From the NCBI RefSeq assembly GCF_001937195.1, contig NZ_MSDO01000019.1, positions 62,001 to 126,000 of the forward strand: a stretch of DNA of 64,000 nucleotides. Direction: 5' to 3'. The notes beneath the pieces are model-generated. The model was not told the DNA's origin. It worked only from the letters and a program-made list of their open reading frames with translations, and made no database searches. The stretch comes from Salinicola socius. GTDB taxonomy: Bacteria > Pseudomonadota > Gammaproteobacteria > Pseudomonadales > Halomonadaceae. How positions within the stretch are numbered: position 1 is the first letter of the stretch; each line of letters starts with the position of its first letter. Positions 1 to 64,000 of this stretch are shown here, one piece after another. The position numbers were made by a program, and so were the translations under genes.

Positions 1-354
1 GGTGACGGCAATGAGGTGCGTCTTCAAACCTCGTTTCACCAATCGCTCGGCACTGGCTTCCATCATTCGACGGCCACCGGAGGCGTGCACGTTGACCATC
101 CATACCCCCCGATCCGCGGCCGCTTCGACAGCGCCTGCCACCGTGTTGGGGATATCGTGAAATTTCAGATCGAGGAAAACCTCGAACCCCCGTTGATGCA
201 TGGCATCGATGGCCGCCGGCCCGGTCCGGGTGAACAGCTCCTTGCCGATCTTGACCCGGCAACGGGCGGGGTCGAGCGCATCGGCCAATGCCAGCGCCTG
301 AGAGAGATCGGGGTAGTCGAGGGCAATGATGAGCGGCGATTCGGTGGCAGCCAT
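1..354 (-). CDS. pyrF: Orotidine 5'-phosphate decarboxylase, N-terminal part (cut by window edge)
   Basis: Decarboxylates orotidine monophosphate to UMP, the last step of de novo pyrimidine synthesis, in the cytoplasm. Reading leftwards from the ATG at 354 gives 118 residues beginning [16 protein letters not shown], without a stop before the window edge. The family active-site signature is visible at about residues 62-71 ([10 protein letters not shown], with Asp62, Lys64 and Asp67), and the phosphate-binding strand VKIGKELF lies near residue 36. About half of the usual 230-240 residue protein is present. It is divergent from the ComEA-like gene, with 232 bp between them. Confidence 0.95.
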
Positions 355-586
355 GTCAGGTCTCCGGCAGTCGAGTTCGTGCGGGAGTATACCGAATGCC
401 GCAATGGGATAGGTCGCTCCTGTCATATCCACGCCAGCTACTTTAGCCAGATTGAGTAGAAATTGACTGACAGGAATGATCGTTTTTTTCCGATAAAAAA
501 TCGTGGCGCAGCGTCGATACAAGGTAATGACGGGCGGTGTGAAACGACACCGGCCTTCACTCACCGACATCAAAAGAGAGATCACC

Positions 587-850
587 ATGAAGACTCTGAT
601 CCATGCCGCACTGTTCTCCCTGTTCAGCTTCACCGCACTTCCCGTATTCGCTCAGGACGCTCCGGTCAACATCAACGAAGCTTCGGTCGAGACATTGGCC
701 ACACTTCCCGGTATCGGTGCGGTCAAGGCGCAAGCCATTGTCGATGACCGTGAAGCCAATGGTGACTACGCCAGCCTGGAAGACCTCACTCGCGTCGACG
801 GCATCGGTGAAACCACTGTCAGCAACCTGTCCGAGAAAGCAACGCTGTAA
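587..850 (+). CDS. ComEA-like helix-hairpin-helix protein, exported
   Basis: A small protein of 87 residues. The first 22 residues form a typical signal peptide ([10 protein letters not shown]... with likely cleavage after VFA). The mature part has two helix-hairpin-helix motifs, [15 protein letters not shown] and [15 protein letters not shown], as in the DNA-binding domain of the competence protein ComEA. The start at 587 is chosen because it begins the signal peptide and has a purine-rich ribosome site (AAAAGAGAG) just upstream; longer in-frame starts would bury the signal. By family it should bind DNA in the periplasm, possibly during uptake of external DNA, and the pil genes in this window would fit that. 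The biological role is inference; such proteins are common stand-alone genes in Pseudomonas and Halomonas. Confidence 0.85.
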
Positions 851-856
851 CGCCCA

Positions 857-884
857 GCGCCGGGGCCAGCAATGGTCCCGGCGC
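857..884 (+). terminator. GC-rich hairpin after the ComEA-like gene
   Basis: An 11-bp stem (GCGCCGGGGCC with GGTCCCGGCGC, one G-U pair) with a 6-nt loop starts 7 nt after the stop codon. No run of T follows, so it is either a weak terminator or an mRNA 3' stabiliser. Confidence 0.4.
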
Positions 885-953
885 GTCGACGCTTGTATTC
901 CTCCCGATCGCCTCCATCTTGGCTAGCTAGGCAGCGTCAACGACGGAGACATC

Positions 954-1448
954 ATGCCCCTGCTATTCCTGCTGACGATCTTCGCGATCGCGGACTTCGC
1001 TTTACTGTTCACCATTGGCGCCAAGATCGGCCTGCTGGCGAGCCTGATCTGGATCGTTGTCAGCGCCGCTTTCGGGATTCATCTGATTCGACGAGAAAGC
1101 CTGATCACGCTGCAGCGAGCCCGTGAGCGCATGGCCGCTGGCCAAATCCCCTCCGACGAGCTGCTGGCGGGCGCCTCGTTTCTGTTCGCCGGCATCCTGT
1201 TGATAGCACCCGGTTTTCTTTCGGATATCGTGGGTCTACTATGCCTGATCCCCGGCAGCAGCCGACTACTGCGTCGGTGGTCGGGGCGCACCGCTCGCAG
1301 CGCTGACGCCATGGGCCAGCGGAGAGGCAGGGAGGCTTCCGATGACTGGAACCTCCACCAGCAAGACGCCGGCCAATCGACCACAGGGGAACGAACTCAC
1401 GATGGCGCCAAACCCGTGGAAGGCGAATATCTGGGAAAAGACAGGTGA
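954..1448 (+). CDS. fxsA: FxsA family inner-membrane protein
   Basis: A 164-residue membrane protein matching the FxsA family, named in E. coli for relief of F-exclusion of phage T7; its normal cellular function is not established. The N-terminal 100 residues hold the family core: hydrophobic segments at about 1-45 and 68-95 with the pattern SDELLAGASFLFAGILLIAPG between them. The tail from about 105 on is polar and variable. It lies immediately upstream of groES, the usual place for this gene in gammaproteobacteria. The ATG at 954 follows a GACGGAGACATC ribosome site. Confidence 0.9.
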   Translation: MPLLFLLTIFAIADFALLFTIGAKIGLLASLIWIVVSAAFGIHLIRRESLITLQRARERMAAGQIPSDELLAGASFLFAGILLIAPGFLSDIVGLLCLIPGSSRLLRRWSGRTARSADAMGQRRGREASDDWNLHQQDAGQSTTGERTHDGAKPVEGEYLGKDR

Positions 1449-1496
1449 TCGCGCGGGATGAAGCCCCGGCCGAACGAGAAAATTTTCAGCCTGCCC

Positions 1497-1523
1497 CTTG
1501 AAACCGGCTATCCAGACCCAATC
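1497..1523 (+). promoter_or_regulatory. Probable heat-shock (sigma-32) promoter of groES-groEL
   Basis: CTTGAAA at 1497-1503 matches the sigma-32 -35 element exactly. After 12 nt, ACCCAATC at 1516-1523 resembles the CCCCATNT -10 element at 5 of 8 positions. It lies about 125 nt upstream of groES, leaving a long leader. A sigma-70 promoter may also be present in the leader but none is convincing. Confidence 0.55.
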
Positions 1524-1647
1524 AAGGCAGCAGCGATAGCTTTAGGCCATCAGGCCGATTAACCGGAAGGCTAAGCCTTCGCCCCTTGAGCCTCGCTCAT
1601 ATGGGTATGTGCATTTGCAACATGCAACCATCAGGAGAACGTGAGCA

Positions 1648-1941
1648 ATGAAAATCCGTCCCTTGCACGATCGTGTCATCGTACGTCGCAAAGAAGAAGA
1701 GCAGAAAACTGCCGGCGGCATCGTGCTTCCGGGCAGCGCCCAGGAAAAGCCGACCCGTGGTGAAGTGCTGGCCGTGGGCAATGGCCGCATCCTCGAAAGC
1801 GGCGAAGTGCGCGCGCTGGACGTCAAAGTCGGCGACACCGTGATTTTCAAGGAAGGCTTCGGCGTCGAGAAACAGAAAGTCGACGGTGAAGAGGTCCTGA
1901 TCATGAGCGAAAGCGACATTCTGGCCGTCGTCGAAGGCTGA
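1648..1941 (+). CDS. groS: Co-chaperonin GroES
   Basis: The 97-residue lid of the GroEL-GroES folding chamber. It starts [14 protein letters not shown], standard for the family. The mobile loop that docks on GroEL lies at about residues 17-33 ([12 protein letters not shown]). Length is normal. The ATG follows a CAGGAGAACGTGAGCA ribosome site. It is first in the two-gene operon with groL, 59 nt downstream, behind the likely heat-shock promoter near 1500. Confidence 0.98.
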
Positions 1942-1988
1942 TTGGCTCGACGCTCGACGATTCATCACGATTTCACGCATTACATTAG

Positions 1989-3644
<1,656 letters not shown>

Positions 3645-3700
3645 TCATCACCCTGCCATCCCCTGGTTTTTCGGACTGTCGAAAGATTCAGGTATCATGG

Positions 3701-3728
3701 AAAGCCCCGCCATTGGCGGGGCTTTTTT
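3701..3728 (+). terminator. Intrinsic terminator of groES-groEL
   Basis: Stem AAAGCCCCGCC / GGCGGGGCTTT with an ATT loop followed by seven T. A textbook rho-independent terminator 57 nt after the groL stop. Confidence 0.92.
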
Positions 3729-3808
3729 TGTTTTCGAATCGTGCTGTCGCACGGGAGCCGTGCCGACGATATCGCCATGACCTTTTTTCTTGCAGGAGCT
3801 TATCGCGC

Positions 3809-4537
3809 ATGCTCGATCGCATTCGCATCGTTCTCGTTCAGACGTTCCACCCGGGTAACATCGGTGCCAGCGCGCGCGCCATGAAGACCATGGGCCTGAG
3901 CGATCTGGTGCTGGTGGCACCGCGTCAGTTCCCGGACGAGGAAGCCACTCGCCTTGCCGCTGGCGCCACCGATCTCGTGGAACACTGTCGTGTCGTGGAT
4001 TCATTGTCCGAGGCCATTGGCGACTGTGTCCAGGTGATCGGCGCCAGCGCCCGTCTGCGCAGTCTGCCGCTGCCCTGCTACCATGCCCCGGATCGGATGG
4101 CCGCCGAGCTCTGGCAGCGCTTGCCGGAAGGCCCGGTCGCCATCGTCTTCGGCAGGGAGCGCTATGGATTGACCAATGACGAGATCGGGCACTGCACCCA
4201 TCAGCTGAACATTCCCGCCAATCCGGACTATGGCGTACTCAATCTTTCCCAGGCCGTGCAGATCGTCGCGTACGAAGCGTTCCGGCAGTCCCGAGCCGAG
4301 GGCGGGCTGGCCCAGGCGCCCCGAGCCAACGGCCCCTATCCGACGGTCGAACAGCTGGAGTACTTCTACGATCATCTGCATCGTGCGCTGGACAGTGCCG
4401 GGTTTCTGACGCAGCCCCATGCCAGGACCGAAGCCCACTTGCGCGCTCTGTTCACCCGCGCCGAACCCAGCCGCAAGGAGCTGTCGATTCTTCGCGGCGT
4501 GCTCAACGCTCTGGAGGGGAGCAACCGATCCGAATGA
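3809..4537 (+). CDS. trmJ: tRNA (cytidine/uridine-2'-O-)-methyltransferase TrmJ
   Basis: A 242-residue SPOUT-class RNA methyltransferase, closest in pattern to TrmJ, which 2'-O-methylates position 32 of several tRNAs using S-adenosylmethionine. The N-terminal motif (HPGNIGASARAMKTMG) and the C-terminal knot motifs (IVFGRERYGLTNDEI and LNLSQAVQIVAYE) are clear. The start at 3809 (MLDRIRIVLVQ) has an AGGAG ribosome site 10 nt upstream; longer in-frame starts run into the groL terminator. It stands alone downstream of groEL. Confidence 0.93.
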   Translation: MLDRIRIVLVQTFHPGNIGASARAMKTMGLSDLVLVAPRQFPDEEATRLAAGATDLVEHCRVVDSLSEAIGDCVQVIGASARLRSLPLPCYHAPDRMAAELWQRLPEGPVAIVFGRERYGLTNDEIGHCTHQLNIPANPDYGVLNLSQAVQIVAYEAFRQSRAEGGLAQAPRANGPYPTVEQLEYFYDHLHRALDSAGFLTQPHARTEAHLRALFTRAEPSRKELSILRGVLNALEGSNRSE

Positions 4538-4580
4538 TCGTCGCCAAAGGTCTTTGACAGCGAAGCCATCGGAATAGAGA

Positions 4581-5012
4581 ATGGGAATCGATATCATCCA
4601 GAAGGCGATGAAAGCGATGTCCTCCGAACGCTCTCAGCTCTACTACACCTGCGTCTTTCTACAGGTCTCCTTCCAGGCCATTACCCATTCGGTTCTGGCC
4701 AATACCGAGCAGACCAGCCGCTGCTGGCTCGATGCGCGGACGCTCGAAATGCTGCTGGATGAACTCAAACGTTGCCGTCAGAATGCCTCCCCCTTTCGGG
4801 AGGTCCATTCATCGCTGGATCAGGCAACTTATCATTGCGGGTTGTTGATGGCTCAATGCCCGGGCGCGCTCGATCGACATCTTTGCCGGCATCATCTCGA
4901 GGCCATCAGCGCACCGCTCGGACAGGCCGTCCGGTCTCTCGCCACCGCTTCAGCACAATCGAACCGGACATCTTCCTCTGCCCGGGGGTTCCGCCACTGG
5001 TTTGGGCATTGA
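4581..5012 (+). CDS. Hypothetical protein, cysteine-containing
   Basis: A 143-residue reading frame with normal codon usage that I do not recognise. It is hydrophilic with short amphipathic helices, has no signal peptide or membrane segment, and has six cysteines spread between residues 24 and 101. The tail is Ser/Arg-rich. The ribosome site before 4581 is weak. The in-frame ATG at 4617 has GAAGG upstream and may be the true start (12 residues shorter). It lies between trmJ and the convergent rpsA terminator. It may be a lineage-specific gene. Confidence 0.5.
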   Translation: MGIDIIQKAMKAMSSERSQLYYTCVFLQVSFQAITHSVLANTEQTSRCWLDARTLEMLLDELKRCRQNASPFREVHSSLDQATYHCGLLMAQCPGALDRHLCRHHLEAISAPLGQAVRSLATASAQSNRTSSSARGFRHWFGH

Positions 5013-5118
5013 AGTCTGCTGAAGTCTAGAGGGTCGGCAGCGGGTCAGTTTGAGGTCAGCGTCGATCCCGAGACCCGATGAATTTGATCTTTAAGCCGGA
5101 TTGGTGAATACCGCCCAT

Positions 5119-5147
5119 AAAAAAACAGCGCCCGGAGGCGCTGTTTT
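5119..5147 (-). terminator. Intrinsic terminator of rpsA
   Basis: On the minus strand AACAGCGCC-TCCG-GGCGCTGTT is followed by a run of T, 25 nt past the rpsA stop. The opposite strand also ends in TTTT, so it may stop transcription arriving from the 4581 gene too. Confidence 0.9.
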
Positions 5148-5171
5148 CTGTGGGAGAACTCATTCAGCGAA

Positions 5172-6854
5172 TCAGTCCTGACCCATCTGTTGCTTGATCA
5201 GATCACCGATGGTGGTCGGACCGTTCGGCTCGGCATCCTGATCGCGCTTGCCGCCGCCTGTGGTGCCGCGACGCGGCTCAACCTGATCCTTCGCCTTGAT
5301 GGAAAGGTTGATGACACGGCTCTTGCGATCGACGTTGACGATCCGGGCTTCGACGCTGTCGCCTTCGTTAAGCACGTTGCGCGCGTCTTCGACACGGTCA
5401 GCGCTGATCTCGGAAGCCTTGAGCACGGCAACGACGTCAGTCGCCAGCTCGACGTGGGCTTCCTTGGCATCGACTTCGACGATACGACCGGTAACGACGG
5501 CACCCTTGTCATTGACAGCCAGGTACTCGGAGACCGGATCGGACTCGAGCTGCTTGATGCCCAACGAGATGCGCTCACGCTCGGGATCGATAGACAGGAT
5601 GACCGCTTCCGCTTCATCGCCTTTCTTGAACTGACGGACCGCTTCTTCGCCAGTTTCGCTCCAGGAGATGTCGGAAAGGTGAACCAGACCGTCGATACCG
5701 CCTTCCAGACCGATGAAGATACCGAAGTCGGTGATCGACTTGATGGTACCGGCAACGCGGTCGCCCTTGTTGTAACGGCCGCTGAAGTCTTCCCACGGGT
5801 TGGTGGTGCACTGCTTGATGCCCAGGGAAATACGACGGCGCTCTTCGTCGATGTCGAGAACCATGACTTCGACTTCGTCACCGACCTGAACGACCTTGGA
5901 CGGATGGATGTTCTTGTTGGTCCAGTCCATTTCGGAAACGTGGACCAGGCCTTCGACACCCTCTTCCAGCTCGGCAAAGCAGCCGTAGTCGGTCAGGTTG
6001 GTCACGCGGGCGTTGACCTTCATGCCTTCCGGATAACGGTCGACGATGTTGACCCACGGATCTTCGCCCAGCTGCTTCAGGCCCAGCGAAACGCGATTAC
6101 GTTCGCGATCGAACTTGAGCACCTTGACATTGATCTCGTCGCCAACGGCAACGATTTCGCTCGGATGCTTGATACGCTTCCAAGCCATGTCGGTGATGTG
6201 CAGCAGGCCATCGACACCACCGAGGTCGACGAAAGCGCCGTAGTCGGTGAGGTTCTTGACGATACCGTTGATCTGCTGGCCTTCCTGAAGGGTAGCAAGC
6301 AGCGCTTCACGCTCGGCACTGTTCTCGGCTTCGAGAACGGCACGACGGGAAACGACAACGTTGTTGCGCTTCGGATCGAGCTTGATGACCTTGAAGTCCA
6401 GCTCTTTGTGTTCCAGGTGCGCAGTGTCGCGAACCGGACGCACGTCTACCAGCGAACCCGGCAGGAAGGCACGGATGGAAGCCACGTCGACGGTGAAACC
6501 GCCCTTGACCTTACCGTTGATCACGCCCTTGACGATCTCGTCCTTCTCGAAGGCCGCTTCCAGCTCTTTCCACGCCTCGGCGCGCTTGGCCTTCTCGCGT
6601 GACAGGCGAGTCTCACCGAAGCCATCTTCCACGGCTTCCAGTGCGACCTTGACTTCATCACCGATCGCAATGGTCATTTCACCATTGTCGTCGCGGAACT
6701 GCGCGACGGGGATCTGACCTTCGGACTTCAGACCCGCGTTGACGGTGATCCAGTCGCCTTCGATGTCAACCACGGTTGCCATGACGATGGCACCGGGTTC
6801 CATGTTGATGTCCTGGAGAGACTGTTCAAACAACTCAGCAAAGCTTTCGCTCAT
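5172..6854 (-). CDS. rpsA: 30S ribosomal protein S1
   Basis: 560-residue S1, which binds mRNA leaders on the small ribosomal subunit and is needed for initiation on most mRNAs. Six S1 (OB-fold) repeats are visible, with repeats such as [20 protein letters not shown] and [18 protein letters not shown] showing the two central, best-conserved copies. Length matches the E. coli protein (557). It is last in the gyrA-to-rpsA array, 239 nt after cmk, and that gap probably contains its own promoter. S1 usually represses its own mRNA; I cannot show that from sequence here. Confidence 0.98.
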
Positions 6855-7093
6855 GTGATTCCTACGTGATCAACGTTAATGACGGTTGTACCAATGAGGG
6901 TTGTACCGTCTTCCTCCGTACCACCAGCAAGCACGGGCCTTATCGACATATCCCTGGGGATGTTGGCGCTGGTTCGACCTGCAACGACTTGTCAGTCGGA
7001 TCATTGCACGTCATGACATCTTGCCAGGGGCCCCGGTAGCGGAAGTGCGTCGTCGGCTCATGCCGTGGAACCCCGAATCGAGCCACGAAGGCT

Positions 7094-7774
7094 CTATACC
7101 AGGTTCCGTTCGGCGATCAGCGTCTCGATACGCTCCACGACTTCCGGTATATCCAGCTGCGTCGTGTCCAGCTCCACCGCATCTTCAGCGGGCTTGAGCG
7201 GAGCCACGGAGCGCTGCATATCACGCGCGTCGCGCGCTTGGATTTCTTCTAAAAGGGTCGAGAGTCTAGCATCTTCACCCGCCTGCTGCAATTGTAGCTG
7301 GCGGCGTCTGGCGCGTTCCTCGGCCGAGGCCGTCAGGTAGATCTTGAGCGATGCGTCCGGGAACACCACCGTCCCCATGTCGCGACCGTCTGCCACCAGC
7401 CCGGGCGCCTGACGGAAGTCGCGCTGGCGCTGAAGCAAGGCATCCCGCACCGGCGGCAGCGCCGCCACCTGGGAGGCCGCACCGCCAACCCGCTCGCTGC
7501 GAATTTCGGTCGTCACGTCATCGCCCTCCAGCAGGATCTGCATCTTACCGTTCTCGACCGCGAACACCACGTCCAGCCCGTGGGCCTGGTCGGAGAGCGC
7601 CTGTACGTCATCGACCGCCACGCCATTGCGCAGCGCCGACAACGCCGTGAGCCGGTAGAGGGCGCCGGAGTCCAGCAGGTGCCAGCCCATGCGCTCGGCA
7701 ATCATCCGGCTGATGGTGCCTTTACCGGCACCGCCCGGCCCGTCGATGGTGAGAATAGGCGCTGCGTGGGTCAT
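7094..7774 (-). CDS. cmk: Cytidylate kinase
   Basis: Phosphorylates CMP and dCMP to the diphosphates. 226 residues from the ATG at 7774. The P-loop GPGGAGKGT lies at residues 12-20, [11 protein letters not shown] follows, and the CMP-binding [13 protein letters not shown] is near residue 130. The start overlaps the aroA stop as ATGA, indicating translational coupling; a longer frame upstream is only the overlap. cmk-rpsA is a widely conserved pair. Confidence 0.97.
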
Positions 7775-10008
7775 GTCGAAGTCTCCGTCAGCTCGAGCCC
7801 CACCTTGTTCGCCAGCGTGACGAAGCCCGGGAAGGATGTGGCGACGTTGGCACAATCGTCGATCACCACCGGCTCACTGGCTCGCAAGGCGGCAATGGTG
7901 AAGGCCATCGCGATGCGGTGATCGCCCAGGCTATCGACCTTGCCACCCAAGTAGTTGGGCCGTTCGCCGTCCTTCCCGACGACATCGATGCCGTCGTCGT
8001 GGACAGTGGTGTCGATGCCCAGAATGGTGAGACCGTCGGCCATCGCCTGGATCCGATCGGACTCCTTGACGCGAAGCTCCTCGGCACCGCGCAGGCGGGT
8101 AGTGCCCTCGGCGTTGGCCGCGGCGACGAAGAGCGCCGGGAACTCGTCGATCGCCAGCGGTACCTGGTCGACGGGAATGTCGATGCCCTTGAGCGGTGCA
8201 TAACGGATGTGCAGATCGGCGACCGGCTCGCCGCCGACTTCACGCGGATTCTCGAGCCGCAGATCGGCACCCATCGCCTTGAGGATGTTGATCACGCCGA
8301 TACGCGTCGGATTGACGCCGACATGTTCGAGCACCAGATCCGAGCCCGGCGTGATGGCCGCGGCGACCAGAAAGAAGGTGGCAGAGGAAATATCCGACGG
8401 CACGTCGATGGGCGCGCTGGTGAGCTCGCCGCCACCCTGCAATATCGCCAGGTCGCCATCGCGCTCGACCGGGTAACCGAAACCGTTGAGCATGCGCTCG
8501 GTATGGTCCCGGGTGGGGGCCGGCTCGCGGACGCGGGTTTCGCCCTCGGCGTAGAGCCCCGCCAGCAACAGGCACGACTTGACCTGGGCGCTCGCCATCG
8601 GCATGTCGTAGTCGAGGCCTTTCAGCGGCTGGCCGCCATGAATCTTCAGCGGCGGACGTCCGCCTTCGGCGGTATCGATCTTCGCCCCCATCAGACGCAG
8701 CGGATCGGCCACCCGCGCCATCGGACGCTTGGTCAGCGAGGCATCGCCGGTCAGTTCGGTATCAAAAGCCTGCCCGGCCAGCAGACCGGCAAACAGGCGC
8801 ATGGCAGTGCCGGAATTGCCGACGTAGATCGGCCCCGCCGGCTTTTTCAGACCATGCAGGCCCACTCCATGCACCGTCACTCGGCCCTGATGCGGACCCT
8901 CGATGACGACACCCATATCGCGAAAGGCCTGCAGCGTCGCCAGACTATCCTCGCCCTCGAGAAAGCCCTTGACCTCGGTCACACCGTTGGCAAGCGCACC
9001 GAGCATGATCGAGCGATGAGAATTGGACTTGTCGCCGGGGACGCGAATTCGGCCGCTGACCGAACCGCCGGGCGATACCCGATACTGAACCTGTCGTGCT
9101 TCCATGGTCTGATAACTCGTCTGATTCAACAGCGTTTCAAAATAGTGTCTGGCGTGGCTGGCACGGTCGAACGTGCCCAGCATGGCGTCGCTATCGCCCT
9201 GCTCCACTGCCGTCCGCAGCCGGGCCAGGCCGGCTTCGAAGTCATCCAGCGCCGCCAGCAACGCGCCGCGATTGGCGGTGAAGATATCGCGCCACATGAC
9301 CGGATCGCTGCCAGCAATCCGGGTGAAGTCGCGAAACCCGCCGGCGGCGTAGCGAAAGATCTCCAGCCGCTCGTCCTGGCGGGCCAGCGTGTCGACCAGC
9401 GAAAATGCCAGCAGGTGCGGCAGATGACTGGTCCGCGCCAGCACCTGATCATGCCGGTCCACCGGCATCTCGAGCACTTCGGCGCCGCAGCGCTGCCACA
9501 GCGAGCGCACCGCCGCGACGGCGTCCGAGGCCGTGTCAGCTTCCGGGGTCAGAATGACCTTGTGATGACGGTAGAGCGCCGGATTGGCGGCGGCCACACC
9601 GCTCTTTTCGGAACCGGCGATTGGATGCCCGGGGACGAAGTGGGTCGGTAGATGACCAAAGGCTTCCCGCGCGGCCTCGCAGACGCAACGCTTGGTACTC
9701 CCGACATCGGTCATGACACGATCACCGACCAGCGGCACCAGCTGGGCGAAGACCTGACGCATCGCCAGTACCGGTACCGCCAGCACGATGATATCGCTCT
9801 TGGCGACCAGCGGTGCGAGATCGCCACCGCCCTCGTCGATCACCCCCGTCCCGAGGCCGATGGCGATCTCGCCGCCATCGCGGTCACACGCCAGAATGCG
9901 CCCTGCGTAACCGTTGGCCTTGAGCGCGGCGGCCAGCGAGCCGCCGATCATGCCCAGCCCCACGATCAGCAGCGTCGGATCGGTACCGGATACATCGCCT
10001 GCCCGCAT
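7771..10008 (-). CDS. tyrA-aroA: Bifunctional prephenate dehydrogenase / 3-phosphoshikimate 1-carboxyvinyltransferase (TyrA-AroA fusion)
   Basis: A 745-residue fusion. Residues 1-300 are an NAD-dependent prephenate dehydrogenase for tyrosine (Rossmann motif [11 protein letters not shown], then VTDVGSTK-type and [10 protein letters not shown] motifs). Residues 302-745 are EPSP synthase of the shikimate pathway ([46 protein letters not shown]). The AroA half carries the set of motifs usually listed for class II EPSP synthases. The fusion is known in Pseudomonas and relatives. I chose the ATG at 10008, which directly follows the pheA stop (TAGGATG); an in-frame ATG at 10020 would overlap pheA by 11 nt. 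The stop overlaps cmk. Confidence 0.96.
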
Positions 10009-10009
10009 C

Positions 10010-11110
10010 CTAGAGCACACCCACCGGATAGGAACCGAGCACTTTCATGTCCTGCGCGCGACCACGGACTTCGGCCAGCACGCTGGCGATATCGGGCTGG
10101 TCGATATGCCCCTTGAAGTCGATGAAGAACACGTAATTCCAGGCCCCGGTTCGAGAAGGCCGAGTCTCCAGCCGCGTCATGTCGACGCGATGGCGGTGGA
10201 ACGGCTCGAGCAGATCGTGCAGCACGCCGGGCTCGTTGCGCATGGCGACCACCACCGAGGTCTTGTCGGTGCCGGAGGGCGGCACCAGCTCGTTGCCGAT
10301 GATCAAGAAGCGCGTGGAGTTGTCCGGCCGATCCTCGATCTTCTCGGCGACGTGGTCGAGACCGTAGAGCTGGGCCGCCATGTCACCCGCGATCGCCGCG
10401 CTGTGCCATTCGGTCTTGACCAGCCGCGCCGCTTCGGCGTTCGACGATACCGCGACACGCTCGGCGTGCGGATAATGCGCGTCCAGCCACTTGCGGCACT
10501 GGGCGAAGGATTGCGGATGCGAGTAGATGCGAGAGATCTTGTCCTGACGGGTGACGCTCGACATCAGCAGATGATGGTGAATGCGCAGCACCACTTCTCC
10601 ACTGATGTGCAGCCCGGAATCCATGAACGAGTCCAGGGTGTTGTTGACCACGCCCTCGGTGGAGTTCTCGACCGGCACCACCCCGTAATTGACCGCTCCC
10701 GCCTCGACCTCGCGGAAGACCTCGTCGATGGCGGCCATCGGCAGGCTGATCGCGCTATGCCCGAAATGCTTGAGTGCCGCCTGCTGGGTAAAGGTGCCCT
10801 CCGGCCCCAGATAGGCAACCTTGATCGGTTTTTCCAGCGCCAGGCAGGCCGACATGATCTCGCGGAACAACCGCGCCATTTCTTCGCCATGCAGCGGCCC
10901 GGGGTTATTCTCCATCACCCGGCGCAGCACCTGCGCCTCTCGCTCCGGGCGATAGAACACGGCATCCGGATCGTCGGCCGTCTTGACGTGGGCAACCTGC
11001 TGGGCGCAATCGGCGCGTTCGCTGATCAGCCGCATCAGTTCGCTGTCGATGGTGTCGATGCGTTGCCGCAGGGCAGCGAGATCCAGCGGCGCATTCGAGG
11101 AGTCACTCAT
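10010..11110 (-). CDS. pheA: Bifunctional chorismate mutase / prephenate dehydratase (P-protein)
   Basis: 366 residues catalysing chorismate to prephenate to phenylpyruvate. Domains in order: chorismate mutase (about 8-90, LRQRIDTIDSELMRLISER), prephenate dehydratase (about 96-275, YLGPEGTFTQQAA and the catalytic DNSTRF), and a regulatory ACT domain (about 280-366) with GVLHDLLEPF and LETRPSRTG. In E. coli the ACT domain mediates phenylalanine feedback. It lies between serC and the tyrA-aroA fusion, with one base to the next start. Confidence 0.98.
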   Translation of the reverse strand: MSDSSNAPLDLAALRQRIDTIDSELMRLISERADCAQQVAHVKTADDPDAVFYRPEREAQVLRRVMENNPGPLHGEEMARLFREIMSACLALEKPIKVAYLGPEGTFTQQAALKHFGHSAISLPMAAIDEVFREVEAGAVNYGVVPVENSTEGVVNNTLDSFMDSGLHISGEVVLRIHHHLLMSSVTRQDKISRIYSHPQSFAQCRKWLDAHYPHAERVAVSSNAEAARLVKTEWHSAAIAGDMAAQLYGLDHVAEKIEDRPDNSTRFLIIGNELVPPSGTDKTSVVVAMRNEPGVLHDLLEPFHRHRVDMTRLETRPSRTGAWNYVFFIDFKGHIDQPDIASVLAEVRGRAQDMKVLGSYPVGVL

Positions 11111-11144
11111 GACCGTATCCTGAAGGAGGTGGGTGACGCCCCGC

Positions 11145-12242
11145 TCAACCGCGGCGGCGCTCGAAATCCTGCATGAAGGTGATCAGCGCCTGAACGTCGG
11201 CTTCGCTGACCGCGTTGTAGAGACTCGCGCGCATCCCGCCGACGCTGCGGTGCCCCTTGAGATTCAGCAGCCCTTCCGCCTCGGCCTCGCTCAGAAACAC
11301 CGAGTTCAGCGATTCATCCGCCAGCGTGAATGGCACGTTCATGATCGAGCGGTTGACCGGATCGATCGGGTTGGCATAGAAATCGCTGGTGTCGATCGCC
11401 GTGTAGAGCGCCTCGCACTTGCGTCGGTTGATCGTCTCCATCTCGACCAGACCACCGATATCGTGCTTGAGCCACTGAAACACCAGACCGGCCAGATACC
11501 AGGCGTAAGTCGGCGGCGTATTGATCATCGAATCGTTGTCGGCGTAGACCTTCCAGCCCAACAGCGACGGCGTCTGCGGCAGAGCACGCTCGAGCAGGTC
11601 GTCGCGAACGATGACCACGGTGATGCCGGCAGGGCCGATATTCTTCTGGGCGCCAGCGTAGATGACGCCATATCGGCTCACATCCAGCGGCGCCGACAGG
11701 ATCGACGACGACATGTCGCAGACCAGCGGCACCTCGACATCCGCCCCACCGGTAGCGGGAACATAGTCGAAGGCAAGCCCCCCGATGGTCTCGTTATGAC
11801 AGTAATGCAGGTAGGCGGCGTCTCCCGACAGCGATATCTCGTCCTGACGCGGCACGTGAATATAACCATTGCCCCGCGTCGAGCCCGCGACATGGGCACC
11901 GGCCAGATGCTCCGCCTCCTTGATCGCCTTGGCCGACCAGATGCCGGTATCCAGATAGTTGGGAGTACCACCCTGGCCTAGCAGATTGAGCGGCACGCAG
12001 GCGAACTGCATGGTGGCGCCGCCCTGCATGAACAGCACGCGGTAGTTGTCGGGAATCGCCAGCAGATCGCGGAGATCCTGCTCTGCCTGAGCGGCGATCG
12101 CCTCGAACGTCGGACTGCGATGACTCATCTCCATCACCGACGCCCCCTGCCCGCGATAGTCGAGCAACTCCTCGCGAGCGCGTTCCAAAACGGCGGTCGG
12201 CATTGCCGCCGGACCAGCACAGAAGTTGTGCAGACGTGTCAT
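11145..12242 (-). CDS. serC: Phosphoserine aminotransferase
   Basis: PLP-dependent transaminase making 3-phosphoserine, with a second role in pyridoxal phosphate synthesis. 365 residues from MTRLHNFCAGPAAMP, the conserved N-terminus; a 25-residue longer frame lacks family support. The PLP lysine lies in YAGAQKNIGPAG. Family motifs MEMSHRSPTF and FMQGGATMQF are present. It lies 34 nt before pheA and 93 nt after gyrA, the usual order in Pseudomonas and Halomonas. Confidence 0.98.
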   Translation of the reverse strand: MTRLHNFCAGPAAMPTAVLERAREELLDYRGQGASVMEMSHRSPTFEAIAAQAEQDLRDLLAIPDNYRVLFMQGGATMQFACVPLNLLGQGGTPNYLDTGIWSAKAIKEAEHLAGAHVAGSTRGNGYIHVPRQDEISLSGDAAYLHYCHNETIGGLAFDYVPATGGADVEVPLVCDMSSSILSAPLDVSRYGVIYAGAQKNIGPAGITVVIVRDDLLERALPQTPSLLGWKVYADNDSMINTPPTYAWYLAGLVFQWLKHDIGGLVEMETINRRKCEALYTAIDTSDFYANPIDPVNRSIMNVPFTLADESLNSVFLSEAEAEGLLNLKGHRSVGGMRASLYNAVSEADVQALITFMQDFERRRG

Positions 12243-12335
12243 TGCCTGGATCCCTAGATTGTGTCCGAAACTCGTCAACGGCTGAACAGCGCGACAATCC
12301 AGGCACCCCGGAGCCACCGGGGCGCCCTCCCCATC

Positions 12336-15119
12336 TCACTCGTTGCGCGGCTCGTCGTCGCTGTCGGCCGAATCATCGCTATCGGCCGAACCCTCACTAT
12401 CGACTGAGTCTTCGCCCGTTGGCGACGGTTCGCCCTCGACATCCGCCTGATCGCCTTCGACGATCTCGCCGTCCACCGCGTCACCCTCGACCCACTCTTC
12501 TTCCTGCGGCTCGTCGACGCGCACGGTCTTGACCAGGTGCTCGTCTTCGCCGGTGCGGATCAGGGTGACACCCTGGGTGTTACGCGAGCTGATCGAGACT
12601 TCGGCAACACGAGTACGCACCAGTGTGCCGCGGTCGGTGATCAGCATCATCTCGTCGCTCGAGCGTACCTGCATCGCCGCGACCAGCGAGCCGTTGCGGG
12701 AGGTGGTCTGCATCGCGATCACACCCTGGCCGCCACGACCGCGAATCGGGAACTCCTCGAGCCGGGTGCGCTTGCCGTAGCCATTTTCCGATGCCGTCAG
12801 AATGTAGATCTGCTCGTCATTGCCATGGCTGCCGTCACTGCCGGTATCGACCTGATCGTCGGCTTCAGCGTCCGCATCGGCATCGATGGTCTGGCTCTGG
12901 GGGATGATCAGACTGATCACCTCGGCGCCATCGAGCAGGCGCATCCCGCGCACGCCACGGGCGGTACGCCCCATCGCCCGCACGTTGCCCTCTTCGAACC
13001 GGATCGCCTTGCCGTTGGAAGAGAGCATCATCACGTGATCCGAGCCGGAGGTGATCGCGGCACCGATCAGGCGATCCCCTTCGTCGATATCGATGGCGAT
13101 CAGTCCGACACTGCGCGGGCGGGAGAACTGGTCCAGCGACGTCCGCTTGACCGTACCGCCAGCGGTGGCGAAGAAAATGTAGCTATCCTCGCGATACTCG
13201 CGCACCGGCAGCACCGCGCTGATCGACTCGCCGGCATCCAATGGCAGCAGGTTGACCAGGGGCTTGCCACGCGAGCCGCGGCTGGCATTGGGCATTTCGT
13301 AGGTCTTGAGCCAGTACACCTTGCCGCGACTGGAGAACAGCAGCATGGTGTCGTGCGTCGAAGCCACCACCAGATGCTCGATGACGTCCTCGTCCTTCAT
13401 GCTGGTGGCCGACTTGCCACGTCCGCCGCGCTTCTGCGCCTGGTAATCGGAGATCGGCTGGGTCTTGGCATAGCCGCCCCGGGAGAGCGTGACCACCATG
13501 TCCTCCTCGGCGATCAGGTCTTCCATCGACAGGTCGAGACGACTGGTGTGGATTTCGCTCCGGCGCTCGTTGCCGTACTGATCGCGAATCGCTTCCAGCT
13601 CCTCGCGGATGACCTCCAGCAGCCGATCCGGTGATGCCAGGATGAGATTGAGTTCGGCGATCCGTTCGAGAATGCTGAGGTACTCGTCGAGCAGCTTTTC
13701 GGTCTCGAGACCCGTCAGGCGATGCAGGCGCAATTCCAGAATCGCCTGGGCCTGCGCCGGAGAGAGCCGGTACATCTTGCTGTCGTCGGTCAGTCCGTAG
13801 CCTTCCTCGAGATCTTCCGGCTTGCAGGAAGTCGCACCGGCGCGCTCGAGCATGCCGGTCACCTGCCCCGGCGGCCAGTCACGGGCGAGCAGCTTTTCCT
13901 TCGCTTCGGCCGCGTTCGGCGAGCCCTTGATCAACTCGATCACTTCATCGATGTTGGAGATCGCGACCGTCAGGCCCTCGAGAAGATGTCCTCGCTCGCG
14001 GGCCTTCTTGAGTTCGAACAGCGTACGCCGGGTCACCACCTCGCGGCGGTGACGCACGAAGGCTTCCAGCAGCTGCTTGAGATTGAGCGTCTTGGGCTGA
14101 CCATCGTCGAGGGCGACGATGTTGATCCCGAACACGTTCTCGAGCTGAGTGTGCGCAAACAGGTTGTTGACGACGACGTCGCCGGACTCGCCGCGCTTGA
14201 TCTCGATCACCACGCGCAGCCCGTCCTTGTCGGACTCGTCACGCAGTTCGGCGATACCCTCGACCCGGCGCTCCTTGACCAGCTCGGCGATCTTCTCGAT
14301 CAGTCGCGCCTTGTTGACCTGGTAGGGAAGCTCGGTAATGACGATATGGTCACGGCCGCTCTTCTTGTCGAACTCGACGGTGTGCTTGGCGCGCACGTAA
14401 ATGCGGCCGCGGCCGGTGCGATAGGCCTCGATGATGCCGGCACGGCCGTTGATGATCCCCGCAGTGGGGAAATCGGGGCCGGGGATGTACTCCATCAGGT
14501 CATCGACCGTCAGCGTGTAATCCTCGATCAGCGCCAGACAGCCGTTGATCACTTCCACCATGTTGTGCGGCGGAATGTTGGTCGCCATGCCCACCGCGAT
14601 ACCGGAGGCACCGTTGATCAGCAGGTTCGGCACCTTGGTCGGCAGCACTTCGGGAATCCGCTCGGTGCCGTCGTAGTTGTCGACCCAGTCGACGGTGTCC
14701 TTCTCGAGATCGGCGAGCAACTCATGGGAGAGGCGCGTCATGCGCACTTCGGTATAACGCATCGCCGCGGCGTTATCGCCATCGATGGAACCGAAGTTGC
14801 CCTGGCCGTCGACCAGCACGTGGCGCATCGAGAAGTGCTGCGCCATCCGTACGATGGTGTCGTAGACCGCGCTATCGCCGTGAGGGTGATATTTACCGAT
14901 GACATCGCCGACCACGCGCGCCGACTTCTTATATGGCTTGTTCCAGTCGTTGCCGAGTTCATGCATCGCGTAAAGCACACGACGGTGAACCGGCTTCAAA
15001 CCATCGCGGACGTCAGGTAGCGCACGCCCGATGATGACGCTCATCGCGTAGTCCAGGTAGGACTGCTTGAGCTCATCCTCGATGTTGACTGGCAGAATTT
15101 CTCTGGCGATATCACCCAT
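12336..15119 (-). CDS. gyrA: DNA gyrase subunit A
   Basis: 927-residue catalytic subunit of gyrase, which introduces negative supercoils. Catalytic Tyr122 ([11 protein letters not shown]) is present. The quinolone pocket is wild type, with Ser83 and Asp87 (HGDSAVYDT). The GyrA box [10 protein letters not shown] and the beta-pinwheel C-terminal domain follow. The last 60 residues or so are strongly acidic (runs of D, E and S), longer than in E. coli, in keeping with a halophile-type proteome. It heads the array gyrA-serC-pheA-tyrA/aroA-cmk-rpsA. Confidence 0.99.
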
Positions 15120-15281
15120 GGGTCGTCAAATCCTTTGCACCGCTGCCACGACCGGAGGTCCGGCCGTGGCAGCGTTATTAAAGCCCTGGCAAGGCGGCCA
15201 AGTGGCTCAGCCACACAATCACGGGATCATACCATTTCAGGGCCTTCAAAGGCAGGCGTTGACGCGCTTTGACCAGGTTTT

Positions 15282-15713
15282 CTACTTCGTTTCGAGTGTA
15301 TCGACCACCAGCGGTCCCAATCGCTGTGCCCATTCCCCATCCATCGCGATCACCTGAGCGCTTTTTTGATCCAGCAGCACGAAGGTCAGTGTCGCTGCCG
15401 CCACCAGTTCGCCGCTGCCGACGTGGGTGATTCTATGCCCGACCACCCCGCTGCGACCGCCGACGCGGGTCAGACAGGTCTCGACCTCGAGATCGTCGTT
15501 CATGACCGCCGCGCGGCGGTAATCGATGTTGAGATTGACCGCGACCAGCGCCACGCCTTTTGCCAGCCCGTCAGCGAACTCGGGATGGGCATCGACGTAG
15601 GCCCAGCGCCCCTCCTCGAGAAATTCCAGATACCGGGCATGATTGACGTGGCCGTAGCCATCGAGATGGAAGCCGCGAACGCGGACAGCGGTCACGGTGG
15701 TGCGTGAATCCAT
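15282..15713 (-). CDS. Acyl-CoA thioesterase, 4HBT hot-dog family
   Basis: 143 residues with the 4-hydroxybenzoyl-CoA thioesterase signature near residue 15 (DGYGHVNHARYLEFLEEGR; the Asp/His-containing catalytic turn). It should hydrolyse an acyl-CoA in the cytoplasm; the substrate is not predictable (YbgC/FadM-like). The start at 15713 is chosen for the family N-terminus (MDSRTTVTAVRVRGF) with a GAGAGG ribosome site; the in-frame extension upstream has no family support. It lies 162 nt upstream of gyrA and is divergent from rdgC. Confidence 0.85.
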   Translation of the reverse strand: MDSRTTVTAVRVRGFHLDGYGHVNHARYLEFLEEGRWAYVDAHPEFADGLAKGVALVAVNLNIDYRRAAVMNDDLEVETCLTRVGGRSGVVGHRITHVGSGELVAAATLTFVLLDQKSAQVIAMDGEWAQRLGPLVVDTLETK

Positions 15714-15877
15714 GGAAGCCTCTCCTGGTTGGGCGCAAGGGTTTTGTCGTAGCTCGTGGTTCGCAGTCAAAAACATACGCCCGTTTGAAACACTCACGCA
15801 AATTTCGACGTGTCACCTTGGTGGTAACGGATGGGTCGTTTCGACATAATATGCCTCCTTTCAAACGGAACGGGCGC

Positions 15878-16804
15878 ATGTGGTTCAAGCACTGTCATCT
15901 GTATCGCTGCCATGACACCGAGGTTCTCTCGCTGGAGGATCTGGAAACCGCGCTGGCAGAATTTGCGTTTCGCCCCGTCTCCCCGCGTGAAGCACGCCGG
16001 GTTGGCTGGAGCGCACCGGCCGGTCGTCGCAGCGAACAACGCGTACATGAAATTCAGGGCCACCGGCTGCTGTCGATGCTGCGCCAGGAGCGCCTGCTGC
16101 CGGCAGCCGTGGTCAATGACGAGGTCAATGAGCGTAGCGAGGCGCGCGAGCTGTCCGAGGGCCAACCGCTGTCGCGCCGTGAACGTCAGCTGCTCAAGGA
16201 ACAGGTGATGGAGGAGCTGCTGCCGCAAGCCTTCACTCGCACGCAGCGGGTCGAACTGTGGTGGGACACCCGCACGCGGCTGATCGGCATCAACGCGTCC
16301 AGCCGCAAGCGGGCGGAAGAGGTGCTGGATCTGCTGCGCCAGACGCTCGGCTCGCTGAAAGTGACCCCGCTGGCAACGAAAACCCCGCCGTCGCGCGGCA
16401 TGACTCAGTGGCTGAGCGATCCCGGCAGCCGCCCTGCCAGCCTGCTGCTCGGCGATCAGGTCGAACTGCGCGCCGCCGAGGACGACGGCGTGCTGCGCGC
16501 GCGTCAGGTGGATCTCGACAGCGAAGAGATCCAGTCGCTGCTCGAGAACGGACGTCAGGCGAGCCAGCTCAGCCTGGGCAGCGAAGGTCAGCTTCGGGTG
16601 ATGCTGCACGACGACCTGGCGCTCAAATCGCTGCAGTTCGATGACGCGCTACTGGATGAAGCCAGCCAGAGCGATAGCGGAGAGGACCCGATCGTCAGTC
16701 TCGAGACGGACTTTGCCCTGATGTCGCAGACCCTGGCTACCTTCGTCGCCCAACTGATCGAATGGCTGGGTGGCGAAGCCGACCCGGCAACCCCGACGCC
16801 ATGA
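15878..16804 (+). CDS. rdgC: Recombination-associated protein RdgC
   Basis: 308-residue ring-forming DNA-binding protein that modulates RecA. It aligns by eye with the E. coli protein along its length: MWFKHCHLYR at the start, FTRTQRVELWWDTRT, ASSRKRAEEVLDLLRQTLGSL, and the C-terminal ETDFALMSQTLATFVAQLIEWLGGEA. The start at 15878 matches the family N-terminus; frames extending upstream run through the promoter region. It overlaps the next gene by four bases (ATGA). Confidence 0.95.
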   Translation: MWFKHCHLYRCHDTEVLSLEDLETALAEFAFRPVSPREARRVGWSAPAGRRSEQRVHEIQGHRLLSMLRQERLLPAAVVNDEVNERSEARELSEGQPLSRRERQLLKEQVMEELLPQAFTRTQRVELWWDTRTRLIGINASSRKRAEEVLDLLRQTLGSLKVTPLATKTPPSRGMTQWLSDPGSRPASLLLGDQVELRAAEDDGVLRARQVDLDSEEIQSLLENGRQASQLSLGSEGQLRVMLHDDLALKSLQFDDALLDEASQSDSGEDPIVSLETDFALMSQTLATFVAQLIEWLGGEADPATPTP

Positions 16805-18042
16805 CGACCCGCACCGATACCGACAACGGCGCCGCAGCCGACAAGAACACCACGGCCGGCGATTCGCACAGCGCCGAGGCGGCGATCGATCTCGATCGCT
16901 TCGCCGACATTCGCCCCTATCATGACGAAGAGGTCGAGGCCGTACTGGCCCGACTGGCGCATGACAGCGAACTGCTTGACGCGATCACTCGCTTCCGGCT
17001 GCCGCGCCTGGCGCGTTTCGCCCCGCCGCTGGCACGAGCGCTGGCGAGCTTTCGGCTGCAGCGTGAGATGCGCGGCGTCAAGACCGTGCGCGATCTTCAG
17101 CTGCGCATCGCCGACTACATGGCGCACATGATCAACAGCTCCACCCGCGGCTTCGAAGTCGAGGGGCTGGATCGGCTGTCACCGGATCAGGCCTATCTGT
17201 TCATCGGCAATCATCGCGATATCGCCATGGACCCGGCTTTCGTCAATTACGCGCTCTACCGTGCAGGCCATGACACCGTGCGCATCGCCATCGGCGACAA
17301 CCTGCTGCAGAAGCCGTACGTCACCGATCTGATGCGGCTCAACAAGAGCTTCATCGTGCCGCGCTCGATCAAGGGCAAACGCGCGATGCTGGCCGCCTAT
17401 CAGTCACTGTCGGGCTACATCCGCCACTCGATCACCGACGACAACCACTCGGTCTGGATGGCGCAGCGCGAGGGCCGGGCCAAGGACGGCGTCGACCGTA
17501 CAGACAGCGCTATCGTCAAGATGCTGTGCATGGCCCGACGCCTGGAAGAAGGCGACAGCGATATCGGCAATGCCGTGCACGAGCTCAAGATCGTCCCGGT
17601 ATCGATCAGCTACGAGTACGACCCCTGCGCCATCAACAAGGCCCGCGAGCTGCATGCCAAGGAAACCGACGGCGCCTACCAGAAGGTCGAGTTCGAAGAC
17701 ATTTTCTCCATCGTCGCCGGCATCACCGGCGACAAGGGGCGCGTCAAACTCAGGTTCGGCACGCCGCTCACCAGCGATTTCGAGACTGCCGATGAAGTCG
17801 CCGCCGAGATCGACCGCCAGGTACTGGCGAACTATCCGACCTATCCCAGCCATCAGCTGGCGCTGGCCGAAACCGGACTGGCCCCGGAACTGGTCGATCT
17901 ATCCGGGGTGACCGCGGAAGATCGCGAACGCTTTCAGGCGCAGCTCGCCACGGTTCCCGATACGCTGCGTCACTGGTGGCTGCTGCAGTACGCCAATCCG
18001 ATTCTGAACCGAGCCGGAAAAGCGCACAGACGAGACGCGTAA
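16801..18042 (+). CDS. Glycerol-3-phosphate-type acyltransferase (PlsC/PlsB-like)
   Basis: 413 residues. The centre holds a lipid acyltransferase domain: the block GNHRDIAMDPAF near residue 135 corresponds to the catalytic His/Asp box, although spacing differs from the usual HX4D, and QREGRAKDG near 218 corresponds to the substrate-binding block. N- and C-terminal extensions are charged. The probable role is acylation of a lysophospholipid at the inner membrane; the exact substrate is unknown. The start overlaps the rdgC stop (ATGA), so the two are translated together. A strong terminator follows at 18089. Confidence 0.8.
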   Translation: MTTRTDTDNGAAADKNTTAGDSHSAEAAIDLDRFADIRPYHDEEVEAVLARLAHDSELLDAITRFRLPRLARFAPPLARALASFRLQREMRGVKTVRDLQLRIADYMAHMINSSTRGFEVEGLDRLSPDQAYLFIGNHRDIAMDPAFVNYALYRAGHDTVRIAIGDNLLQKPYVTDLMRLNKSFIVPRSIKGKRAMLAAYQSLSGYIRHSITDDNHSVWMAQREGRAKDGVDRTDSAIVKMLCMARRLEEGDSDIGNAVHELKIVPVSISYEYDPCAINKARELHAKETDGAYQKVEFEDIFSIVAGITGDKGRVKLRFGTPLTSDFETADEVAAEIDRQVLANYPTYPSHQLALAETGLAPELVDLSGVTAEDRERFQAQLATVPDTLRHWWLLQYANPILNRAGKAHRRDA

Positions 18043-18088
18043 ATTCGCACCCCGCTCACCATCGAATCCATACTGCCATCGAATCTCT

Positions 18089-18119
18089 GCCGCCATCGCC
18101 CCGCGATGGCGGTTTTTTA
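18089..18119 (+). terminator. Intrinsic terminator of rdgC-acyltransferase
   Basis: Ten-base stem CCGCCATCGC / GCGATGGCGG with a CCC loop followed by six T. Confidence 0.92.
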
Positions 18120-18174
18120 ATGGCCACGCGTTCACCTGCCTGGATAAGCGCTATTGCAGGAGAAACGTTACCTG

Positions 18175-18219
18175 CCCTGAAACAGCGTTATCTCCCTGAA
18201 ACAGCTGCCCTGAAACAGC
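18175..18219. repeat. Three direct copies of CCCTGAAACAGC
   Basis: Exact 12-base copies start at 18175, 18194 and 18208 (spacing 19 and 14 nt), between the acyltransferase terminator and the 3' end of trkH. Degenerate half copies (CCCGGAAC, CCTGGAAAACG) follow. No function is evident. Confidence 0.7.
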
Positions 18220-18252
18220 TGTCCCGGAACAACGTTCCTGGCCTGGAAAACG

Positions 18253-19704
18253 TTACTTGCGCCAGAAGAACGGCATCAACAGCACCAGCACGGTGAGAAT
18301 CTCGAGGCGACCCATCAGCATGCCGATGGAGAGCAGCCATTTGGCGGCGTCCGGCAGCGAGGCGAAGTTGCCGGCGGGCCCGATCGTATCGCCCAGCCCC
18401 GGGCCAACGTTGGCCAGCGCAGTCGCCGCACCGGAGACGGCGGTGACCATGTCGAGCCCCAGCGCCGCCAGCGCCAGCGACAACACCGCCACGGCCAGAA
18501 AGAAGAAGAACGAGAACGCGATGACGGCGCGCACCACCTCGTCATTGAGCGGGCGGCCGTTGTAGCGCTGGGCGAAGATGCCACTGGGATGCACCAGATA
18601 GCGCAGCTGATTGGCCAGCAGCAGCCCACCGATCTGGAAGCGGAAGATCTTCATGCCGCCGCTGGTCGAGCCGCTGCAACCGCCGATGAAGGTGATGAAA
18701 AAGAAGGTGGTGACCGCCAGCGGGCCCCACTGGGTGTAGTCGGCGCTGGCGTAACCGGTGGTCGTCACGACCGAAATGACGTTGAACGCCACATTCGTCA
18801 GCGCCGGAAAAGGCGCATCGGAGAACGCCAGGATCCGGTAAAGCGTCAACGTTGCGATCACCAGGGTCAACAGGGTCACAAGGCCGCGCACCTGCTGGTC
18901 CTGCCACAGCGCGCCGCGGCTATCGCGCAATAGCCGAATATAGAGCACGAATGGCAACGCGCCGCCGAGCATGAAAAGACAACCCAGCCACAGGATCAGC
19001 GGTCGATCGTGATAGATGCCGAACGAAGCGTCGTAGTTGGCGAATCCTCCGGTGGAGACCGAGCTCATGGCGTGCACGATGGCGTCCAGCGTGCCCATGC
19101 CGGCCAGCCGATAGCTCAGAATCGCGGCCAGGGTCACCCCGAGATAGATGAGGGTCGACGCCTTGGCGATGCCGCCGGCGCGGGGCAGTACCTTGTCCGA
19201 CCAATCGGAGGATTCGGTCTGGAACAGGCGCATGCCACCGACCTTGAGGAACGGCAGGATCGCGATCGCCATCACGATGATCCCGATGCCGCCCAGCCAC
19301 TGCATCAGCCCGCGCCATAGCTTGAGGCCATCCGACAGGTTTTCGATGCCCGAAAGCACGGTGGAGCCGGTGGTGGTGATGGCCGAGACCGACTCGAATA
19401 CCGCATCGGTGAACGACAGCTGCGGCGCGCCCAGCACCATCGGCAGGCTGGCGAAGGCACTGATCACCGCCCAGCTCGAGGTGGTCAGGATGAACATATG
19501 CCGGGTCTTCAATTCCACCGGCGTGCGCCATGTCCATGCCAGCAGCGTTATCGATACGACCGCCACCAGCCCCATCGACTTGAGAAACGCCCACAGATCC
19601 GGGTCGTTCTCGAGCCCCAGCAGAATCACCGGTGGCACCATGAACAGCGACAGCACGACCAACAGCAGCGCCAGAATCTTTAAAATTGGCTTGGCGTCTT
19701 GCAA
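18253..19704 (-). CDS. trkH: Trk-type potassium uptake transporter, TrkH/TrkI
   Basis: 483-residue inner-membrane potassium channel-like subunit. Four pore repeats each contribute a filter segment: ITTTGSTVL, SSVSTGGFANY, VTTTGYASAD and ALANVGPGLG, each with the expected glycine. The terminal KxGGM(R)-type and GCSGSTSGGMKIFRFQ segments are typical. It normally works with the cytoplasmic gating protein TrkA, which is not in this window. Halomonas elongata has two paralogues, TrkH and TrkI; I cannot tell which this is. Potassium uptake is central to osmotic adaptation in such organisms. Confidence 0.95.
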   Translation of the reverse strand: MQDAKPILKILALLLVVLSLFMVPPVILLGLENDPDLWAFLKSMGLVAVVSITLLAWTWRTPVELKTRHMFILTTSSWAVISAFASLPMVLGAPQLSFTDAVFESVSAITTTGSTVLSGIENLSDGLKLWRGLMQWLGGIGIIVMAIAILPFLKVGGMRLFQTESSDWSDKVLPRAGGIAKASTLIYLGVTLAAILSYRLAGMGTLDAIVHAMSSVSTGGFANYDASFGIYHDRPLILWLGCLFMLGGALPFVLYIRLLRDSRGALWQDQQVRGLVTLLTLVIATLTLYRILAFSDAPFPALTNVAFNVISVVTTTGYASADYTQWGPLAVTTFFFITFIGGCSGSTSGGMKIFRFQIGGLLLANQLRYLVHPSGIFAQRYNGRPLNDEVVRAVIAFSFFFFLAVAVLSLALAALGLDMVTAVSGAATALANVGPGLGDTIGPAGNFASLPDAAKWLLSIGMLMGRLEILTVLVLLMPFFWRK

Positions 19705-20062
19705 GATTTCCTCCCGATCCCCTTCCGAGCTCCACGACGTCGAGGTCTACTGGCCTCGGACCGCCTGGCTCGCCCTGTCGCGTTGAACCGCGTTGTCGTT
19801 CGTTCTGACGTTCGCCCTGACGTTAACGAGCCTGGCTTTTCTGCGTGGCTGCGAACCCATTACACACCGAGCAAACCGGTGCGATGATAGGCCATCCCGG
19901 CGCGCAAGACACGACCCCGCCTGCATTTCTTGTGGATGCGCTCCACCGTTTGCCCAGGACTCGCGGCCACCTCTCTGATCCGCTCTGGCCGCACGGCGAG
20001 ATATGCTATGGTGGCGCCATCAAAGCTCCAATTTACAAGCCAGTCACTAGAGGAAAGCCCCC
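19705..20062. other. Intergenic region between divergent trkH and the 20063 gene
   Basis: 358 bp without a convincing gene. It should hold the divergent promoters. CTGACGTT occurs twice near 19807-19822. A GTGGCG-rich segment and an AGAGGAAAG ribosome site precede 20063. I see no hairpin or RNA gene. Confidence 0.5.
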
Positions 20063-20347
20063 ATGAGTTCCGCCTCGGAAATGCAGAATACCCGCGTCAT
20101 CCAGGAACTTCGCGCCTTCATCAAGAAACTGCTGCAGGAGCCCGGCATTCTCGAGAATTCGCTGGCCATCGCCAAGCGCCACTCCGACGGCAGCAACGAC
20201 ACCCAGGCCTGGGCGACCATCGCCAACGAGATTTCGGATACCACCAGCGTGCATATTCCGGAAGACCCGGCCGAGCATTCGGAAGCGGACCGGCTGTTTC
20301 TGGACGTGTTGCGGGAAGTCGTCGGGGAAGAGAAGGCGTTGTATTGA
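20063..20347 (+). CDS. Small acidic hypothetical protein
   Basis: 94 residues, starting MSSASEMQNTRVIQELR after a good AGAGGAAAG ribosome site. It is predicted to be mostly helical and acidic in its second half, with no signal peptide, membrane segment or metal motif. Composition and codon usage look like those of a real gene. I do not recognise the family. It is a single gene, convergent with pilA across a hairpin terminator. Confidence 0.7.
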   Translation: MSSASEMQNTRVIQELRAFIKKLLQEPGILENSLAIAKRHSDGSNDTQAWATIANEISDTTSVHIPEDPAEHSEADRLFLDVLREVVGEEKALY

Positions 20348-20369
20348 AATGGTAGGAATGAAGAGAAAG

Positions 20370-20393
20370 AAAAGGCCGGCGGATGCCGGCCTG
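20370..20393 (-). terminator. Intrinsic terminator of pilA
   Basis: On the minus strand GGCCGGC-ATCC-GCCGGCC is followed by TTTTCTTTCTC, just past the pilA stop. The other strand lacks a T run. Confidence 0.8.
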
Positions 20394-20396
20394 TAA

Positions 20397-20876
20397 TTAC
20401 AGGCACCCCTTGGGAGTGAAATCATCATCAATATCAGTTGAGCACGACCAGTTACCAGCTGTATCACGCGTATAGGTGATCTTCTTCCCCTGGAGGTTAG
20501 GACTCACGCCAGTATCGTCGTAGGTGAAGACAAGCGTCGCTGAGTCACTCGATTTAACCACTGTCTTCGGGGTATAGCTGATAGTACCTAGTTCATTAGC
20601 CTCAGCTGCAATCCCGAGAGTACCTTGCCCTGCGGCGTTTTGACCTTCTGCTGCTGTATTTAGGCTCAACGGCTCCCCCCGCAAAATTGTTTCTTCAGCG
20701 CTGGTTTGAATGCTACGCAAAGTAGCTAATCCAGAAGCTGCCTCAGATCTCGCCACGTAATTCTGATATTGCGGAATCGCGATGGCGGCAAGGATGCCGA
20801 TGATCGCGACGACGATCATGAGTTCGATCAGGGTGAAGCCGCCCTGCCGGCGGGTCTGTCGTTTCAGGTTCTGCAT
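20397..20876 (-). CDS. pilA: Type IV major pilin (PilA-like)
   Basis: 159-residue prepilin. A short basic leader ending in GG is cut by the prepilin peptidase before [20 protein letters not shown], the classic methylated N-terminal helix with Glu5. The globular part has two cysteines near the end (SCSTD and PKGCL), forming the usual disulfide loop. The start at 20876 has a CAGGGAA ribosome site; the frame extends further upstream without support. It is transcribed away from pilB-pilC-pilD. The globular part is clearly richer in A and T than neighbouring genes, which suggests exchange of the exposed domain. Confidence 0.93.
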
Positions 20877-21240
20877 CGTGATTCCCTGCCTTGCCGTTAT
20901 TGACTTGATCGTTAAGCCGATAATTGACCGATGGGCGCGGCGCCCGACGTCGTGCCCATCGAACGCCCCGACCCTTGCGCTCCCCGCCTTTCCGAGCGCC
21001 ATCGAGGGGGTCGAGCAATCCCGAACCGCCTCGATTCGCTCACGATTTCTCATACGCAAAGATACGCAAGGTTACCTTCGGTGACACTCCACTCGCCTTA
21101 TCGGCCGGTTGCGAAGAATACTTAAAGAAAAAATGACGTTCGCCGATAGCAGACTCATCAGAGACGGTGAAGATCGGCTTTTCAGGTTTCGATCGATCGC
21201 CTGCCCGTTCGTCAGCCAGTCAGCCGGGGCGCCTACTTCC
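20877..21240. other. Divergent intergenic region pilA / pilB
   Basis: 364 bp with the promoters of pilA and pilBCD. An 8-base inverted repeat CGATGGGC / GCCCATCG spans 20929-20961, with a smaller GGGCGC/GCGCCC repeat inside it. I searched for a sigma-54 element (GG-N10-GC) in front of pilA and found no convincing one. The part at 21060-21140 is AT-rich. Confidence 0.5.
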
Positions 21241-22968
21241 ATGCCGGACGTCATCACATCGCGTGCACAGAGCAGTCTCGCTCAGCGCTTTATCGAACAT
21301 CGTCTGATCGGCGCGGCGGAGTGCAAGCAGGCGTTCCGTGAAGCGGCTGACAAGCAGCTGACGCTGCTGGAGTTTCTGGTTCGGGCAGGTCGCATCGATG
21401 CCCGCGAGGCCGGCATTCTGGCGGCTCGCGAGTATGGCCTGCCGTTCATGGACCTGACGCAAGTCGACTGGGACAAGCTGCCGGTCATCGAGCCGGTGGC
21501 GGACAGGGTCATCCGTCGTTTTCCGGTGCTGCCGCTGGCGCGCGACGACCGCCGCCTCACCGTGGCGATCGCCTTCCCCGCCACGCTGGCGAACCTGGAC
21601 GAGCTGCAGTTCACCACCGGACTCGCGATCGAGGGCGTGCTGGTGCCGTTCGATCAGCTGGAACGGGCGCTGGCCAAGCGTTACCAGCACCAGGAGACCT
21701 CCGGCATGCTGGAAGCGCTGGGGGAAGCCAGCGATTCGCTGACACTGGATACCAGCGATGCGGATCTGGCGAGCGAAGCCGCGGCTTTCGACAAGGGCGG
21801 CGAGGAAGACGAGCCGGTGGTGCGCTTCGTCAACAAGATCCTGCGCGACGCCATTCATCGCGGCGCGTCCGACATCCACTTCGAGCCCTACGAATCCAGC
21901 TACCGGATTCGCTTTCGCGTCGACGGCATGTTGATCGAGATCGCCCGGCCGCCGCTCAACCTGCGCACCCGCCTGGCCGCGCGGCTCAAGGTCATGGCAC
22001 GGCTGGATATTTCCGAACGCCGCCTGCCCCAGGACGGCGCCATGAAGATTCGCCTGGACGCCAATCGGGCCATCGACTTTCGCGTCAACACGCTCCCTAC
22101 CGTCTTCGGCGAGAAGATCGTGCTGCGCCTGCTGGATGCACGGACCGCCAGCTTCGGCATCGATGCGCTGGGCTTTGCCCCGGATCAGCGCCGGCTGTTC
22201 GAAGTCGCGCTGGTCGAACCCCAGGGCATGATTCTGGTGACCGGCCCCACCGGCAGCGGCAAGACGGTCACGCTCTACACCGGCATCCATCTGCTCAATA
22301 CCGAAGAGCGCAATATCTCGACCGCCGAAGACCCGGTGGAGCTCAAGATGCCAGGGGTCAATCAGGTCAACGTCCAGCCGCGCATCGGCCTCGACTTCGC
22401 CAGCGCCCTGCGCGCCTTTCTGCGCCAGGATCCGGACGTGGTGATGGTCGGCGAGATCCGCGATCTGGAAACCGCGGAGATCGCGGTCAAGGCAGCGCAA
22501 ACCGGCCACCTGGTGCTGTCGACGCTGCACACCAACTCGGCGGCCGAAACCCTGACGCGACTTCGCAACATGGGCGTCGCGAGCTTCAATATCGCCAGTT
22601 CGGTGTCGCTGATCATCGCCCAGCGCCTGGCCCGCCTGCTCTGCCCGCGCTGCAAGGCGCCGGCGGAGATTCCTCTGGAGGCGCTGCGCCGGGAAGGGGT
22701 CTCACCGGAGAAGCTGGCAGGCGCCACGCTCTACCGCGCAACGGGTTGTGACCACTGCACGCTGGGCTACAAGGGCCGCATCGGGATCTACGAGGTGGTG
22801 CCGGTGGACGATGCCATGAGCCAGTTGATCATGGCCGACAGTCACGCACTCGATCTGGCACGCAAGGCGCGCGATGCCGGATTCCCCGGGCTCCGCCAGA
22901 GCGGCATCGACAAGGTGCTTCAAGGCGTGACCAGCCTCGAGGAGATCAATCGCGTGACCACCGACTAG
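21241..22968 (+). CDS. pilB: Type IV pilus assembly ATPase PilB
   Basis: 575-residue hexameric motor that drives pilus extension at the cytoplasmic face. In order: N-terminal MshEN/T2SSE domain, Walker A GPTGSGKT, Asp box, Walker B region PDVVMVGEIRD, His box, and the zinc tetracysteine (LCPRC and CDHC). I chose the ATG at 21241 (MPDVITSRAQSSLAQRF), which gives the family length; the frame is open to 21109. It starts the pilB-pilC-pilD-coaE-yacG run. Confidence 0.95.
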   Translation: MPDVITSRAQSSLAQRFIEHRLIGAAECKQAFREAADKQLTLLEFLVRAGRIDAREAGILAAREYGLPFMDLTQVDWDKLPVIEPVADRVIRRFPVLPLARDDRRLTVAIAFPATLANLDELQFTTGLAIEGVLVPFDQLERALAKRYQHQETSGMLEALGEASDSLTLDTSDADLASEAAAFDKGGEEDEPVVRFVNKILRDAIHRGASDIHFEPYESSYRIRFRVDGMLIEIARPPLNLRTRLAARLKVMARLDISERRLPQDGAMKIRLDANRAIDFRVNTLPTVFGEKIVLRLLDARTASFGIDALGFAPDQRRLFEVALVEPQGMILVTGPTGSGKTVTLYTGIHLLNTEERNISTAEDPVELKMPGVNQVNVQPRIGLDFASALRAFLRQDPDVVMVGEIRDLETAEIAVKAAQTGHLVLSTLHTNSAAETLTRLRNMGVASFNIASSVSLIIAQRLARLLCPRCKAPAEIPLEALRREGVSPEKLAGATLYRATGCDHCTLGYKGRIGIYEVVPVDDAMSQLIMADSHALDLARKARDAGFPGLRQSGIDKVLQGVTSLEEINRVTTD

Positions 22969-23033
22969 CCAGGTCGCGACTACCGGCGGCCTTGCAGCCC
23001 TCTTTTCATCGATTCACCGTCAGGAACGCACTC

Positions 23034-24287
23034 ATGGCGATCACGCTCAAGTCAGCCAAATCGGTGAAGCCTGCCAAGCCCCCCAGACGGGTCGTGATGC
23101 ACCGCTGGCAGTGGCGTGGCAAGAATCTGCGTGGCGAAGTGGTCTCCGGAGAGCTCATCGCCGGCCATATCGGTGACGTGCGCAAGGAGCTGACGCGTCA
23201 GAAGATCATCGTCAAGCGGATCACGCGCAAGACCGGCATGTTCGGCCTGGGCCGGGTCAAGGCGCGGGACATCACGCTATTCTCCCGCCAGCTGGCGACC
23301 ATGATCCGGGCCGGCGTGCCGCTGCTGCAGGGCTGCAAGGTCGTCGCCGAGACGCTCAAGAACCCGGCCATGCGCAATCTGGTCGAAACGCTGGCCAACG
23401 ATATCAGCGCTGGCTCCAGCTTTTCCGAAGCGCTGGCCAAGCACCCCTCGCGGTTCGATCGAATGTTCATCAACATGGTTGCCGCCGGTGAACAGGCCGG
23501 TGCGCTGGACAAGATGCTCGAGCGCGTCGCCAGCTACCGCGAGAAGATCGAGACCCTGAAGGGGCGGGTCAAGAAAGCGCTCTACTACCCGACAGCGGTG
23601 GTTCTGGTCGGCATTGCGGTCACCGCGCTGCTGCTGGTCAAGGTCGTGCCTCAGTTCGAGAGTCTGTTCCAGGGATTCGGCGCCGAGCTACCCGCCTTCA
23701 CTCAGTTCACCGTGCACCTGTCCCAGTTGACCCAGGCTTACTGGTGGGAGGCGATTCTGGTCATCGCGGCCGCCATTTTCGGTCTGCGTCAGGCGATCAA
23801 GCGCTCGCCCGCGTTTGCCTATCGCGCTCATCAGCTGATGCTCAAACTGCCGGTGCTCGGCAATATCGTCGACAAGGGTTCGATCGCACGCTTTTCACGC
23901 ACGCTGGCCACCACCTTCAACGCCGGCATTCCGCTGGTCGAGGCGCTCGACACCGCCGCCGGCGCCACCGGCAACCGGGTGCATCAGCGCGCCATCGCCA
24001 GCATTCGCGAGGACGTCGGCTCGGGGCAGCAGCTCAACTTCGCCATGCGCCGCACGCGGATCTTTCCGGTCATGGCGGTGCAGATGGTCAGCATCGGCGA
24101 GGAGGCCGGCGAACTGGACACGATGCTCGACAAGGTGGCGGAGTTCTACGAAGAAGAGGTCGACAATCAGGTCGACGCGCTGACCTCGCTGCTCGAGCCG
24201 TTCATTCTGGTGGTGCTGGGCACGATGGTGGGTGGCCTGGTGGTGTCGATGTATCTGCCCATTTTCCAGATGGGCTCAGCCATTTAG
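23034..24287 (+). CDS. pilC: Type IV pilus inner-membrane platform protein PilC
   Basis: 417 residues with two T2SSF domains (about 80-205 and 285-405), each with the GVPLLQG / GIPLVEAL type signature and three transmembrane segments in total. It anchors PilB and passes pilin into the fibre. The start at 23034 (MAITLKSAKS) has CAGGA upstream. It lies 65 nt after pilB and 121 nt before pilD. Confidence 0.95.
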   Translation: MAITLKSAKSVKPAKPPRRVVMHRWQWRGKNLRGEVVSGELIAGHIGDVRKELTRQKIIVKRITRKTGMFGLGRVKARDITLFSRQLATMIRAGVPLLQGCKVVAETLKNPAMRNLVETLANDISAGSSFSEALAKHPSRFDRMFINMVAAGEQAGALDKMLERVASYREKIETLKGRVKKALYYPTAVVLVGIAVTALLLVKVVPQFESLFQGFGAELPAFTQFTVHLSQLTQAYWWEAILVIAAAIFGLRQAIKRSPAFAYRAHQLMLKLPVLGNIVDKGSIARFSRTLATTFNAGIPLVEALDTAAGATGNRVHQRAIASIREDVGSGQQLNFAMRRTRIFPVMAVQMVSIGEEAGELDTMLDKVAEFYEEEVDNQVDALTSLLEPFILVVLGTMVGGLVVSMYLPIFQMGSAI

Positions 24288-24408
24288 GTTGTTATTCATG
24301 ACTGCGCGCATCCGCCGCGTTGTTGCCCGCCACCTCGAAATCCTCACGGACAACCGCGTCCGCTCCGGGTTCTCGGCGTCGGGCGCCTAGCGGCAAAAGC
24401 GCTCGACA

Positions 24409-25359
24409 ATGAATCTCGACCTCAGCGCACTCAAAAGCCAGCTTTCATATGCGTTACCCTTAGCGCTGACTATTTATTCGATGTTCGTGGAGCTTCCGTT
24501 GTCCGATCTTCCCCCTTTGCTTACTTGGCCGCTGGCGTTCCTGCTCGGCGCGGCGCTGGGCAGTTTCCTGAACGTGGTCATCGTGCGTCTGCCGGTGATG
24601 CTAATGCGGCGCTGGCGTGCCGAGGCGCTGGAAGCGCTGGAGCAGCCGGCAGAAGCCGATTCCCGCTACAATCTGGCGACGCCGCGCTCTCACTGTCCCA
24701 GCTGTGGGCATTTCATTGCCTGGCATGACAACTTGCCGCTGGTCGGCTGGCTCAAGCGGCGCGGCCGTTGCGCGGCGTGTGGTACGTCGATCAGCGTCCA
24801 GTATCCGCTGGTCGAGCTGGCAGCGGCACTGCTGTCAGTGGCGGTCATCGCACTTCACGGGGTGGATTGGCAAAGTCTGTGGTTGATCGGCGCCTGCCTG
24901 AGTCTCCTGGCCCTGGCGGTGATCGACTGGCGGACCCAGCTGTTGCCGGATGCGTTGACCCTGCCGCTACTCTGGGCCGGGCTGCTTTACCAATGGCTGT
25001 TCGCACCGCTGATGCTGGAGAGCGCCGTGCTGGGCGCTGTCGCCGGGTATCTGTCGCTGTGGTCGGTCTACTGGCTGTTCAAGCTGGTCACCGGCAAGGA
25101 GGCCATGGGCTATGGTGATTTCAAACTGATGGCGGCACTCGGTGCCTGGCTCGGCTGGCAGAGCCTGCCGCTACTGCTATTGCTTTCCGCAGGCGTGGGG
25201 GCGATCGCCGGTCTGATACTTATCGCGTCTCGCCAACAGGATCGAGATCAGACGATGCCCTTCGGCCCCTACATCGCGCTGGCCGGATGGATCGTGCTGC
25301 TGGTCGGCGCTCCCCTGCTGGCAAGCTATCAGGCGCTGCTACTGGGAGGCTGGGGATGA
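24409..25359 (+). CDS. pilD: Prepilin leader peptidase / N-methyltransferase PilD
   Basis: 316-residue inner-membrane aspartyl protease that cleaves the pilin leader and methylates the new N-terminal Phe. Two CXXC pairs (CPSCG and CAACG) form the zinc site of the methyltransferase loop. The catalytic aspartates lie in VIDWRTQLLPD and the GYGDFK box. Several membrane segments are evident. The start is uncertain: 24409 gives full length but a weak ribosome site, and ATG at 24481 is possible. Its TGA overlaps the coaE start. Confidence 0.95.
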   Translation: MNLDLSALKSQLSYALPLALTIYSMFVELPLSDLPPLLTWPLAFLLGAALGSFLNVVIVRLPVMLMRRWRAEALEALEQPAEADSRYNLATPRSHCPSCGHFIAWHDNLPLVGWLKRRGRCAACGTSISVQYPLVELAAALLSVAVIALHGVDWQSLWLIGACLSLLALAVIDWRTQLLPDALTLPLLWAGLLYQWLFAPLMLESAVLGAVAGYLSLWSVYWLFKLVTGKEAMGYGDFKLMAALGAWLGWQSLPLLLLLSAGVGAIAGLILIASRQQDRDQTMPFGPYIALAGWIVLLVGAPLLASYQALLLGGWG

Positions 25360-26009
25360 GCATCCACGTCACGAAGACCGAGGGTAAAAGCGGTACCCGG
25401 GTCGTCGGTGTCACCGGCGGGATCGGTTCCGGCAAGAGCGCGGTGGCGGAGGCCTTCGGCGCCCTCGGCATCGGTTGGGTCGACGCGGACCACGTGGCCC
25501 GTGAAGTCGTCATGCCCGGCGAGCCCGCCCTGGTCGCCATTGCGCAGCGCTACGGTCCGACGATCCTCGACGCGAACGGCACCCTCGACCGCCGCGCGCT
25601 GCGAGCCCGGATCTTCGACGACGAGAACGAACGTCAATGGCTGGAACGGGAAACGCATCCGCGTATCCGCCAGCGGCTGCTGACGCACCTGGAGCGGCTA
25701 CGCGACACCGGCGCGCCCTACTGCCTGCTGGTATCGCCGCTGCTGATCGAATCCGGGCAACATCAGTTGGTCGACCGGATTCTGGTCGTCGATGCCCCCC
25801 GGGACATTCAGATTCAGCGTACCCTGGCGCGAGACGGTGTCGACCAGCGCCAGGTGGAATCCATACTGGCGGCCCAGAGCCCTCGGGAACGCCGCCTTGC
25901 AGCGGCCGACGACGTCATCGACAATGGTGGCGACCGACACAACCTGCAGGAGCAGGTTGCCCGTCTGGATGCCAGGTATCGTCAGCTGTTCGCTCAAGCG
26001 ATCCAGTGA
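25356..26009 (+). CDS. coaE: Dephospho-CoA kinase
   Basis: 217-residue kinase for the last step of coenzyme A synthesis. The P-loop GGIGSGKS is at about residues 22-29, then DADHVAREVV. The start at 25356 overlaps the pilD stop (ATGA) and has a GGAGGCTGGGG ribosome site. pilD-coaE-yacG is a widely conserved trio in gammaproteobacteria. Confidence 0.97.
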   Translation: MSIHVTKTEGKSGTRVVGVTGGIGSGKSAVAEAFGALGIGWVDADHVAREVVMPGEPALVAIAQRYGPTILDANGTLDRRALRARIFDDENERQWLERETHPRIRQRLLTHLERLRDTGAPYCLLVSPLLIESGQHQLVDRILVVDAPRDIQIQRTLARDGVDQRQVESILAAQSPRERRLAAADDVIDNGGDRHNLQEQVARLDARYRQLFAQAIQ

Positions 26010-26102
26010 CTGGCGACACAGTTGTCTTCGCGTGACAGCGCTTATACGACAGCGCTTGTGCGACCGCCCTTACACAACAGCCATCGACACGACATTTTCC
26101 CC

Positions 26103-26375
26103 ATGACTCGACGTAACGACCCAAGCAACGATGCCAGTCACGATTCAGGGACGGGGTCAGGCGCGACCAAAACGCTGACCGTTGCCTGCCCGCAATGCCA
26201 GAAATCGGTCGAGTGGACGTCCGAGAACCCCTATCGCCCGTTCTGTTCGAAGCGCTGCAAGCTGCTCGACCTGGGCGCCTGGGCGGACGGTTCGCACCGC
26301 ATCGCAGGCGAACCTCACATGGACGAAACCGAACTCGACGAGCTCATCGACCGACTCGAACGCGGTCAGGAATGA
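26103..26375 (+). CDS. yacG: DNA gyrase inhibitor YacG
   Basis: 90-residue zinc protein. The four-cysteine site is CPQC ... FCSKRCK, as in the YacG family, and the C-terminal acidic helix ([13 protein letters not shown]) follows. In E. coli it binds GyrB and blocks DNA binding. The N-terminal 25 residues are longer and polar compared with the E. coli protein (65 residues). The start at 26103 is the ATG closest to the family core with acceptable spacing. Confidence 0.9.
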
Positions 26376-26432
26376 CGCTGCGGGATCCCGTCCCGCGATA
26401 ACGCGATCCAGATCCCGCCAGCCCCGACTCGA

Positions 26433-26469
26433 ACGACAGACGCCGCGCGAATTGCGCGGCGTCTGTCGT
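26433..26469. repeat. Perfect 16-bp hairpin between convergent yacG and Nudix genes
   Basis: The arms read ACGACAGACGCCGCGC and its exact complement around a GAATT loop. No T run follows on either strand, so it is not a standard terminator, but its position between convergent genes suggests transcript termination or 3'-end protection. Confidence 0.75.
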
Positions 26470-26494
26470 CATGCCTCTCGATAGTCTGTCGGCG

Positions 26495-27451
26495 TCAGTC
26501 GCTATCGTTACGCCAGAAATCCCGAATCGAGGCGATACCCTGGGCACCGACGGCCCGGGCCTGATTGGCGTGGTGGCGCGTCATGCCGCCCAGCGCAAAG
26601 ACCGGCATCGCGGCCGTCTCGACCATCTGCTGGAAATCGTGCCAGCCAATGGTCGTCGCGTCCGGATGCGACGGTGTCGGCGCCAGCGGCGACAGGGTGA
26701 CGAAATCGCAGTCGATCAGCCCCGCCTGGGCGAGCTGCTCGTCGCCGTGGGTCGATGCGCCCAGCCACTTGTCGCTGGGGATGGGACGGTGCTTGAGCTC
26801 CATCAGTCGCGCGCTGGTCAAGTGGATGCCATCGGCATCGACACGCTGCAGCCACTCAGGGTCCGCGTTGAGCAGCAACTTGGCGCCATGTTCGCGGCAC
26901 AGCGCGAGCGTCTTCTCGGCGCGAGCCTGATAGGCAGCGTCGTCCAGCCCCTTGGCGCGGAGCTGCACCAGACGGATGCTGTCTTCCTTCAGCGCCCGCT
27001 CGAGCCTGGCCAGAAAGGCGTCGTCGTCCGCGGCCTCGGCAGTGATCAGGTACTCCTGAGGCAGCGCTACCGCCCGGAGAATCGGCAGATTGGCCGCCGG
27101 GAACGGATAGTTGGGCAGATCGTCGACTTCGACCCAGCGTACCGGCTGGCCTTCCCGGCCATATGGATCGCCGTCGTATTCCCTCACCTGCCAGACATCC
27201 AGCAGAATATGCTTGTCGGCATATTCGTGGTTCACGCGGATCAGCGGCTGAGCACGTACGATCTGAATGCCGAGCTCCTCGCTCAGTTCCCGCTTGAGCG
27301 CCTCGAGCCCGGTTTCGTAGGGCGCCAGCTTGCCCCCCGGAAATTCCCACAGACCGCCCTGGTCGACTGTCGCAGGGCGTCTGGCGATCAGCACTCGTCC
27401 GTCGCCGCGAATGACGGCTGCTGCCGCTACATGGACCCGTCTTTTGATCAT
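26495..27451 (-). CDS. Nudix hydrolase fused to a ThiE/TenI-like domain
   Basis: 318 residues. The N-terminal half is a MutT-type Nudix hydrolase: the box runs from GGKLAPYETG to RELSEELGI (residues about 39-62) with all metal-binding glutamates, suggesting removal of 8-oxo-dGTP. The C-terminal half (about 135-318) resembles thiamine phosphate synthase/TenI: VQLRAK, LLLNAD, DGIHL, STHGDEQL, PVFALGGM. The usual NDR and the serine-rich phosphate loop of true ThiE are altered, so it is more likely TenI-like. The same fusion is known next to argJ in Pseudomonas. Confidence 0.9.
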   Translation of the reverse strand: MIKRRVHVAAAAVIRGDGRVLIARRPATVDQGGLWEFPGGKLAPYETGLEALKRELSEELGIQIVRAQPLIRVNHEYADKHILLDVWQVREYDGDPYGREGQPVRWVEVDDLPNYPFPAANLPILRAVALPQEYLITAEAADDDAFLARLERALKEDSIRLVQLRAKGLDDAAYQARAEKTLALCREHGAKLLLNADPEWLQRVDADGIHLTSARLMELKHRPIPSDKWLGASTHGDEQLAQAGLIDCDFVTLSPLAPTPSHPDATTIGWHDFQQMVETAAMPVFALGGMTRHHANQARAVGAQGIASIRDFWRNDSD

Positions 27452-27489
27452 TTTGCTCAGTCTCTCGTACCACTGCTGTGTTTACGCTT

Positions 27490-27635
27490 TGTCTGAAAAA
27501 TGCCTGCGCTCGCCCTTACGGCGTTGAAAATCGGCTCGAAATACTCATTTACACTCTCGTAAACTGGTGCGCCAGCCCGGTCCGTTTTCGCCGACTTCTG
27601 CCTTGTCTGGCCACCGCTCGTCGATTTTTCAGACA
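27490..27635. repeat. Spaced 12-bp inverted repeat TGTCTGAAAAAT upstream of the Nudix gene
   Basis: TGTCTGAAAAAT at 27490-27501 and its exact complement at 27624-27635 flank 122 bp in the region between the start of the Nudix gene and the end of argJ. Inside lies a shorter palindrome TTTAC-N6-GTAAA at 27548-27563. I see no reading frame in this 236-bp gap. It could hold the Nudix promoter and operator sites. Confidence 0.5.
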
Positions 27636-27687
27636 GGCTTGACCCTGACGCGCGAGGTCGTCATGGCGCGCAACGTCTAAAGATCGA

Positions 27688-28896
27688 TCAACTCCGATAA
27701 TCCGCGTTGATCGATACGTAATCGTGGGACAGATCCGATGTCCAGACCGTGGCATGGGAATCACCACGGCCGAGCCGAATGCGGATGACGATCTCTTCCC
27801 GAGCCATCACTCGGGCGCCGGCCTGCTCCGTATAACTGTCGGCACGCCCCCCGTGTTCGACCAGTCGCTCGTCGCCGAGATCGATGACGATGCGATCGAC
27901 GTCCAGGTCTTTTACCGGCGCCCGGCCCACCGCCGCGAGAATACGCCCCCAGTTGGCATCGCTCGCATAGAGAGCGGTCTTGACCAGCGGCGAATGCGCT
28001 ACCGTGAAAGCTACCGCCCTCGCCTCGTCGACGCTCGAGGCCTGTTCGACCTGAAGCGTGACGAACTTGGTCGCCCCCTCGCCATCGCGAATAATCGCCT
28101 GGGCCAGCTCAGTCAGCACCGAGGTCAGCGCCTCACGGAAACGCCGCTCGTCCTCGGCCGACTCGACCTCGGGACCGCGCCCGGTGGCGATCAAGGTACA
28201 GGCGTCATTGGTGGAGGTATCGGAGTCCACCGTGATGGCATTGAACGACACCTGAACCGCGTCGCGCAGCCACTGCTGGAGCCTGACCGGATCGATCTTG
28301 GCATCGCAGGCGACGAAGCCGAGCATGGTCGCCATATTGGGCTGAATCATGCCCGAGCCCTTGCTGATGCCGTTGATCGTGACCGTACCACCGCTGAGTT
28401 CGAGCTGGGCCGATGAGCCCTTGATGCGGGTGTCGGTGGTCATGATGCCTTCGGCGGCCAGTGCCCATCCCTCCTCGCTCAAGGAGGCCAGCGCTGCGGG
28501 CAGGCCGGCGACAATGCGCGCCACCGGCAGAGGCTCGCCGATCACGCCGGTCGAGAACGGCAGTACCTGATGGGCATCGACACCGGCGAGATCCGACAGC
28601 GAGGCACAGCAACTCTCGGCATCCTGACGCCCGCGCACCCCGGTGCCGGCATTGGCGTTGCCGGTATTGATCAACAGATAACGCGGCGCCGCTGACTGCA
28701 GATGGTCCCGAGCGACGTGCACCGGGGCAGCGCAGAAGGCGTTGCGCGTGAACGTTGCTGCCACCGTTGCCCCTTCCGGCACCTCGATCACCACCAGATC
28801 ACGCCGATTCGGCTTCTTGATCTCCGCCATCGCCGTGCCCAGCCGCACGCCGTCGATGGCGGGCATCTGCGGAAACACTGACTTACCTACCGCCAT
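27688..28896 (-). CDS. argJ: Bifunctional ornithine acetyltransferase / N-acetylglutamate synthase
   Basis: 402-residue precursor that cleaves itself into two chains and recycles the acetyl group in arginine synthesis. The self-cleavage region is KGSGMIQPNMATMLGF near residue 185, with the nucleophilic Thr after Ala. The start at 28896 (MAVGKSVFPQMPAIDG) is the family N-terminus. It follows secA on the same strand with 48 nt between them. Confidence 0.97.
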   Translation of the reverse strand: MAVGKSVFPQMPAIDGVRLGTAMAEIKKPNRRDLVVIEVPEGATVAATFTRNAFCAAPVHVARDHLQSAAPRYLLINTGNANAGTGVRGRQDAESCCASLSDLAGVDAHQVLPFSTGVIGEPLPVARIVAGLPAALASLSEEGWALAAEGIMTTDTRIKGSSAQLELSGGTVTINGISKGSGMIQPNMATMLGFVACDAKIDPVRLQQWLRDAVQVSFNAITVDSDTSTNDACTLIATGRGPEVESAEDERRFREALTSVLTELAQAIIRDGEGATKFVTLQVEQASSVDEARAVAFTVAHSPLVKTALYASDANWGRILAAVGRAPVKDLDVDRIVIDLGDERLVEHGGRADSYTEQAGARVMAREEIVIRIRLGRGDSHATVWTSDLSHDYVSINADYRS

Positions 28897-28944
28897 GTCG
28901 ATTCTCCTTGGCGGACTCGGGCCGGGCCCGAGTCCGGAACCCAC

Positions 28945-31692
28945 TCAACTCAGCGTGCCGTGGCACTGCTTGTATTTCTTGCCGGAACCGCACGGGCACG
29001 GGTCGTTACGACCGACCTTGGGGCCCTCGCGGCGCACCGGCTGGGCGTTGGCGTCGTCGGTTTCGACCTCGGACTCGGGCCCCGCGCCCTCAGCGGTCTG
29101 CTGGGCGGCGGCGACCGCGTCCTCATGTACCGATTGGCTGGAAGCCTTCTCGCGCTCCAGTGCTTCACGGCGCTGACGCTCCAGATCCTCGACCTCTTCC
29201 TGACGACGAACCTGAACGTGGCTGAGAATACGCGTCACGTCGTGCTTGATGTTGTAGAGCAGCGACTGGAACAGCTCGAAGGCCTCGCGCTTGTACTCCT
29301 GCTTCGGATTCTTCTGCGCATAGCCACGCAGATGAATGCCGCGACGCAGATGATCCATCGACTGCAAGTGCTCCTTCCAGCGAGTATCGAGCACCTGCAA
29401 CATCACCTGTTTCTCGAAGCGCCGCATCATGTCGGCGCCGATCGCCTCGACCTTGGCGACGTACTGGCCGCGATGCTGGTCCAGCAGACGCTGACGCAGC
29501 ACTTCCTCGTTGAAGTTGTCATCCTCTTCCGCCCACTGCACCAGCGGCAGGTCGAGATTGAATTCCTGCTTTATCTGATCCTGGAGCCCGGCCAGTTCCC
29601 ACTGTTCCGGCAGGCTCTGCGGCGGCACGTAGTCGGAGACCGTCTGCTCGAGCACTTCGTCGCGGATGCTGGCGATGTTGTCGGAGATCTCGTCGGCGGC
29701 GAGGATATCGTCGCGCTGTTCGTAGATGACCCGACGCTGGTCGTTGGAGACGTCGTCGTACTCCAGCAGCTGCTTACGAATATCGAAGTTGCGCCCCTCG
29801 ACCTTCTTCTGCGCCCGCTCGACCGCATTGGAGACCATCTTGTGCTCGATGGCCTCGCCTTCTTCCAGCCCCAGCGCGCCCATCAGGCGTTGCACGCGAT
29901 CCGACCCGAACAGACGCATCAGGCTGTCTTCCAGCGACAGGAAGAAGCGTGTCGAGCCGGGATCGCCCTGACGACCGGCACGGCCGCGCAGCTGGTTGTC
30001 GATTCGTCGGGATTCGTGGCGCTCGGAGCCGATCACGTGCAGGCCGCCGGACTCGAGAACCGCCGCATGGCGCTGCTGCCAGTCGGCCTTGATTGCCGCG
30101 ATCTGCTCTTCGCTCGGATTGTCGAGCTTGGCGACCTCGGCTTCCCAGTTGCCGCCCAGCACGATATCGGTACCACGACCGGCCATGTTGGTCGCCAGCG
30201 TGATCGCGCCCGGACGGCCAGCCTGAGCGATGATCTCGGCCTCGCTGTCGTGCTGCTTGGCGTTGAGCACGTTGTGGGGAATGTTCTTTGCCTGCATCAG
30301 CTTGGAGAGATACTCCGACGTCTCGATCGAGGCGGTACCCACCAGCACCGGACGATTGGCCTCGCGCTGGGTATTGACGTCCTCGATGATCGCGGCGTAC
30401 TTCTCTTCGGCGCTCAGGTAGACCAGGTCATTCAGATCCTGCCGAGCCAACGGCCGGTTGGTGGGAATGACCAGCACGTCGAGACCGTAGATGTGATTGA
30501 ACTCGAAGGCTTCGGTATCGGCGGTACCGGTCATCCCCGCCAGCTTGTCGTAGAGGCGGAAGTAGTTCTGGAAGGTGGTGGAGGCCAGCGTCTGGCTCTC
30601 GCGCTGGATCGGCACCCCTTCCTTCGCCTCGACTGCCTGATGCAGGCCTTCCGACCAGCGCCGCCCCGGCATGGTACGGCCGGTGTGCTCATCGACGATG
30701 ACGACGTTGCCGTCGGCGACGATATAGTCGACGTCGCGGTGGTAGAGACAGCGTGCGCGAAGCGCCGAGTGGATGTGCTGCAGCAGCCCCAGATTCTGTA
30801 CCGCGTAGAGCGAATCTTCGGCTTTCAGCAGACCCGCTTCCCGCATCAGTGTCTCGACCTGCTGGTGACCTTCTTCGGTCAGCTCGACCTGCTTCTGCTT
30901 CTCGTCGATCAGGAAATCGCCGGTGGTCGGGTCTTCCTCGTCGGTGCACTGCTTGAGCTGCTTGGAGAGCGTATGGATCGTGCGATAGAGCTCGACGTTT
31001 TCTTCGACCGGACCGGAGATGATCAGCGGCGTACGCGCTTCGTCGATCAGGATCGAGTCGACCTCATCGATGATCGCGTAGTGCAACGGTCGCTGGACCT
31101 TGTCCTGCAACGAGAACGCCATGTTGTCGCGCAGGTAATCGAAACCGTACTCGTTGTTGGTGCCGTAGGTGATATCGCAGGCATAGGCCTGACGCTTCTC
31201 TTCGTTGGGCTGCCCCGAAGCGATGACACCGACACTCAGGCCAAGAAATTCGTACAACGGGCGCATCCAGTTGGCGTCACGGCTGGCCAGGTAGTCATTG
31301 ACCGTGACCACGTGCACACCCTTGCCGGGTAGCGCATTGAAGTAGACCGCCAGGGTACCGACTAGGGTTTTACCCTCGCCGGTCTTCATCTCCGCGATAC
31401 GCCCATCGTGAAGCGCCATGCCCCCCACCATCTGGACGTCGAAATGGCGCATGCCCAGAACCCGCTTGCTCGCCTCGCGAACCGTGGCGAATGCCTCCGG
31501 CAGCAGTGCATCGAGCTTCTCGCCATCGGCGAGCCGCTGACGGAACTCGGTCGTCTTGGCCTGGAGTGACGCGTCATCGAGCGCCTCGAACTGGGCTTCC
31601 AGGTCGTTGATCGCCACCACCTGCTTGCGCATGCGCTTGACGTCGCGGTCGTTCTTGGAACCGACCAATTTATGTAGCAATCCGTTCAACAT
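28945..31692 (-). CDS. secA: Preprotein translocase ATPase SecA
   Basis: 915-residue motor of the Sec export pathway. It shows Walker [10 protein letters not shown] near residue 105, the [16 protein letters not shown] helicase box, the preprotein cross-linking and helical scaffold domains, and a C-terminal zinc motif [14 protein letters not shown] that binds SecB and phospholipid. The Shine-Dalgarno AGGA lies 8 nt before the ATG at 31692 (bases 31701-31704) and can be masked by pairing with the end of the upstream 114-codon gene. See the entry for that gene. Confidence 0.99.
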
Positions 31693-31701
31693 GATCTATT
31701 T

Positions 31702-31800
31702 CCTGCCTGACTCGGTTTCCTGCATAACTCTGAGAAGGCGATGCCATGACAGCTGCATCGACCCGCGATGATATGAATCGTATGACGATGATCAGGCGGG
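31702..31800 (-). promoter_or_regulatory. Candidate SD-masking helix controlling secA translation
   Basis: On the minus-strand RNA, CCCGCCUGA (31800-31792; the last two sense codons and stop of the upstream leader gene) can pair with UCAGGCAGG (31710-31702), giving eight pairs and one C-A mismatch. The second arm contains AGG of the secA Shine-Dalgarno. The 81-nt loop holds smaller hairpins (GATGC/GCATC and CATCG/CGATG). A ribosome paused with the Pro110 codon in the P site would cover the first arm and free the secA site. This is a reading of the sequence, not a folding calculation. Confidence 0.5.
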
Positions 31801-32136
31801 TACAGGCGGGCCACGCCGAGAGATGACGTCCAGCGCAGCGCTGGCGATCACGACGGGTTCGGAATATCCGGGTAGCGGCGCAAGAGAAGCTGTGGCCTGA
31901 GGATGCGTGGGACGCTTGGCGGCAACGCGAGCGACGCGTCGAGACTCGGCACGAATGGCCTCCGGGGCCATCAGATAAACCTGGGTCAGACGCTCTGCCA
32001 GCCGCATGGCTTCCGCGTGCATCAAACCCGCGGGCAACAGACAGCCGACCAGCACACTCGCCAGCCACCAATGGGCTCGCTGCCGGGGGCGCCATACGGA
32101 ACCACGCTGACCGGACTGCGCTTTGGCCGAACTCAT
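31792..32136 (-). CDS. Putative SecM-like export-sensing translation-arrest peptide upstream of secA
   Basis: 114 residues, ending 99 nt before secA on the same strand. Residues 1-43 form an export signal: a basic stretch (WRPRQR), a hydrophobic core (WWLASVLVGCLLPAG) and a possible signal peptidase site after MHA. The body is Ala/Arg-rich with no domain that I recognise. The C-terminus is ISRRGPPVPA: Arg108-Gly-Pro-Pro111 stands three residues from the stop. E. coli SecM has RAGP four residues from its end, and other known arrest peptides use RAPP. The distance from signal to motif (about 65 residues) would let the signal engage SecYEG while the ribosome pauses. The ribosome site (GGAG, 12 nt before the ATG) is modest. 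Position matches an uncharacterised gene between secA and dciA in Pseudomonas. The gene is likely real; the arrest function is inference. Confidence 0.7.
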   Translation of the reverse strand: MSSAKAQSGQRGSVWRPRQRAHWWLASVLVGCLLPAGLMHAEAMRLAERLTQVYLMAPEAIRAESRRVARVAAKRPTHPQATASLAPLPGYSEPVVIASAALDVISRRGPPVPA

Positions 32137-32198
32137 GCTGTCGACGAACTCCGCGTCGTGATAGGTTTAGCGGGTCTATCCCCACCGCGTGCAAGCCG

Positions 32199-32684
32199 AT
32201 GAGTATAAAGGCTAAGCGTTTGCGAGCCCAGCCCGTTTCCCGACTCCTGACCCAACCGGGGGGGTTGGGCGACGTGATGCGCATGGCAACGCTGATCGAA
32301 CGTGCCCAGAGCCACTTGAGACATCAGCTGCCGCCGGATGTGGCCGAGCATATCTACGTCGGCGGCTACCATGACGGCGTTTTGACGCTGATCACCGATC
32401 GCGCAGCCTGGCTGACCTGGCTGCGCTACGAGCAGCCGCGCTTGCTCAAGCTGCTGCATCAACTGCCGGGGTTCGAGGCGGTGATGAAATTCTCGCTGAA
32501 GGTGCGCCCGATCCGGCCGGTCAAGGCGATCCCGAGACAGACGCGGCGGCTGTCTCAAGCCGGGGCCGAAGCGCTGTCCGATTGCGCGGAAGGTCTGGAA
32601 GAGTCACCGCTCAAGCGGTCATTGAATCGGTTGGCATCCCACGCCCATGCGCCGCCGGAAACCGGCAGCGACTCGAGCTCGTGA
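32199..32684 (+). CDS. dciA: DUF721 / DciA family replicative helicase operator
   Basis: 161 residues of the DUF721 family. DciA helps load the DnaB helicase at the origin in bacteria that lack DnaC. The N-terminal 100 residues form the KH-like domain (ERAQSHLRHQLPPDVAEHIYVGGYHDGVLTLITD), followed by a basic, flexible tail. It is divergent from the secA leader gene, with 62 bp between starts. The same neighbour relation to secA and lpxC exists in Pseudomonas. Confidence 0.88.
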   Translation: MSIKAKRLRAQPVSRLLTQPGGLGDVMRMATLIERAQSHLRHQLPPDVAEHIYVGGYHDGVLTLITDRAAWLTWLRYEQPRLLKLLHQLPGFEAVMKFSLKVRPIRPVKAIPRQTRRLSQAGAEALSDCAEGLEESPLKRSLNRLASHAHAPPETGSDSSS

Positions 32685-32752
32685 CACCGGCCTCATCCTT
32701 CTCTCACACCAGGGTGGCAACTGGCCGCGCCTGCCGCTCACCGTTCAAACGC

Positions 32753-32779
32753 GAAAACGCCGATCCAGGGATCGGCGTC
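32753..32779 (-). terminator. Intrinsic terminator of lpxC
   Basis: On the minus strand ACGCCGATCC / GGATCGGCGT with a short loop followed by TTTTCG, 51 nt past the lpxC stop. It marks the end of the dcw transcript. Confidence 0.75.
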
Positions 32780-32829
32780 GAATTCTACGGCAGAACGGCA
32801 TCGTCCCGTTGGCGATGACCGGAGGCTCA

Positions 32830-33741
32830 TCAAGCCATGGCAGGCGCTGCGTAGGAGATCGGTGCAGCCTGAGTCGCTTCTTCGAAGGTCACGATTTCGT
32901 AAGCCTCAGGGTGCGCAAGCAGTTCGCGGCAAAGCTGGTTGTTGAGACCATGCCCGGACTTGTAGCCCTTGAATTCCCCAATCAGGCTGTGGCCCAACTG
33001 GTACAGGTCACCGATCGCATCCAGCATCTTGTGCTTTACGAACTCGTCGTCATAGCGCAGTCCGTCCTGATTAACGATGCGGTAGTCATCGAGAACGATG
33101 GCATTGTCCAGGCTGCCGCCCAGCGCCAGGTTTTGGGAGCGCAGGAACTCCAGGTCGCGCATGAAGCCGAAGGTGCGTGCGCGAGAGACCTCCTTGACGA
33201 AGGAAGTGGTGGAAAAATCGACGCTGGCCGTCTGCTTCTGCTGCTCGAAGACCGGATGATCGAAATCGATCGCGAAGCTGACCTTGAAACCGTTGTGAGG
33301 CAAGAAGGTCGCCTGCTTGCCGTCGTCGCTGACAGTGACTTCCTGCTTGATGCGAATGAACTGCTTCGGCGCGGCCTGCTCGGCGATACCCGCTGACTGA
33401 ATCAGGAACACGAACGGACCCGCACTGCCGTCCATGATCGGCACCTCGGGGGCGCTCAACTCGACGTAGGCGTTGTCGATACCCAAGCCGGCAAACGCCG
33501 ACATCAAATGTTCGACTGTGGCAACCTTGACGCCATCCTTGGATAGCGCGGTACACAGATTGGTGTCGGTAACGCTCTCGGCATGCGCCGGGATATGCAC
33601 CACCGGGTCGAGATCAGTACGTACGAACACGATGCCCGTATTGGGCGTTGCGGGCCGCAGCGTCAGATACACTTTCTCTCCGGAATGGAGTCCCACGCCT
33701 GTGGCGCGGATCGTGTTCTGCAACGTTCGTTGTTTGATCAT
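32830..33741 (-). CDS. lpxC: UDP-3-O-acyl-N-acetylglucosamine deacetylase
   Basis: 303-residue zinc deacetylase for the committed step of lipid A synthesis. Zinc ligands: His78 (TVEHLMSAF), His and Asp in [10 protein letters not shown]. The catalytic His lies in SGHGLNNQL. The start at 33741 ([21 protein letters not shown]) is the family N-terminus. It is last in the dcw cluster and has its own probable promoter at 33783-33811. The C-terminal tail is short, with an Ala-rich end; in E. coli the tail is used for FtsH degradation. Confidence 0.98.
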
Positions 33742-33782
33742 GGGCATCGACCTGCCAGTCAAATAGTTTGGAAACGGTGTTC

Positions 33783-33811
33783 ACTATAACACCAACCCAC
33801 CGCTTCACCAA
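33783..33811 (-). promoter_or_regulatory. Probable sigma-70 promoter of lpxC with palindrome over the -10
   Basis: Minus strand TTGGTG (33811-33806), 17-nt spacer, TATAGT (33788-33783), 42 nt before the lpxC ATG. An inverted repeat GGTGTT-N6-AACACC covers the -10 box (33776-33793), a possible operator. Confidence 0.6.
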
Positions 33812-33851
33812 CCATATCGACGTTACAGAATGATGATCGGCGGTTAACCGA

Positions 33852-35021
33852 TCAATCAGCCTGACGACGCAAGAAGGCCGGAATGTCCAGATAGTCGTCC
33901 ATATCGGAGGTCTTGCGCTTATCCTGAGGCGACTTCTTGGCAGCAGCTTCCTGCTCGGCACGCGCGGCTTGCTGGCGCATCACGGCAGGCTGCTGAAGCT
34001 TGCGGTAGTCGGTCGTTTCGGGACGTGAAGCGACAGTCTCGCGCGGCACCGCTTTTTCTTTCTGGGCATCCAGGCCAGCGGCGACCACGGTCACGCGCAG
34101 CTCGTCCGACATTTCCATGTCGATGGCCGTGCCTACGACAATGGTAGCGTCCTGAGAAGCGAACTCCTGAACCGTCGCACCGACATCATTGAATTCACCA
34201 ATGGAGAGATCCGGGCCGGCCGTGATATTGACCAGAATGCCGCGCGCGCCGTGCAGATCGATATCTTCCAGCAGCGGGCTGCGAATGGCCTTCTCGGCAG
34301 CTTCGCGAGCGCGATTCTCGCCAGTCGCGGCACCGGTCCCCATCATCGCCATGCCCATTTCGGACATCACCGTTCGCACGTCGGCAAAGTCGACGTTGAT
34401 GATACCGGGGCTGGTGATCAGTTCGGCAATGCCCTGAACGGCGCCCAGCAGCACGTCGTTGGCGGCGCTGAATGCAGTCAACAGACTGGCATTCTTGCCC
34501 AATACCGACAGCAGCTTTTCGTTGGGAATGGTGATCAGCGAGTCGACATATTCGGAAAGCTCTTTCATTCCCTCTTCCGCCGCACGCATGCGCTTCGGTC
34601 CCTCGAACGGGAACGGGCGCGTCACGACCGCGACAGTCAGAATACCGAGCTCCTTGGCGACCTGAGCAACGACGGGCGCGCCGCCGGTACCGGTACCGCC
34701 ACCCATGCCGGCCGTGATGAAGATCATGTCCGCACCCTGCAGCATGTCCGCGATGCGATCGCGATCTTCCATCGCCGCCTGGCGACCGACATCCGGATTC
34801 GCGCCCGCGCCCAGCCCTTTGGTGATCTCGCTACCCAGCTGAAGCACGGTCTTGGCCGCCACGCGCTTGAGCGCCTGGGCATCGGTGTTGGCGCAGATGA
34901 ACTCGACGCCTTCGATGTTACTCTCGACCATGTGGTTGACGGCATTACCGCCGCCGCCGCCGACACCGATGACTTTGATGACTGCACTACTAGAAGGTGC
35001 GTTATCTACTAGTTCGAACAT
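33852..35021 (-). CDS. ftsZ: Cell division protein FtsZ
   Basis: 389-residue tubulin-like GTPase that forms the division ring. It shows the tubulin signature GGGTGTGGAP, the N-terminal IKVIGVGGGGGNAV, and the T7 synergy loop NVDFADVRTVM. A flexible linker (about 318-370) leads to the conserved C-terminal peptide DYLDIPAFLRRQAD, which binds FtsA and ZipA. It lies 30 nt after ftsA and 110 nt before lpxC. Confidence 0.99.
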   Translation of the reverse strand: MFELVDNAPSSSAVIKVIGVGGGGGNAVNHMVESNIEGVEFICANTDAQALKRVAAKTVLQLGSEITKGLGAGANPDVGRQAAMEDRDRIADMLQGADMIFITAGMGGGTGTGGAPVVAQVAKELGILTVAVVTRPFPFEGPKRMRAAEEGMKELSEYVDSLITIPNEKLLSVLGKNASLLTAFSAANDVLLGAVQGIAELITSPGIINVDFADVRTVMSEMGMAMMGTGAATGENRAREAAEKAIRSPLLEDIDLHGARGILVNITAGPDLSIGEFNDVGATVQEFASQDATIVVGTAIDMEMSDELRVTVVAAGLDAQKEKAVPRETVASRPETTDYRKLQQPAVMRQQAARAEQEAAAKKSPQDKRKTSDMDDYLDIPAFLRRQAD

Positions 35022-35051
35022 TGCCCCGTCTCCAAGACCGCTTGCGGCCTG

Positions 35052-36323
35052 TCAGAAATTTCCTTTAAACCAGCCTTTGAGTCGCTCCAGCGTCGAAACC
35101 TCATCCCTGGTTGCGCGCCGGGGAAGTGAAACTTCCCGTTGAGGCTGGGCTGATACTGCGCGAGAGTGCTTGGCGTCTTTCATTCCGTAGAGTAGCAAAC
35201 CTACCCCTGTCGAATAAATCGGGTTGCGCACCACGTCCGCCAAGCCGCGGACATTGTACGGGCAAGCGATACGAACCGGCATGTGGAATATCTCCTCCGC
35301 CAGCTCCACGACCCCTTCCATTCGGGAAGTCCCCCCCGTCAACACGATCCCGGCCGCCACCAGATCCTCGTAACCGCTGCGACGCAGTTCTTCGCGCACC
35401 AGAGTGAAGAGTTCCTCATAACGGGGTTCGACCACTTCCGCCAGAGCCTGGCGGGAGAGATCCCGCGCCGGACGATCGCCGACACTGGGAACCTTGATCA
35501 TTTCGTCGCTGCTCGCCAGCTGTGTCAGCGCGCAGGCATATTTGACCTTGATGTCTTCGGCATACTGGGTTGGCGTACGCAGCGCCATGGCGATGTCGTT
35601 GGTCACCTGGTCGCCGGCGATCGGAATGACCGCGGTGTGACGAATGGCGCCTTCGGTGAACACCGCAATGTCGGTCGTGCCGCCTCCGATATCGACCATG
35701 CAGACGCCGAGTTCGCGCTCGTCCTCGGTCAATACCGCATGACTGGAGGCCAACTGCTCGAGAATGATGTCGTCGACTTCCAGACCGCAACGCCGCACAC
35801 ACTTCTCGATGTTCTGGACGGCATTCATCGCCGCCGTCACCAGATGCACGCGCGCTTCCAGCCGCACGCCGGACATGCCCAGAGGCTCGCGGATGCCCTC
35901 CTGGGTATCGATCGCGAACTCCTGCGGGATGACGTGGAGTACACGCTGGCCTTCGGAAATGGCACGGGCACGGGCGGAATCGATGACACGATCGATATCC
36001 GCGGGCGCGACTTCACGCTCCTTGATCGCCACGACGCCATCGGAGTTCATGGAACTGATGTGACTGCCGGCAATGCCGACGTAGACGGAATGGATGTCGC
36101 AGCCAGCCATCAGTTCGGCTTCTTCGACGGCGCGCTGAATCGACTGAACGGTTGATTCGATATTGATCACCACACCCTTCTTCATACCTCGCGAAGGATG
36201 CGAGCCAATCCCGGCAATTTCCAACCCGCCATCATCAGTGGGCTGACCCACGATGGCGACCACCTTGGATGTTCCGATATCCAGCCCGACCACCATATTG
36301 GAAGCGTTGGATTGTCCTGCCAT
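35052..36323 (-). CDS. ftsA: Cell division protein FtsA
   Basis: 423-residue actin-like protein that tethers FtsZ to the membrane. It starts with the ATPase fold motif VVGLDIGTSKVVAIVG and has phosphate motif VDIGGGTTDIAVF. The C-terminal amphipathic helix ERLKGWFKGNF is the membrane anchor. It is separated from ftsQ by an unusually long 336-bp gap with a likely promoter. Confidence 0.98.
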   Translation of the reverse strand: MAGQSNASNMVVGLDIGTSKVVAIVGQPTDDGGLEIAGIGSHPSRGMKKGVVINIESTVQSIQRAVEEAELMAGCDIHSVYVGIAGSHISSMNSDGVVAIKEREVAPADIDRVIDSARARAISEGQRVLHVIPQEFAIDTQEGIREPLGMSGVRLEARVHLVTAAMNAVQNIEKCVRRCGLEVDDIILEQLASSHAVLTEDERELGVCMVDIGGGTTDIAVFTEGAIRHTAVIPIAGDQVTNDIAMALRTPTQYAEDIKVKYACALTQLASSDEMIKVPSVGDRPARDLSRQALAEVVEPRYEELFTLVREELRRSGYEDLVAAGIVLTGGTSRMEGVVELAEEIFHMPVRIACPYNVRGLADVVRNPIYSTGVGLLLYGMKDAKHSRAVSAQPQREVSLPRRATRDEVSTLERLKGWFKGNF

Positions 36324-36391
36324 AGGTCGGGGTCGCTCCTCAAACTTGACCGATAAACCGAATAAAAATGGGCCAATAAAGATTCGCGCTT

Positions 36392-36420
36392 ATTATAGGA
36401 ACAAGACGACCTTTTTCACC
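36392..36420 (-). promoter_or_regulatory. Probable promoter of ftsA-ftsZ
   Basis: A perfect TATAAT lies at 36397-36392 on the minus strand, 68 nt before the ftsA ATG. The -35 region is poor (GGTGAA with 17-nt, or TGGTGA with 18-nt spacing), which suggests help from an activator. See the palindrome entry. Confidence 0.6.
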
Positions 36421-36435
36421 AGCCCATTGGTGAAA
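36414..36435. promoter_or_regulatory. 8-bp inverted repeat over the -35 of the ftsA promoter
   Basis: TTTCACCA-GCCCAT-TGGTGAAA, an exact palindrome with a 6-base centre. It overlaps the weak -35 of the putative ftsA promoter and has no T run after it, so it reads as a protein-binding site and not as a terminator. Confidence 0.5.
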
Positions 36436-36659
36436 CAAAAGCCACATTAAGCGCTTTTTCTTTAAAAGGGAAATAGGGAAAGAGTCTGAGGGCTAATTAA
36501 GCCCCCTCGACATGGCGGAACGCGCCGATCGTGAAGGTTAAGCGTGCGACGACGAGCAGGATATCGACTTCCACCGGGCGCACTTCTTGCGGGATAGGAG
36601 GCGCCGAGACGGCGCCAACTGCGGGCTCGGGGCAAGCTTAACTGACGGCGGGGTGCAGA

Positions 36660-37379
36660 CTAATCATTGGAGACAGTCGTCGTTTCGCCATGCTTGGCCA
36701 CCGAAACACCATTGGGATAACGAAGATCGATGTAGCGTATCTGCGACGCCTCTTGCCCCAACTGTCGCTTCCATGCAGCAATAAAACGTGCCAGTCGTGC
36801 ATCCAAGTCCGTACGTCCGAGAATGACCCAGACACCATCATTGACCTGAAAGCGCCAGGCGCCACGTGGCTCCAGCCTCAGTTGGGTGATCGAAAGGCCC
36901 AGCTCCGCCAGTGCGCGACGTAGGGAGTCGTAGTAGCCGAGCACTTCTCTCCCCGATCCGGCGGGCCCGCCAAGATCCGGCAGGCGGCGGCCGAAATCAC
37001 TTACCGGTCCGGGCGCGAAAGGCTGACCGCGGGTGTTCAATAGCTGTTCATCATTCCAACGGGCTACTGGATCCTGTTCGTAGAGCACAAAGCGCAGCGT
37101 GTTGGGCCACTCGCGCGACACGGTGACCTCTCGCAGCCAGCCGATCTGGCGTGCCTCGTTGCGCAGATCGGTCAATGACAGGGAGAGCCAGGTATGCCCG
37201 CGCACCAGGGGCGCCAGCTCTTTCTGCAGATAACTCGCACTCACGTAATTCAAATCGCCGCTGATCGACACGCGAGCAATGGGCTTGTCCAACCACAACC
37301 ATAGTGCTCTGCCGCCGGCGCCGATGAGCACCACGATCATGAGTACGCCGAGCAGAGTACCCCGGGCGCTGGAATTCAT
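36660..37379 (-). CDS. ftsQ: Cell division protein FtsQ
   Basis: 239-residue bitopic membrane protein of the divisome core that binds FtsB-FtsL. It has a short cytoplasmic N-terminus, a transmembrane helix at about residues 8-30 (LLGVLMIVVLIGAGG), a POTRA domain (IARVSISGDLNYVSASYL), then the beta domain. Length is typical. It lies 55 nt after murC, without ddlB between them. Confidence 0.96.
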   Translation of the reverse strand: MNSSARGTLLGVLMIVVLIGAGGRALWLWLDKPIARVSISGDLNYVSASYLQKELAPLVRGHTWLSLSLTDLRNEARQIGWLREVTVSREWPNTLRFVLYEQDPVARWNDEQLLNTRGQPFAPGPVSDFGRRLPDLGGPAGSGREVLGYYDSLRRALAELGLSITQLRLEPRGAWRFQVNDGVWVILGRTDLDARLARFIAAWKRQLGQEASQIRYIDLRYPNGVSVAKHGETTTVSND

Positions 37380-37434
37380 GACGTTTGTCCTGTCTTGACG
37401 ATGGCGAGACAGGACCAGCGACGTCTCGACAGAC

Positions 37435-38889
37435 TCAAAGGAGCACCTCGTCGAGCTTCAGCGCGGCGTGAGCGAGCCCTTGCGCGATGCCGCCGATATC
37501 ACCGGCACCCTGCGTGATCAGGATGTCGCCCGGTCGTAGCACTCGCGCGAGAATATCCGGCAACGCCGATTTCTTCTCGATGAACAGCGGATCGACCTGG
37601 CCTCGTTGGCGAATGGACCCTGCCAGCATCTTGCCCTCTGCTCCCGGAATCGGGACTTCGCCGGCACTGTAGACGTCCAGCAGCAATAGCGTGTCGACAC
37701 CGGAGAGAACCCTGACGAAATCCTCGTACAGATCCCGGGTACGGGTATAGCGATGAGGCTGATAGATCATCACCAGACGACGCTCCGGCCAGCCGGCACG
37801 CACCGCCCGAATGACCATTTCCACCTCGCGCGGATGATGGCCATAGTCGTCCACCAGCATCACCTCGCCCCCTTCGGGAAGCGGGTAATGCCCATGCACC
37901 TGGAAGCGTCGACCGACGCCCCCGAACGACGCAAGCCCCTTGACGATGTCGTCGTCGCCGACGCCGGCATCGGTCGCCACGGCGATCGCAGCCAGCGCGT
38001 TCAATGCATTGTGGGTGCCCGGCATGGCCAGCGTGATCTTCAACGAGGCGAAGCCGTCAGGGCGTTCGGCGACGAATCGAATGGTGTCGGCCGTCTGGTG
38101 GAAATCCCGCACTCGATAATCGGCGTCTTCGCTGAAGCCGTAAGTCACGAATTGGCGCTGAACCTGGGGCAGCAATTCACGCACATTGTCATCGTCGAGA
38201 CACAGCACGGCACGCCCATAGAACGGCAGGTTGTGCAGAAATTCGATGAAGGTCGTCTTCAGCCGCGAGAAATCGCCGTCATAGGTCGCCATGTGATCGG
38301 CGTCGATATTGGTGACGATGGCCGTCATCGGCTGAAGATGCAGAAAGGAAGCGTCCGATTCATCGGCCTCTGCGACCAGAAAGTCGCCGGATCCCAGTCG
38401 CGCGTTGGTGCCCGCGCTGGTCAGCTTGCCGCCGATCACGAAAGTGGGATCGAGCCCCGCTTCGGCGAACAACGTCGAAAGCAGGCTCGTGGTGGTGGTC
38501 TTGCCATGCGTGCCGGCAACCGCGATACCGTGACGAAACCGCATCAGCTCGGCCAGCATCTCGGCGCGACGCACGACCGGAATACGATGCTCGCGGGCCC
38601 ACTGGATCTCCGGATTGGTCGGATCGACCGCGGTCGACACCACGATGACGTCGGCGCCCTCGGCATTGACCGCCGCGTGTCCGATGGCCACTCGGATCCC
38701 GCACTCTCGCAGGTGGTGGGTGACCGCCGACTCGCGCAGGTCACTGCCGCTGACCGCGTAGCCTTCGTTGACCAGGACTTCGGCGATACCGCACATGCCG
38801 GCGCCACCGATCCCCACGAAATGAATGCCACGAATGCGCCGCATGCCGAGATGCGAGCGCGCCGGGCGTGTCTGAATGCTATCGCTCAA
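37435..38889 (-). CDS. murC: UDP-N-acetylmuramate--L-alanine ligase
   Basis: Adds L-alanine to UDP-MurNAc. 484 residues from the start I favour. Motifs: [11 protein letters not shown] (nucleotide fold), [12 protein letters not shown] (ATP loop), and [15 protein letters not shown] at 38889 has GGAG exactly 7 nt upstream and gives the N-terminus (M)[19 protein letters not shown]. The ATG at 38844 (MRRIRGIHF) is possible but lacks a ribosome site. With TTG it overlaps the end of murG by 11 nt, as expected in this tightly packed cluster. Confidence 0.96.
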
Positions 38890-39964
38890 AACCAATCTCC
38901 ATGCAGCCGTCGACCAGGCGTTCGACGGCATCGAGGTGGGCTACCCGGCGTGCCTGGACGGCCATCCGCGCCAGCACGTCGGGCTGTAAAAGTGACTCGA
39001 GCGCCGCCTGCAAACGCTCGGGGGTGAGCTCGGATTGCTGTATCAGCTCCGCGCCACCGGCATCGACCAGATGGCTCGCATTGTGGGTCTGATGATCATC
39101 GACCGCGTGCGGAAATGGCACCAGCAACGACGGCTTGGCTGCCGCCGTCAGTTCGGCAATGGTCAGCGCGCCGGCGCGACAGACGATGATATCCGCCCAG
39201 TCATAGGCCTCGGCCATCTCGTCGATGAAGGCGCTGACCTCCGCCTCGACACCCGCAGAACGGTAGGCTTCAAGGGTGACCTCGTCCTTGTCCCGCCCGG
39301 CCTGATGCCGCACTTGCGGACGTGCTGCCGGCTCCAGCGACGCCAGCGCCACCGGCAATTTCTGGTTGAGCGACTGCGCGCCCAGCGAGCCGCCCAGCAC
39401 CAGCAACCGCAGGGCGCGACCACTCATCTGCGCCGCGGTCCTGGGCCGCTCGCCCAACGCGGCGATATCCTCGCGCACCGGATTCCCCACCACCTCGGCC
39501 CTGTCGCCGGGAAAGGCCCCGGGAAACGCCGCATAGACGCGCGTGGCCAGACGGGCGAGCGAGCGGTTGGTCAATCCGGCGACGGCGTTCTGCTCGTGCA
39601 CGACCAACGGCTTGCCGCTCAAGCGTGCGGCCAGACCGCCGGGGCCGCTGGCGAATCCCCCCAGACCGACGACCAACTGGGGGTCGAAACGACGAATCAC
39701 CTGGCGCGACTGCCAGACGGCGCGCGTCAAACGCCACGGAATCGCCAGCCATCCAGCCAGGCCATTGCCGCGCAAGCCAGCGATCTCGATCCGATTGAGC
39801 GGGATGCCGGCGGCGGGAACGAGACGATTCTCGATTCCCCGCGGGCTGCCCAGCCACTCGATAGCCACGCCGCGATCGCTCAGGGCCTTGGCAAGCGACA
39901 GCGCCGGGACCACGTGCCCTCCCGTCCCGCCAGCCATGATCAGTACCCGTTTCAGTTCGCTCAT
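38879..39964 (-). CDS. murG: Lipid II-forming GlcNAc transferase MurG
   Basis: 361-residue peripheral membrane glycosyltransferase converting lipid I to lipid II. The glycine-rich loops [13 protein letters not shown] and [12 protein letters not shown] and the UDP-binding [11 protein letters not shown] are present. The start overlaps the ftsW stop (ATGA). Confidence 0.98.
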
Positions 39965-41178
39965 AGGGTCGGCTCCACCGCCTCGCCCGGGGGCCGGGTG
40001 TCATCTTCGCTTCCGGCCGAGGGTTTCGGCCGCCGCTGCAGCCGTCTGACCTCGACGTCGACGCGAAACAGTATCGCCATCATGATCCCGCTAATGATGA
40101 GACTCGAGCCACCATAACTCAAAAGCGGTAGCGTCAAGCCCTTGGTCGGCAGCATGCCGGAACTCACCGAGATGTTGATGAATGCCTGGGCCCCGATCAC
40201 CAGAGCGATCCCGTAACAGAGATACGCCGCAAACGGGATACCGGCCAATTCGGCCTTGCGCCCGATCCGGAAAGCGCGAAACACCAGCAGTGCGAACAGC
40301 AGGATGACTCCCACGGCGCCGAACAATCCCAGTTCCTCGGCAAGCACGGCAAACACGAAATCGGTATGCGCCTCGGGCAGATAGAAGAGTTTCTGGACGC
40401 TATTGCCAAGCCCCAGCCCGAACCAGTGACCACGACCGAAGGCGATCAGCGCCTGGGTTAGCTGATAGCCGGTGTTGTATTGGTCCGCCCACGGATTGGC
40501 GAAGCTGGTGATGCGTTGCAGACGATAGGGCTCCGCCACCGCCAGCATGACCGCGCCGGAGCCGACGATGGCCAGGATCAGCAGGAACCGCCACAGCGGC
40601 GCCCCCGAAAGCAGCAGCATGCCCATGACGCAGCCGGTCAATACCACGACCGCACCATAGTCCGGCTCGAGAATCAGCAGAAAACCGATCAGCGCCATGA
40701 CCGCCAGCGGTCGCATGAACGCGCCCCAGCTCCGACGCACCTCCGGCAGGAAACGTTCGAGATAGCCGGCGACGTAAACGATCAGACACAGCTTGGCGAC
40801 TTCCGACGCCTGAACGTTGATGATGCCGAGCGAAATCCAGCGCCGGCTGCCGTTGATCTCGCGGCCGACGATCAGCACCGTGAACAACAGCAACAGCGCC
40901 ACGATCAGCATCAGCGGCCCTTTCTGACGCCACCAGTCCAGCGGCAGGCGTACCGCCACCAGCCCGACGCCGATCGACGCCAGCACGAAAATGCCGTGAC
41001 GAATGCTGAAGTAGTATGGGTTGCCGGTAAGACTGGCGGCGATTTCGGTAGAGGCGGAGGTCACCATCACCCAGCCGATCAGCATCAACGACAGCGTCGA
41101 CAGCAAAAGCCAGCCGTCGAATGACTGATGTCGCGTGGTCAGCCGCGCCTGCGACGTCTTCACCATGGCTTTCAACAT
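39961..41178 (-). CDS. ftsW: Septal peptidoglycan polymerase FtsW
   Basis: 405-residue SEDS-family membrane glycosyltransferase that works with FtsI at the septum. About ten transmembrane segments; the SEDS motifs YGAVVVL (before a catalytic Asp-containing region: EPDYGAV), NTGYQLTQALIAFGRG and ISVSSGMLPTKGLTLPLLSYGGSS are clear. The start at 41178 lies inside the murD end (ATGTTGA); ATG at 41166 is an alternative. Confidence 0.97.
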   Translation of the reverse strand: MLKAMVKTSQARLTTRHQSFDGWLLLSTLSLMLIGWVMVTSASTEIAASLTGNPYYFSIRHGIFVLASIGVGLVAVRLPLDWWRQKGPLMLIVALLLLFTVLIVGREINGSRRWISLGIINVQASEVAKLCLIVYVAGYLERFLPEVRRSWGAFMRPLAVMALIGFLLILEPDYGAVVVLTGCVMGMLLLSGAPLWRFLLILAIVGSGAVMLAVAEPYRLQRITSFANPWADQYNTGYQLTQALIAFGRGHWFGLGLGNSVQKLFYLPEAHTDFVFAVLAEELGLFGAVGVILLFALLVFRAFRIGRKAELAGIPFAAYLCYGIALVIGAQAFINISVSSGMLPTKGLTLPLLSYGGSSLIISGIMMAILFRVDVEVRRLQRRPKPSAGSEDDTRPPGEAVEPTL

Positions 41179-42584
41179 TCGGCTTCCTGCCCTTGTTCGA
41201 GCTGCCCTTGGTCAAGAAGCGCGCGAAACGCCTCGCCGCGCGCCATGTAGTTGGGAAACTGATCGAGACTCGCACAGGCCGGCGACAGCAGCACGCAATC
41301 TCCGGCCTCGGCGATCGATGCCGCCCGCTGCACGGCCTGTGCCAGCGTATCGACGCGATGCGTTGCCACCCGATCCTGCAGCGCCGCCACCAGCTGAGGC
41401 GCGTCCTGCCCGAAAACGATCGCTTCGCGGGCGTGTTGCGCGAGCGGCGCCGCCAGCGGCGTGAAGTCCGCCCCCTTGCCGACACCGCCGCCGATCCAGA
41501 TCAATTGGCCGGTCAGGGTCTCGCCAAGGCCGGCAATCGCCGCCAGCGTTGCGCCAACGTTGGTGCCTTTGGAATCGTTGATCCAGCGCACCCCGCCGCG
41601 CTCGGCCACGATCTCGCCACGGTGCGGCAAGCCGGCGAAACGGTCCAGTACATCACGCATGAGCGCCTGCGGTATCCCGATGACATGCCCGATCGCCAGG
41701 GCCGCCAGCGCGTTGGCCTGATTGTGACGCCCAGCCAGACGCAGTTCGCTAACCGGCATCAGCGGTTTCCGGCCATGGCACAGCCACTCGTCGCCTTCGA
41801 GGTCCGAGATGCCCCAAGCTCCGCCTGCCGGCGTTCGTGTGGTGAACCGCTCGCAAGGGATCGAGGTGTCGTCGGGCCAGGTGGCCGCATCGTCGGCATT
41901 GACGACGACGTGCGCCGCGCCCTCGAAAACACGCGCCTTCGCCTGACGATAGCCGGCCATGTCTCCATGTCGATCGAGATGATCGGCGGACAAATTCAGG
42001 AAAGCGGCGCAGATCGCCCCCAGTCCCTCGAGCGTTTCCAGCTGAAAGCTCGAGAGCTCCAGCACGAAAAGCTCGGTGTCGGGCTGATCGATCAGCAGAT
42101 CCAGCGCGGCGTCTCCCAGGTTGCCGCCCACGGCCACACGCTTACCGGCCCGCCGCGCCATCTCGCCGACCAGCGTGGTCACGGTGGATTTGGCATTCGA
42201 CCCGGTGATGGCCACGATCGGCGCCCTGCAGTGGCGAGCGAACAGCGCGATCTCGCCGAGGACGCGCTCCCGCACCCTGTTCAAGCCGGACGCCTCGAGA
42301 TCGACGCCGGGGCTGACGACGATGTCGTCGAACGTGCGCAGGTCCAGGGCGTCAAGGCTGCCGAGATGGATCTCGACATCCGGGAACGACGCCCGGAACG
42401 CCTCGATGCCGGGCGGCGAGACTCGGGTGTCGGCGAGCATGAATCGCTCGCCCCGATGCGTCAGAAAACGGGCGATGGCGCGGCCGGATATGCCCAGCCC
42501 GACCACCAGCCAAGGCGTCGCGGGCGGGTGAGCAGAGACTTTCAGAGACGTCGAGGCCGACTTGGCAGGCACCTGTTCGGTCAT
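41172..42584 (-). CDS. murD: UDP-N-acetylmuramoylalanine--D-glutamate ligase
   Basis: 470 residues, adds D-glutamate to the peptide stem. N-terminal domain motif VVGLGISGRAIARF, ATP loop ITGSNAKSTVTTLV (Ala replaces the more common Gly in GTNGKST), NLSADHLDRHGDM and DSKGTNVGA. The first 20 residues are polar and variable. It follows mraY with 4 nt between. Confidence 0.97.
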   Translation of the reverse strand: MTEQVPAKSASTSLKVSAHPPATPWLVVGLGISGRAIARFLTHRGERFMLADTRVSPPGIEAFRASFPDVEIHLGSLDALDLRTFDDIVVSPGVDLEASGLNRVRERVLGEIALFARHCRAPIVAITGSNAKSTVTTLVGEMARRAGKRVAVGGNLGDAALDLLIDQPDTELFVLELSSFQLETLEGLGAICAAFLNLSADHLDRHGDMAGYRQAKARVFEGAAHVVVNADDAATWPDDTSIPCERFTTRTPAGGAWGISDLEGDEWLCHGRKPLMPVSELRLAGRHNQANALAALAIGHVIGIPQALMRDVLDRFAGLPHRGEIVAERGGVRWINDSKGTNVGATLAAIAGLGETLTGQLIWIGGGVGKGADFTPLAAPLAQHAREAIVFGQDAPQLVAALQDRVATHRVDTLAQAVQRAASIAEAGDCVLLSPACASLDQFPNYMARGEAFRALLDQGQLEQGQEAEC

Positions 42585-42588
42585 GACA

Positions 42589-43671
42589 TCAACGCAGTTT
42601 CAGCGTCGCCAGTCCCAGCAGGACCAGCATGACGGTGACGATCCAGAACCGCACGATCACTCGCGGCTCCGGCCAGCCCTGGAGCTCGAAGTGGTGATGC
42701 AACGGTGCCATGCGGAAGATACGCCGCCCGGTCAGCTTGTAGGAACCGACCTGAAGGATGACCGAGACCGTCTCCATCACGAAGACGCCGCCCATGATGA
42801 ACAGCACGATCTCCTGGCGCACGATCACCGCGACGATACCCAGCGCCGCGCCCAGTGCCAGCGCACCGACATCGCCCATGAACACCTGGGCGGGATAAGT
42901 GTTGAACCACAGGAATCCAAGCCCCGCGCCGGCGATGGTGCCACAGAACACGGCCAGCTCACCGGCACCGGGCACTTCCGGAATATGCAGGTAATTGGCG
43001 AAGACGGCGTTGCCGCTGGCATAGGCGAATACCGCCAGCCCCATCGAGACCAGCACCGTCGGCATGATCGCCAGGCCATCGAGACCATCGGTCAGGTTGA
43101 CCGCATTGGAACTCCCCACGATGACGAGGTAACTCAGCACGATGTAGAACACACCCAGCGGAATCACCACATCCTTGAACAGCGGCACGATCAAGCTGGT
43201 CTCGACCGGACTTGCCGCGGTGAAATAGAGAATCAGCGAAGCGCCGAGGCCGATCACCGACTGCCAGAAATACTTCCAGCGTGCCGGTAGCCCGCGAGGA
43301 TTTTTCTCTACCACCTTGCGGAAGTCGTCGACCCAGCCGATGGCGCCGAAACCCAACGTCACCGCCAGCACCAGCCACACGTAATGGTTGGTCAGATCGC
43401 CCCACAGCAGTGTACTGACCGCGATGGAGACCAGGATCAACGCGCCGCCCATGGTCGGCGTTCCTGCCTTGGACAGATGCGACTGCGGGCCATCGTCACG
43501 CACCGCCTGGCCGATCTGGCGCTCGACCAGACGCTTGATCATCTGCGGACCCATCCACAGACTCAAGAAAAGCGCCGTCAGCGTGCCCAGAATCACGCGC
43601 AGCGTCAGGTATCCGAAAACATTGAAAGCACTTTGAAAATGGGTCAGCAGTTCAGCCAGAAAAAGCAGCAT
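42589..43671 (-). CDS. mraY: Phospho-MurNAc-pentapeptide translocase MraY
   Basis: 360-residue integral membrane enzyme making lipid I. Family motifs in order: [18 protein letters not shown] with the catalytic aspartates, [10 protein letters not shown], and the C-terminal [17 protein letters not shown]. Ten membrane segments are expected. It is 9 nt from murF. Confidence 0.98.
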
Positions 43672-43680
43672 GAGTCAGAT

Positions 43681-45036
43681 TCACCTTGAGGCATCATCAC
43701 GCAGCGCGGCGACGAGTCTTTCCATGCCGGCACTGCGCGAACCCTTGACCAGCACGCTGGCCCGGGAAGGAAGCTGATCCTGTGCAAAACGCTCGAGCGT
43801 TGCCCAGTCATCGAAATGATGGCCTTCGTGACCGAAGGCCTCGGTTGCGGCACGTGCCGGTTCCCCGTACGTGCCCAGAAAATCGATACCGAGATCGAGC
43901 GCGCATCGCCCGATCTCGGCATGTAACCGTTCGGAATCGCGTCCCATCTCACCCATCGCGCCGAGGAAGCACCAGCGCGGGGCGGGGAGCGACGCGAGCG
44001 TTTCAAGTGCCGCTCGCATCGCACCGGGGTTGGCGTTATAGCTATCGTCGATGACGACCCCGCCGCGTAGACCTTTGACCACCTGCATTCGCCCGGACAT
44101 GCTGCGGCAAGCTTCGAGGCCGGTCGCGATTTCCGCGGCGCCGAAGCCGAGCGCATAGGTGGCGGCCGCGGCGGCCAGGGCGTTGCGCACGTTGTGCCGG
44201 CCCATCAACGAAAGCGCGATACGGACCGACGCTTCGCCCGGCAAACAAAGCGTGAAAGCATAACGCCCGCCAGAGTCACAAGCCAGATCGCGGGCCATGA
44301 CGCTGGCATCAGCGTCGATGGCAAAGTCGATGACTCGAGCCCGCCCCGACAGCGTCCGCCAGACCGGAAAATAGGTCTCGTCACGATCGAGAACGGCGCA
44401 ACCGTCGATCGACAGCCCGGCCAGAATTTCGCCCTTGGCCTGCGCGATCTGCCCCATGCCGCCGAACTCACCGACATGCGCGCCGGTGACATTGGTAATG
44501 ACGGCCACCTGCGGCCTCGCCTGCGCCGTGGTCCAGGCGATTTCGCCCAGGTGATTGGCACCCAGCTCGATCGCCGCATAACGATGTTCGGCGGTGAGCT
44601 CGAGCAGCGTGAGCGGCGCACCGATGTCATTGTTCAGATTGCCCCGCGTCGCCAGCGTCGGCGAGCGCCGGCTCAGTATCGAGGCGAGCATCTCCTTGAC
44701 CGTGGTCTTGCCACTGTTACCGGTCACCGCGATCAACTTGCCGTCCCAGGCGAGCCGGTGCGCCCGCGCCAGCAGCCCCAGCGCCAGACGCGTATCCGGC
44801 ACCTGGATCTGCGCCAACGGGTCATCCACCGGATATGACACAACGGCGCCGATCGCGCCTTTTTCACGCGCCTGGGCCAGAAAATCGTGGGCATCGAAAC
44901 GCTCGCCCTGCAGCGCCACCAACAGGTCACCGGGCAGAAGCGCTCGGGTATCGGTGACGATCCGCATCACCGCGGCGTCTGCCCCCTTGAGCGAGGCGCC
45001 GAGACGCGCGGCAACAGCGCTGAGCTTGTCGCTCAT
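43681..45036 (-). CDS. murF: UDP-MurNAc-tripeptide--D-alanyl-D-alanine ligase
   Basis: 451 residues, adds D-Ala-D-Ala. ATP loop VTGNSGKTTVKEM, then ELGANHLGEI and DSYNANPGAM. The start at 45036 (MSDKLSAVAARLGA) overlaps the murE stop (ATGA); a 24-nt longer frame is less likely. Since ddlB is missing from this cluster, D-Ala-D-Ala must come from a ligase elsewhere. Confidence 0.97.
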   Translation of the reverse strand: MSDKLSAVAARLGASLKGADAAVMRIVTDTRALLPGDLLVALQGERFDAHDFLAQAREKGAIGAVVSYPVDDPLAQIQVPDTRLALGLLARAHRLAWDGKLIAVTGNSGKTTVKEMLASILSRRSPTLATRGNLNNDIGAPLTLLELTAEHRYAAIELGANHLGEIAWTTAQARPQVAVITNVTGAHVGEFGGMGQIAQAKGEILAGLSIDGCAVLDRDETYFPVWRTLSGRARVIDFAIDADASVMARDLACDSGGRYAFTLCLPGEASVRIALSLMGRHNVRNALAAAAATYALGFGAAEIATGLEACRSMSGRMQVVKGLRGGVVIDDSYNANPGAMRAALETLASLPAPRWCFLGAMGEMGRDSERLHAEIGRCALDLGIDFLGTYGEPARAATEAFGHEGHHFDDWATLERFAQDQLPSRASVLVKGSRSAGMERLVAALRDDASR

Positions 45037-46565
45037 GCGGTTGTCTCCCGCACCTGACATAGCGAGGTCGCGACATCGACATCGCTGAACGGATGCCGCA
45101 CGCCGGCGATCTCCTGATAGTCTTCGTGGCCTTTGCCGGCGATCAGCACGATATCGTTGGGTCTGGCCGCTTCGATGACGCGCTCGAGCGCCCGACGTCG
45201 GCCATCGACGGACCAGACGAGCGCCTGCGCCGCTGGCGACAAGCCAGCGACGATCTGGTCACGGATGAATGCCGGATCCTCGCTGCGCGGATTGTCATCG
45301 GTGACCACGATGCGGTCTGCCAGCCTCTCGGCCACGCCGGCCATCAGCGGACGCTTGCCGCTATCTCGATCACCGCCGCAACCGAACACGCACCAGAGCT
45401 CGCCACCGTCCTGGCTCGGCAGATGCGCGCGCAAGGCGGACAGCGCGTTCTCCAGCGCATCCGGAGTGTGCGCATAGTCCACCACCACGATGGGCGCGGT
45501 GGCATCGGCCCCGCACGGCAATCGCTGCATGCGCCCCGGCACCGGCTGCAGCTGTGCGGCGGCCTGCCAGAGCGATTCCAGCGAGTATCCCAGCCCGTAG
45601 AGTGTCGTCATCGCCGATAACGTATTGTCGAGGTTGAAACGCCCCATCAACGGCAGTTCGAGAACGCCCTCGTTGTCGGGTGTCGCGACGATAGCGCGCA
45701 GGCCATTGGGCAAGCTTTCACAGTCGACGACACGCAGCGTCGTGGCGTCGCTGCTACCGGTCGCCAACACCCTGACCCCTTGCCGCAGACCCGCCAACAT
45801 CAGCCGCGCCAGCGGATCGTCGCCGTTGACGACCGCCAGCTTTAGCGTCTCGCGCCTGAACAGTCGCGCCTTCGCCGCCGCGTAAGCCGCCATGCTGCCG
45901 TGATAGTCGAGATGATCGCGACTCAGGTTGGTGAAGACGGCGGCGTCGATTCGGGTATCGCCCAGTCGCTCCTGTGCCAACGCATGAGACGAAATCTCCA
46001 TCGCCACGACGCCGACCCCATCCATCGCCATTTCACCCAGCATCTGCTGCAGCGCCAGCGCACCCGGCGTGGTCTGCACTGCGGGGCGCACCGCGCCGGG
46101 CCGACCATACCCTAGCGTACCGATCACGCCGGCCGGGGTACCGAGTCTTTCCAGCAGCGCGGCGATATAGTGGGTCACCGAACTCTTGCCGTTGGTGCCG
46201 GTCACTCCGATCAGCGTCAGTGACTCCGGCACGTCGAACAGCCGACGACCCAGCGCTGCCTGCTGCTGCGTCAGCCCGGGCATGGCGAGCACCCGCGCAT
46301 CCGCCCGCCATTTGGGATCGAGCCCGTCGGCCTCGCATAGCACGCCCGCAGCGCCCGCCTGCAGTGCTTCCCCGATGAACTGCCGCCCGTCGGTTCCGAC
46401 TCCCGGCACCGCCACGAACAGCTCGCCGGCCTTTAGCTGTCGGCTATCCAGGACCAGCGTCGCGTCAGACGATTCCGGTAGCCAGGACGCCAGTCGCTCA
46501 GGTCTCGCGACTTCAGGCCAGAGCGAGGTCAACGCGGTCGCGAGCGTCGCGGTGTCGATTCTCAT
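45033..46565 (-). CDS. murE: UDP-MurNAc-Ala-Glu--meso-diaminopimelate ligase
   Basis: 510 residues. ATP loop VTGTNGKSSVTHYI, and the motif DDNPRSEDP whose DNPR selects meso-diaminopimelate, so the wall is the Gram-negative DAP type. The start overlaps the ftsI stop by four bases. Confidence 0.98.
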   Translation of the reverse strand: MRIDTATLATALTSLWPEVARPERLASWLPESSDATLVLDSRQLKAGELFVAVPGVGTDGRQFIGEALQAGAAGVLCEADGLDPKWRADARVLAMPGLTQQQAALGRRLFDVPESLTLIGVTGTNGKSSVTHYIAALLERLGTPAGVIGTLGYGRPGAVRPAVQTTPGALALQQMLGEMAMDGVGVVAMEISSHALAQERLGDTRIDAAVFTNLSRDHLDYHGSMAAYAAAKARLFRRETLKLAVVNGDDPLARLMLAGLRQGVRVLATGSSDATTLRVVDCESLPNGLRAIVATPDNEGVLELPLMGRFNLDNTLSAMTTLYGLGYSLESLWQAAAQLQPVPGRMQRLPCGADATAPIVVVDYAHTPDALENALSALRAHLPSQDGGELWCVFGCGGDRDSGKRPLMAGVAERLADRIVVTDDNPRSEDPAFIRDQIVAGLSPAAQALVWSVDGRRRALERVIEAARPNDIVLIAGKGHEDYQEIAGVRHPFSDVDVATSLCQVRETTA

Positions 46566-48292
46566 GGCTTGGACTCCTGTTCCGCCCCGTCGGACGGTGC
46601 ATCGGGAGGGACATCGAGCAACCGCAAGGCGCTGCCGACGACGCGACTGAACACCGGAGCGGCGACCAGACCAACGTAGTAGTCACCCTTCTTGGGGTTG
46701 TCGATCATCACCACGGTGACGATACGCGGATTGGATGCCGGGGCAATACCGGCGAACAGCCCGCGGTATTCGACTTCCTGATACCCCGTGCTGGTCACCT
46801 TGCGCACCGTGCCGGTCTTGCCGGCGATCTGGTAGCCGGGCACCATCGCCAGATGCCCGCCCGCATTGGGTTGAACGATCTCTTCCATCATCGCCAGCAG
46901 TTCGTGGGCGATACGCGGCGAAATCACCTGCTCGCCGTCCGGATCCCCATTGAGCTTGAGCAGCGACGGCGACAGCCGTTTGCCATCGTTGGCAATCGCG
47001 GTATAGGCGCTCGCCAGCTGCAACGGCGTCACGGCAACACCGTAGCCGTAGGCCATCGCCGCCTGGGCGCTGCGCGGAAGGTTGACCTGCGATGGCAGAC
47101 TGCCGCTGTTCTCCCCCGGGAAACCGGTGCCGGGAGACTGGCCCAGCCCCAGCTCGCGATAGCGATTCCAGATCGCATCCTTGGGTAGCGTCAGGGCAAT
47201 GTGCGACATGCCGATATTGGAGGAGTGCAGCAGGCTTCCCGCCGGCGTGAGTTTGCCGTAGTTGCGAAAATCGCGAATGGTGTAGCCATCCACCACCATC
47301 CAGCCAGGCGAGGTATCGATGATGCTTTCCGGCGTGAACTGATCGGAAGCGAGGGCTGCCGACATCGCCAGCGGCTTCATCACCGAGCCGGGCTCGATGG
47401 CATCGGTGATCGCCTGGTTGCGCAGCCCGCGAACATCGACATCGCTGCGATTGTTGGGGTTGTAGGATGGCAGGTTGGCCATCGCCAGCACCTCGCCGGA
47501 ACGCGCATCCAGCATCACCAGCGAACCGCCGTCGGCATCGTTCTGACGGATCCCCGCTGCCAACTCCCGATAAGCCATGTACTGCAGCCGCAGATCGATC
47601 GACAGGGTCAGATCGCCGCCGGGCTTGGCCTCTTCGATCAGGTGCAGATCGCGGACCAGATGCCCCTTGCGATCCTTGAGCACGCGCCGCTTGCCGGGCT
47701 GACCGGTGAGATAGCGATTGTAGGCAAGCTCCAGCCCCTCCTGCCCCTTGTCGTCGACGTTGGTCACGCCGACGAGCTGCGCCGCCACTTCCCCTGCCGG
47801 ATAGTAGCGCTTGTATTCGTCGCGGGAGTAGACGCCGGGCATCTGCAGATCGAGAACCGGTTTGGCCGCGGCGGGCGTGAGCTGGCGACGCAGATACATG
47901 AACTCATGATCGGCGTAGCGCGCGATGCGGTCTTCGAGCTGGCGGGGATCGACCTTCAGCGCCTGCGCCAGCAGGGTCTGCTGGATGGGATCCTTGGGCA
48001 GTTCCTGCGGATTGGCCCACAGCGTGACGACGGGCGTCGAGATGGCCAGCGGATCACCGTTGCGGTCACTGATCATCCCGCGATGAGCGCCGATGGTCTC
48101 GACTCGCAGGGTGCGCGCATCGCCCTGATTCTGCAGGAAGCTGCGATCGATCACCTGGAGATAGACGACACGCCCCACCAGCGCGGACAGCGCCACCAGA
48201 ATCACGAGCAGCATGAACCAGTAGCGCCCCGCTCCCAGCGGTGCGTCCGGTCGGCGCTTCCTGTCGGTGGCGGCGCGTCTTGCCGCACTCAT
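46562..48292 (-). CDS. ftsI: Septal transpeptidase FtsI (PBP3)
   Basis: 576-residue class B penicillin-binding protein. A single membrane helix at about 25-45, pedestal domain, then the transpeptidase with SVMK (active serine and lysine, in EPGSVMKPL), SSN, and KTGT. It crosslinks septal glycan made by FtsW. It overlaps ftsL by 4 nt. Length matches Pseudomonas PBP3. Confidence 0.98.
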   Translation of the reverse strand: MSAARRAATDRKRRPDAPLGAGRYWFMLLVILVALSALVGRVVYLQVIDRSFLQNQGDARTLRVETIGAHRGMISDRNGDPLAISTPVVTLWANPQELPKDPIQQTLLAQALKVDPRQLEDRIARYADHEFMYLRRQLTPAAAKPVLDLQMPGVYSRDEYKRYYPAGEVAAQLVGVTNVDDKGQEGLELAYNRYLTGQPGKRRVLKDRKGHLVRDLHLIEEAKPGGDLTLSIDLRLQYMAYRELAAGIRQNDADGGSLVMLDARSGEVLAMANLPSYNPNNRSDVDVRGLRNQAITDAIEPGSVMKPLAMSAALASDQFTPESIIDTSPGWMVVDGYTIRDFRNYGKLTPAGSLLHSSNIGMSHIALTLPKDAIWNRYRELGLGQSPGTGFPGENSGSLPSQVNLPRSAQAAMAYGYGVAVTPLQLASAYTAIANDGKRLSPSLLKLNGDPDGEQVISPRIAHELLAMMEEIVQPNAGGHLAMVPGYQIAGKTGTVRKVTSTGYQEVEYRGLFAGIAPASNPRIVTVVMIDNPKKGDYYVGLVAAPVFSRVVGSALRLLDVPPDAPSDGAEQESKP

Positions 48293-48618
48293 GGATGAAT
48301 CACCTTCACTTCATCGACACTCGGTACGCGCATGTTCAGACGCTTGCTGGCCAACGATTCGATGCGGGCCGGCGAGGACCAGGTGCTTTCCTCGAGGAGC
48401 AGGCGCCCCCACTCCGTCTGCAGCGAATCCCGCTGATTCTCCAGCTTCTGCAGTCGGGCGTACTGCACCCGGGTCAGATGCGACGTGCTGATGATGGCCA
48501 GCGCCGTTATCAGCAACGCGATGATCACGATACCCAGCAATGAAGCGCGCACTCCCAGGCGTCGCGCAAAGGGCCAGTCACCGGCCTCCAGCAGACTGCG
48601 TCGTCCTTGAACGGCCAT
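48289..48618 (-). CDS. ftsL: Cell division protein FtsL
   Basis: 109 residues. A cytoplasmic N-terminus of about 25 residues, one membrane helix (LLGIVIIALLITALAII) and a periplasmic coiled coil with heptad leucines. It forms the FtsQ-FtsB-FtsL complex. It lies between rsmH (8 nt) and ftsI (4-nt overlap), the canonical place. Confidence 0.93.
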   Translation of the reverse strand: MAVQGRRSLLEAGDWPFARRLGVRASLLGIVIIALLITALAIISTSHLTRVQYARLQKLENQRDSLQTEWGRLLLEESTWSSPARIESLASKRLNMRVPSVDEVKVIHP

Positions 48619-48626
48619 GTTGCTCC

Positions 48627-49628
48627 TTATTTCGACGTCTCGGCGACAGGTCCCAGCTTCTCGGCGATGCGCATGACCGCACTGCGCGCGCGCGGGTTCG
48701 CTTCGACCTCGCTCTCGCTGGCACGCATTGCCTTGCCTACCGGCTTTAGCCGCTTGTTGAGCTGGTCTTCGCGGATCGGCATGCCACGTGGCAGATGCGT
48801 ATCCCCGCGTGACTGATCACGGATGAAACGCTTGACCAGCCGGTCCTCCAGCGAGTGAAAACTGATGACGACCAGACGCCCCCCGGTTTCCAACGCATCC
48901 AGGCCAACTGCCAGCGCCCGCTCCAGCTGGCCCAGCTCGTCGTTGAGATGAATGCGAATGGCCTGGAAGACCCGCGTCGCGGGATGCTTACCCTTCTCCC
49001 AGGCAGGGTGCGCTGCCTTGACGATCTCGGCGAGCCGATGGGTCCGCTCGATCGGCGCCTCCCGTCGCGCCGCGACGATGGCGCGCGCGATGCGCTTGGC
49101 GAAACGCTCTTCGCCATAGGTCTTGAAGACCCGCGCCATTTCCTGATCGTCGGTGCGCGCGACCCACTCGGCAGCGCCCATGCCCGAGGTCGGGTCCATG
49201 CGCATGTCCAGCGGACCATCACGCAGGAAGCTGAACCCGCGCTCGGGATCGTCCAACTGAGGAGAGGAGACGCCGACATCGAGAAGAATACCGCTCAGAC
49301 TGCCGTGGACGCCGCACGCTTCGGCGTGACGGTCCAGTTCTGCAAACACGCCACGACACACCGTCAAGCGTGAATCGTCGATCTCTGCAGCGACCTGCAG
49401 CGCGGCGGGATCGCGATCGATCGCGATCAGCCGACCCTGGGCGTCGAGCCGCGAGAGAATGGCGCGGGAGTGCCCCCCGCGACCAAAGGTGCCGTCGAGA
49501 TAGGCGCCGGAGGGGGATTGAATCAACGCCTCCACGGCCCCGTCGAGCAGCACGCTGGTGTGGCGAAAATCGGAACCATTCGCCGCACCGCCTGGGGATG
49601 CCTGTGAAGCGTTGTCGCGGTGCTGCAT
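48627..49628 (-). CDS. rsmH: 16S rRNA m4C1402 methyltransferase RsmH
   Basis: 333 residues, S-adenosylmethionine-dependent. Motifs: [48 protein letters not shown] and the C-terminal [13 protein letters not shown]. The start at 49628 ([11 protein letters not shown]) is the last ATG outside the rnpB sequence; a longer frame would run into that RNA gene. It begins the dcw cluster here because mraZ, which usually precedes it, is missing. Confidence 0.97.
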
Positions 49629-49661
49629 GCAGATCTCGGTGTCGAACGGCGGAAATCGGAG

Positions 49662-50013
<352 letters not shown>

Positions 50014-50020
50014 GCGCGCA

Positions 50021-50049
50021 AGAATAACAGCACCCCGTAACCCTCTCAA
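50021..50049 (-). promoter_or_regulatory. Sigma-70 promoter of rnpB
   Basis: Minus strand TTGAGA (50049-50044), 17-nt spacer, TATTCT (50026-50021). The expected start is near 50014, which coincides with the start of the P1 stem. Confidence 0.8.
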
Positions 50050-50174
50050 GACAGCATTGCCGTGCGGGGCAAATGCGTTCACCGATCGAGCCGAACCGTC
50101 GCCCAACGCCGACACCCGCGGGCCAGGAAGCGGAGATACGCCCCCCTGTCACCTCGAAAACATCAGCTATCGAC

Positions 50175-51029
50175 CTACGGGTCGGACTTCAGCGCCAGTG
50201 CCAGCTGATACCAATGCTTGCGTCGTCCACCGAGCACTCGCACCACGACCGCTGCCGCACTCTTCACGGCAACGCCCTCCGCCAGCATCGCCTGAATCAG
50301 GGCCGTGCCCTCGACGTCGTCGGCCGCCTCCTCACGACGGGGCGCGCCAGCCAGCATGACCACGAACTCACCCCGCGCCTGATCGGGATCTTCGTCCATG
50401 ATTCTCAGCAGCTCGGTGGCAGAGCCATCGAGCAATGTCTCGAAAGTCTTGGTCAGCTCGCGTGCCAGCACCACCTGACGCTCGCCGACCACCGCAGCGA
50501 TATCCTCGAGCAGATCGCGAATCCGATGAGGCGACTCATAAAAGACTCGCGTTTCTTCCCGTGACGCACCCGCCTCCAGCTGTTTTCGACGCGCGCCGGA
50601 CTTGGCCGCCAGAAAGCCTTCGAAAGTAAACCGATCCGTCGGCAGGCCGGCCGCACTCAACCCCGCGACCAGCGCGCAAGGGCCAGGAATCGGCACTACG
50701 CGACAGCCCGCTCGACGAAGCTCGCGAACCAGGACGAAGCCCGGGTCGGAGATCAAGGGGGTTCCGGCGTCGCTGACCAGCGCCAGCTGCGCGCCGTCGG
50801 CCAGACGCTTTCTCAGTTGGTCGACACGTGCCGCCTCATTGTGTTCGTGCAGCGAAATCAGCGGACGCTCGATGCCCAGATGCCGAAGCAGACGCTGCGT
50901 GTGGCGCGTGTCTTCAGCAGCGATCGCATCGACCTCGGAAAGAATCCGGCCAGCCCTGGCGCTCAAGTCTTCAAGATTCCCAATCGGCGTAGCGACCACG
51001 TACAATACGCCTTCCTTTGTCTCGTTCAT
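50175..51029 (-). CDS. rsmI: 16S rRNA (cytidine1402-2'-O)-methyltransferase RsmI
   Basis: 284 residues. It modifies the same nucleotide as RsmH, from the neighbouring transcript. Motifs: LYVVATPIGNLEDLSARA, AEDTRHTQRLL, LVSDAGTPLISDPG, IPGPCALVAGLSAAGLPTD. The start at 51029 (MNETKEGVLYVVAT) is chosen from the family N-terminus; an ATG 30 nt upstream is possible. It is divergent from lpoA. Confidence 0.95.
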   Translation of the reverse strand: MNETKEGVLYVVATPIGNLEDLSARAGRILSEVDAIAAEDTRHTQRLLRHLGIERPLISLHEHNEAARVDQLRKRLADGAQLALVSDAGTPLISDPGFVLVRELRRAGCRVVPIPGPCALVAGLSAAGLPTDRFTFEGFLAAKSGARRKQLEAGASREETRVFYESPHRIRDLLEDIAAVVGERQVVLARELTKTFETLLDGSATELLRIMDEDPDQARGEFVVMLAGAPRREEAADDVEGTALIQAMLAEGVAVKSAAAVVVRVLGGRRKHWYQLALALKSDP

Positions 51030-51343
51030 TCGGTACCATCCGGATTGACATGCATTCACATCGATGACCGCCGCTGGCAGACTCGATGTTCAGTTCGGCA
51101 AGGAAGCCTCCGCGGGGCGGCGAGGGCCGTTCGTCATGGGCTGCAAGACTTCAGCGGAACAGGAACGGGCCGGCGCTGCGGGCAACGCTCGCGAGAATCG
51201 TCTCTTCGACAATCGAATCATCGATGACCGAGCGGAACGGCCACCGACGATCAGGCCAGCGATGATCAGGCCAGCGATGATCGACTTATCGATGAGCGGT
51301 GCCGACAGCGCCAGACCTCTCAACAAGTAAAGGGAAAGACATT
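51030..51343. other. Divergent intergenic region rsmI / lpoA with a tandem 15-bp repeat
   Basis: 314 bp. Two exact copies of GATCAGGCCAGCGAT stand head to tail at 51249-51278, followed by GATCG. Short open frames cross the region on both strands but lack ribosome sites and family features. The AGGGAAAG ribosome site of lpoA lies at the right end. Confidence 0.6.
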
Positions 51344-53204
51344 ATGCGTTACGCGCTGCGGCGACTTCTCCTGCCTCTGGCGGCCACCCTGGTGCTGGCA
51401 GGCTGTGCCGGTCAGAACATGATGCAGGGCAGCAGCGGCCCGAGCGCCCAGGAGCTGCTCGAACAGGCCCAGGGTCAGAGCGGCCAGCAGGCTGCGGCTT
51501 CCCGCCTCGAAGCGGCAGATATCCTAGCACGCCAGGGCGACACGGCGCAGGCGCTCCAGATCGCCGGCCAGATCGACAGCAGCCAGCTCGACAGCGGCCA
51601 ACGGGTCCGCTGGGCCATGGTGCTATCGGATAGCGCACTGGCGGAGAAAGATGGCCAGAGCGTCATCCGTGCCACCGATATCCTCGACAGCACGACCGAG
51701 CTGTCCACCGATGACCGGCAGACGCTGCGCTATCGTCGAGGCATGGCGCTGAGCATGATCGGCGAACCGGAAGCCGCGGCTAGGCTGCTGATCGATCTGC
51801 AGCGGAACAACGCGCCCTACGAGCTGAACGATGATATCTGGACACCGCTATCCAGCTTGAGTCCGCCCGCGCTGAACGCCCTGGCCGCAACGGGTAACGA
51901 TCCGATCACCCAGGGCTGGGTGGATCTGGCTCGACTCTACCGCACCAGCGGTGGCGATATTTCCAACCTGTTCGATCGCCTGGATCAGTGGCGCAGCCGC
52001 TATCCGGATCATCCGGCCAATCGTCGGCTTCCCAAGGATCTGTCGGCGTTGCGTCAGCTCGAAGGCAATGAGATCGATCGGATCGCGGTGTTTCTGCCAA
52101 GCAGCGGTCCGCTGGCCAACATCGCCTCGGCGATCCGACAGGGCCTGGAGACCCGTGCCAGCGACGCGAGAAATCAGGGGGAGCGCACCCCCGGACTGAC
52201 CTTCATCGATTCCAGCCAGCAGAACATCGACGCCCTCTATGCCCAGGCGACGATGAGCGGCGCCCAGGCAGTGATCGGCCCCCTCGACAAGGACAAGGTC
52301 AGCGAGCTCGAGACCCGCAGCGACGTCCCCCTGCCCACGCTCGCTCTCAACTACGGCGAGCATCCGCGCAACCAGGCGACCAACCTGTTCCAGTACGGCC
52401 TATCGGCGGAGGACGAAGCGCGCCAGGTCGCCCAGCGCGCCTATCTCGACGGTCACCATCGGGCCGGCATCATGGTGCCCGACAACGAGTGGGGATCGCG
52501 CATTCTGGCGGCGTTCCGCCAGACGTGGGAGAGCGATGGCGGCAGCGTCGCCTCGGTCGTCAGTTACGACCCTTCCGGCTCGGTCGCCACGGCAGTGCGC
52601 AATCTGCTCAACAGCGATCCCTCCAGCATGGACATGCTGTTCCTGCTGGCACTGCCCAGCTACGCCCGCCAGGTGCCGCCGACGCTGGATTTCTACTACG
52701 CCAGCAACCTGCCCATCTACGCCACTTCCCATCTCTACGAGGGTACGCCACAACCTCGGGCCGACCATGACCTGAACGGCGTACAGTTCCTCGACATCCC
52801 CTGGATGATCCCGGATGCGGCCGTTGGCGGCACCGACGCCTTGCCTTTCGCCTCCACCTACCAACAGCTCGTGGGGGAAGGTGACCCCGGCCTGCTCAAG
52901 CTCAATGCCATGGGCGTCGACGCTTACGAACTGGCCCGCCGCCTGCCGCTGATCCAGGCGTTGCCAAACACCCAGATCTTCGGCGCGACCGGCACGCTGC
53001 AGGCTCGCGACGATGGCCGTATCCAGCGCAAGCTGCCATGGGCACTGTTCCAGTCCGGATCGCCGCAACCACTACTGACGACATCTCCCTCGACATCGAC
53101 CGACTCGCTGCCGAAGCCTGAAGACGGCGCTGCCAACGCGACACCGCAAAGCACTCGGAACTCGTCCAATAGCGATCTGAACGGATTCGCGATGGATGCC
53201 GACG

Positions 53205-53221
<17 letters not shown>
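51344..53221 (+). CDS. lpoA: Outer-membrane lipoprotein LpoA, activator of PBP1A
   Basis: 625 residues. A lipoprotein signal ends in LAGCAG, the cysteine being lipidated near residue 22. The N-terminal third is helical repeat (TPR-like). The C-terminal part resembles a periplasmic binding protein (IAVFLPSSGPLANIASAIRQGLE; FDS-type and ALNYGEHPRNQ). It reaches across the periplasm to stimulate the synthase PBP1A. The start at 51344 gives the signal peptide. It begins the run lpoA-yraN-gmhA-dolP. Confidence 0.93.
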
Positions 53222-54225
<1,004 letters not shown>

Positions 54226-54230
54226 GACTT

Positions 54231-54788
54231 ATGAAGAAGACCCTGATCGTTTCCTCATGCCTGATCGGCCTGCTGACCCTTGGCGGATGCGCCACCAGCG
54301 GCAACCAGGATGAGAACTACGCCGAACGCACGCCCGGCGCCAAAGTCGAAGACAGCAATATTCAGAGCAAGATCTTCGATGCGCTCAATGCCGCGGACGC
54401 CCGCTACGGCGATGCCCACGTCAACGTCGATAGCTACAACAGCAATGTGCTGCTGACCGGGCAGGTGCCCAGCGATGATCTCAAGCAGCGTGCCACCGAG
54501 ATCGCCCGCGACGTCCGCAGCGTGCGTCAGGTGCATAACGAACTGATGGTCTCGGCCAACACGCCGGTCAGTCAGCGCATGACGGACACCTGGATTACCG
54601 GTCGCATCAAGGCCAACATCGTTGCCAACGAGGACCTGGACGCCAATCTGATTCGCGTGATCACCGAGAACGGTACGGTCTACCTGATGGGCCTGGTCAC
54701 ACAGCAGCAGGCCAGCGAAGCCACTGCCGCCGCCTCCGGCGTGGGCGGTGTCCAGCGCATCGTCAAGGTATTCGAATACCTCAACTGA
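54231..54788 (+). CDS. dolP: BON-domain outer-membrane lipoprotein DolP
   Basis: 185 residues. A lipoprotein signal MKKTLIVSSCLIGLLTLGGC is followed by two BON domains (about 42-112 and 120-185), each with a G[VQ]V-type turn (LTGQVPSDD, LMGLVTQQQ). DolP (YraP) binds anionic phospholipid at division sites and supports outer-membrane integrity. The start at 54231 opens the signal. A strong terminator follows. Confidence 0.93.
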   Translation: MKKTLIVSSCLIGLLTLGGCATSGNQDENYAERTPGAKVEDSNIQSKIFDALNAADARYGDAHVNVDSYNSNVLLTGQVPSDDLKQRATEIARDVRSVRQVHNELMVSANTPVSQRMTDTWITGRIKANIVANEDLDANLIRVITENGTVYLMGLVTQQQASEATAAASGVGGVQRIVKVFEYLN

Positions 54789-54849
54789 GCCTCTGAACTC
54801 GAGACCCGTGGCTGCAAAAAGGCCCGGAATGGAAAAGGGCCCGGAATGG

Positions 54850-54887
54850 AAAAGCCGCTGCCGAATCGAATTCGGCAGCGGCTTTTT
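54850..54887 (+). terminator. Terminator between convergent dolP and sspB
   Basis: 16-bp stem AAAAGCCGCTGCCGAA with its complement, followed by TTTTT on the plus strand and TTTT on the minus, so probably bidirectional. Upstream, a roughly 16-nt unit (AAAAGGCCCGGAATGG) occurs twice in tandem at 54816-54848. Confidence 0.92.
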
Positions 54888-54953
54888 GCTTTTGGGATAC
54901 CCTCGCTCCGGCTAGCGCCACGCCGGGCAAGGGTAAAGCTGGACAGCGAAAAC

Positions 54954-55451
54954 CTATTTGACGATACGCAGCGACGGCTTGCCTTTTTCGGGACGAGTCG
55001 GCGCCTCGTCATCCCGCTCATCATCGACAGATTCGGTCGACTCGGGAGAACGGCTTTCCGCGCGGTTCTCGACACTTTCCAGTGTCGGGCGACCCTCGTC
55101 TTCCAGCGCCGCCTCTTCTTCGCCGGAGAAGTTAGGCATGACCGGCTCCTGACCGAAGACCATACCCACGCCGTTTTCACGCGCATAGATAGCGATCAAG
55201 GCATCCATCGGTACCACGACCTGCATCGGCTGACCGCTGAAACGCGCCCCGAAGGTGACCGCCGCATTGTCGATCGCCAAATCGCGCACGGCGGCCGGTG
55301 CGATATTCAGCACGATCTGACCATTCTGCACGAACTGCTGTGGCACCTTGACGTCGGGCTTCCCGGCATCGACCACGATATACGGCGTTTGCTCGTTATC
55401 CAGCAACCACTCATAAAGAGCTCTTGCCAGATAGGGACGGCTAGTCAGCAT
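54954..55451 (-). CDS. sspB: ClpXP adaptor SspB
   Basis: 165 residues. The N-terminal 110 residues form the fold that binds the ssrA tag (SRPYLARALYEWLLDNEQTPYIVVD, FGARFSGQPMQVVVPM). A long acidic linker leads to the C-terminal ClpX-binding motif KPSLRIVK. It delivers tagged, unfinished proteins to ClpXP. It follows sspA with 36 nt between. Confidence 0.96.
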   Translation of the reverse strand: MLTSRPYLARALYEWLLDNEQTPYIVVDAGKPDVKVPQQFVQNGQIVLNIAPAAVRDLAIDNAAVTFGARFSGQPMQVVVPMDALIAIYARENGVGMVFGQEPVMPNFSGEEEAALEDEGRPTLESVENRAESRSPESTESVDDERDDEAPTRPEKGKPSLRIVK

Positions 55452-55487
55452 GTCATCTCCTTTCAGGCAGCTTACGACAAGTGCCGC

Positions 55488-56114
55488 TCAGCTACGCATC
55501 TCACGTTCGGATTCGGATAGCGCCACCTTGAAAGCGTCACGCGCGAAGACCCGCTCCATGTAGTCCATCAACGGAGCGACCTGCTTTTCCGGCAGCTCGA
55601 CGCCCAGCGCCGGCAACCGCCACAGGATCGGCGCGATGCAGCAATCCACCAGCGTGAACTCTTCACTCATGAAGAACGGCATGTCTTCGAAGATCGGCGA
55701 GATACCGGCCAGACTCTCGCGCAATTCCTTGCGCGCCTTCTCGGCGTCCTTCTTGGAGCCCTGCTGGATCTGCTCGACCAAAGGGCACCACTCTCGCTCG
55801 ATGCGATGCATCCACAGCCGACTCTGCGCACGCGCCACCGGATAGACCGGCAACAACGGCGGATGCGGGAAACGCTCATCGAGATATTCCATCATGACCT
55901 TGGACTCGTAAAGTACCAGGTCGCGATCCAGCAGCGTGGGAACGCTGTTGTAGGGATTCAGATCCGCCAGCTCAGCGTTGTGCTCGTCGGCCGAGACGTC
56001 CAGGATATCGACGGCCACGCCCTTTTCCGCCAACACGATTCTGACGCGATGGCTGAAATGATCCTCACTGCCTGAGTAAAAGATCATCGACGATCGCTTG
56101 GCCACTACACCCAT
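55488..56114 (-). CDS. sspA: Stringent starvation protein A
   Basis: 208 residues with a glutathione S-transferase fold that binds RNA polymerase and alters promoter choice under stress. N-terminal thioredoxin-like part ([19 protein letters not shown]) and the proline-containing helix PYNSVPTL are typical; it lacks GST catalytic residues. The start at 56114 has a strong GAGGAAA ribosome site 5 nt upstream. It forms an operon with sspB. Confidence 0.97.
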
Positions 56115-56225
56115 GAAACTTTCCTCGAATTAATTCAACGACCAATGGTAACACGGCGGGCAACCCGACCGGGGCCTCACCATGACCATGGAGAGCTCGA
56201 TGGCTCACCCGCCATATCCCAACGA

Positions 56226-56254
56226 CAAAACGCCCGACTGATAAGTCGGGCGTT
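56226..56254 (-). terminator. Intrinsic terminator of rplM-rpsI
   Basis: Minus strand ACGCCCGACT / AGTCGGGCGT with a TATC loop followed by TTTTG, 25 nt after the rpsI stop. Confidence 0.88.
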
Positions 56255-56278
56255 GAGCGCAGAGGTGATCCCGAAAGA

Positions 56279-56668
56279 TCAGCGCTTGGAGAACTGCGGA
56301 CGACGACGAGCTTTGCGCAGACCCACTTTCTTACGCTCGACTTCACGAGCATCGCGGGTCACGTAGCCGGCTGCACGCAGCGGACGACGCAGGTCTTCGT
56401 TGTAAACCATCAGCGCGCGGGTGATACCGTGACGAATCGCGCCGGCCTGAGAGGAGCCGCCGCCACCCTTGACCGTGACGACGACGTCGAACTGGCCAGT
56501 CGTTTCGGTCAGTTCCAGCGGCTGGCGCACGACCATCTGTGCGGTAACGCGGCCGAAGAACTCACCCAGTTCACGATCGTTGACGGTGATCTTGCCGGAG
56601 CCCGGCTTGAGAAACACGCGAGCGGTAGAAGTCTTGCGACGCCCGGTGCCGTAATACTGTTGTGCCAT
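56279..56668 (-). CDS. rpsI: 30S ribosomal protein S9
   Basis: 129 residues. Start [19 protein letters not shown] and the basic C-terminus ending QFSKR, whose last arginine touches the P-site tRNA. It follows rplM by 11 nt. Confidence 0.99.
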
Positions 56669-56679
56669 GACGGTTACCC

Positions 56680-57108
56680 TCAGATGTTCAGTTCTTGCGG
56701 CTGCTGCGCGGCGTGCGGATGCTCGGTACCGGCATACACCTTGAGCTTGGCGTGCATGGCACGACCCAGCGGACCTTTAGGCAGCATGCCCTTGACGGCG
56801 CCTTCGATGACTCGCTCCGGCGCGTGGTCGATCAACTTCTCGAACGACATGGTGCGCAGACCACCCGGGTAACCGGTGTGACGGTAATAAGTCTTGGCTT
56901 GCGCCTTGTTACCGGTCACGTGCACCTTCTCGGCGTTGACCACGACGATGTAGTCGCCGGTGTCGACGTGCGGGGTGTATTCCGGCTTGTGTTTGCCGCG
57001 CAAGCGGCGTGCGATTTCTGTCGCCAGACGACCGAGCGTCTTGCCCGATGCATCAACGACATACCAATCGCGCTGCACGGTATGCGGCTTGGCACTGAAC
57101 GTCTTCAT
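56680..57108 (-). CDS. rplM: 50S ribosomal protein L13
   Basis: 142 residues, an early 50S assembly protein. [20 protein letters not shown] and [24 protein letters not shown]-type blocks are standard. It is first in the rplM-rpsI operon. In E. coli L13 represses its own operon at the leader; the leader hairpin here is consistent with that. Confidence 0.99.
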
Positions 57109-57118
57109 GAGTGTTTCA

Positions 57119-57136
57119 CCAAATAAACGTATTTGG
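57119..57136 (-). promoter_or_regulatory. rplM leader hairpin next to the ribosome site
   Basis: CCAAATA-CGTT-TATTTGG on the minus strand ends 10 nt before the rplM ATG and covers the GG of its weak ribosome site (TTTGGTGA). A second hairpin, GAAGCG-TT-CGCTTC, lies just upstream. A candidate target for autogenous control. Confidence 0.5.
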
Positions 57137-57243
57137 GCGTCGAAGCGAACGCTTCTCGGCCATCCCTATTTTTCTTGGGTTACTCGTCCGGAGCGAGCTG
57201 CGGGGCAGCTGCCGTTCGGTCGGTAACGGTGCGAAGAGCGCGC

Positions 57244-57272
57244 ATTGTACACGAGCCTTTGGGACGGCGAAA
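57244..57272 (-). promoter_or_regulatory. Possible promoter of rplM-rpsI
   Basis: TACAAT at 57249-57244 with TTTCGC 17 nt upstream (57272-57267). The leader would be about 130 nt. Confidence 0.45.
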
Positions 57273-57381
57273 GATCGACTTGCGATCTGTAGAGACGATC
57301 TTCGCGCCGGCCCCGCTTCTCGCCACCTGCTGTTGTCGCTCCCTCTTTCATTCTCAAGCATTGCGGAACGCACCCCGGACT

Positions 57382-58563
57382 TCAGGGCTTGTGCGCCAGC
57401 GCCAGGTAATCGCGGGACTGCATCTCCTGCAGACGAGACAACGTCCGCTCGAATTCGAAACCGAGGTTCCCGCCCGTGTAAAGCGACTCGACCTCGGTCT
57501 CCGCGGAGAGCAGCAACTTGACCGCACGGTCGTAGAATTCATCGACCATGCTGATGAAGCGCCGGGCCTGATCGTCGGTGCCTGCGCCCATCCTTGGCAC
57601 ACTGGACACCAACACCGTGTGAAATTCCCGCGACAGCTCGATGTAGTCGTTCTGACTGCGCGGCCCGTCACAGAGCATCTTGAAGTCGAACCAGACGACG
57701 CCTTCATGCAGCCGACGGGCTTTCAGCTCACGATGGTTGATCGTCAAAGGTGCATTCTCTTTTCCCTCGTTGCCGGCCACCGAGCGAAAGCTTTTCGCCA
57801 GCAGCTGCTCGGCCTCGGCATCGAGCGGCGAGTGAAATATCTCGACCTGCTCGAGAGCCCGCAGGCGATAATCCACGCCGGAATCGACGTTGACCACCTC
57901 GCAGTGGCGCTTGAGCAGATCGATCGCCGGCAGGAACCGGGTCCGCTGCAGGCCATCCTTGTAGAGATCGTCGGGAACGATATTGGAAGTCGCCACCAGC
58001 ACCACGCCCTGGGCGAAAAGTGCCTCCATGAGGTTGCCCAGGATCATCGCATCGGTGATGTCCTTGACGTAGAACTCGTCGAAGCAGATGACCCGCGCCT
58101 CGGCGGCGAACGTGGCCGCGATCTGCGTCAACGGATTCTTCTCACCCTTGTGCGCCTCGAGTTCACGATGCACACGTTGCATGAAACGGTTGAAATGCGT
58201 GCGCATCTTGCGATCGAACGGCAACGACTCGTAGAACACGTCGACCAGGTAGGTCTTGCCGCGCCCCACGCCGCCCCAGAAATAGAGCCCCATGACCTGC
58301 GGTTTGCCGGGCGCCTCGGGCTCCGCGGCCTTGCGCTTGCCGAAAAGACCCGCAACTTTCGAGAGCGCAGACTCGCCGGAGACGGTGGCGGACGGCTTGG
58401 GTGCGGGCGTTCGCTGAAGATCGTCGTACAGGCGCTGCAGATGTTTGACGGCGTTCTCCTGCGCGGCGTCGTGACTGAAGTCATCGCGCTCGAGATCGGC
58501 GCGGTAGCGTGACATCGGCGTCATGGCATGCGGATGTGACGTCGCGGACTGGGGAGAACTCAT
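57382..58563 (-). CDS. zapE: Division-associated AAA ATPase ZapE (AFG1/YhcM family)
   Basis: 393 residues. Walker A GGVGRGKTYLVD near residue 100, Walker B VICFDEFYV, then sensor LVATSNI. ZapE joins the division ring late under stress in E. coli; yeast AFG1 is a mitochondrial relative. A 30-residue insert (SGESALSKVAGLFGKRKAAEP) precedes the ATPase core. The start at 58563 has GAGG 13 nt upstream; ATG at 58524 or 58515 would be closer to the E. coli length. Confidence 0.93.
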   Translation of the reverse strand: MSSPQSATSHPHAMTPMSRYRADLERDDFSHDAAQENAVKHLQRLYDDLQRTPAPKPSATVSGESALSKVAGLFGKRKAAEPEAPGKPQVMGLYFWGGVGRGKTYLVDVFYESLPFDRKMRTHFNRFMQRVHRELEAHKGEKNPLTQIAATFAAEARVICFDEFYVKDITDAMILGNLMEALFAQGVVLVATSNIVPDDLYKDGLQRTRFLPAIDLLKRHCEVVNVDSGVDYRLRALEQVEIFHSPLDAEAEQLLAKSFRSVAGNEGKENAPLTINHRELKARRLHEGVVWFDFKMLCDGPRSQNDYIELSREFHTVLVSSVPRMGAGTDDQARRFISMVDEFYDRAVKLLLSAETEVESLYTGGNLGFEFERTLSRLQEMQSRDYLALAHKP

Positions 58564-58650
58564 GGCGGTATCGTGACCTCATGTCGAAACAGGTGGCGGC
58601 ATTATACCCTCCGACGAAAGTCTTGACAGCGGCAACCAGACAAGGAAGGT

Positions 58651-58681
58651 TTGACCCGGTAACCGAACGGGTCGATATAAT
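58651..58681 (+). promoter_or_regulatory. Probable promoter of zapG with palindromic spacer
   Basis: TTGACC (58651-58656) and a perfect TATAAT (58676-58681), spacer 19. GACCCG-N9-CGGGTC (58653-58673) fills the spacer, an arrangement typical of repressor or spacer-remodelling activator sites. Confidence 0.55.
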
Positions 58682-58764
58682 GGCCCCGCACTGATCTTAC
58701 GTAGCGATCTTGTGCACCGGGCAAAGAGACAGGTCGTGCCAGTCACGACAACAAGGAGCGCAAT

Positions 58765-59217
58765 GTGAACGAAAGCAATATCGACTGGATTCTGGCAATC
58801 GCCTGCTTTCTGGCGGGCATCGGTATCGGCGCCCTTTGTTATCACCTGCTGAACGCCAATGTGGCCCGCAATCAGAAAGTGCGCCAGCGCCTGGCAGAGA
58901 CCGAGCTGGAGCTCAATCAGGTCAAGGATGCCCTCAACGATCATTTCGCCAAGGTCGCCGATCTGGCCTCCAGCATTCAGCGCCAGAGCCATGATCTCGA
59001 GCAGCATCTCATCCACGGTGCCGACAAGCTGGTCGACGATCTCAAGCTCAAACGCCGACTGCACGGCAACCAGGACGAGAGCGAAGAGGTCGACGCGCCA
59101 CAGGTCCCGCGTGACTACGCCGATGGTACGGGCGGCACGCTGGCCGAGGATTACGGCATTCGCCAACGCAAGACGGCCGAACAACAGGACGGCACGCTGC
59201 AACCCCCCCGCTACTGA
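58765..59217 (+). CDS. zapG: DUF1043 membrane protein ZapG (YhcB)
   Basis: 150 residues with a GTG start after AAGGAGCGCAAT. One N-terminal membrane helix (IDWILAIACFLAGIGIGALCY) is followed by a coiled coil (about 38-90) and a polar tail. In E. coli YhcB links cell division and envelope growth. It is divergent from zapE, another division gene. Confidence 0.9.
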   Translation: MNESNIDWILAIACFLAGIGIGALCYHLLNANVARNQKVRQRLAETELELNQVKDALNDHFAKVADLASSIQRQSHDLEQHLIHGADKLVDDLKLKRRLHGNQDESEEVDAPQVPRDYADGTGGTLAEDYGIRQRKTAEQQDGTLQPPRY

Positions 59218-59296
59218 CAACGACTGTCTCGCCGTTCAGTTCCTCACGACCCGTCCCCGGCCGAACCGGGCTAACGACGGGTCTGCGGGAAACGCC

Positions 59297-60055
59297 TCAT
59301 GCCGGGTTGTCGATATCCACGAAGCGATGCTCGATGCCAAAACGCGCTTTCAGCCATTCGCCCAAGGCCTCAATACCGTCACGCTCGGTGGCGTGATGTC
59401 CCGCTGCCAGATAGGTGATGCCCATCTCGCGTGCCATGTGCGTGGTGCGCTCGGAAATCTCGCCGGAGATGAACGCATCGGCGCCCGCCTCGGCCGCCAT
59501 CGGCAACATGTCCTGAGCGCCACCGGTACACCAGGCGACGCTATGGACGACGCCGGCATGTCCCTCGATCAACGTCGGCACGCGACCCAGCGCCCGTTCG
59601 ACGCGTGCAGCCAGCGCCTGGCTATCGAGCGAGGTATCCGGCTGCCCCATCCACAGCAAGCCCTGCCCGAGCTCACCGTCGAGACAGCGCTCCGCACTGA
59701 ACCCCAGGCGCCGGCCCAGCAAGGCGTTGTTGCCCAGCGAGATGTGCGCGTCCAGCGGCAAGTGATAGGCGAGCAGATTGAGATCGTGGTGCAACAGGGT
59801 GGCAAACCGGCGCCGCTTCATCCCCGTCACGCTGACCGGCTCGTTCTTCCAGAAATAGCCGTGGTGCACCAGCACCGCATCGGCTTCCCAGGCCACCGCT
59901 TCGTCGAGCAATGCCTGGCAAGCCGTGACCCCGGTCATGACCCGACCGATCGACTCCCGCCCCTCGACCTGCAGTCCATTGATCGTGTAATCCTTGAACG
60001 CGTCGATACGCAGCTCCGTATCGATCGCCTCTTGTAGCGTCTGCCGCGAAATCAT
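59297..60055 (-). CDS. Nif3-like dinuclear metal-centre protein (YbgI family)
   Basis: 252 residues. Metal-ligand motifs: DAVLVHHGYFW near residue 60 and the C-terminal ISGEISERTTH and AAGHHATERDGIEAL. E. coli YbgI has a similar hexameric toroid with two metals; proposed roles include GTP cyclohydrolase activity, but function is not settled. The start at 60055 has GGGAG 6 nt upstream; the in-frame extension is unsupported. It is divergent from degS. Confidence 0.92.
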   Translation of the reverse strand: MISRQTLQEAIDTELRIDAFKDYTINGLQVEGRESIGRVMTGVTACQALLDEAVAWEADAVLVHHGYFWKNEPVSVTGMKRRRFATLLHHDLNLLAYHLPLDAHISLGNNALLGRRLGFSAERCLDGELGQGLLWMGQPDTSLDSQALAARVERALGRVPTLIEGHAGVVHSVAWCTGGAQDMLPMAAEAGADAFISGEISERTTHMAREMGITYLAAGHHATERDGIEALGEWLKARFGIEHRFVDIDNPA

Positions 60056-60217
60056 GTTGGCTCCCAGCCAAAAGCATTGCTGAATGTTACACTTAGGCCA
60101 CGTATCGCCATCACGCCACCTCCTCATCGGACGATCGGAATGGGCATGCGACCCCTGAATATGTAGCGTCATCGAATGTCGCGAAATCGTCCGAATTCCA
60201 GTCTAAGGACCCAGCCC

Positions 60218-61528
<1,311 letters not shown>

Positions 61529-61542
61529 CGGCGACCACCAGC

Positions 61543-61582
61543 CATAAACGAAATCGCCGCCCCAAAGAGGAGGCGGCAATCT
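61543..61582 (-). terminator. Intrinsic terminator of hisD
   Basis: Minus strand ATTGCCGCC / GGCGGCGAT (one U-G pair, 10-nt loop) followed by TTTCGTTT, about 20 nt past the hisD stop. It lies between convergent degS and hisD. Confidence 0.7.
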
Positions 61583-61599
61583 CGCTTCGTGCTGGATGA

Positions 61600-62910
61600 T
61601 CAACGTTTCAGGCGGTTCTCGGCCGAGCGGGCATGGGCGGTCAGCGACTCCCCTCGCGCCAGCACCGAGGCGGTCCGCCCCAGCGTGTCGGCGCCTTCCG
61701 GCGAGCACTGGATCAGCGAAGAGCGCTTCTGGAAATCGTAGACGCCCAGCGGCGACGAGAAACGCGCAGTGCCCGAGGTCGGCAGCACGTGATTGGGACC
61801 GGCACAGTAGTCGCCCAGCACCTCGGCGGTATAGCGCCCCATGAAAATGGCGCCGGCGTGACGTACGCCCTCCGCCATCGCCTGCGGTGCTTCCACGGAA
61901 AGCTCCAGGTGCTCCGGGGCGATGCGGTTGATCAGCTCGACCGCCTGCTCGGGCCCTTCACAGAGGATCAGCGCGCCGCGCCGCGCCAGCGATTCGCGAA
62001 CGATCGCCTCGCGCTCCAGAGTCGGCAGCAGCCGCTCGATGGATGCCTCAACCGCCGCCAGATGTTCCGCGTCCCAACTGACGAGAATGGCCTGGGCGTC
62101 TTCATCGTGCTCGGCCTGGGAAAACAGATCCATCGCCAGCCAGTCCGGATCGGTGCCGCCGTCGGAAACGACCAGGATCTCGGAGGGCCCCGCAATCATG
62201 TCGATACCGACCTGCCCGAACACCGCTCGCTTGGCCGTGGCGACATAGATATTGCCCGGACCGACGATCTTGTCGACCCGGGGCACGCTCTGGGTCCCGT
62301 AGGCCAACGCGGCCACGGCCTGAGCGCCGCCCAGCGCGAAAACCCGATCGACACCGGCAAGGTGCGCCGCGGCCAGCACCAGCTCATTGACGATGCCATC
62401 CGGGGTCGGCACCACCATCACGATCTCGCGGACACCGGCCACGTGGGCCGGCACGGCGTTCATCAATACGGAAGACGGATAAGCAGCCTTGCCACCGGGC
62501 ACGTAGATACCGACCCGGTCGAGCGCCGTCACCTTCTGCCCCAGCACGGTCCCGTCGGGTTCGCTGTACTGCCAGGACTCCGGCTTCTGGCGCTCGTGAT
62601 AGAGCCGGATGCGCTCGGCAGCGTGCTGCAGCGCCTCGCGCTGTTCCGTCGGCACGTTCGCGAACGCCGCTTCGAGCCGCTCGGCCCCGATCGTCAACTC
62701 CGACATGGCGGTCGCGGAGAGACGATCGAAGCGATTGGTGTACTCGATCACGGCGTCATCGCCGCGCTGACGAACGGCGGCAATGATCTCCGCCACCCGG
62801 GAACCGATCTCGTGATCGGAAACCCCTTCCCAGGCCAGCAGTGACGCGAGACGGGTGTCGAAATCAGTGTCCCGCGTGGCGAGGCGGGCAATGGTAGTCA
62901 TTTGACTCAT
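61600..62910 (-). CDS. hisD: Histidinol dehydrogenase
   Basis: 436 residues, oxidises histidinol to histidine with two NAD. Conserved blocks: [17 protein letters not shown]-type near 120, [24 protein letters not shown], and the zinc ligands in [14 protein letters not shown]. The start may be 62910 or the ATG 9 nt inside. It follows hisG after 132 nt. hisC, found here in Pseudomonas, is absent. Confidence 0.98.
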
Positions 62911-63042
62911 TCAAGCATTCTCCAGGTTCGACCGACCCCGGCCATCGGCAGGCAATAGAAACGCCTTTCCGTCATGAACGCTACTCCAGCACCTGACCGA
63001 AACCGGAGGCGTGCACTCCACACGCCTCGATGTCGGCATCAC

Positions 63043-63687
63043 TCAGGCCGGAAGACGCGCCGTCACGGCCTGGCGCAGGCGTTCGATCAGCGGCCTCAGC
63101 CGCTCGTGCTTCATCGTCATCGATGCCTTGTTGACCACCAGGCGGGTACTGATGTTCTCGATCAATTCGCGAGGCTCCATGCCATTGGCCCGCAGGGTAT
63201 TGCCGGTATCCACGATATCGACGATCTCATCTGCCAGGTTCATCAACGGCGCCAGCTCCATCGCCCCGTACAGCTTGATCACCTCGGCCTGGATGCCCTG
63301 CTCTGCATAGTAACGGCGTGCCACGTTGACGAACTTCGTCGCGACTCGTCGCTTGGCATGCGCTGGCTGTGCGCCCACGATACCGGCCGTCATCAGACGA
63401 CAGCGAGAGATGCCGAGATCGAGCGGTTCATAGAGCCCTTCGGCGCCATGCTCCAGCAGGACGTCCTTGCCCGCAACGCCCAGATCGGCTGCACCCAGCT
63501 GGACGTAGGTCGGCACGTCCACCGCGCGAATGACGACCAGTTTGACATCGGGCAGGTTGGTATCGAACAGCAGCTTGCGACTCCTGCCGAAATCGTCTGC
63601 CGGCGTGATACCGGCATCCGCCAGTAACGGCAGGGTCTCTTCGAGGATACGGCCCTTTGACAGGGCCAGGATCAGTTGATTGCTCAT
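63043..63687 (-). CDS. hisG: ATP phosphoribosyltransferase, short form
   Basis: 214 residues, first step of histidine synthesis. [34 protein letters not shown] and [16 protein letters not shown] are standard. The C-terminal regulatory domain of the long form is missing, so it needs the HisZ partner, which is not in this window. The start at 63687 ([12 protein letters not shown]) is preferred over a GTG at 63702. Confidence 0.97.
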
Positions 63688-63702
63688 GTCATCAGCCGTC
63701 AC

Positions 63703-64000
<298 letters not shown>

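Follow-up and report, generated by a model that had tools for sequence, protein, structure and literature searches.

The uORF and its neighbourhood

The window (the whole 64,000-nucleotide stretch of Salinicola socius DNA that was analysed) carries a short open reading frame upstream of secA, termed here the uORF. The features of the locus considered in this study are the following.

31792-32136, minus strand: uORF of secA; 114 codons plus stop, ATG start, with an export-type N-terminus, an Arg-rich body and a C-terminal RGPP
32008-32070, minus strand: signal region, residues 23-43 (WWLASVLVGCLLPAGLMHAEA), from the alignment of 122 relatives
31921-32004, minus strand: second conserved block, residues 45-72 (RLAERLTQVYLMAPEAIRAESRRVARVA), with R62 in 117/122 and P58 in 114/122 relatives
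31804-31830, minus strand: putative arrest core, residues 103-111 (DVISRRGPP), from conservation in the 122-sequence alignment
31790-31800, minus strand: candidate anti-Shine-Dalgarno arm at the uORF stop (CCCGCCTGATC), from folding
31701-31710, minus strand: secA Shine-Dalgarno region (TCAGGCAGGA), from sequence and folding
28945-31692, minus strand: secA, the presumed regulated gene; 915 residues, start at 31692

The ORF translation runs MSSAKAQSGQRGSVWRPRQRAHWWLASVLVGCLLPAGLMHAEA...SAALDVISRRGPPVPA and its C-terminal end is ...DVISRRGPPVPA followed by the stop codon. The RGPP motif occupies residues 108-111 and is located three residues ahead of the stop (...ISRRGPPVPA). A gap of 99 nucleotides separates the uORF from secA, both on the minus strand. 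The dciA gene (Pfam DciA, E 1.7e-11) is divergent from the uORF, at 32199, and apart from it the uORF lies between secA and lpxC, the latter recognised by eye. An earlier, sequence-only reading of this DNA had described the gene by its position, 99-nucleotide gap, strand, export-type N-terminus and ISRRGPPVPA end, and the ORF and secA coordinates together with the translation reproduce that description exactly.

The full 114-residue protein has no Pfam match up to E 1, and its single NCBIfam match (E 0.066; 12.6 bits, with the cut-off at 80) is not credible. When 28 members of the uORF family were compared with Pfam, no credible domain emerged; seven families were each matched by one member, with a best E of 0.012. 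These searches agree with the earlier statement that the uORF has no enzymatic domain. Relatives of solved structure were likewise absent up to E 1, and the gene is single-copy in its own genome (search at E<=0.001). A scan of 31650-32300 for sigma-70-like promoters found none, and thus a uORF-secA transcript is assumed. No Rfam family matched at its gathering score in 31500-32400.

Distribution within the Halomonadaceae

The family sample comprised 151 genomes. The first 134 residues of SecA, used as the query, were found in all 151, and the DNA upstream of secA was read in each. A secA-upstream ORF that carries R[GA]PP close to its end is intact in 134/151 genomes, has an extended frame in 1/151 and is absent from 16/151. 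The first 136 genomes contributed 122 intact uORFs (114 with RGPP and 8 with RAPP), the extended one and 13 loci without a uORF; in the last 15 genomes the motif was present in 12/12 from core genera and 0/3 from genus g3. All 16 motif-less genomes come from four genera, g3, g4, g43 and g45. This distribution bears out the prediction that the sensor is widespread in its branch. Aidingimonas halophila (L033) and Halomonas sp. KAO (L032) both have the motif. In Halomonas olivaria (L031, AP019416.1) the motif codons are there and the uORF frame is interrupted between the signal and the motif. At locus L194 (genome G104) no stop codon follows DVLSRRGPP and the reading frame extends into that of secA, which is either a real fusion or a sequence error.

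Trees built from the 134-residue SecA segment disagreed with one another, and near-full-length secA was therefore taken for 39 representatives. In the resulting tree (41 sequences, 881 columns) the representatives with the motif, 22 sequences that cover 20 genera, all fall into a single clade, supported at 1.0 in FastTree and 100 in IQ-TREE ultrafast bootstrap. The four motif-less genera adjoin this clade (support 0.91 and 87), and parsimony requires one change for the motif. The 134-residue tree with 190 tips also has one motif clade (support 0.72) and one change, with L194 counted as motif-bearing. The 134-residue tree with 205 tips requires three changes; its largest pure clade holds 128/135 motif tips, and the seven outside it belong to g7, g16, g17 and g18. 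The sensor seems to have a single origin and to have been retained by each of the 20 genera sampled in the clade.

The secA-upstream slot outside the motif clade

The Halomonadaceae belong to the order Pseudomonadales in GTDB. Of 293 genomes of the order, 289 gave a SecA match, and 53 loci from 27 other families were examined, 18 of them the best matches and 35 picked among the matches listed to spread over families. No plausible uORF in these 53 loci carries R[GA]PP, or any other RAPP-like motif on the list, close to its end. Stray pattern matches fell in frames of 43-70 residues from stop to stop (L267, L268) or, at L163, in a 57-residue frame at a distance of 42 residues from its end; the upstream DNA of L164 was shorter than 450 nucleotides. 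A uORF profile run across 229 genomes of the class matched 8 at E<=0.01, one of which is the window's own genome. The other seven matches are weak and partial (E 0.0012-0.0083); six are inside frames of 246-697 residues, and the seventh (G634) is in an 84-residue frame near a contig end. Among viral contigs, 50 pattern matches were obtained and none was confirmed as a uORF relative.

The slot upstream of secA is occupied by an M23-type peptidase ORF, recognised by an H-x-H end, in 34/53 order loci and in 15/16 motif-less family genomes. A Pfam check on 11 of these ORFs returned Peptidase_M23 for 11/11 (6/6 from the family and 5/5 from elsewhere). They were seen in g3, g4 and g45 and in many other families (for example L233, L246, L254 and L264). 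An origin of the uORF in the M23 gene that occupies this slot was considered and rejected, the best hmmsearch E being 0.19 (46 sequences) and the hhalign probability 0.9 per cent.

The sequence-only reading had pointed to an uncharacterised counterpart in Pseudomonas. The motif is found in 0/6 loci of family f21, which may be the Pseudomonadaceae, and one of these loci (L254) has an M23 peptidase upstream of secA (Pfam 2.1e-35). In Pseudomonas aeruginosa, the gene that presumably adjoins secA is PA4404. Its product is reported to be a LytM/M23 peptidase that is degraded by LbcA-CtpA (PMC6050968). With this identification, and with no motif in the f21 loci or the order sample, the proposed Pseudomonas counterpart is unsupported.

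Conservation of the putative arrest core, signal and middle block

The alignment and the RNA tests cover 122 loci, the 12 later core-genus loci being left out. The 122 uORFs were chosen by the R[GA]PP pattern, so the constancy of R, P and P among them is by construction; unbiased figures for the motif come from the count over 151 genomes and from the 12 later loci. The consensus of the core is [AG]xDVL[ST]RRGPP, and Arg108 is preceded by R, P, Q or C. The tail after Pro111 is unconserved and comprises 2-14 residues, or 44 in one sequence. Conservation of the last 10-15 codons, one of the tests set by the sequence-only reading, thus applies to the DVxxRRGPP core but not to the residues that follow it.

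Among the 122 relatives Arg108 uses all six of its codons, and Gly109, Pro110 and Pro111 each use all four. This synonymous variation at each motif position argues for selection on the peptide and, together with the retention of the motif in 134/151 family genomes, indicates that the motif is more than a chance occurrence. RAPP replaces RGPP in g6 (6/6) and g19 (2/13) among the first 136 loci, the two being separate clades on the SecA tree. In two species of g19 (L218 and L222) the core reads ...RAPRAPP, and its RAPP looks displaced by two codons from the position that RGPP has in sister species.

By sequence inspection, the signal is a hydrophobic segment that follows an Arg-rich N-region. 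Residues L29, C32, L33 and P35 are identical in 122/122 aligned relatives, with codons that vary synonymously. The segment WWLAGLLVGCLLPAGL is nearly invariant, which is more constancy than a generic signal peptide would require. The LVGC sequence fits the lipobox pattern, and 110/122 relatives have a lipobox-like match; a signal-peptidase-I-like site follows in 115/122 and both sites occur in 104/122, all by pattern matching. The uORF product may be a lipoprotein by way of the invariant Cys32 in LVGC, in which case the sensor would monitor Sec and the lipoprotein maturation route rather than Sec alone. The second conserved block reads QICxxAPxxIRAESRR and is located about 45 residues ahead of the arrest site; at the tunnel position that we deduce, it would be just outside the ribosome exit tunnel during arrest.

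Possible masking of the secA Shine-Dalgarno sequence

Folding of 18 loci revealed pairing between the region of the uORF stop and the secA start in some relatives, for example in L002, where TTCCTGCCTGA at the uORF stop pairs with TCAGGCAGGAA at the secA start. Removal of the footprint of a stalled ribosome raised the mean predicted opening of the secA start from 0.40 to 0.49 over the 122 loci, compared with 0.46 when the 5' part was shuffled, and the gain exceeded 0.1 in 38/122. At the Salinicola locus the accessibility changed from 0.48 to 0.51 on stalling, which is no real gain.

Duplex energies were calculated between the 36 nucleotides starting at the P-site codon and the secA Shine-Dalgarno sequence and compared with those of dinucleotide shuffles. 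At this locus the energy is -16.9, against a shuffled mean of -9.6 (p 0.005, the floor of 200 shuffles). The test gave p<0.05 in 6/18 loci of genus g1 and in 7/104 others, the latter being near chance. Mean complementarity along the uORF peaks at the arrest site in g1, and the peak of the genus means is slightly upstream of it, over the DVL-S/T-R codons. The arrest-site window exceeds every far-upstream window in 12/20 genera and fails to do so in 8.

The codons were also replaced by random synonymous ones drawn from the usage of each genus, with a control window placed 30 codons upstream. The motif window gave p<0.05 in 24/122 loci, versus 1/122 for the control window. These loci are related and their p values are not independent, for which reason genus means are given; over the 20 genus means the Wilcoxon p was 0.00085 for the motif window versus 0.39 for the control. 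Six genera (g5, g10, g12, g13, g15 and g16) have a mean close to zero or positive, and the p value for this locus alone is 0.18. Masking of the Shine-Dalgarno sequence has real but uneven support in the family, which does not amount to proof at this locus.

Proposed function and alternative explanations

The control of secA through stalling of a nascent chain is a textbook mechanism, known chiefly from E. coli SecM. A screen of 30,175 genomes for uORFs of secA, secDF and yidC led Fujiwara et al. (2024) to name the RQH family, whose members end in RAPP, RGPP and similar motifs (PMC10987492). One of its groups, uA_RQH_Pseudomonadales, occurs upstream of secA in a subset of the Pseudomonadales and carries RGPP; the main text apparently names no species for it. 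The representative, with R109GPP, had an arrested fraction >0.9 in both E. coli and B. subtilis PURE systems (PMC10987492). The structural basis of arrest by RAPP peptides has been described (PMC10951233). RGPP and RAPP are reported to be strongly excluded from proteomes, with no tetrapeptide more under-represented than RGPP across ten major bacterial groups, and to cause an EF-P-refractory arrest (PMC12992588). Searches of the open-licence literature found no Halomonas arrest peptide; for a RAPP arrest peptide in the Pseudomonadales they found only PMC10987492, which was also the only source on the 'RQH family' since 2024 among the matches listed.

The uORF has the properties by which that family is recognised. 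It is short, has no known domain and lies upstream of secA on the same strand; it has an N-terminal secretion signal, judged by sequence inspection and by the four positions identical in 122/122; and it has a RAPP-like motif near the C-terminus that is common to 134/151 family genomes. The spacing from the signal end (residue 43) to the P-site is 66-73 residues (median 68) in 122 loci, and the published criterion is >30 residues between signal and motif (PMC10987492). On these comparisons the uORF is very probably an RQH-type (RAPP-like) monitoring substrate, a translation-arrest peptide upstream of secA. The proposal of an export-coupled arrest sensor of the RAPP/RGPP class acting on secA is thus supported by the conservation of motif and signal, the fixed slot and the family distribution. 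The further claim that it represents a new class does not stand, because the RQH family published in 2024 includes RGPP and a tested R109GPP peptide from upstream of secA in the Pseudomonadales (PMC10987492). Its apparent membership in a recently described kind of sensor is strongly supported by the comparison.

In the proposed mechanism, the N-terminal signal would deliver the nascent chain to the Sec machinery. With RGP at the peptidyl-transferase centre and Pro-tRNA in the A-site, peptide bond formation would halt. The stall is expected when the codons for Pro110 and Pro111 occupy the P-site and the A-site, respectively, by analogy with relatives: others have demonstrated, by toeprinting of RQH peptides, that these stall when the third residue of the motif is in the P-site (PMC10987492). 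Active Sec would pull on the chain and release the arrest. When Sec is overloaded, the ribosome would remain stalled and cover the 5' arm that pairs with the secA Shine-Dalgarno sequence, and translation of secA would rise. This Shine-Dalgarno step is the least certain of the mechanism, and we consider it reasonably likely. The basis of the reading is the gene, its layout, the conservation of motif and signal, the family distribution and the family-level excess of Shine-Dalgarno complementarity; from it we infer that this very sequence stalls, is released by Sec pulling and controls secA.

The closest competing explanation is a variant of the one preferred here and is compatible with it: the uORF would be an arrest peptide, and its effect on secA would come from translational coupling, mRNA stability or ribosome queuing rather than from unmasking of the Shine-Dalgarno sequence. 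Several genera lack the anti-Shine-Dalgarno signal, this locus gives mixed results for it, and the distance between uORF and secA varies widely among loci, as this variant would have it; the variant is opposed by the genus-level synonymous-codon excess at the arrest window, with none in the control window, and by the stem-loop unmasking through which a relative upstream of secDF2 induces its target (PMC10987492). We regard coupling without unmasking as possible, though not likely. Were the product simply a small exported protein or lipoprotein with its own role in the envelope, and RGPP a structural tail, conservation of the signal (L29, C32, L33, P35) and of the middle block (R62, P58) beyond generic signal needs would be accounted for. 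Such a protein is nonetheless very unlikely, since the strongly under-represented RGPP (PMC12992588) is kept while the residues that follow it vary, the gene has a fixed place ahead of secA and no credible domain was found in 28 members.

Least probable of all, to the point of being barely tenable, is a diverged SecM orthologue. Its appeal is positional, as both E. coli secM and the uORF lie between lpxC and secA, dciA aside. The Pfam SecM and SecM_small models matched 0/28 uORF members up to E 1, versus 4.2e-58 for E. coli SecM, and the hhalign probability between the uORF and E. coli SecM is 0.1 per cent, in agreement with the lack of SecM similarity noted from the sequence. The slot holds an M23-type ORF in 15/16 genomes of the four sister genera.

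Under the preferred reading of an RQH-type arrest peptide, a peptide with no detectable SecM similarity looks set for the job of SecM in the same chromosomal slot, and its distribution is tighter than the published 'patchy' picture of RAPP-like sensors. Two features are of particular note, namely arrest-site codons that seem also to be under selection for masking of the secA ribosome-binding site, and the invariant Cys of the signal. A double duty, in which the peptide jams the ribosome and its codons and stop form a synonymously selected anti-Shine-Dalgarno arm for secA, combined with a possible lipoprotein sensor, is put forward tentatively and must be considered doubtful. The deep comparative set, with two separate RGPP-to-RAPP switches, offers a way to test the requirement for individual residues and mRNA pairings.

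Comparison with known systems

E. coli SecM (PF06558) shares with the uORF the lpxC-secA slot, a signal combined with a C-terminal arrest sequence, and the same proposed role. SecM ends in RAGPQRLT, with four residues after RAGP, which is the layout that had been cited for it. The two differ in the arrest sequence, FxxxxWIxxxxGIRAGP in SecM and DVL[ST]RRGPP in the uORF family, with no detected sequence similarity; the C-terminus of the uORF itself, ALDVISRRGPP, lacks the SecM pattern. The M23 peptidases share the place ahead of secA with the uORF, but they are enzymes of ~300 residues with no motif and no detected homology to it.

At the level of motif and layout, ApdA and ApdP resemble the uORF in the Arg-x-Pro-Pro core, the export signal and a P-site at the third motif residue (PMC7897499, PMC10951233). 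They differ in that they precede another gene, occur in Actinobacteriota and Alphaproteobacteria and carry RAPP (PMC7897499, PMC10951233), whereas the uORF family precedes secA and has mostly Gly in the motif. The nearest counterpart is uA_RQH_Pseudomonadales, likewise a small secreted ORF upstream of secA with RGPP (R109GPP in the published representative, R108GPP here) and a long spacer. Because the motif is absent from the 27 other families sampled, the sensor group of the Halomonadaceae is presumably uA_RQH_Pseudomonadales itself. Beyond the published account (PMC10987492), the present comparison appears to add the single-clade distribution, the switches between RGPP and RAPP, the anti-Shine-Dalgarno excess and the invariant Cys.

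Follow-up and report, generated by a model that had tools for sequence, protein, structure and literature searches.

We propose that the 114-codon open reading frame (uORF) directly upstream of secA in Salinicola socius encodes an arrest peptide that monitors export and belongs to the RAPP-like (RQH) class. It is likely, in our judgement, that its stall persists when export is slow, frees the secA Shine–Dalgarno (SD) sequence and raises SecA. That this very protein stalls, is released by export and controls secA is what we infer. The class is already known; what is added here is a near-fixed geometry of the peptide and a candidate coupling, at the RNA level, between its arrest codons and the secA SD. 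The features concerned are collected in Table 1.

Table 1. Features of the uORF–secA locus. Positions are those of the window, that is, the whole stretch of 64,000 nucleotides that was analysed.
Feature	Positions	Strand	Basis or remark
114-aa uORF with RGPP, putative arrest peptide	31792..32136	minus	ATG start; stop codon included; ORF listing
Signal core, residues 23-38, WWLASVLVGCLLPAGL	32023..32070	minus	L-x-x-C-L-x-P in 85/85 sequences
Conserved arrest region, residues 100-111, AALDVISRRGPP	31804..31839	minus	Alignment of relatives
V-P-A-stop codons behind the stall site, GUACCCGCCUGA	31792..31803	minus	ORF read; pairing comparison with L002 and L003
Spacer between uORF and secA, 99 nt	31693..31791	minus	Sequence and ORF listing
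secA Shine–Dalgarno region, CAGGCAGGA, candidate partner of the arrest-codon window	31701..31709	minus	Pairing comparison
secA, presumed regulated gene	28945..31692	minus	Pfam SecA domains
dciA (DUF721), divergent, 5′ neighbour of the uORF	32199..32684	plus	PF05258

The earlier note on this DNA had described a short gene ending just before secA on the same strand, with a clear export signal, no enzymatic domain and an Arg-Gly-Pro-Pro motif three residues from the stop, and this description is borne out. The C-terminus reads ISRRGPPVPA in translation, that is, Arg108-Gly-Pro-Pro111 followed by V-P-A-stop. By inspection, the N-terminus reads as a signal, with basic residues, a hydrophobic core and what may be an A-x-A cleavage site. 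Searches with the protein gave nothing in Pfam at E ≤ 1 and no family in NCBIfam that passes its cut-off; 42 aligned relatives have no NCBIfam family either, and one weak Pfam match in 1 of the 42 is taken for chance. In its own genome the protein has a single match. One ORF in the neighbourhood of secA we take to be lpxC, which would give the order lpxC, dciA, uORF, secA. An Rfam search over 31500–32400 gave nothing at E ≤ 1. Transcription attenuation was considered and dropped, because no terminator-like site was seen in the gap between the uORF and secA, and the one site within the uORF compares with 0.5 expected from shuffles.

Four R[AG]PP words occur in the 274 open frames of at least 100 codons in the window. 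The only other one near a C-terminus stands five residues before the end of a plus-strand frame that starts at 37690. It is probably a chance occurrence, the frame being largely antisense to a minus-strand ORF (37435–38931) that is presumably murC.

Fujiwara et al. (2024; PMC10987492) analysed more than 30,000 genomes, and the text sections of their paper describe a set of uORFs, named uA_RQH_Pseudomonadales, that precede secA in some Pseudomonadales. According to the same sections, the representative of this group, with the motif R109GPP, stalls both E. coli and B. subtilis ribosomes in vitro (fAP >0.9), and the toeprints of RQH members place the third motif residue in the P-site. By analogy with these class toeprints (PMC10987492), Pro110 of the uORF protein would be expected in the P-site and Pro111 in the A-site. 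RGPP and RAPP are described elsewhere as the readiest arrest seeds and as strongly excluded from proteomes (PMC12992588), and a structural basis for RAPP arrest has been reported (PMC10951233). The reading of RGPP as an arrest motif therefore belongs to an experimentally tested class, and the claim that the sensor is new gives way to the group published in 2024.

The RQH class takes in uORFs of fewer than 300 aa with no assigned function, adjoining secA in the same orientation, that have an N-terminal localization signal, a spacer of more than 30 residues, and a RAPP-like C-terminal motif found in more than two uORFs of an order. The gene described here has this size, position and orientation and a hydrophobic core behind basic residues; 77 to 84 residues separate the signal Cys from the expected P-site Pro, the signal ending some residues past the Cys, and the motif is present at 91/91 and 80/80 loci. 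As far as can be judged by sequence, the gene thus falls within the published class. Since the only carriers found in the order belong to a single family (f1), uA_RQH_Pseudomonadales is most likely the same orthologous family as this gene, an identity that we infer, as the text sections of PMC10987492 name no tested species. The likeness extends to the short, signal-bearing uORF just upstream of secA, to RGPP near the C-terminus and to Pseudomonadales in the GTDB sense. The Arg is residue 109 in the tested construct and 108 here, and it is 109 in several relatives of the present gene. The text sections of PMC10987492 contain no limit to Halomonadaceae, no invariant signal core, no near-fixed spacer and no SD complementarity for this group. 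A literature search on the group name gave that paper as the sole match, and no paper on the gene was among the matches listed for Halomonas or Halomonadaceae with SecM, secA, arrest or stalling.

A whole-protein search that covered 151 family genomes hit 136 of them at E ≤ 0.01. Among these 136, 91 carrier loci were read and 44 genomes were left unread; the match in one more (G054; E = 0.0033, with an internal stop) was judged spurious, its secA locus having been read and found without the gene. The gene is absent at the secA locus of 16 family genomes from four genera (0/16). In 33 other families of the order, 63 loci were scanned and at none of them does an R[AG]PP uORF precede secA; two of these loci (L107 and L144) have little upstream sequence. 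A 57-aa RSPP frame at L103 has no signal and was discounted. The earlier note puts an uncharacterised gene in the same place in Pseudomonas, and this is not supported by the Pseudomonas-like family f21, where such a uORF occurs in 0/7 loci. One f21 locus was examined closely: in L116, which encodes a DciA with 81% identity to a Pseudomonas protein, the divergent dciA is the only ORF of at least 80 aa that could be assigned to this place, and a spacer of about 300 nt lies before secA.

Among the named relatives, Salinicola salarius (88%) comes closest, along with others of its genus. NCBI taxonomy places Salinicola in the Halomonadaceae, order Oceanospirillales, and GTDB puts it in a broad Pseudomonadales; the order searched here also contains a Pseudomonas-like genome, in line with that breadth. 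The 80 named carriers, which are the best 80 of 184, belong to genera that we take to be Halomonadaceae, bar one unresolved Gammaproteobacteria bacterium. The carriers are one orthologous family, and within the sampled order only Halomonadaceae carry the gene. Taken as a whole, the earlier reading stands in the layout, the lack of SecM similarity, the conservation and the arrest-class motif, and falls in its novelty and its Pseudomonas equivalent; its functional interpretation, in which the gene would regulate secA, is probably right.

In the ORF directly before secA, R[AG]PP is present at all 91 carrier loci (89 by script, two by eye) and at all 80 named loci. The former were obtained by whole-protein search (30 from the family search, 60 fetched afterwards and one from the order search), and the latter, which overlap the former, are the best, by whole-protein match, among 184 hits of a peptide pattern located in the signal. 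Second fetches for a genome already covered (L091–L093, L095, L096 and L098) were not counted, and a chance match (L177) was left out. The two loci read by eye, L059 and L079, are those that the ORF rule of the script had not passed, and the removal of four duplicates in the last 60 residues left 85 unique sequences. Because these 85 were selected by R[AG]PP, the invariance of the motif within them is partly by construction, and the 91 and the 80 loci are the fairer tests of conservation. At L059 (G071, 1497 bases), the arrest-peptide frame has no stop and continues in frame into secA, and at L079 a tail of about 50 residues overlaps the secA start.

The core in the 85 sequences is A-A-[LH]-D-V-L-[ST]-R-R-G-P-P. 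At its D-V-L positions, ahead of the motif, D occurs in 76, V in 67 and L in 61. The second motif residue is G in 81 and A in 4. The four RAPP sequences (L051, L052, L080 and L082) have an odd lead-in that ends P-R-A-P-P. The codon for Pro111 (31804–31806 in the window), which would lie in the A-site of the stall, is CCG in 14 of the 85 sequences, compared with 51% of background Pro codons, and CCU and CCA are enriched. Either the choice of tRNA at the A-site or RNA pairing might explain why CCG is scarce.

The check across relatives suggested by the earlier note shows that the signal and the C-terminal arrest region are conserved and that the middle varies. Majority identity among the 42 is 0.88 in the signal core, 0.99 in RGPP, 0.31 in the middle and 0.26 in the tail. 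The middle consists of 22% Arg and 4% acidic residues, and its identity averages 34% when one representative of each of 20 genera is compared. Cys32 (32041–32043 in the window) is invariant in the 85 sequences, mostly in an L-V-G-C setting that is lipobox-like, yet with hydrophobic residues behind it. Its codons are divided about equally between TGT (43) and TGC (42), so the constraint acts on the protein.

Between the Cys of the signal and the Pro expected in the P-site, the distance varies little across the 85 sequences (sd 1.9) and is 77 to 82 residues in another 36. The tail that follows the motif, on the other side of the stall site, is 1 to 13 residues long (sd 3.4), and 15 to 207 nt separate the stop from secA. 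According to the text sections of PMC10987492, secA and secDF monitors have relatively long spacers, mostly of widely varying length, and MifM has a narrow distribution with a median of 54. Compared with the widely varying spacers of that paper, the near-fixed one found here is not explained by a simple secretion model.

In many genera, the complementarity of the arrest window to the secA SD exceeds what the protein requires. The D-V-L codons (GAUGUCCUG) pair with CAGGACAUC around the secA SD in L049 and L056, L031, from Modicisalibacter, has 20 pairs with one bulge between arrest codons and SD, and the P-A-stop codons (CCUGCCUGA) pair with UCAGGCAGG in the Salinicola sequences L002, from S. 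salarius, and L003. The SD is harder to open with the native covered region than with a shuffled one in 63 of the 85 sequences (mean z 1.8), and harder than the mean of controls with synonymous codons, in which the protein is fixed, in 61. For a window that runs from −30 to +18 nt relative to the P-site, fixed after the pairing positions had been seen, the cost of opening the SD exceeds that of the synonymous versions by a mean of +1.91 kcal/mol, with 35 of the 85 above +2. The same test on windows shifted upstream by 48, 96, 144 and 192 nt gives +0.22, +0.04, +0.07 and −0.15 kcal/mol, with 7, 5, 5 and 2 of the 85 above +2, respectively. Averaged by genus, the effect is positive for 14 of the 20 genera at the arrest window, and for 9, 7, 11 and 8 at the shifted ones. 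In the comparison with synonymous codons that gave 61 of the 85, 5 of 20 genera (g7, g10, g15, g16 and g17) have no positive mean effect. The related species behind these pairing statistics do not count as independent, and for halophiles a model that folds RNA at 37 °C and standard salt is crude.

The excess is found again in a held-out set, made up of the 36 of the 80 named loci that differ from the first set in the last 60 residues and run with a pooled codon background and 15 controls, versus 12 before. Here the arrest window gives +1.94 kcal/mol (17/36 above +2) and the shifted windows +0.06, −0.26 and −0.04 kcal/mol (1, 0 and 0 above +2). When SD regions are swapped between genera, the mean pairing energy weakens from −15.0 to −13.5 kcal/mol, and 41 of 2000 permutations are as good as the native arrangement. 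Ten of the 20 genera pair better than both mismatch means, 5 are mixed, and 5 (g5, g7, g10, g13 and g15) pair worse than both. The D-V-L codons were rejected as a purely RNA-driven signal, given that g10 mostly keeps D-V-L without SD complementarity. In L013, a Salinicola relative, the secA start region is quite different and the SD lies in strong local structure; the secA start codon chosen by the script may be wrong in this case.

For the window's own species, SD sequestration is predicted to be weak or absent. The z value in the shuffled-region test is −0.43, the opening cost is 4.5 versus 4.0 kcal/mol for synonymous controls, and between the SD region and the covered region the pairing averages 0.06. 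The CCUGCCUGA of the sister species L002 and L003 can pair with the SD region of secA, and the window has one mismatch in it. The weak signal is probably due to this change, the P-A-stop codons reading CCCGCCUGA instead of CCUGCCUGA, and to the loss of a second helix near the secA start that is seen in L002. When the same test is applied to E. coli secM as a yardstick, it gives 4.4 versus 2.9 kcal/mol, with 11 of 100 synonymous controls as high, and 5.6 versus 3.7 kcal/mol in a longer window, with 16 of 100 as high; given this weak signal, the test is insensitive for single cases. Two other RNA candidates in the window were set aside: the single-sequence fold, which does not surpass dinucleotide shuffles in stability (z 0.70 and 0.77), and a hairpin over the stop codon (ACCCGC...GCGGGU), which by eye is not kept as a conserved element in sister sequences. 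In these folding models, the SD coupling reads as real for part of the family and as unproven for the species of the window.

The sequence of events that we favour is as follows. The signal would engage the Sec machinery as the ribosome comes to a halt, Pro110 then lying in the P-site and Pro111 in the A-site. Active export would pull on the chain and release the stall. With slow export the stall would persist, and the ribosome would cover the arrest codons and the stop region; as the covered nucleotides are complementary to the secA SD in many relatives, the stall would free the SD and more SecA would be made. A bolder extension, which we regard as rather unlikely, holds that about 48 nt carry two codes, one for the arrest peptide and one for an anti-Shine–Dalgarno strand that keeps secA off. 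Its register would shift under the stalled ribosome, using D-V-L in Modicisalibacter and some others and P-A-stop in part of Salinicola. In the same extension, the geometry of 77 to 84 residues behind the invariant, lipobox-like Cys signal would let the peptide read one membrane-engagement step and not bulk export.

This arrangement resembles known systems in part. SecM of E. coli also has a signal, a spacer, an arrest motif four residues from the end and a place upstream of secA; its motif is RAGP, versus RGPP here. In the text sections of PMC10987492, the ribosome stalled on SecM opens a helix that hides the secA SD. ApdA and ApdP share the R-A/G-P-P arrest with the third residue in the P-site and differ in lying upstream of secDF, in Actinobacteria and Alphaproteobacteria according to the published text, whereas the downstream gene here is secA.

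Arrest might well occur while secA is controlled by another route, through protection of the mRNA by the stalled ribosome, relief of transcription–translation uncoupling or a secA promoter of its own, with the SD pairing incidental. We regard this as possible, though doubtful. It would fit the absence of predicted sequestration in the window itself and in several genera, the wide range of the stop-to-secA distance and the one relative that reads in frame into secA. Against it stands the excess of complementarity, which is limited to the arrest window and was seen again in the held-out set. It is improbable, in our view, that the signal and the arrest report membrane insertion or lipoprotein-type processing instead of SecA-driven secretion. 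A lipobox is described by the pattern [LVI][ASTVI][GAS]C, which the L-V-G-C core resembles; the Cys is present in 85/85 sequences and 78/85 fit. However, a hydrophobic stretch, LLPAGL, follows the Cys, unlike in most lipoproteins, and the gene downstream is secA. The narrow spacer recalls that of MifM, described in the published text as a monitor of YidC insertion; MifM has another arrest sequence, and the spacer here exceeds its median, although the two are measured from not quite the same point.

Common descent with E. coli secM, with the present gene as a highly diverged true SecM, is very improbable. The neighbourhoods are similar (lpxC, secM, secA in E. coli), and SecM RAGP and RAPP peptides adopt one conformation near the PTC, according to published text sections. 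Against this, PF06558 matches in 0 of 19 genomes, the window's own included, with a positive E. coli control, which rules out membership in the SecM family; the SecM arrest sequence FxxxxWIxxxxGIRAGP is absent, the arrest region being mostly AAxDV[LI][ST]RRGPP across relatives, and no motif-bearing, signal-bearing intermediate appears in the 63 loci of other families. The earlier note was accordingly right to see a SecM-like layout without SecM similarity. That RGPP is fortuitous and the product an ordinary small periplasmic protein is scarcely credible, given a C-terminal motif kept at all carrier loci read, the position before secA, the variable middle and the arrest reported for the group in the text of PMC10987492. 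We therefore retain the export-monitoring arrest peptide as the preferred reading.

The comparison links a published class of ribosome-stalling export sensors to a single orthologous family of the halophilic Halomonadaceae, with a deep set of relatives behind it. If the overlapping RNA code is true, the family would provide a clean system for asking how selection on the protein and selection on the RNA are accommodated in one set of codons, and how the logic by which SecM regulates can be built anew from unrelated sequence. Halomonas and related bacteria have uses in biotechnology, and a native secretion sensor in them could serve as a practical reporter.
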